A stretch of 13,217 bases of DNA from an uncultured Flammeovirgaceae bacterium. GTDB lineage: Bacteria > Bacteroidota > Bacteroidia > Cytophagales > Cyclobacteriaceae. The stretch lies in assembly GCA_937138955.1 (NCBI GenBank), contig CAKZPJ010000778.1, positions 1-13,217 of the forward strand. The letters are read 5' to 3'. The position numbers and the translations under genes are program-made. The notes below the pieces were generated by a model. The model was not told where the DNA came from, ran no database searches, and saw only the letters and a program-made list of their open reading frames with translations. Position 1 is the stretch's first letter; each line of letters opens with the position of its first letter. Below, piece by piece: positions 1 to 13,217 of this stretch.

Positions 1-827
1 TCTTCACTTCCCATGACGAAGCGATTACCAGGCCGAGCCTGACGAGGATTTTCCTGAAACTGCTCTAAAGTTAGCCCTCCCGGAATTTCGTAGAACAAAT
101 CGGAGTAAAGAAAGCTAGCCGAGAGCGTATTTTGCTTAGAAATATCAAACTCGCCCCGCAGCTCAAGCATATCTCGCTCCATTGCAGTGTGATCCCGATA
201 GCCTTCGGCCTGCTGATGAGCGTAGCGAATGGCCCACCGACTCTGTTCACTAAATTGCTCTACTGAGGCAGTATGTCTTTGGAGCCCAAATGAGCCAAAG
301 GTAGTGCCTAATTCTACTAGACTACCATCTGATTTCGATGGTAAACTACGGATATTTACTACTCCACCAGTACCAGCTCCGTAAACACTCCCCGCGGGAC
401 CTTTAATCACCTCAATTGTGCCAAAATTGCTAACATCCAGTAGGTTAAACGCAGTGCTTCCACTGGGGTCGGTGAATGGAATATCGTTCCAGTAGACTTT
501 TACATTACGCACCCCAAAAGGAGCCCGCAAAGCACTACCTCGTATAGCAATACGATAGCTGCCCGGAGCGCGCTGTTCCATTCGAACCCCCGGTAGGGTG
601 TTCATGGTGGGTACTAGTGAAGTTTCATCATAAGCCCGAATTTCTTGAGAGGGCAGAACAGAAATTGCAATGGGGGTTTCTAGCAACTTCTGTTCAGTAT
701 CGTAACCAGTAACGACGATTTCATCCAGCGTTTCGGTGCGCATGTAGGAAGAGTCGATGCTAATTTGCGGATAAGCTTTGTAGAAAAGTAGGGTTAGAAA
801 AAATGTGGTAAGTATGCGTCTGATCAT
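1..827 (-). CDS. TonB-dependent outer membrane receptor, N-terminal part (cut by window edge)
   Basis: Outer membrane active-transport receptor energised by TonB; its substrate cannot be read from this part. I translated the minus strand from ATG at 827-825 and it stays open for 275 codons to the window edge, so the C-terminal barrel lies outside. Residues 1-20 form a signal peptide (IRRILTTFFLTLLFYKAYPQ). A TonB-box-like stretch (ETLDEIVVTGYD, about 32-43) is followed directly by the plug domain, about 50-160, with LPGVRMEQRAPGSYRIAIRG and the hallmark IEVIKGPAGSVYGAGTGGVV at 138-157. Barrel strands begin after about 168. There is no CarboxypepD_reg-like N-terminal domain, so this is a FecA/BtuB-style receptor rather than a SusC-type one. 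It is divergent from the DUF6146 gene across 102 bases. The family is secure; siderophore, metal or cobalamin transport are all possible. Confidence 0.93.
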   Translation of the reverse strand, partial: MIRRILTTFFLTLLFYKAYPQISIDSSYMRTETLDEIVVTGYDTEQKLLETPIAISVLPSQEIRAYDETSLVPTMNTLPGVRMEQRAPGSYRIAIRGSALRAPFGVRNVKVYWNDIPFTDPSGSTAFNLLDVSNFGTIEVIKGPAGSVYGAGTGGVVNIRSLPSKSDGSLVELGTTFGSFGLQRHTASVEQFSEQSRWAIRYAHQQAEGYRDHTAMERDMLELRGEFDISKQNTLSASFLYSDLFYEIPGGLTLEQFQENPRQARPGNRFVMGSE

Positions 828-929
828 GATCGGGGTTCTCACTAATTGGCTAAAGTAATTAAGAAGACAATCTTTTTTGGCGCAGAATAGTTAGATAAAT
901 AGAGAATACTACACAAAAACATAAATATT

Positions 930-1334
930 ATGAAAAATCTGATTTATATAAGTGCATTTCTATTGCTAATCTCTGCTTGCTCACCTTCGCTGAATAGTAT
1001 TAGCTCTCGAGATCGAACCCAACCGAATATAGTACAGCCCGAAGATGACGAGGAGTACGAATTGTTAATCTTCGATAACAATTTTGATCGTTGGTTACAG
1101 ACCAATGGGCGTCCAATAAACTTTTACTCGCCTCAGTATTACGAGCAGAAAAATCGTCAATACGTAGCAGCCTGGAACGATAATGTGAGTAGGTACGGTG
1201 GAAACTCACCTTTTGAAAATATCATCAACTACGATTATGCTGAAGATTACGGAATAGAATTGAACTACCAGCTATTCTGGTACTTTAAATATGTAGAAGA
1301 TTTATACGGACGACGGTATAACTTCCCGGTGTAA
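930..1334 (+). CDS. DUF6146-like small lipoprotein
   Basis: A 134-residue predicted lipoprotein of unknown function. Residues 1-16 are hydrophobic and end in a lipobox (LISAC), so Cys17 should be lipidated. The mature part is rich in Tyr, Asp and Asn. After an acidic linker (PEDDEEYELLIFD) comes a compact domain with conserved-looking blocks FDRWLQTNGRPINFYSPQYY and NRQYVAAWN, and a C-terminal NYDYAEDYGIELNYQLFWYF. I recognise this pattern from memory as DUF6146, a Bacteroidota-restricted family; that assignment is not checked. The start is the only ATG before the signal peptide. Its stop (1332-1334) directly abuts the stop of the convergent 3D-domain gene, leaving no room for a terminator between them. 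Confidence 0.85.
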   Translation: MKNLIYISAFLLLISACSPSLNSISSRDRTQPNIVQPEDDEEYELLIFDNNFDRWLQTNGRPINFYSPQYYEQKNRQYVAAWNDNVSRYGGNSPFENIINYDYAEDYGIELNYQLFWYFKYVEDLYGRRYNFPV

Positions 1335-1727
1335 TCAGTTACCCGCAATCCAGGAGATTTCTACTTGTTGTTTACCCCATTCTCGGGCTTTGCTAATATC
1401 AGTGCCCATATAGATGTCTATGCGCTTTTCCCAGCGTTTATTCATCTTATCAAGCACCCTGTAAGTACCAGGAAGTCCTTTAATTTTTACTTCGGCATTA
1501 TGGTTAAGCCCGTATTTATGCAGCAAGTCACGAGATACTGCGATAGCTTTCATACCAGGCTTCAGTTTATCACCCCAAGCGGCAATATTGGGAGAGCCCT
1601 TTTTGGTTTGAGCTTCAACTGAATTATAAGCTGTAGCGGTAACTTCTAGGGTTTCCCGGTTTTGGCAGGAAAATAGTGCGGTAGCAAAAAGAATGGTTAA
1701 TAGGTAAGTGGTAGTATGTTTTTTCAT
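1335..1727 (-). CDS. 3D-domain lipoprotein, possible cell-wall enzyme
   Basis: A 130-residue predicted lipoprotein: signal residues 1-20, lipobox ALFSC, lipidated Cys21. The rest is one 3D domain, named for three conserved aspartates and built on the double-psi beta-barrel of MltA and RpfB-type peptidoglycan enzymes. Visible signatures are VTATAYNS (29-36), NIAAWGDKLKPGMKAIAVSR (47-66), the turn YRVLDKM with Asp93, and RIDIYMGTD with Asp104 and Asp110, then AREWGKQQVEI. Proteins of this size in Gram-negative bacteria are often annotated as 3D-domain or putative lytic transglycosylase-like proteins; that this one cleaves glycan is inference. It lies 78 bases downstream of the DUF72 gene on the same strand, so co-transcription is possible, and it ends flush against the convergent DUF6146 gene. 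Confidence 0.85.
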   Translation of the reverse strand: MKKHTTTYLLTILFATALFSCQNRETLEVTATAYNSVEAQTKKGSPNIAAWGDKLKPGMKAIAVSRDLLHKYGLNHNAEVKIKGLPGTYRVLDKMNKRWEKRIDIYMGTDISKAREWGKQQVEISWIAGN

Positions 1728-1805
1728 ATCGATATTTGTATAGTGTAATTATTAATACAACGAATTAAGTCAGAGGTCGTTTAAAGTCAAGGAAATAGCA
1801 AAAAA

Positions 1806-2714
1806 TTAGAATAACTCTTGTTGCTGACCAATAGAAAGTGGCTGAGGAGCCGATAAGCCTAAACTACACTCTTGGTTCAGTCGTCGCACCAAATAGATGC
1901 TGAGATCAACACAAAGAGCCTCTTCGGGTTGGTGAACAATAAAATATACCTCTTGAACTCCCTGTTTGAGCCATTCTTTTACTCGTGCTACCCAGGTGTC
2001 AATGCGGAGGTAGTCAGTATGGTGAAGCCGGTTTCCAACAAAACGAATCATAACCCTAGGAGTGGTCAGTCGCATATGCACTACGTCGCGGCGTCCGGCA
2101 GTATCGGTGATCACTGTGCTCACATTTAACTCCTCCAATAATTCAAAAGCCCGATCACGAATGCGGGGTTGATTGAACCAATCAGGGTGACGAAATTCAA
2201 CGGCGAGTGGAATGTCCTGAGGCCAGTGCTCCAAATAATCGAAAAGTAACTTGCCCTGCTGAGGATGAAATGAAGGCGGAAGTTGCATAAAAGGAATTCC
2301 TAGTTGATTATTAAAAGCACGTAGTGCCGGAGTTAGCTGTTCCGTCGCATAAATCCCCTGCCCAAAATCTGCCTGATGACTAATAGACTGAGGTAGCTTA
2401 GGGCAAAAAGTAAATGAATCTTCTGCCTTATCCTTCCATTGAGTTACTTGGGCTACGCTGGGAAGTTGATAGTGAGTGCTATTGAGTTCAATAGTTGAGA
2501 AGTGTTGCGAATAGTGAGCAAGGTAGTCTTTAGCAGGAGTTTTGGGAGGATAAATTTTTCCAATCAGATCGCGCTCTCCCCATCGGGCTGAACCGACGAA
2601 TACTCGAGGGCTTGAAGCAATTGTTTGATTGCTGAGTACTTGTTGGGTAGCCGGATGGTCGGGAGGAAGAGTGAAATTGACTCGAGATATATCAGCTAGT
2701 TTTCCAAATTTCAT
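1806..2714 (-). CDS. DUF72 family protein (YecE-like TIM-barrel)
   Basis: A 302-residue cytoplasmic protein of the DUF72/YecE family, a TIM-barrel fold whose biochemical role is still unknown. The family's ordered motifs are present: VGSARW (40-45, usually GTSGW), TIELNSTHYQLP (74-85), FCPKLP (103-108), MQLPPSF (143-149), EFRHPDW (173-179), VITDTAG (201-207), and YFIVHQPEEA (257-266) where most members have YFNN. The roughly 35-residue N-terminal extension before the barrel is a little longer than in short members. No signal peptide is seen. The start ATG at 2714 is the most upstream in frame. It precedes the 3D-domain lipoprotein gene on the same strand. Family call is firm; function is not known. 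Confidence 0.9.
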   Translation of the reverse strand: MKFGKLADISRVNFTLPPDHPATQQVLSNQTIASSPRVFVGSARWGERDLIGKIYPPKTPAKDYLAHYSQHFSTIELNSTHYQLPSVAQVTQWKDKAEDSFTFCPKLPQSISHQADFGQGIYATEQLTPALRAFNNQLGIPFMQLPPSFHPQQGKLLFDYLEHWPQDIPLAVEFRHPDWFNQPRIRDRAFELLEELNVSTVITDTAGRRDVVHMRLTTPRVMIRFVGNRLHHTDYLRIDTWVARVKEWLKQGVQEVYFIVHQPEEALCVDLSIYLVRRLNQECSLGLSAPQPLSIGQQQELF

Positions 2715-2758
2715 ACAAACGGATACGTGAATAAAAGCAATTCCGTTGTAACTAAAAT

Positions 2759-2794
2759 GCTATATTTATAGCGTAAATGTGACATACAGTATGT
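2759..2794. promoter_or_regulatory. Two short palindromes between DUF72 and HNH genes
   Basis: GCTATATTTATAGC at 2759-2772 has 6-base arms around two central bases, and ACATACAGTATGT at 2782-2794 has 6-base arms around one. They sit 56-91 bases before the HNH start and 45-80 bases before the divergent DUF72 start. Such spacing suits operator sites for either gene, but short AT-rich palindromes occur by chance and no clear -33/-7 promoter was found beside them. Confidence 0.3.
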
Positions 2795-2849
2795 AAGTGC
2801 CATTGTAGCGGCTATACCGTAGTTGTAGCCAACTTAAAAAGAAACGAGC

Positions 2850-3545
2850 GTGACAAAATTTAAACTTGAATCTTTTCCTAGAAATGTTTCTGAGGAAAAC
2901 CTATTAGAAGATCTTAAAAGAGCCTATTCCATACTTCAAGGAAATGGTAAACGAATGACATTTAGGAGTTATCAGGAATTTGGAAAATATAGCGCAGGAA
3001 CTTATGGAGCTAGATTCGGGTCATGGAATAGCGCATTAGAAAAGTCAGGGCTTGAGTTAAATCAAGAGAAAAACGTCAGAAATATAGACCTTTTCGAGAA
3101 TCTTAAAACAGTCTGGATTTCAAAGGGGAAGCAGCCTGTTTGGAGAGATATGTCAAATCTCCCTTCAAAATATCAGGCTGGAATTTACAAGAACCGTTTT
3201 GGCAGCTGGAGAAATGCGCTAAAAGAGTTTGTTGAGTATATTAATGACGATTCAATTGACTTAGAAGAATCAGATAATGATGAACCAACAACAAAGAATA
3301 ATACAGAACATGCGAAAATAAAGAGGACTTCAAGAAACATTTCTGAAAGAATGCGTTTTCGAATTTTAGTCAGAGACGGTTTTGCATGCCAGTCTTGTGG
3401 AGCTAGTCCGTTAAAATCACGTAGAGTTGAACTTCATATTGATCATATCATTCCTTGGTCAAAAGGTGGCGAAACAGAGGATAAGAATCTTGAAACCAAG
3501 TGCAGCAAGTGCAATCTCGGAAAGGGAAATGCATTTGATAAATAA
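2850..3545 (+). CDS. HNH endonuclease with two homing-endonuclease-associated repeats
   Basis: A 231-residue predicted DNA endonuclease. Two copies of a helical DNA-binding repeat come first: about 12-69, ending SAGTYGARFGSWNSALEKSG, and about 78-130, ending QAGIYKNRFGSWRNALKEF. This is the repeat found next to HNH domains of homing-type endonucleases. After an acidic linker (133-150) comes an HNH domain (about 165-228): RILVRDGFACQSCG with zinc ligands Cys180 and Cys183, the catalytic-type HIDHI (His196, Asp198, His199), Asn213, then TKCSKCN with Cys218 and Cys221. All key residues are intact. The start is GTG at 2850 after an A-rich stretch (aaaaagaaacgagc). Twelve of 17 arginines use AGA/AGG, unlike neighbouring porQ and hslU, which points to acquired DNA. 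It is 19 bases upstream of a toxin-antitoxin-like pair. Homing activity as opposed to restriction or defence is open. Confidence 0.9.
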   Translation: MTKFKLESFPRNVSEENLLEDLKRAYSILQGNGKRMTFRSYQEFGKYSAGTYGARFGSWNSALEKSGLELNQEKNVRNIDLFENLKTVWISKGKQPVWRDMSNLPSKYQAGIYKNRFGSWRNALKEFVEYINDDSIDLEESDNDEPTTKNNTEHAKIKRTSRNISERMRFRILVRDGFACQSCGASPLKSRRVELHIDHIIPWSKGGETEDKNLETKCSKCNLGKGNAFDK

Positions 3546-3564
3546 TGAAAATCGTTTTAAAAAT

Positions 3565-3792
3565 ATGAGAACATTAACTTTAGAGGTACCCGACGATGTA
3601 GATTTAGAAAACCACGAACTGAAAATGATTCTGGCTACCAGACTTTACGAAAATGGCAAATTATCTTTAGGGCAAGCCGCTGACATGGCTGGTCTTTCCA
3701 AACATGCCTTCGCCGAACTTTTAGGAAAATACGGGGTCAACTACTTCAATCAAACGGAAGACGAACTACTAGATGATATTCAGAATGCCTGA
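3565..3792 (+). CDS. UPF0175 family antitoxin-like protein
   Basis: A 75-residue protein of the UPF0175 family, small helix-turn-helix proteins usually paired with a PIN-like partner and regarded as antitoxins. The core is LSLGQAADMAGLSKHAFAEL (33-52), the family's HTH-like segment, followed by LGKYGVNYFNQTEDELLDDI. I chose ATG at 3565 rather than the upstream in-frame ATG at 3427, because the extra 46 residues would overlap the HNH gene and have no family similarity, while MRTLTLEVPDDV is a typical family N-terminus. It begins 19 bases after the HNH stop, and its last 8 bases overlap the PIN gene, which implies translational coupling. Antitoxin function is inferred from family and gene order. 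Confidence 0.87.
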   Translation: MRTLTLEVPDDVDLENHELKMILATRLYENGKLSLGQAADMAGLSKHAFAELLGKYGVNYFNQTEDELLDDIQNA

Positions 3793-4240
3793 ATTGATTG
3801 TAGTTGATACCAGTTGTTTGATTGCGCTAACTAGAATTAACCATCTCTTATTGCTTCATCAGGTTTACGATAGCGTAATTATAACTCCTGAAATCAAACA
3901 AGAATTTAAATTTGAGCTGCCGGATTGGGTAGAAGTCCGTCACACGAGTAGCGATGAAGATTTAACTGTGATAAACTCATTAGTTGATTTAGGCGAGGCA
4001 TCGGCCATAAAATTTTGCCTAAAGAATAAAGACTCTTTACTAATTATTGATGATAGTAAGGGAAGAAAATTAGCAAAAAGGTTAGGAATTAAAGTAACGG
4101 GAACACTTGGGGTATTAGCAAAGGCTAAACGAAAAGGAGTAATAGATTCTGTTAAGCCTTATCTTGGTGCTTTAGAAAAAGTAGATTTCAGATTTGATGA
4201 GAAACTGAGAGCACTGATTCTTAAATCAGTAGGTGAATAA
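3785..4240 (+). CDS. DUF3368 PIN-like protein, toxin of the UPF0175 pair
   Basis: A 151-residue PIN-fold protein of the DUF3368 family, predicted ribonuclease and usual partner of UPF0175. The acidic PIN residues are in place: Asp8 in LIVVDTSCLIAL, Glu40 in TPEIKQEF, Glu71 in DLGEASAI, and Asp89/Asp90 in LLIIDDSKGRKLAKRLGI, followed by GTLGVLAKAKRKGVI. ATG at 3785 is preferred over ATG at 3773: it gives the normal MPELIVVDTS start and an 8-base overlap with the antitoxin. The reading frame is intact and of normal length for the family. Five of seven arginines are AGA/AGG, matching the HNH gene. porQ starts 33 bases later but reads as core-genome DNA, so the cassette seems to end near 4240. 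Toxicity is inferred, not shown. Confidence 0.87.
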   Translation: MPELIVVDTSCLIALTRINHLLLLHQVYDSVIITPEIKQEFKFELPDWVEVRHTSSDEDLTVINSLVDLGEASAIKFCLKNKDSLLIIDDSKGRKLAKRLGIKVTGTLGVLAKAKRKGVIDSVKPYLGALEKVDFRFDEKLRALILKSVGE

Positions 4241-4273
4241 AAAGTTCTGCTGCTTCGTATTTAACTTACTTTC

Positions 4274-5305
4274 ATGCTAACCTTCCCGCTGCGTTTTATT
4301 CTTTTGTTGAAAGCGGCTATGCTGCTTACGTCTACCCTAGTTTACGGACAGGTAGGAGGAATACGGATTTTTGAATTTCTGGAAGTGAGCCCTACAGCTC
4401 AAATTACGGCTTTAGGTCGCCAGCAAGTAGCGCTAGGTTACGATTCAACTCGGGTGCAGGAGGTTACCCAGTTTCTGTTTAATCCGGCACTTAACCAGTC
4501 TGAACTTCATCAGCAAATTTCTATTCACTACACTCCTTACTACGCTGATATTTCTCAGGTGTCGTTAGGGTATTCCTATCATCAGGAAGCAGTCGGCACG
4601 TTTGGATTGGCACTTCAGTACCTGAATTATGGTTCGCTGGAGGGGTTGGATGCCGCTGGTTTACCTACTGGAAATTTTTCTGCCCAAGATTTTGCTGTAG
4701 TCATGAATTATAGTCACGAGATGCGACCGTTTAGGCTGGGAGGAAATTTGAAGTGGGTCACTAGTCAGATTTCGGGTTACGCAGCAACGGGGTTGTTAGC
4801 TGATATTTCGGGAGTCTTTCGACACCCTACGCAGGATCTGACGGTAGCATTAGTCTTTAGCAATTTTGGGATTTTGCTGCAAGACGAACTCTCCGCTAGT
4901 ATTCGAGAATTGCCTACTGATGTGAAGATTGGAGTATCGGTAAAGCCACAATTTATGCCGTTTCGCTTCCATCTAACCGCCCATCGGTTGATTAGGGGTT
5001 ATGATTACTGGGTGGAAGATGGAAATGAACTAGGCGTAGGCGGACAAATACTCCGGCATCTATCATTCGGTTCCGAACTGTTGCTTAGTCCTAATTTTCA
5101 GGTGCGTGTTGGCTACAACCATTTGACTCGAAGTGCGTTACAGTTACAACAAACGGCGGGCGGAGCCGGACTTACCTTAGGATTAATGTTTCGAACCAGT
5201 ACATTTAGGGTTGATTTTAGCCGAGCAGCACTTCACGCTGCCGGAGCTTATAATCAGTTTTCATTATCGTTAGATCTGAATCAATTATTTTTCCGCAAGC
5301 TTTAG
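4274..5305 (+). CDS. porQ: Type IX secretion system protein PorQ
   Basis: A 343-residue outer membrane beta-barrel protein of the PorQ family (FadL/PorV-like barrels). In the type IX secretion system PorQ works with PorZ at the cell surface, in the attachment step that links cargo proteins to lipopolysaccharide. A signal peptide covers residues 1-25 (cleavage before QVGGIRIFEFLE). The N-terminal family signature is GGIRIFEFLEVSPTAQITALG, split here as GGIRIFEFLE (28-37) and TAQITALG (41-48), followed by FNPALN (69-74). The rest is alternating strands with frequent aromatic ends (FGLALQYLNYG, YDYWVEDGNELGVGG, VRVGYNHLTR), ending in LSLDLNQLFF. Arginine codons are mostly CGN with a few AGG and no AGA. 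It precedes hslU by 90 bases on the same strand. The other T9SS genes are not in the window. Confidence 0.88.
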   Translation: MLTFPLRFILLLKAAMLLTSTLVYGQVGGIRIFEFLEVSPTAQITALGRQQVALGYDSTRVQEVTQFLFNPALNQSELHQQISIHYTPYYADISQVSLGYSYHQEAVGTFGLALQYLNYGSLEGLDAAGLPTGNFSAQDFAVVMNYSHEMRPFRLGGNLKWVTSQISGYAATGLLADISGVFRHPTQDLTVALVFSNFGILLQDELSASIRELPTDVKIGVSVKPQFMPFRFHLTAHRLIRGYDYWVEDGNELGVGGQILRHLSFGSELLLSPNFQVRVGYNHLTRSALQLQQTAGGAGLTLGLMFRTSTFRVDFSRAALHAAGAYNQFSLSLDLNQLFFRKL

Positions 5306-5395
5306 CATAAAAACCACCTCTTATCCGTCATAAATTATTAATTGCGATATTGCAGTTGTTGAATCCTACGAAATTCAAAATCAAGATAAAAGAGC

Positions 5396-6796
5396 ATGTT
5401 AGAAGATAAGCAGTACTTAACTCCCCGTCAGATTGTTGCTGAATTAGATAAGTATATTATTGGGCAAGACGATGCCAAAAAGAATGTGGCGATCGCCCTA
5501 CGTAACCGATGGCGCCGGATGCACGTCGCCAGCGATATGCAAAACGAAATTATTCCGAATAATATACTGATGATTGGTGCTACCGGAGTGGGAAAAACCG
5601 AGATTGCTCGCCGCCTAGCTAATCTGGCAGATGCCCCGTTCACTAAAGTAGAAGCATCAAAGTTTACTGAAGTAGGCTACGTTGGCCGCGATGTAGAAAG
5701 CATGGTACGTGACTTAGTTGAGCAATCAGTAAATTTAGTAAAAGAGCGTAAGCAAGAGGATGTAAAAGAGAAAGCAGCAGAGATTGTGGAAGAAATTATT
5801 CTGGATGCTTTAATACCACCTATCAAAAGTACTCCTACCCGAAACAAATCGGCAACAGTGGGATTTGAAACCAATAGCGAACCTACAACTGACGAAGAGC
5901 TAAATCAGCGCACTCGGGAGCGATTCCGGGAGAAAATTCGCAACGGTGAGATTGATGACCGGAAAATTGATATTAATATCAAGCAGGCTAGTAATCCTGG
6001 AGTGGGGATGATTGGTGGAGGCATGGTTGACGAAAGTTCGCTAATGAACTTGCAGGAGATGATTGGTAATATGATGCCTAAAAAGAATAAGAAGCGTAAG
6101 GTAAGCATTGGTGATGCCAAGAAGATTCTACTGGAAGAAGAAGCCGCCAAGCTAATTGATATGGATGAGGTGAAGGAAGAGGCTATTAAAAAAGCCGAGA
6201 ACACTGGCATCATCTTCATTGATGAAATTGATAAGGTTGCTACGGGCTCTGATCGGAAGGGCGGCCCCGATGTGAGTCGAGAGGGCGTACAGCGTGACTT
6301 GCTACCTATTGTAGAAGGTAGTGCCGTAAATACTAAGTACGGAATTATTCATACTGACCATATTTTATTCGTCTCGGCGGGAGCGTTCCACGTGTCTAAA
6401 CCATCTGATTTGATTCCTGAATTGCAGGGGCGTTTTCCGATCAGGGTAGAATTGAATGATCTTACGAAAGACGATTTTATCCGAATTCTACAAGAGCCTA
6501 AAAATGCCTTAACCAAACAATATCAAGCACTCTTCGGTGCGGAAGATGTTACGCTAGAATTTCAGAGCGATGCGCTAGATGCTCTGGCTGATATTGCTTT
6601 TCAAATCAATTCGGAAATTGAAAATATTGGCGCACGGCGGCTTCACACTGTTATGAGCCATTTGCTTAACGACTTCTTATTTGATGTGCCTGATGAAATT
6701 GGTCCGAACGCTCACCTGATAATCACCAAAGAGATGGTAGAAGAAAGCCTGTCAGGATTAGTAAAGAATAAAGACTTGAGCCAGTTTATTCTGTAA
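5396..6796 (+). CDS. hslU: ATP-dependent protease ATPase subunit HslU (ClpY)
   Basis: A 466-residue AAA+ unfoldase that forms a hexamer and feeds proteins into the HslV peptidase in the cytoplasm. Features in order: LTPRQIVAELDKYIIGQDDA (8-27), Walker A GATGVGKT (61-68), pore loop GYVGRD (94-99), the intermediate I-domain (about 110-245) with the region GVGMIGGGM, Walker B IIFIDEID (272-279), an arginine-finger region around ELQGRFPIRVEL (342-353), sensor 2 GARR (412-415), and the C-terminal tail DLSQFIL (460-466). That tail is the segment that inserts into HslV, and it closely matches the E. coli ending, so a functional partner should exist in the genome; hslV is not in this window. Length is normal. 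A weak A-rich region (agataaaagagc) precedes ATG 5396. Confidence 0.98.
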   Translation: MLEDKQYLTPRQIVAELDKYIIGQDDAKKNVAIALRNRWRRMHVASDMQNEIIPNNILMIGATGVGKTEIARRLANLADAPFTKVEASKFTEVGYVGRDVESMVRDLVEQSVNLVKERKQEDVKEKAAEIVEEIILDALIPPIKSTPTRNKSATVGFETNSEPTTDEELNQRTRERFREKIRNGEIDDRKIDINIKQASNPGVGMIGGGMVDESSLMNLQEMIGNMMPKKNKKRKVSIGDAKKILLEEEAAKLIDMDEVKEEAIKKAENTGIIFIDEIDKVATGSDRKGGPDVSREGVQRDLLPIVEGSAVNTKYGIIHTDHILFVSAGAFHVSKPSDLIPELQGRFPIRVELNDLTKDDFIRILQEPKNALTKQYQALFGAEDVTLEFQSDALDALADIAFQINSEIENIGARRLHTVMSHLLNDFLFDVPDEIGPNAHLIITKEMVEESLSGLVKNKDLSQFIL

Positions 6797-6850
6797 CGAA
6801 AACCGGAGAGCGGAGGCGAGTAACCGGATTCAGCTACCATACTTTTATTC

Positions 6851-7027
6851 ATGAAACAAGCACTTAAAGCAGTTTGGCGATATACTTGTAATCTGTTTTG
6901 GGCGGTAGGAGTGGCCTATATGCTAGCCTTTCATAATATTTATTACGATGAACAAAAATTCAAAGAAGATATTGTCATCGTAGTTGAGGAGGACACCGAA
7001 ATTGAAGATACGGCTCCAGAAGGGTAA
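6851..7027 (+). CDS. 58-residue single-pass membrane miniprotein
   Basis: A short reading frame of 58 codons starting at ATG 6851, 54 bases after the hslU stop. The protein begins basic (MKQALKAVWRY), has one hydrophobic segment at about 12-30 (TCNLFWAVGVAYMLAFHNI), and ends in a very acidic tail (EEDTEIEDTAPEG). The positive-inside rule predicts an inner membrane protein with the N-terminus in the cytoplasm. I do not recognise the family. The clean charge-hydrophobic-acidic layout and its position behind hslU argue that it is a real gene, perhaps co-transcribed with hslU, but no strong ribosome binding site is visible. Confidence 0.6.
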   Translation: MKQALKAVWRYTCNLFWAVGVAYMLAFHNIYYDEQKFKEDIVIVVEEDTEIEDTAPEG

Positions 7028-7075
7028 CCACAGAAATAGTGGATACCAGAGCTCAGACTACTCTATTTTAGTTTT

Positions 7076-7252
7076 AGAAGCTGTTTTAGTTAGCTTTTTT
7101 TGGCTACAAACGCGCCTTTTGGGCTGCAACCGCTCGGCGGTCTGAATCGTTACTTTTGAAGGGCGTAGCTCTAGCTACGCCCTTCAAAAGTGCCTTGTTT
7201 CGCTCCAAAATTCGCTGTTTTCACCCTCGAACTAATAACTGAAACAGCTTCT
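7076..7252. repeat. Nested inverted-repeat element (MITE-like or structured RNA)
   Basis: This non-coding stretch has two nested inverted repeats. The outer arms, 7076-7092 and 7236-7252, are 17 bases with one mismatch (AGAAGCTGTTTTAGTTA against the reverse complement of TAACTGAAACAGCTTCT). Near the centre, 7152-7170 (ACTTTTGAAGGGCGTAGCT) and 7173-7191 are perfect 19-base arms separated by two bases. The flank also has small GC-rich hairpins such as CCGCTCGGCGG (7130-7140). No target-site duplication is obvious at the ends and no T-run follows the inner hairpin, so a classic terminator is unlikely. It fills most of the 297-base gap between the 58-residue gene and the dehydrogenase. Confidence 0.65.
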
Positions 7253-7324
7253 TAATCAATTATTTCTTTCTTCCGATTTTTGAATTCCCGATTCTGATCT
7301 TCGTTAATCATTGTTCAATAAAAC

Positions 7325-8053
7325 ATGCAATACTATTTTATCACCGGAACCAGTAGAGGAATTGGTAAAGCCTTAGCCGAGCGAGCTTTGCAGGAAGAGA
7401 ATGTACAAGTGATTGGTGTGTCTCGCCAGCAGAGCATCGAGCACGAACGATATTCACATCATTCGCTCGATTTATCGGATGTAGGCAATTTGGGATCTAA
7501 AGCCGAAGCTCTGTTTACCGAACTTTCCGATGCTGAGCGAATAGTGCTGATTAATAATGCCGGAACATTAGGTGATGTAAAATACTTCGGTTCAATTGCA
7601 GACGATAAGATTGATCAGCTTTTTTCACTGAACGTTACGGCTCCGGCAATTCTAATGAATCACTTTATTCGGGCTTACCAAACGATAAAAGCCGAACGAA
7701 TTATCATCAATATTTCATCAGGAGTATCTCAGTACCCGGTAGATGGCTGGTCGGGCTATTGCGCCTCTAAAGCCGCCTTAGATATGCTCTCGGAAGTAGC
7801 CGCGCTGGAGCTGGAGAAGCAAGGTGTAAGGAATTTCCGGGTGTACGCAGTAGCCCCCGGTATTGTAGATACCCAAATGCAAACTAATATCCGCGATGTA
7901 GATGAGCGAAATTTTAGTCGACTAGAAAAATTCAAAGATTACAAGGATAGCGGAGCACTAGATGATCCAACTCAAACTGCTGAAAAGTATTTTTACCTGA
8001 TTAACCATCCTGACAAATTTTTGGAGGTACGACAGGATGTGCGGGGTTTTTAA
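7325..8053 (+). CDS. Short-chain dehydrogenase/reductase, sepiapterin/benzil reductase-like
   Basis: A 242-residue classical SDR, an NAD(P)-dependent oxidoreductase of the cytoplasm. The dinucleotide motif TGTSRGIG is at 7-14. Ser33-Arg34 after the second strand (VIGVSRQ) suggests NADPH preference. NNAG is at 77-80. The catalytic set Asn103, Ser132, Tyr145 and Lys149 (YCASK) is complete, with the usual 13-residue spacing between Ser and Tyr, and the PG motif is at 178-179. The overall layout, including the very short N-terminus before TG and the long C-terminal loop (NIRDVDERNFSRLEKFKDYK), resembles the sepiapterin reductase/benzil reductase branch; the substrate is unknown. It is preceded by the inverted-repeat element, and its stop overlaps the stop of the convergent DUF6155 gene by three bases. 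Confidence 0.92.
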   Translation: MQYYFITGTSRGIGKALAERALQEENVQVIGVSRQQSIEHERYSHHSLDLSDVGNLGSKAEALFTELSDAERIVLINNAGTLGDVKYFGSIADDKIDQLFSLNVTAPAILMNHFIRAYQTIKAERIIINISSGVSQYPVDGWSGYCASKAALDMLSEVAALELEKQGVRNFRVYAVAPGIVDTQMQTNIRDVDERNFSRLEKFKDYKDSGALDDPTQTAEKYFYLINHPDKFLEVRQDVRGF

Positions 8054-8573
8054 TCGTCTAAATAACTATCATAACTATACGTTAATTCATCGTAGAGTCC
8101 CCAACCAAATTGATAGGTTTCATCTATTAATCTACGATAATCACTCCTGTATTCCTGTTCTAATCTTTCTTCCTTAATAAGCTTGCAGGCCTCCTCAAAC
8201 GAACTTTCTAGTGAGTTGTAGAATGGTTCGTTATATCTCCGTATGTTTTGGTATTCTCGATCATCATATCTGTTCTGTACAGAAGTAATTCGATGATATC
8301 CTTATTAAATATTGATATTTTCTTAAAATCACTCACCACTTTCCGGCTGGCTTGATTGCTTGCTCTACCGAAACCTCTTTTCGGAAAATATTCTTGTTTG
8401 ATCTTTTCTTTGAACTCGTTCAGAACAGCAGTAGTATCCTGACTCAGTTCAAGTTCATAGTATTTCTTCACATCTTTGAATTTTGAGTATAGTTTTTTTA
8501 CCTCATTCTCTAGCTCCTTCTTACCCAAATCCTTTAAGTATCTATTCAACTCGGTTTTAACTGACTTCTTCAT
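8050..8573 (-). pseudogene. DUF6155 family gene interrupted by a one-base deletion
   Basis: The minus-strand frame from ATG 8573 gives a plausible charged helical protein (MKKSVKTELNRYLKDLGKKE at the start, EYFPKRGFGRASNQASRKVV in the middle) up to TYGDI at residues 110-114, then reads seven unrelated residues to TAG at 8208-8210. The neighbouring frame continues with NEPFYNSLESSFEEACKLIK and stays open to TAA at 8052-8050. Restoring one A after ATA (plus-strand 8231-8232, tt to ttt) rejoins both halves as GDINEPFYNS, giving 174 residues. From memory this matches DUF6155, whose members carry such a GDI-FYNS block. The gene starts immediately after the stop of the enolase-superfamily gene. It could be a true inactivation or a sequencing error. 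Function unknown. Confidence 0.82.
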
Positions 8574-9842
8574 TTAAACTTTCATTATTTTGTGCTTATC
8601 AATAAAATCGGGGTCAATCTCTACACCACTGCCTACGCCAGAAGGCAAGTGCAGAATTCCATTTTCGGGTTGTAATGAAGAGGTTTTGCACTCGAAGGGC
8701 ACTTCGGTACTAAGTCCTTTAAATTCGTGGTAAGGGCCCGCATTGGGTAGGGCGGAGACAAATTGCATCATGTAGATATAGCCCAACCCGGTGCCCGAAA
8801 TATGTGGTACACAAGAATAACCTTTGGTAGCAGCCATCCGGGCTACTTTCATGCAGCGGATCATGCCGCCGAAGTAGAATAAGTCCTGCTGCACCATCTG
8901 CACCGCTTCATTACCAATGAGCCAGCGAAAATTCCGTAGGCTCACTTCACCACCTCCCGAAGCAATCGGAATGTCCAGCGCATCAGCGGTCAATTTCCAG
9001 TCCTCGTACCAGTCAGTAGGTACTGGCTGTTCAAAAAGGTCAATGTTATGTTCTTGTAGCATTTTGCCAATGCGGATAGCTTCCGTTGCGCCGTAACTCC
9101 CGTTGCAGTCCGCGTAAATGGTAGTGTCATCACCAAAGGCTTCGCGCATCATCGGAATAAGACGTTCGCTGCGTCCAGTAGGTTCTTCGGGATTGCTACG
9201 CCTTCCCCCGATTTTAAATTTTACCGCTTTCGCATTGGTTTCTGCCTTTAGTTCCTTGATTCGTTCAATACTTGCTTTCGCTGATCTACCCCGATTATTA
9301 TTCGCTTGGTAAATGGCAATCTCCGTATTATGAATATCGCCAATGAGCTTACCCATACTTTTTTGAGCGATGCGTCCCAGCATATCCAGAATCGCTATCT
9401 CTACCGTTGCTACCGGAATCCAAAGGGTGTAACCCTGGTACTTATAGTTGTTTTTATACATAAATACCCCCTCAACTAATTGGTCTAATTCACGAGCGTC
9501 TTTTCCTATAAAATACGGGTTTACAAGTGTCAGTTGAATAGGGTAAAGGTGGGGCATTCGCAGGTTATGCCCCACGCAGTACCCTTCAGCTCCATCGGTA
9601 GAGCGGACGCGAACTATATAATTGCCATTATAGCGCAGCAAATCGCAGCTTTCAATCATCACTGGTTCAGGAAACAACTCTCGCTTAAGCACCTGTTGAG
9701 CCATTGCTTGATCTAATTCGGTATAATCGACCGACTTGGGTAGGGGAGTTGCCCTATTTTCTTTGGATAAGAACGGTACACTAGCTCCGGCCGCCAACCC
9801 GGTTTTTATAAATGATCTTCGGTGGTGGTTCGTAGTTGACAT
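8574..9842 (-). CDS. Tat-exported mandelate racemase/muconate lactonizing enzyme family protein
   Basis: A 422-residue enolase-superfamily enzyme, which abstracts the proton next to a carboxylate; typical substrates are sugar acids, which are dehydrated or epimerised. A twin-arginine signal (HHRRSFIKTGLAAGASVPF, 6-24) predicts export in folded form. The capping domain spans about 55-170. The barrel carries Lys208 and Lys210 (KFK), metal ligands Asp245 (YADCNGSY), Glu271 (LFEQPVP) and Glu299 (SGGGE), and Asp320 with His347 (VPHISGTG). The 26-residue gap from Asp245 to Glu271 and the 27-residue gap from Asp320 to His347 equal those of mandelate racemase, so the His-Asp dyad of that subgroup appears intact. 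The substrate cannot be read. The DUF6155 pseudogene begins directly at its stop; the AraC fusion gene is divergent, 106 bases away. Confidence 0.92.
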   Translation of the reverse strand: MSTTNHHRRSFIKTGLAAGASVPFLSKENRATPLPKSVDYTELDQAMAQQVLKRELFPEPVMIESCDLLRYNGNYIVRVRSTDGAEGYCVGHNLRMPHLYPIQLTLVNPYFIGKDARELDQLVEGVFMYKNNYKYQGYTLWIPVATVEIAILDMLGRIAQKSMGKLIGDIHNTEIAIYQANNNRGRSAKASIERIKELKAETNAKAVKFKIGGRRSNPEEPTGRSERLIPMMREAFGDDTTIYADCNGSYGATEAIRIGKMLQEHNIDLFEQPVPTDWYEDWKLTADALDIPIASGGGEVSLRNFRWLIGNEAVQMVQQDLFYFGGMIRCMKVARMAATKGYSCVPHISGTGLGYIYMMQFVSALPNAGPYHEFKGLSTEVPFECKTSSLQPENGILHLPSGVGSGVEIDPDFIDKHKIMKV

Positions 9843-9948
9843 AGTAGATAATAGTAAGTATGATATTCAAAACATTAATTCTTTTAAACCAGAATCGGTT
9901 CGTGTTCGTAGCTTTAAATAGCTATAATAAGATAAAATAGCGAATTAT
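9843..9948. promoter_or_regulatory. Divergent intergenic region
   Basis: These 106 AT-rich bases lie between the divergent starts of the enolase-superfamily gene and the AraC-fusion gene and must hold at least part of both promoters. A near match to the Bacteroidota -7 box (tagcttta, 9909-9916) faces the fusion gene, but no -33 TTG lies at the expected distance. No TGTCGGA box like those at 11630-11706 occurs here. Confidence 0.35.
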
Positions 9949-11619
9949 ATGAAGCCCGTCACTCAGTACACTAAAAGCGACCGTATCAACATCGCTTATC
10001 AAGTTTTTGGCTCCGGATCAATTGATTTGGTATATATTCCTGGTTGGGTCTCTAATATCGACTGGATGTGGGCTTGTCCGGAATTAGTCGATTTTTTACT
10101 TGAATTGGGAAAAATAGCTAGAGTCATCCTGTTCGATAAGCGGGGTACTGGGCTTTCTGATCGGGTGGTGGAACTTTCAACGCTAGAGGAGCGAATGGAC
10201 GATATCCGAGCGGTTATGGATGCGGTAGGTTCTCAGAAAGCCGTGCTGTTCGGTCACTCGGAAGGTGGTTCGGTCTCGGCCTTGTTTGCCGCTACCTATC
10301 CTAATCGGACAATTTCGTTAATTGCCTTTGGGGCATTCGCCAAGCGTAAACACTCTCCTGACTATCCCTGGGCACCTACCGATCAGGAGCGTCAAGCAGT
10401 TTACGACATGATTGAGAGTAGCTGGGGAAGTGGGGATATGGACTTAGCCTCGCTGGCGCCCTCCAAAGCTCACGATAAAACCTTTATGGAGTGGCTGGCC
10501 AACTATTTCCGTTCGGGAGCCAGCCCCAGCGCGGCTATGGTACTTACTACCATGAATACGCACGTTGATATTGTGGATATTTTAGATACCATAAAAGTGC
10601 CTGCTTTATTGATGCAACGCACCCACGATATTGATGTGAAAATAGAAGAGGGAAGGTTTATTGCAGAACGCATTGAAGGGGCTAAATTTGTAGAGTTTGC
10701 GGGTAGCGACCATTTATTTTGGGCCGGTAATACGCAAGAAATTCTGGAAGAGATAAAGACCTTTGTTCTAAATGTACAGCCTAAGACTAATTACGAAAAG
10801 CAGCTTTTTACCATTGTAGCCGCTCGCATAATACCCAGGAAAACCGTCGACACCAATAATCAAGAATTTATTGAGCAGTTCGTAGCGCACTACCGGGGAA
10901 AGATAATTCAGTACAATCATAAGGGCTTTATTGCCACGTTTGAAGGACCCAGCAAAGCGGTTCATTGCAGTATAGATCTACTACCGGCCACCCAACAGCT
11001 AAACGCTCAGCTTGCTATTGGGATTCATATTAAAGAATGCGTGGTAGATGGCCCGTATCCTATCAATGGCGAAGTGAAAAGTACTCTGGAAGGGATACTA
11101 AACCAGACAAAAGCCAATCAGGTTGTAGTCACGCGAACGGTAAAGCACTTGCTGTCGGGGGCGGGGCTGAGCTTTACTCCCTACAAAACAATTCTCGACT
11201 CTGCATCTGGTGAATCGCGCACCCTACTAATAGTGAAAGATCGTTTTGAGACTAACGTTCAGTCAGATCATTCTAATCCTAAGCAACCTTTAAAAAATGG
11301 CTCTTTGCTGGAAAATGTACTGCAAAGCATTGATAATCACTTAAGTAACGAGTTCTTTGGCATAGAAATGTTGTGCCAAGAAATTGGTATAAGCGAACGG
11401 CAATTGCAGCGCAAGCTCAAATTAACCACCAATAAGTCTCCTAATCAATTAATCCGATCGGTTCGCCTGCACCGGGCTAAGGAACTAATTATAAGTAATA
11501 AGGGTAATATCGTTGAAATCGCTTTTCAGACGGGTTTCTCAGACCCTTCATACTTTGCCAAATGCTTTAAAAAAGAGTTTGGTGCCACTCCTTCTTCACT
11601 AGTTCAAGAGAGCATATAG
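9949..11619 (+). CDS. Alpha/beta hydrolase - degenerate cyclase-like - AraC transcriptional regulator fusion
   Basis: A 556-residue three-part protein. Residues 1-275 are an alpha/beta hydrolase: oxyanion-region PGWVSNIDW (31-39), nucleophile elbow GHSEGG with Ser104, probable acid Asp227, and His255 in AGSDHLFW. The triad looks intact. Residues about 284-430 align by eye with the class III cyclase domain often fused to such hydrolases. Its TGDG-LATF hallmark has become YNHKGFIATF (322-331), the metal-binding aspartates are missing, and the VNIAAR-type segment is VKSTLEGIL, so it should not make cAMP. Residues about 453-556 are an AraC DNA-binding domain with two HTHs (LCQEIGISERQLQRKLKL and IVEIAFQTGFSDPSYFAKCF). 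No signal or membrane segment is seen. I infer a cytoplasmic ligand-responsive regulator. The repeats just after the stop are candidate targets. Confidence 0.87.
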   Translation: MKPVTQYTKSDRINIAYQVFGSGSIDLVYIPGWVSNIDWMWACPELVDFLLELGKIARVILFDKRGTGLSDRVVELSTLEERMDDIRAVMDAVGSQKAVLFGHSEGGSVSALFAATYPNRTISLIAFGAFAKRKHSPDYPWAPTDQERQAVYDMIESSWGSGDMDLASLAPSKAHDKTFMEWLANYFRSGASPSAAMVLTTMNTHVDIVDILDTIKVPALLMQRTHDIDVKIEEGRFIAERIEGAKFVEFAGSDHLFWAGNTQEILEEIKTFVLNVQPKTNYEKQLFTIVAARIIPRKTVDTNNQEFIEQFVAHYRGKIIQYNHKGFIATFEGPSKAVHCSIDLLPATQQLNAQLAIGIHIKECVVDGPYPINGEVKSTLEGILNQTKANQVVVTRTVKHLLSGAGLSFTPYKTILDSASGESRTLLIVKDRFETNVQSDHSNPKQPLKNGSLLENVLQSIDNHLSNEFFGIEMLCQEIGISERQLQRKLKLTTNKSPNQLIRSVRLHRAKELIISNKGNIVEIAFQTGFSDPSYFAKCFKKEFGATPSSLVQESI

Positions 11620-11629
11620 CACTGGGTTA

Positions 11630-11706
11630 TGTCGGAAATGTCATAGTCGTGTCGGAAATGTCGTAGTCATGTCGGATTTCCCCCAATCTGATGTCGGAAA
11701 TATCAT
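11630..11706. promoter_or_regulatory. Four TGTCGGA direct repeats, candidate AraC-type operator
   Basis: TGTCGGA begins at 11630, 11650, 11670 and 11692. The first two copies belong to 20-base units that differ at two positions (TGTCGGAAATGTCATAGTCG and TGTCGGAAATGTCGTAGTCA). The third diverges after TGTCGGA, and the fourth reads TGTCGGAAATATCAT. Spacings of 20, 20 and 22 bases put all boxes on one face of the helix, like the direct-repeat half-sites bound by AraC-family proteins. They start 10 bases after the stop of the AraC fusion gene and end 44 bases before a -7 box. Function is inferred from geometry and position. Confidence 0.55.
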
Positions 11707-11708
11707 AT

Positions 11709-11727
11709 AATTCGCCGGAATTTTTTT
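11709..11727 (+). terminator. Weak intrinsic terminator after the AraC-fusion gene
   Basis: AATTC, a GCCG loop and GAATT form a 5-base-pair stem (11709-11722), and a run of T continues to 11727. The T-run is good but the stem is short and AT-rich. It lies between the direct repeats and the -7 box. Confidence 0.3.
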
Positions 11728-11749
11728 ATAATCTAACCCCCCGGTTACT

Positions 11750-11757
11750 TACTTTTG
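11750..11757 (+). promoter_or_regulatory. Bacteroidota-type -7 promoter box
   Basis: TACTTTTG is an exact match to the TAnnTTTG -7 element of the primary Bacteroidota sigma factor. No TTG is found 17-23 bases upstream, so the -33 element is missing; this is what would be expected of an activator-dependent promoter, and the TGTCGGA boxes end 44 bases upstream. Transcription would start near 11763, leaving a leader of about 460 bases before the lipoprotein gene. Confidence 0.4.
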
Positions 11758-11762
11758 TAACA

Positions 11763-12222
11763 TACTAGTTAGCAAACTTTCAACGGTTTAATTCAATCAT
11801 CACTAATTACCCCCAAAACTATGAACCTGACCTATTTTAAAACCTAACCCCGACTATTCGGTACGTAACCTTTATACCGGATGTCGCGCCTCTGTCCCTG
11901 CTGCACTACACTGCTCTGTTTGACAAAAATTCACCCTGATTAGTGAATCTCTAAACGGAGGAACGTCTAGCTACCTACTAGCTTATACAGCAGTTTCCCC
12001 TTTGGTCTACCTCATTACCTATTTCAGTGAGGCTGGGCTTACTATGACTATACAGTGGAATAAAGTAAAGCTCGAAATGAGTTCTAAACTTTACTCTTTA
12101 CCGAAAAGTAGTTGTTGGTAGGTCTCAATTCCATAGAATCTGCACCCTAAAGCCTAAATTTTATTCATTTCAAACTCTACGGAGTTCCATCAACAATTTG
12201 TACCATTTAAATTATTATCATC
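11763..12222 (+). other. Long non-coding leader upstream of the lipoprotein gene
   Basis: About 460 bases with no reading frame of note on either strand. Small features: an 8-codon frame at 11821 (MNLTYFKT) preceded by an A-rich stretch; a 5-base-pair hairpin CGGTA/TACCG at 11859-11879; and AGTAAAG (12064-12070) pairing with CTTTACT (12089-12095). None matches a riboswitch I recognise. It could be an untranslated leader, or simply spacer if the true promoter lies nearer 12223. Confidence 0.4.
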
Positions 12223-13011
12223 ATGCAATCTCTTAAAAGTCTTTTAATCATTTTATTAACCGTAGGTTATACTTTATTCTTTACCGCTTGTAGCGAAGAT
12301 GACAGCGCAACGCCTGATCCCGTTGAAACGGCTCAGCAGGTGAACCTCGCCAATGATGGCACCCTGGGACCGTATTTAGTAAATCAGGATGGTCGGGCGC
12401 TGTATTTCTTTAGCCGCGACGTAGACGGTAGCAGCGCCTGTGTAGACGGGTGTCTGGATGCCTGGCCGGTTTTTCATCGGGACAACTTAGAATTTGGTAG
12501 TGGTCTTAGCAGTCCCGACTTCGGTACTATTACCCGGGAAGATGGACAGCAACAGACTACCTACAAAGGCTGGCCGCTGTACTATTACTCCGGCGACAGT
12601 GGTGCCGACGAAATTAACGGTGAAGGCGTAGGGCAAGTGTGGTTCGTAGCTAAGCCCGATTATACCCTCATGCTGGCCACTCAAACGGTAGAAGGAGTAG
12701 GAAGTGATCCAATTTCTTACCTAGTAGATGCCGAAGGAAACAGTCTGTACTATTTCTTGAATGATGAAGATAACGTGAGCACCTGTGTGGATGGATGCCT
12801 GCAAGCCTGGCCAGCCTTCAGCGAAGTAGCCGATGTTGTGCTTCCTTCTACCCTGAATCAAGGCGCTTTTGCCTCGATTGACCGACCCGATGGCGATAAG
12901 CAACTAACCTACGCCGGACGACCTATTTATTTCTTTGCCCAAGATAGTGAGCGAGGGGACACCAATGGAGCTACCGCGCCTAATTGGACGATTTCTCAAC
13001 TGCCTCAGTAG
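12223..13011 (+). CDS. COG4315-type lipoprotein with duplicated Yx(F/W/Y)xxD repeat domain
   Basis: A 262-residue predicted lipoprotein; signal residues 1-22, lipobox FFTAC, lipidated Cys23. Two homologous halves follow, about 44-145 and 160-260. Each starts with a GPYLVNQDGRALYFF / ISYLVDAEGNSLYYF strand pair, carries a CVDGCLxAWP block (Cys73/Cys77 and Cys188/Cys192), and ends with a Y(K/A)G(W/R)P(L/I)Y(Y/F) segment. The diagnostic Yx(F/W/Y)xxD motif occurs four times: Tyr61-Asp66, Tyr120-Asp125, Tyr176-Asp181 and Tyr236-Asp241. This is the Lipoprotein_15/COG4315 family, of unknown function. The CxxxC pairs could form disulfides or bind a metal, which is inference. Another lipoprotein gene starts 8 bases after the stop, so the two form an operon, probably behind the candidate AraC-type promoter. 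Confidence 0.9.
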   Translation: MQSLKSLLIILLTVGYTLFFTACSEDDSATPDPVETAQQVNLANDGTLGPYLVNQDGRALYFFSRDVDGSSACVDGCLDAWPVFHRDNLEFGSGLSSPDFGTITREDGQQQTTYKGWPLYYYSGDSGADEINGEGVGQVWFVAKPDYTLMLATQTVEGVGSDPISYLVDAEGNSLYYFLNDEDNVSTCVDGCLQAWPAFSEVADVVLPSTLNQGAFASIDRPDGDKQLTYAGRPIYFFAQDSERGDTNGATAPNWTISQLPQ

Positions 13012-13019
13012 CCATAGCA

Positions 13020-13217
13020 ATGAAGAAGCTTATCCATAGAGCAGTTGCCACGTATCTGATGACCTCGCTACTAGCGGCTTGCACTTACGACGTGGTACCT
13101 GAACCGCAAAATTGCGATGCACCACCTAGTCTTCAATTAGTATCAGTAACCGAGGCTAGCTGTGGTCTGGCCTCGGGAGCGGTACAAGTACAAGCTGATG
13201 GTGGAGTAGCCCCATAT
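13020..13217 (+). CDS. Lipoprotein with SprB-like repeat, N-terminal part (cut by window edge)
   Basis: The frame from ATG 13020 is open for 66 codons to the window edge. Residues 1-20 form a signal with a basic start (MKKLIHR) and lipobox LLAAC, so Cys21 is lipidated. A short linker (TYDVVPEPQN) leads to CDAPPSLQLVSVTEASC, then GAVQVQADGGVAPY. The pattern of a VTxAxC strand, a polar turn with G, and GGVxPY is that of SprB-type or similar Ig-like surface repeats common in Bacteroidota. The rest is missing, so any catalytic or cytochrome domain cannot be seen. It lies 8 bases behind the COG4315 lipoprotein and is probably co-transcribed and co-localised with it on the outer membrane. Confidence 0.78.
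   Translation, partial: MKKLIHRAVATYLMTSLLAACTYDVVPEPQNCDAPPSLQLVSVTEASCGLASGAVQVQADGGVAPY

Follow-up and report, generated by a model that had tools for sequence, protein, structure and literature searches.

What would a bacterium do with a protein in which a hydrolase, a cyclase that has lost its catalytic residues and an AraC-type DNA-binding domain follow one another on a single chain? Such a protein is encoded in the window (the whole stretch of 13,217 nucleotides analyzed here), and we consider it likely that it is a one-component transcription activator, with the hydrolase as sensor, the cyclase part as link and the AraC domain acting on tandem repeats. The gene and its parts are as follows.

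9949..11619, + strand: gene for the hydrolase-pseudocyclase-AraC regulator, 556 aa (ORF, Pfam and NCBIfam profiles, homologues)
9949..10773, + strand: alpha/beta-hydrolase domain, residues 1-275 (Pfam, alignment, structural matches)
10258-10260, 10627-10629 and 10711-10713, + strand: codons of the triad S104, D227 and H255 (alignment)
10798..11238, + strand: decayed class III cyclase domain, residues 284-430 (profile, alignment, fold comparison)
11248..11301, + strand: low-confidence linker, residues 434-451, pLDDT <50 (predicted structure)
11305..11616, + strand: AraC-type DNA-binding domain, residues 453-556 (Pfam, alignment)

The sequence-only reading, which had placed a hydrolase, a cyclase-like part and an AraC domain in one protein, is confirmed by Pfam domain matches, by a LipJ match of the middle part and by homologues. 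The hydrolase domain and HTH_18 occur together in each of the best 120 of 7772 homologues (identity 66-100%, 8000 candidates scored), and the architecture is therefore not due to chance. One of these homologues, 82% identical, comes from the culturable Tunicatimonas pelagia. The C-terminal match (PF12833, residues 475-551, E 1.1e-22, 80.6 bits against a curated cut-off of 33.6) places the protein in the AraC/XylS family, and its residues R484, Q487, R488, S534, Y535 and F536 are kept in 176/176 aligned rows. Neither a DJ-1/PfpI domain nor GerE or BTAD domains are among the 12 Pfam matches to the window protein up to E 1. At the other end, PF00561 covers residues 27-148 (E 3.6e-13, 50.2 bits against a cut-off of 25.8) and PF12146 residues 58-245, while the catalytic triad already proposed is indeed complete and almost invariant across 79 aligned proteins (S104 and H255 in 79/79, D227 in 78/79). 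With this Ser-Asp-His triad and a model that superposes on esterases (TM 0.86 by target length), the N-terminal part is an alpha/beta-hydrolase by fold and residues, and its 50 best structural matches include KAI2/HTL receptors, esterases, an enol-lactonase and an AHL-degrading esterase. It is also the most conserved part, with a median identity to the window of 78%, compared with 66% for the AraC domain and 37% for the cyclase part.

The middle part is the least obvious of the three. Pfam gives no cyclase family for the whole window protein, and PF00211, which matches 9/76 relatives, has no match in its cyclase domain. Residues 284-430 do resemble cyclases: alone, they match NCBIfam LipJ (NF058673) with E 1.2e-10 (E 7e-71 for the whole protein, whose 239.3 bits lie far under the 800-bit cut-off and so outside LipJ proper), and profile and structure model agree on the class III fold, as the earlier suggestion of a cyclase by fold had it. 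The loss of metal and substrate motifs also holds. Read off an alignment with relatives that keep complete cyclase motifs, R293 and K325 stand in place of the first and second metal Asp, S378 in place of Asn/His and G382 in place of Arg, and around K325 NHKG replaces TGDG; by these residues, as by PF00211, the window protein falls outside the catalytic class III cyclases. Two other origins were considered for this part. A reading unrelated to cyclases, prompted by a weak Pfam ALS_ss_C match (E 0.05), was rejected because profile and model agree on class III, and the cyclase-like family DUF2652 was rejected as the source: passages of PMC4886424 list hydrolases among its neighbouring genes, and AraC does not occur in that paper's main text.

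Among known systems, the closest is Rv1900c/LipJ of Mycobacterium tuberculosis, which shares the hydrolase-cyclase order over its whole length and whose cyclase-domain structures (1ybt, 1ybu) are the best sequence match of the window's middle domain among solved structures; however, it has no AraC domain, and its cyclase residues are lost in the window. Ma1120 (4wp9, 5d15) was solved, by title, with ATP and metal bound, whereas the window domain has no metal residues, and neither it nor the Silicibacter cyclase/hydrolase (3mr7) has a DNA-binding end in the solved chains, unlike the window protein with its AraC end. With AraC/XylS regulators the window protein shares the C-terminal double helix-turn-helix, but their usual sensor has another fold, the one in the window being a hydrolase with a decayed cyclase. 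GlxA-type regulators, in which a DJ-1/PfpI domain precedes AraC, also use an enzyme fold as the input of an AraC protein, although a different one. The plant hydrolase receptors KAI2/D14 share the alpha/beta-hydrolase fold, but signal via partner proteins and not through a fused DNA-binding domain. The fusion is the subject of none of the open-licence papers among the literature matches listed, common as the family is. Neither of the two outcomes named beforehand as refuting the sequence-only reading, a middle part unlike cyclases or an already characterized family, was observed among the fold comparisons and these papers.

A genome scan kept 80 loci, and 70 of them (L009-L078, two cut by the contig at the hydrolase end) encode the full three-part protein; L079 and L081, at contig ends, and L083, of another architecture, were excluded from some counts. 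By record title, the three-part loci belong to Bacteroidota or Balneolota groups; the exceptions are two loci from metagenome bins, L011 (Thalassovita) and L017 (Rickettsiales), and the contig of L011 is also present in genome G584, which falls in the window's own order. The spread is patchy, with the full protein in 5/395 genomes of the phylum sample and 8/291 of the order, the window's genome being in both. Proteins without the cyclase part also exist: in genome G103 a hydrolase-AraC protein of 398 aa is encoded twice (L116:4743-5939 and L116:13389-14585), and L088:8001-9191 is a further case; in both kinds the hydrolase is joined directly to a different AraC domain.

The order of events differs from the one first proposed, in which a cyclase that had lost its motifs gained an AraC end; the three-part fusion and the catalytic loss stand, but the AraC end most likely came first, since AraC-fused relatives with all four cyclase residues exist. 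These are 8/167 aligned rows, in a sample enriched for such relatives by a search with L061, where PF00211 stood beside HTH_18 in 15 of the 120 rows listed (by eye, P0111 excluded). A quick tree was made from 149/174 hydrolase-bearing rows after thinning at 93% identity, with cyclase columns excluded, and 60/146 of its inner branches are under 80 support (alignment A4 left out L072, L081 and L088, and the 183-row alignment, into which a quarter of P0002-P0120 went, left out L072, L079, L081 and L083). In it, the 142 rows that combine hydrolase, cyclase and AraC parts form a single clade (SH-aLRT 99). The only five of these rows that keep all four residues sit in one 26-row subclade (SH-aLRT 89), whereas in the window's 100-row clade (SH-aLRT 99) 72 rows have none and 28 rows one of the four. 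The outgroups L080, L082, L084 and L086 carry all four. Because regaining four residues is unlikely, one AraC fusion followed by cyclase decay, several times over, is most likely the history behind these alignments. Intact, partial and dead members in one clade thus record a cyclase becoming a non-catalytic part inside a putative sensor. L088, which groups with L082 outside the clade (94, on a long branch), suggests a second, independent capture of an AraC domain. P0111, a 756-aa relative, begins with an extra cyclase domain (PF00211; FTDI and GDG motifs present) before its hydrolase, decayed cyclase and AraC parts, and at L057:10099-11763 a second hydrolase-type relative lies directly behind the regulator, likely by tandem duplication.

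If the protein is a DNA-binding regulator, its sites should be recognizable, and a candidate array lies directly behind the gene.

11629..11731, + strand: predicted operator of five direct repeats, starting at 11629, 11649, 11669, 11691 and 11712 (PWM)
11750..11757, + strand: predicted -7 box TACTTTTG (TAnnTTTG), 38 bp beyond the point where the last repeat begins
12223..13011, + strand: predicted target, PF03640 (Lipoprotein_15) secreted-repeat lipoprotein (Pfam)
13020..13217, + strand: predicted target, start of a SprB-repeat/c-type cytochrome lipoprotein, ended by the contig end

The motif, aTGTCGGAaATgTTaTAGTa, came from an EM search of 17 regulator-to-operon gaps, and its likelihood was 156, compared with 50-57 for three shuffled sets. 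Of the window's own gap the search used the last 420 bp, which do not include the array (best score 1.8) and contributed no training site; the PWM was built from 16 sites of other loci. In the order of their starts, the five repeats score 23.4, 17.7, 7.4, 10.5 and 8.4 bits. Their steps of 20-22 bp and the spacing peak at 21 bp agree with the direct repeats expected for AraC/XylS proteins, and resemble the AraC I1-I2 sites, which are tandem direct repeats next to a promoter. Among loci that gave no training site, sites of at least 16 bits within 700 bp downstream were found in 23/62 on the + strand and 0/62 on the - strand, compared with 1/62 in the 700 bp upstream (p 2.9e-7), 0/63 in the gene and 3/57 further on. 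Such a site occurs somewhere in 48/71 loci, always on the + strand (12 of the 48 supplied training sites), and the PWM scan gave none in the other 23/71. A motif search in 37 of the regions upstream of the regulator produced nothing useful, its best result at width 20 being of low information (likelihood 85 against 59-62 in shuffles). These predicted operators lend support to the proposed role as a DNA-binding regulator. Counts across loci should not be read as independent events, because many loci come from related genera such as Aquimarina and Kordia.

The promoter box was not used in building the operator matrix. The TAnnTTTG -7 box of Bacteroidota is described, in passages of PMC9723704, as the sigma-A box at -12 to -5, which would put the transcription start of the window near 11762. 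Measured from where the last repeat begins, the distance to the box is 38-39 bp in 39 of 73 arrays and 59-60 bp in another 12, and a box within 20-60 bp is present in 52/73 against a mean of 1.86 after shuffling; untrained loci have it at 38-39 bp in 28/47 and at 59-60 bp in 8/47, while five rearranged boxes give 0. Array and box are thus laid out as an activator promoter should look, repression by the array-bound regulator being the alternative to activation.

Outside the regulator loci, the pattern was searched genome-wide. In 291 genomes of the order, the exact tandem pattern occurred in 4/8 regulator-bearing and 9/283 other genomes (p 1.5e-4; reversed control 7/291), and repeat plus box in 4/8 and 2/283, respectively (p 3.5e-6; reversed control 5/291), the two exceptions without regulator showing no array. 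Two of the four repeat-plus-box genomes (G633 and G584) represent linked sites already counted, and G435 and G666 contribute new, unlinked ones. The strict pattern misses 4/8 regulator-bearing genomes, the window's included, and a fixed 21-bp tandem pattern with 3 mismatches was found in 2/291 genomes, both regulator-bearing, missing the window, whose first step is 20 bp. With a relaxed pattern, 6 of 12 regulator-bearing genomes matched compared with 2 for the reversed control, and the only match in the window's genome was the window's own promoter. The unlinked matches precede two c-type cytochrome lipoproteins (G435), the eCIS gene Pvc16_N (G666), a PF03640 gene (G108) and, in G633, a 507-aa ORF with a lipoprotein-like start; the regulators of G666 and G108 (L112 and L117) had no linked target. 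For single loose sites, the genome-wide frequency does not exceed that of the reversed control pattern. A large regulon in the window's genome was rejected, because the single-site pattern with at most 2 mismatches had 13 matches against 14 for the reversed control.

Which genes would be controlled? In the window, the PF03640 gene starts 594 bp from the first repeat, and a long leader is therefore implied. Neighbours were surveyed within six genes in 71 loci (70 and the window), 53 of which have at least four genes downstream. YceI and DUF5777 genes are downstream in 14/71 loci and upstream in 2/71, PF03640 in 6/71 (window included) and 2/71, and eCIS genes (Pvc16_N, sheath) in 7/71 and 0/71, whereas CsgE is downstream of the regulator in L009 and L010, with a weaker relative upstream in L076. 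We found no literature, among open-licence papers, on DUF5777 or on PF03640 with YceI. Contig C830 of the window's genome opens with the last part of a DUF5777 gene, and next come genes for a small protein, CsgE and CsgF; these share 76-83% identity with those that follow the regulator in L009/L010. Judging from this gene order, C830 probably adjoins the end of the window contig. In a further set of 12 stretches, PF03640 or the cytochrome cluster lies at most three genes downstream on the same strand in 8/11 full-length loci, L116 being without the cyclase part, and in 6/8 once L115, L118 and L119, which repeat L011, L034 and L033, are left out; the misses are L112 and L117. Of the 73 sites of at least 16 bits that have a gene beginning at most 800 bp away, 18 stand before a cytochrome lipoprotein gene, 6 before PF03640, 5 before Pvc16_N, 4 before a leucine-rich-repeat gene, 3 before csgE, 1 before the regulator and 36 before other genes. 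The named targets would point to surface and envelope functions, although half of the sites precede other genes and Bacteroidota commonly have secreted proteins. Comparison of sequences and models shows the architecture, the decay of the cyclase, the operator, its spacing to the promoter box and the recurring targets. Upstream of the regulator, TPR histidine kinases, LytTR response regulators or TPR-LuxR proteins were seen in L017, L018, L021, L025 and the Aquimarina loci, and contig C332 of the window's own genome, G000 (L104, L106), carries a second cytochrome/YceI/DUF5777 cluster with no strong operator in the stretch read (best 9.5 bits).

The eCIS loci deserve separate mention. The site stands directly before Pvc16_N in 4 of the 7 (L030, L047, L049, L050), to which one unlinked case is added, and the other three have a strong site upstream of the regulator, before other genes; a hydrolase-based putative sensor adjoins the eCIS operons in all seven. 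PMC8213781 describes GerE- and BTAD-containing regulators whose genes neighbour eCIS operons, and its model of eCIS control has regulators answer 'yet unknown signals'; the present family is eCIS-adjacent as well, but with another DNA-binding domain, AraC being absent from that paper's main text.

As for mechanism, we infer the ligand class, the catalysis, the dimerization via the cyclase part and the activation. The N-terminal hydrolase would bind, and probably cleave, a small ester- or lactone-like molecule. The decayed cyclase, having kept its fold, would most likely hold the dimer and pass on the ligand-induced change; class III cyclases work as dimers, although related proteins without the cyclase part (L088, L116) count against this step. 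The AraC domains would then bind the tandem direct repeats, which recur about every 21 bp and end at a set distance before the TAnnTTTG box, and recruit RNA polymerase. In the window, this promoter just behind the regulator's gene would serve the PF03640 and c-type cytochrome lipoproteins, and in relatives it would precede the same genes, the YceI/DUF5777 cluster, eCIS particles, leucine-rich-repeat proteins, curli genes and others.

Other explanations differ in what they ask of the hydrolase and the cyclase. The triad may serve covalent or tight binding of the ligand rather than turnover, as proposed for the plant KAI2/D14 receptors, and receptors of this group are among the best structural matches; fold similarity tells nothing on turnover, however, and LipJ is listed as a characterized esterase (PMC10865251), so that we regard a pure receptor as possible but rather doubtful. 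It is less probable, and on balance unlikely, that the cyclase part receives a second input by binding a nucleotide, for example ATP or cAMP: the fold is kept and some AraC-fused relatives retain all four catalytic residues, but this is the fastest-changing part, and in the window it no longer has the residues for metal and transition state. The strong conservation of the hydrolase and its complete triad would also suit a protein that is mainly an enzyme doing metabolic work, with an AraC domain that just autoregulates; this seems highly unlikely, since the strong sites follow the gene and are oriented away from it, with the single upstream exception among 62 untrained loci.

The arrays might instead be the sites of a LytTR response regulator or a TPR-LuxR protein, in which case the hydrolase-AraC gene would just be a neighbour. 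LytTR proteins bind direct repeats of similar period, and TPR-type proteins, some with LuxR or histidine-kinase domains, are upstream in up to 25/71 loci and LytTR in 4/71. Yet the window has the array while 12 of its 13 upstream ORFs of at least 100 aa are without such a domain, the 13th being antisense to another ORF; arrays and box track the hydrolase-AraC gene across genomes, unlinked sites included; and no site above 10.4 bits follows any of 8 hydrolase genes that lack this AraC domain. We therefore judge this explanation very improbable, and retain the one-component activator as the preferred reading. With a regulator class, a predicted operator, promoter spacing and a putative regulon at hand, the question of the signal becomes directly testable.

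More tentatively, and as a possibility that we would not yet favor, hydrolase and decayed cyclase may form a general sensory unit, so far undescribed, that responds to a diffusible ester or lactone and is connected in Bacteroidota/Balneolota via AraC and a shared TGTCGGA operator to surface and community functions (injection particles, curli, leucine-rich-repeat proteins, the cytochrome cluster), and elsewhere fused to kinases, to OmpR-, LuxR- or SARP-type DNA-binding parts or to TIR. The 120 relatives listed for the L083 module (P0121-P0240), from a search limited to about 650-2070 aa and counted by eye, include 110 with a kinase, 72 with an OmpR-type winged helix, 1 with LuxR, 2 with SARP and 1 with TIR; most are without a Pfam-recognized cyclase, which 7 of them have.

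Two further features of the window were observed. At 8574-9842 (- strand), a divergently oriented gene of the enolase superfamily, whose start looks twin-arginine-like by eye, was found in the window alone among the neighbours compared in the 71 loci. At 3427-4240 (+ strand), a UPF0175 ORF is followed by a DUF3368 ORF, which together resemble a toxin-antitoxin pair.
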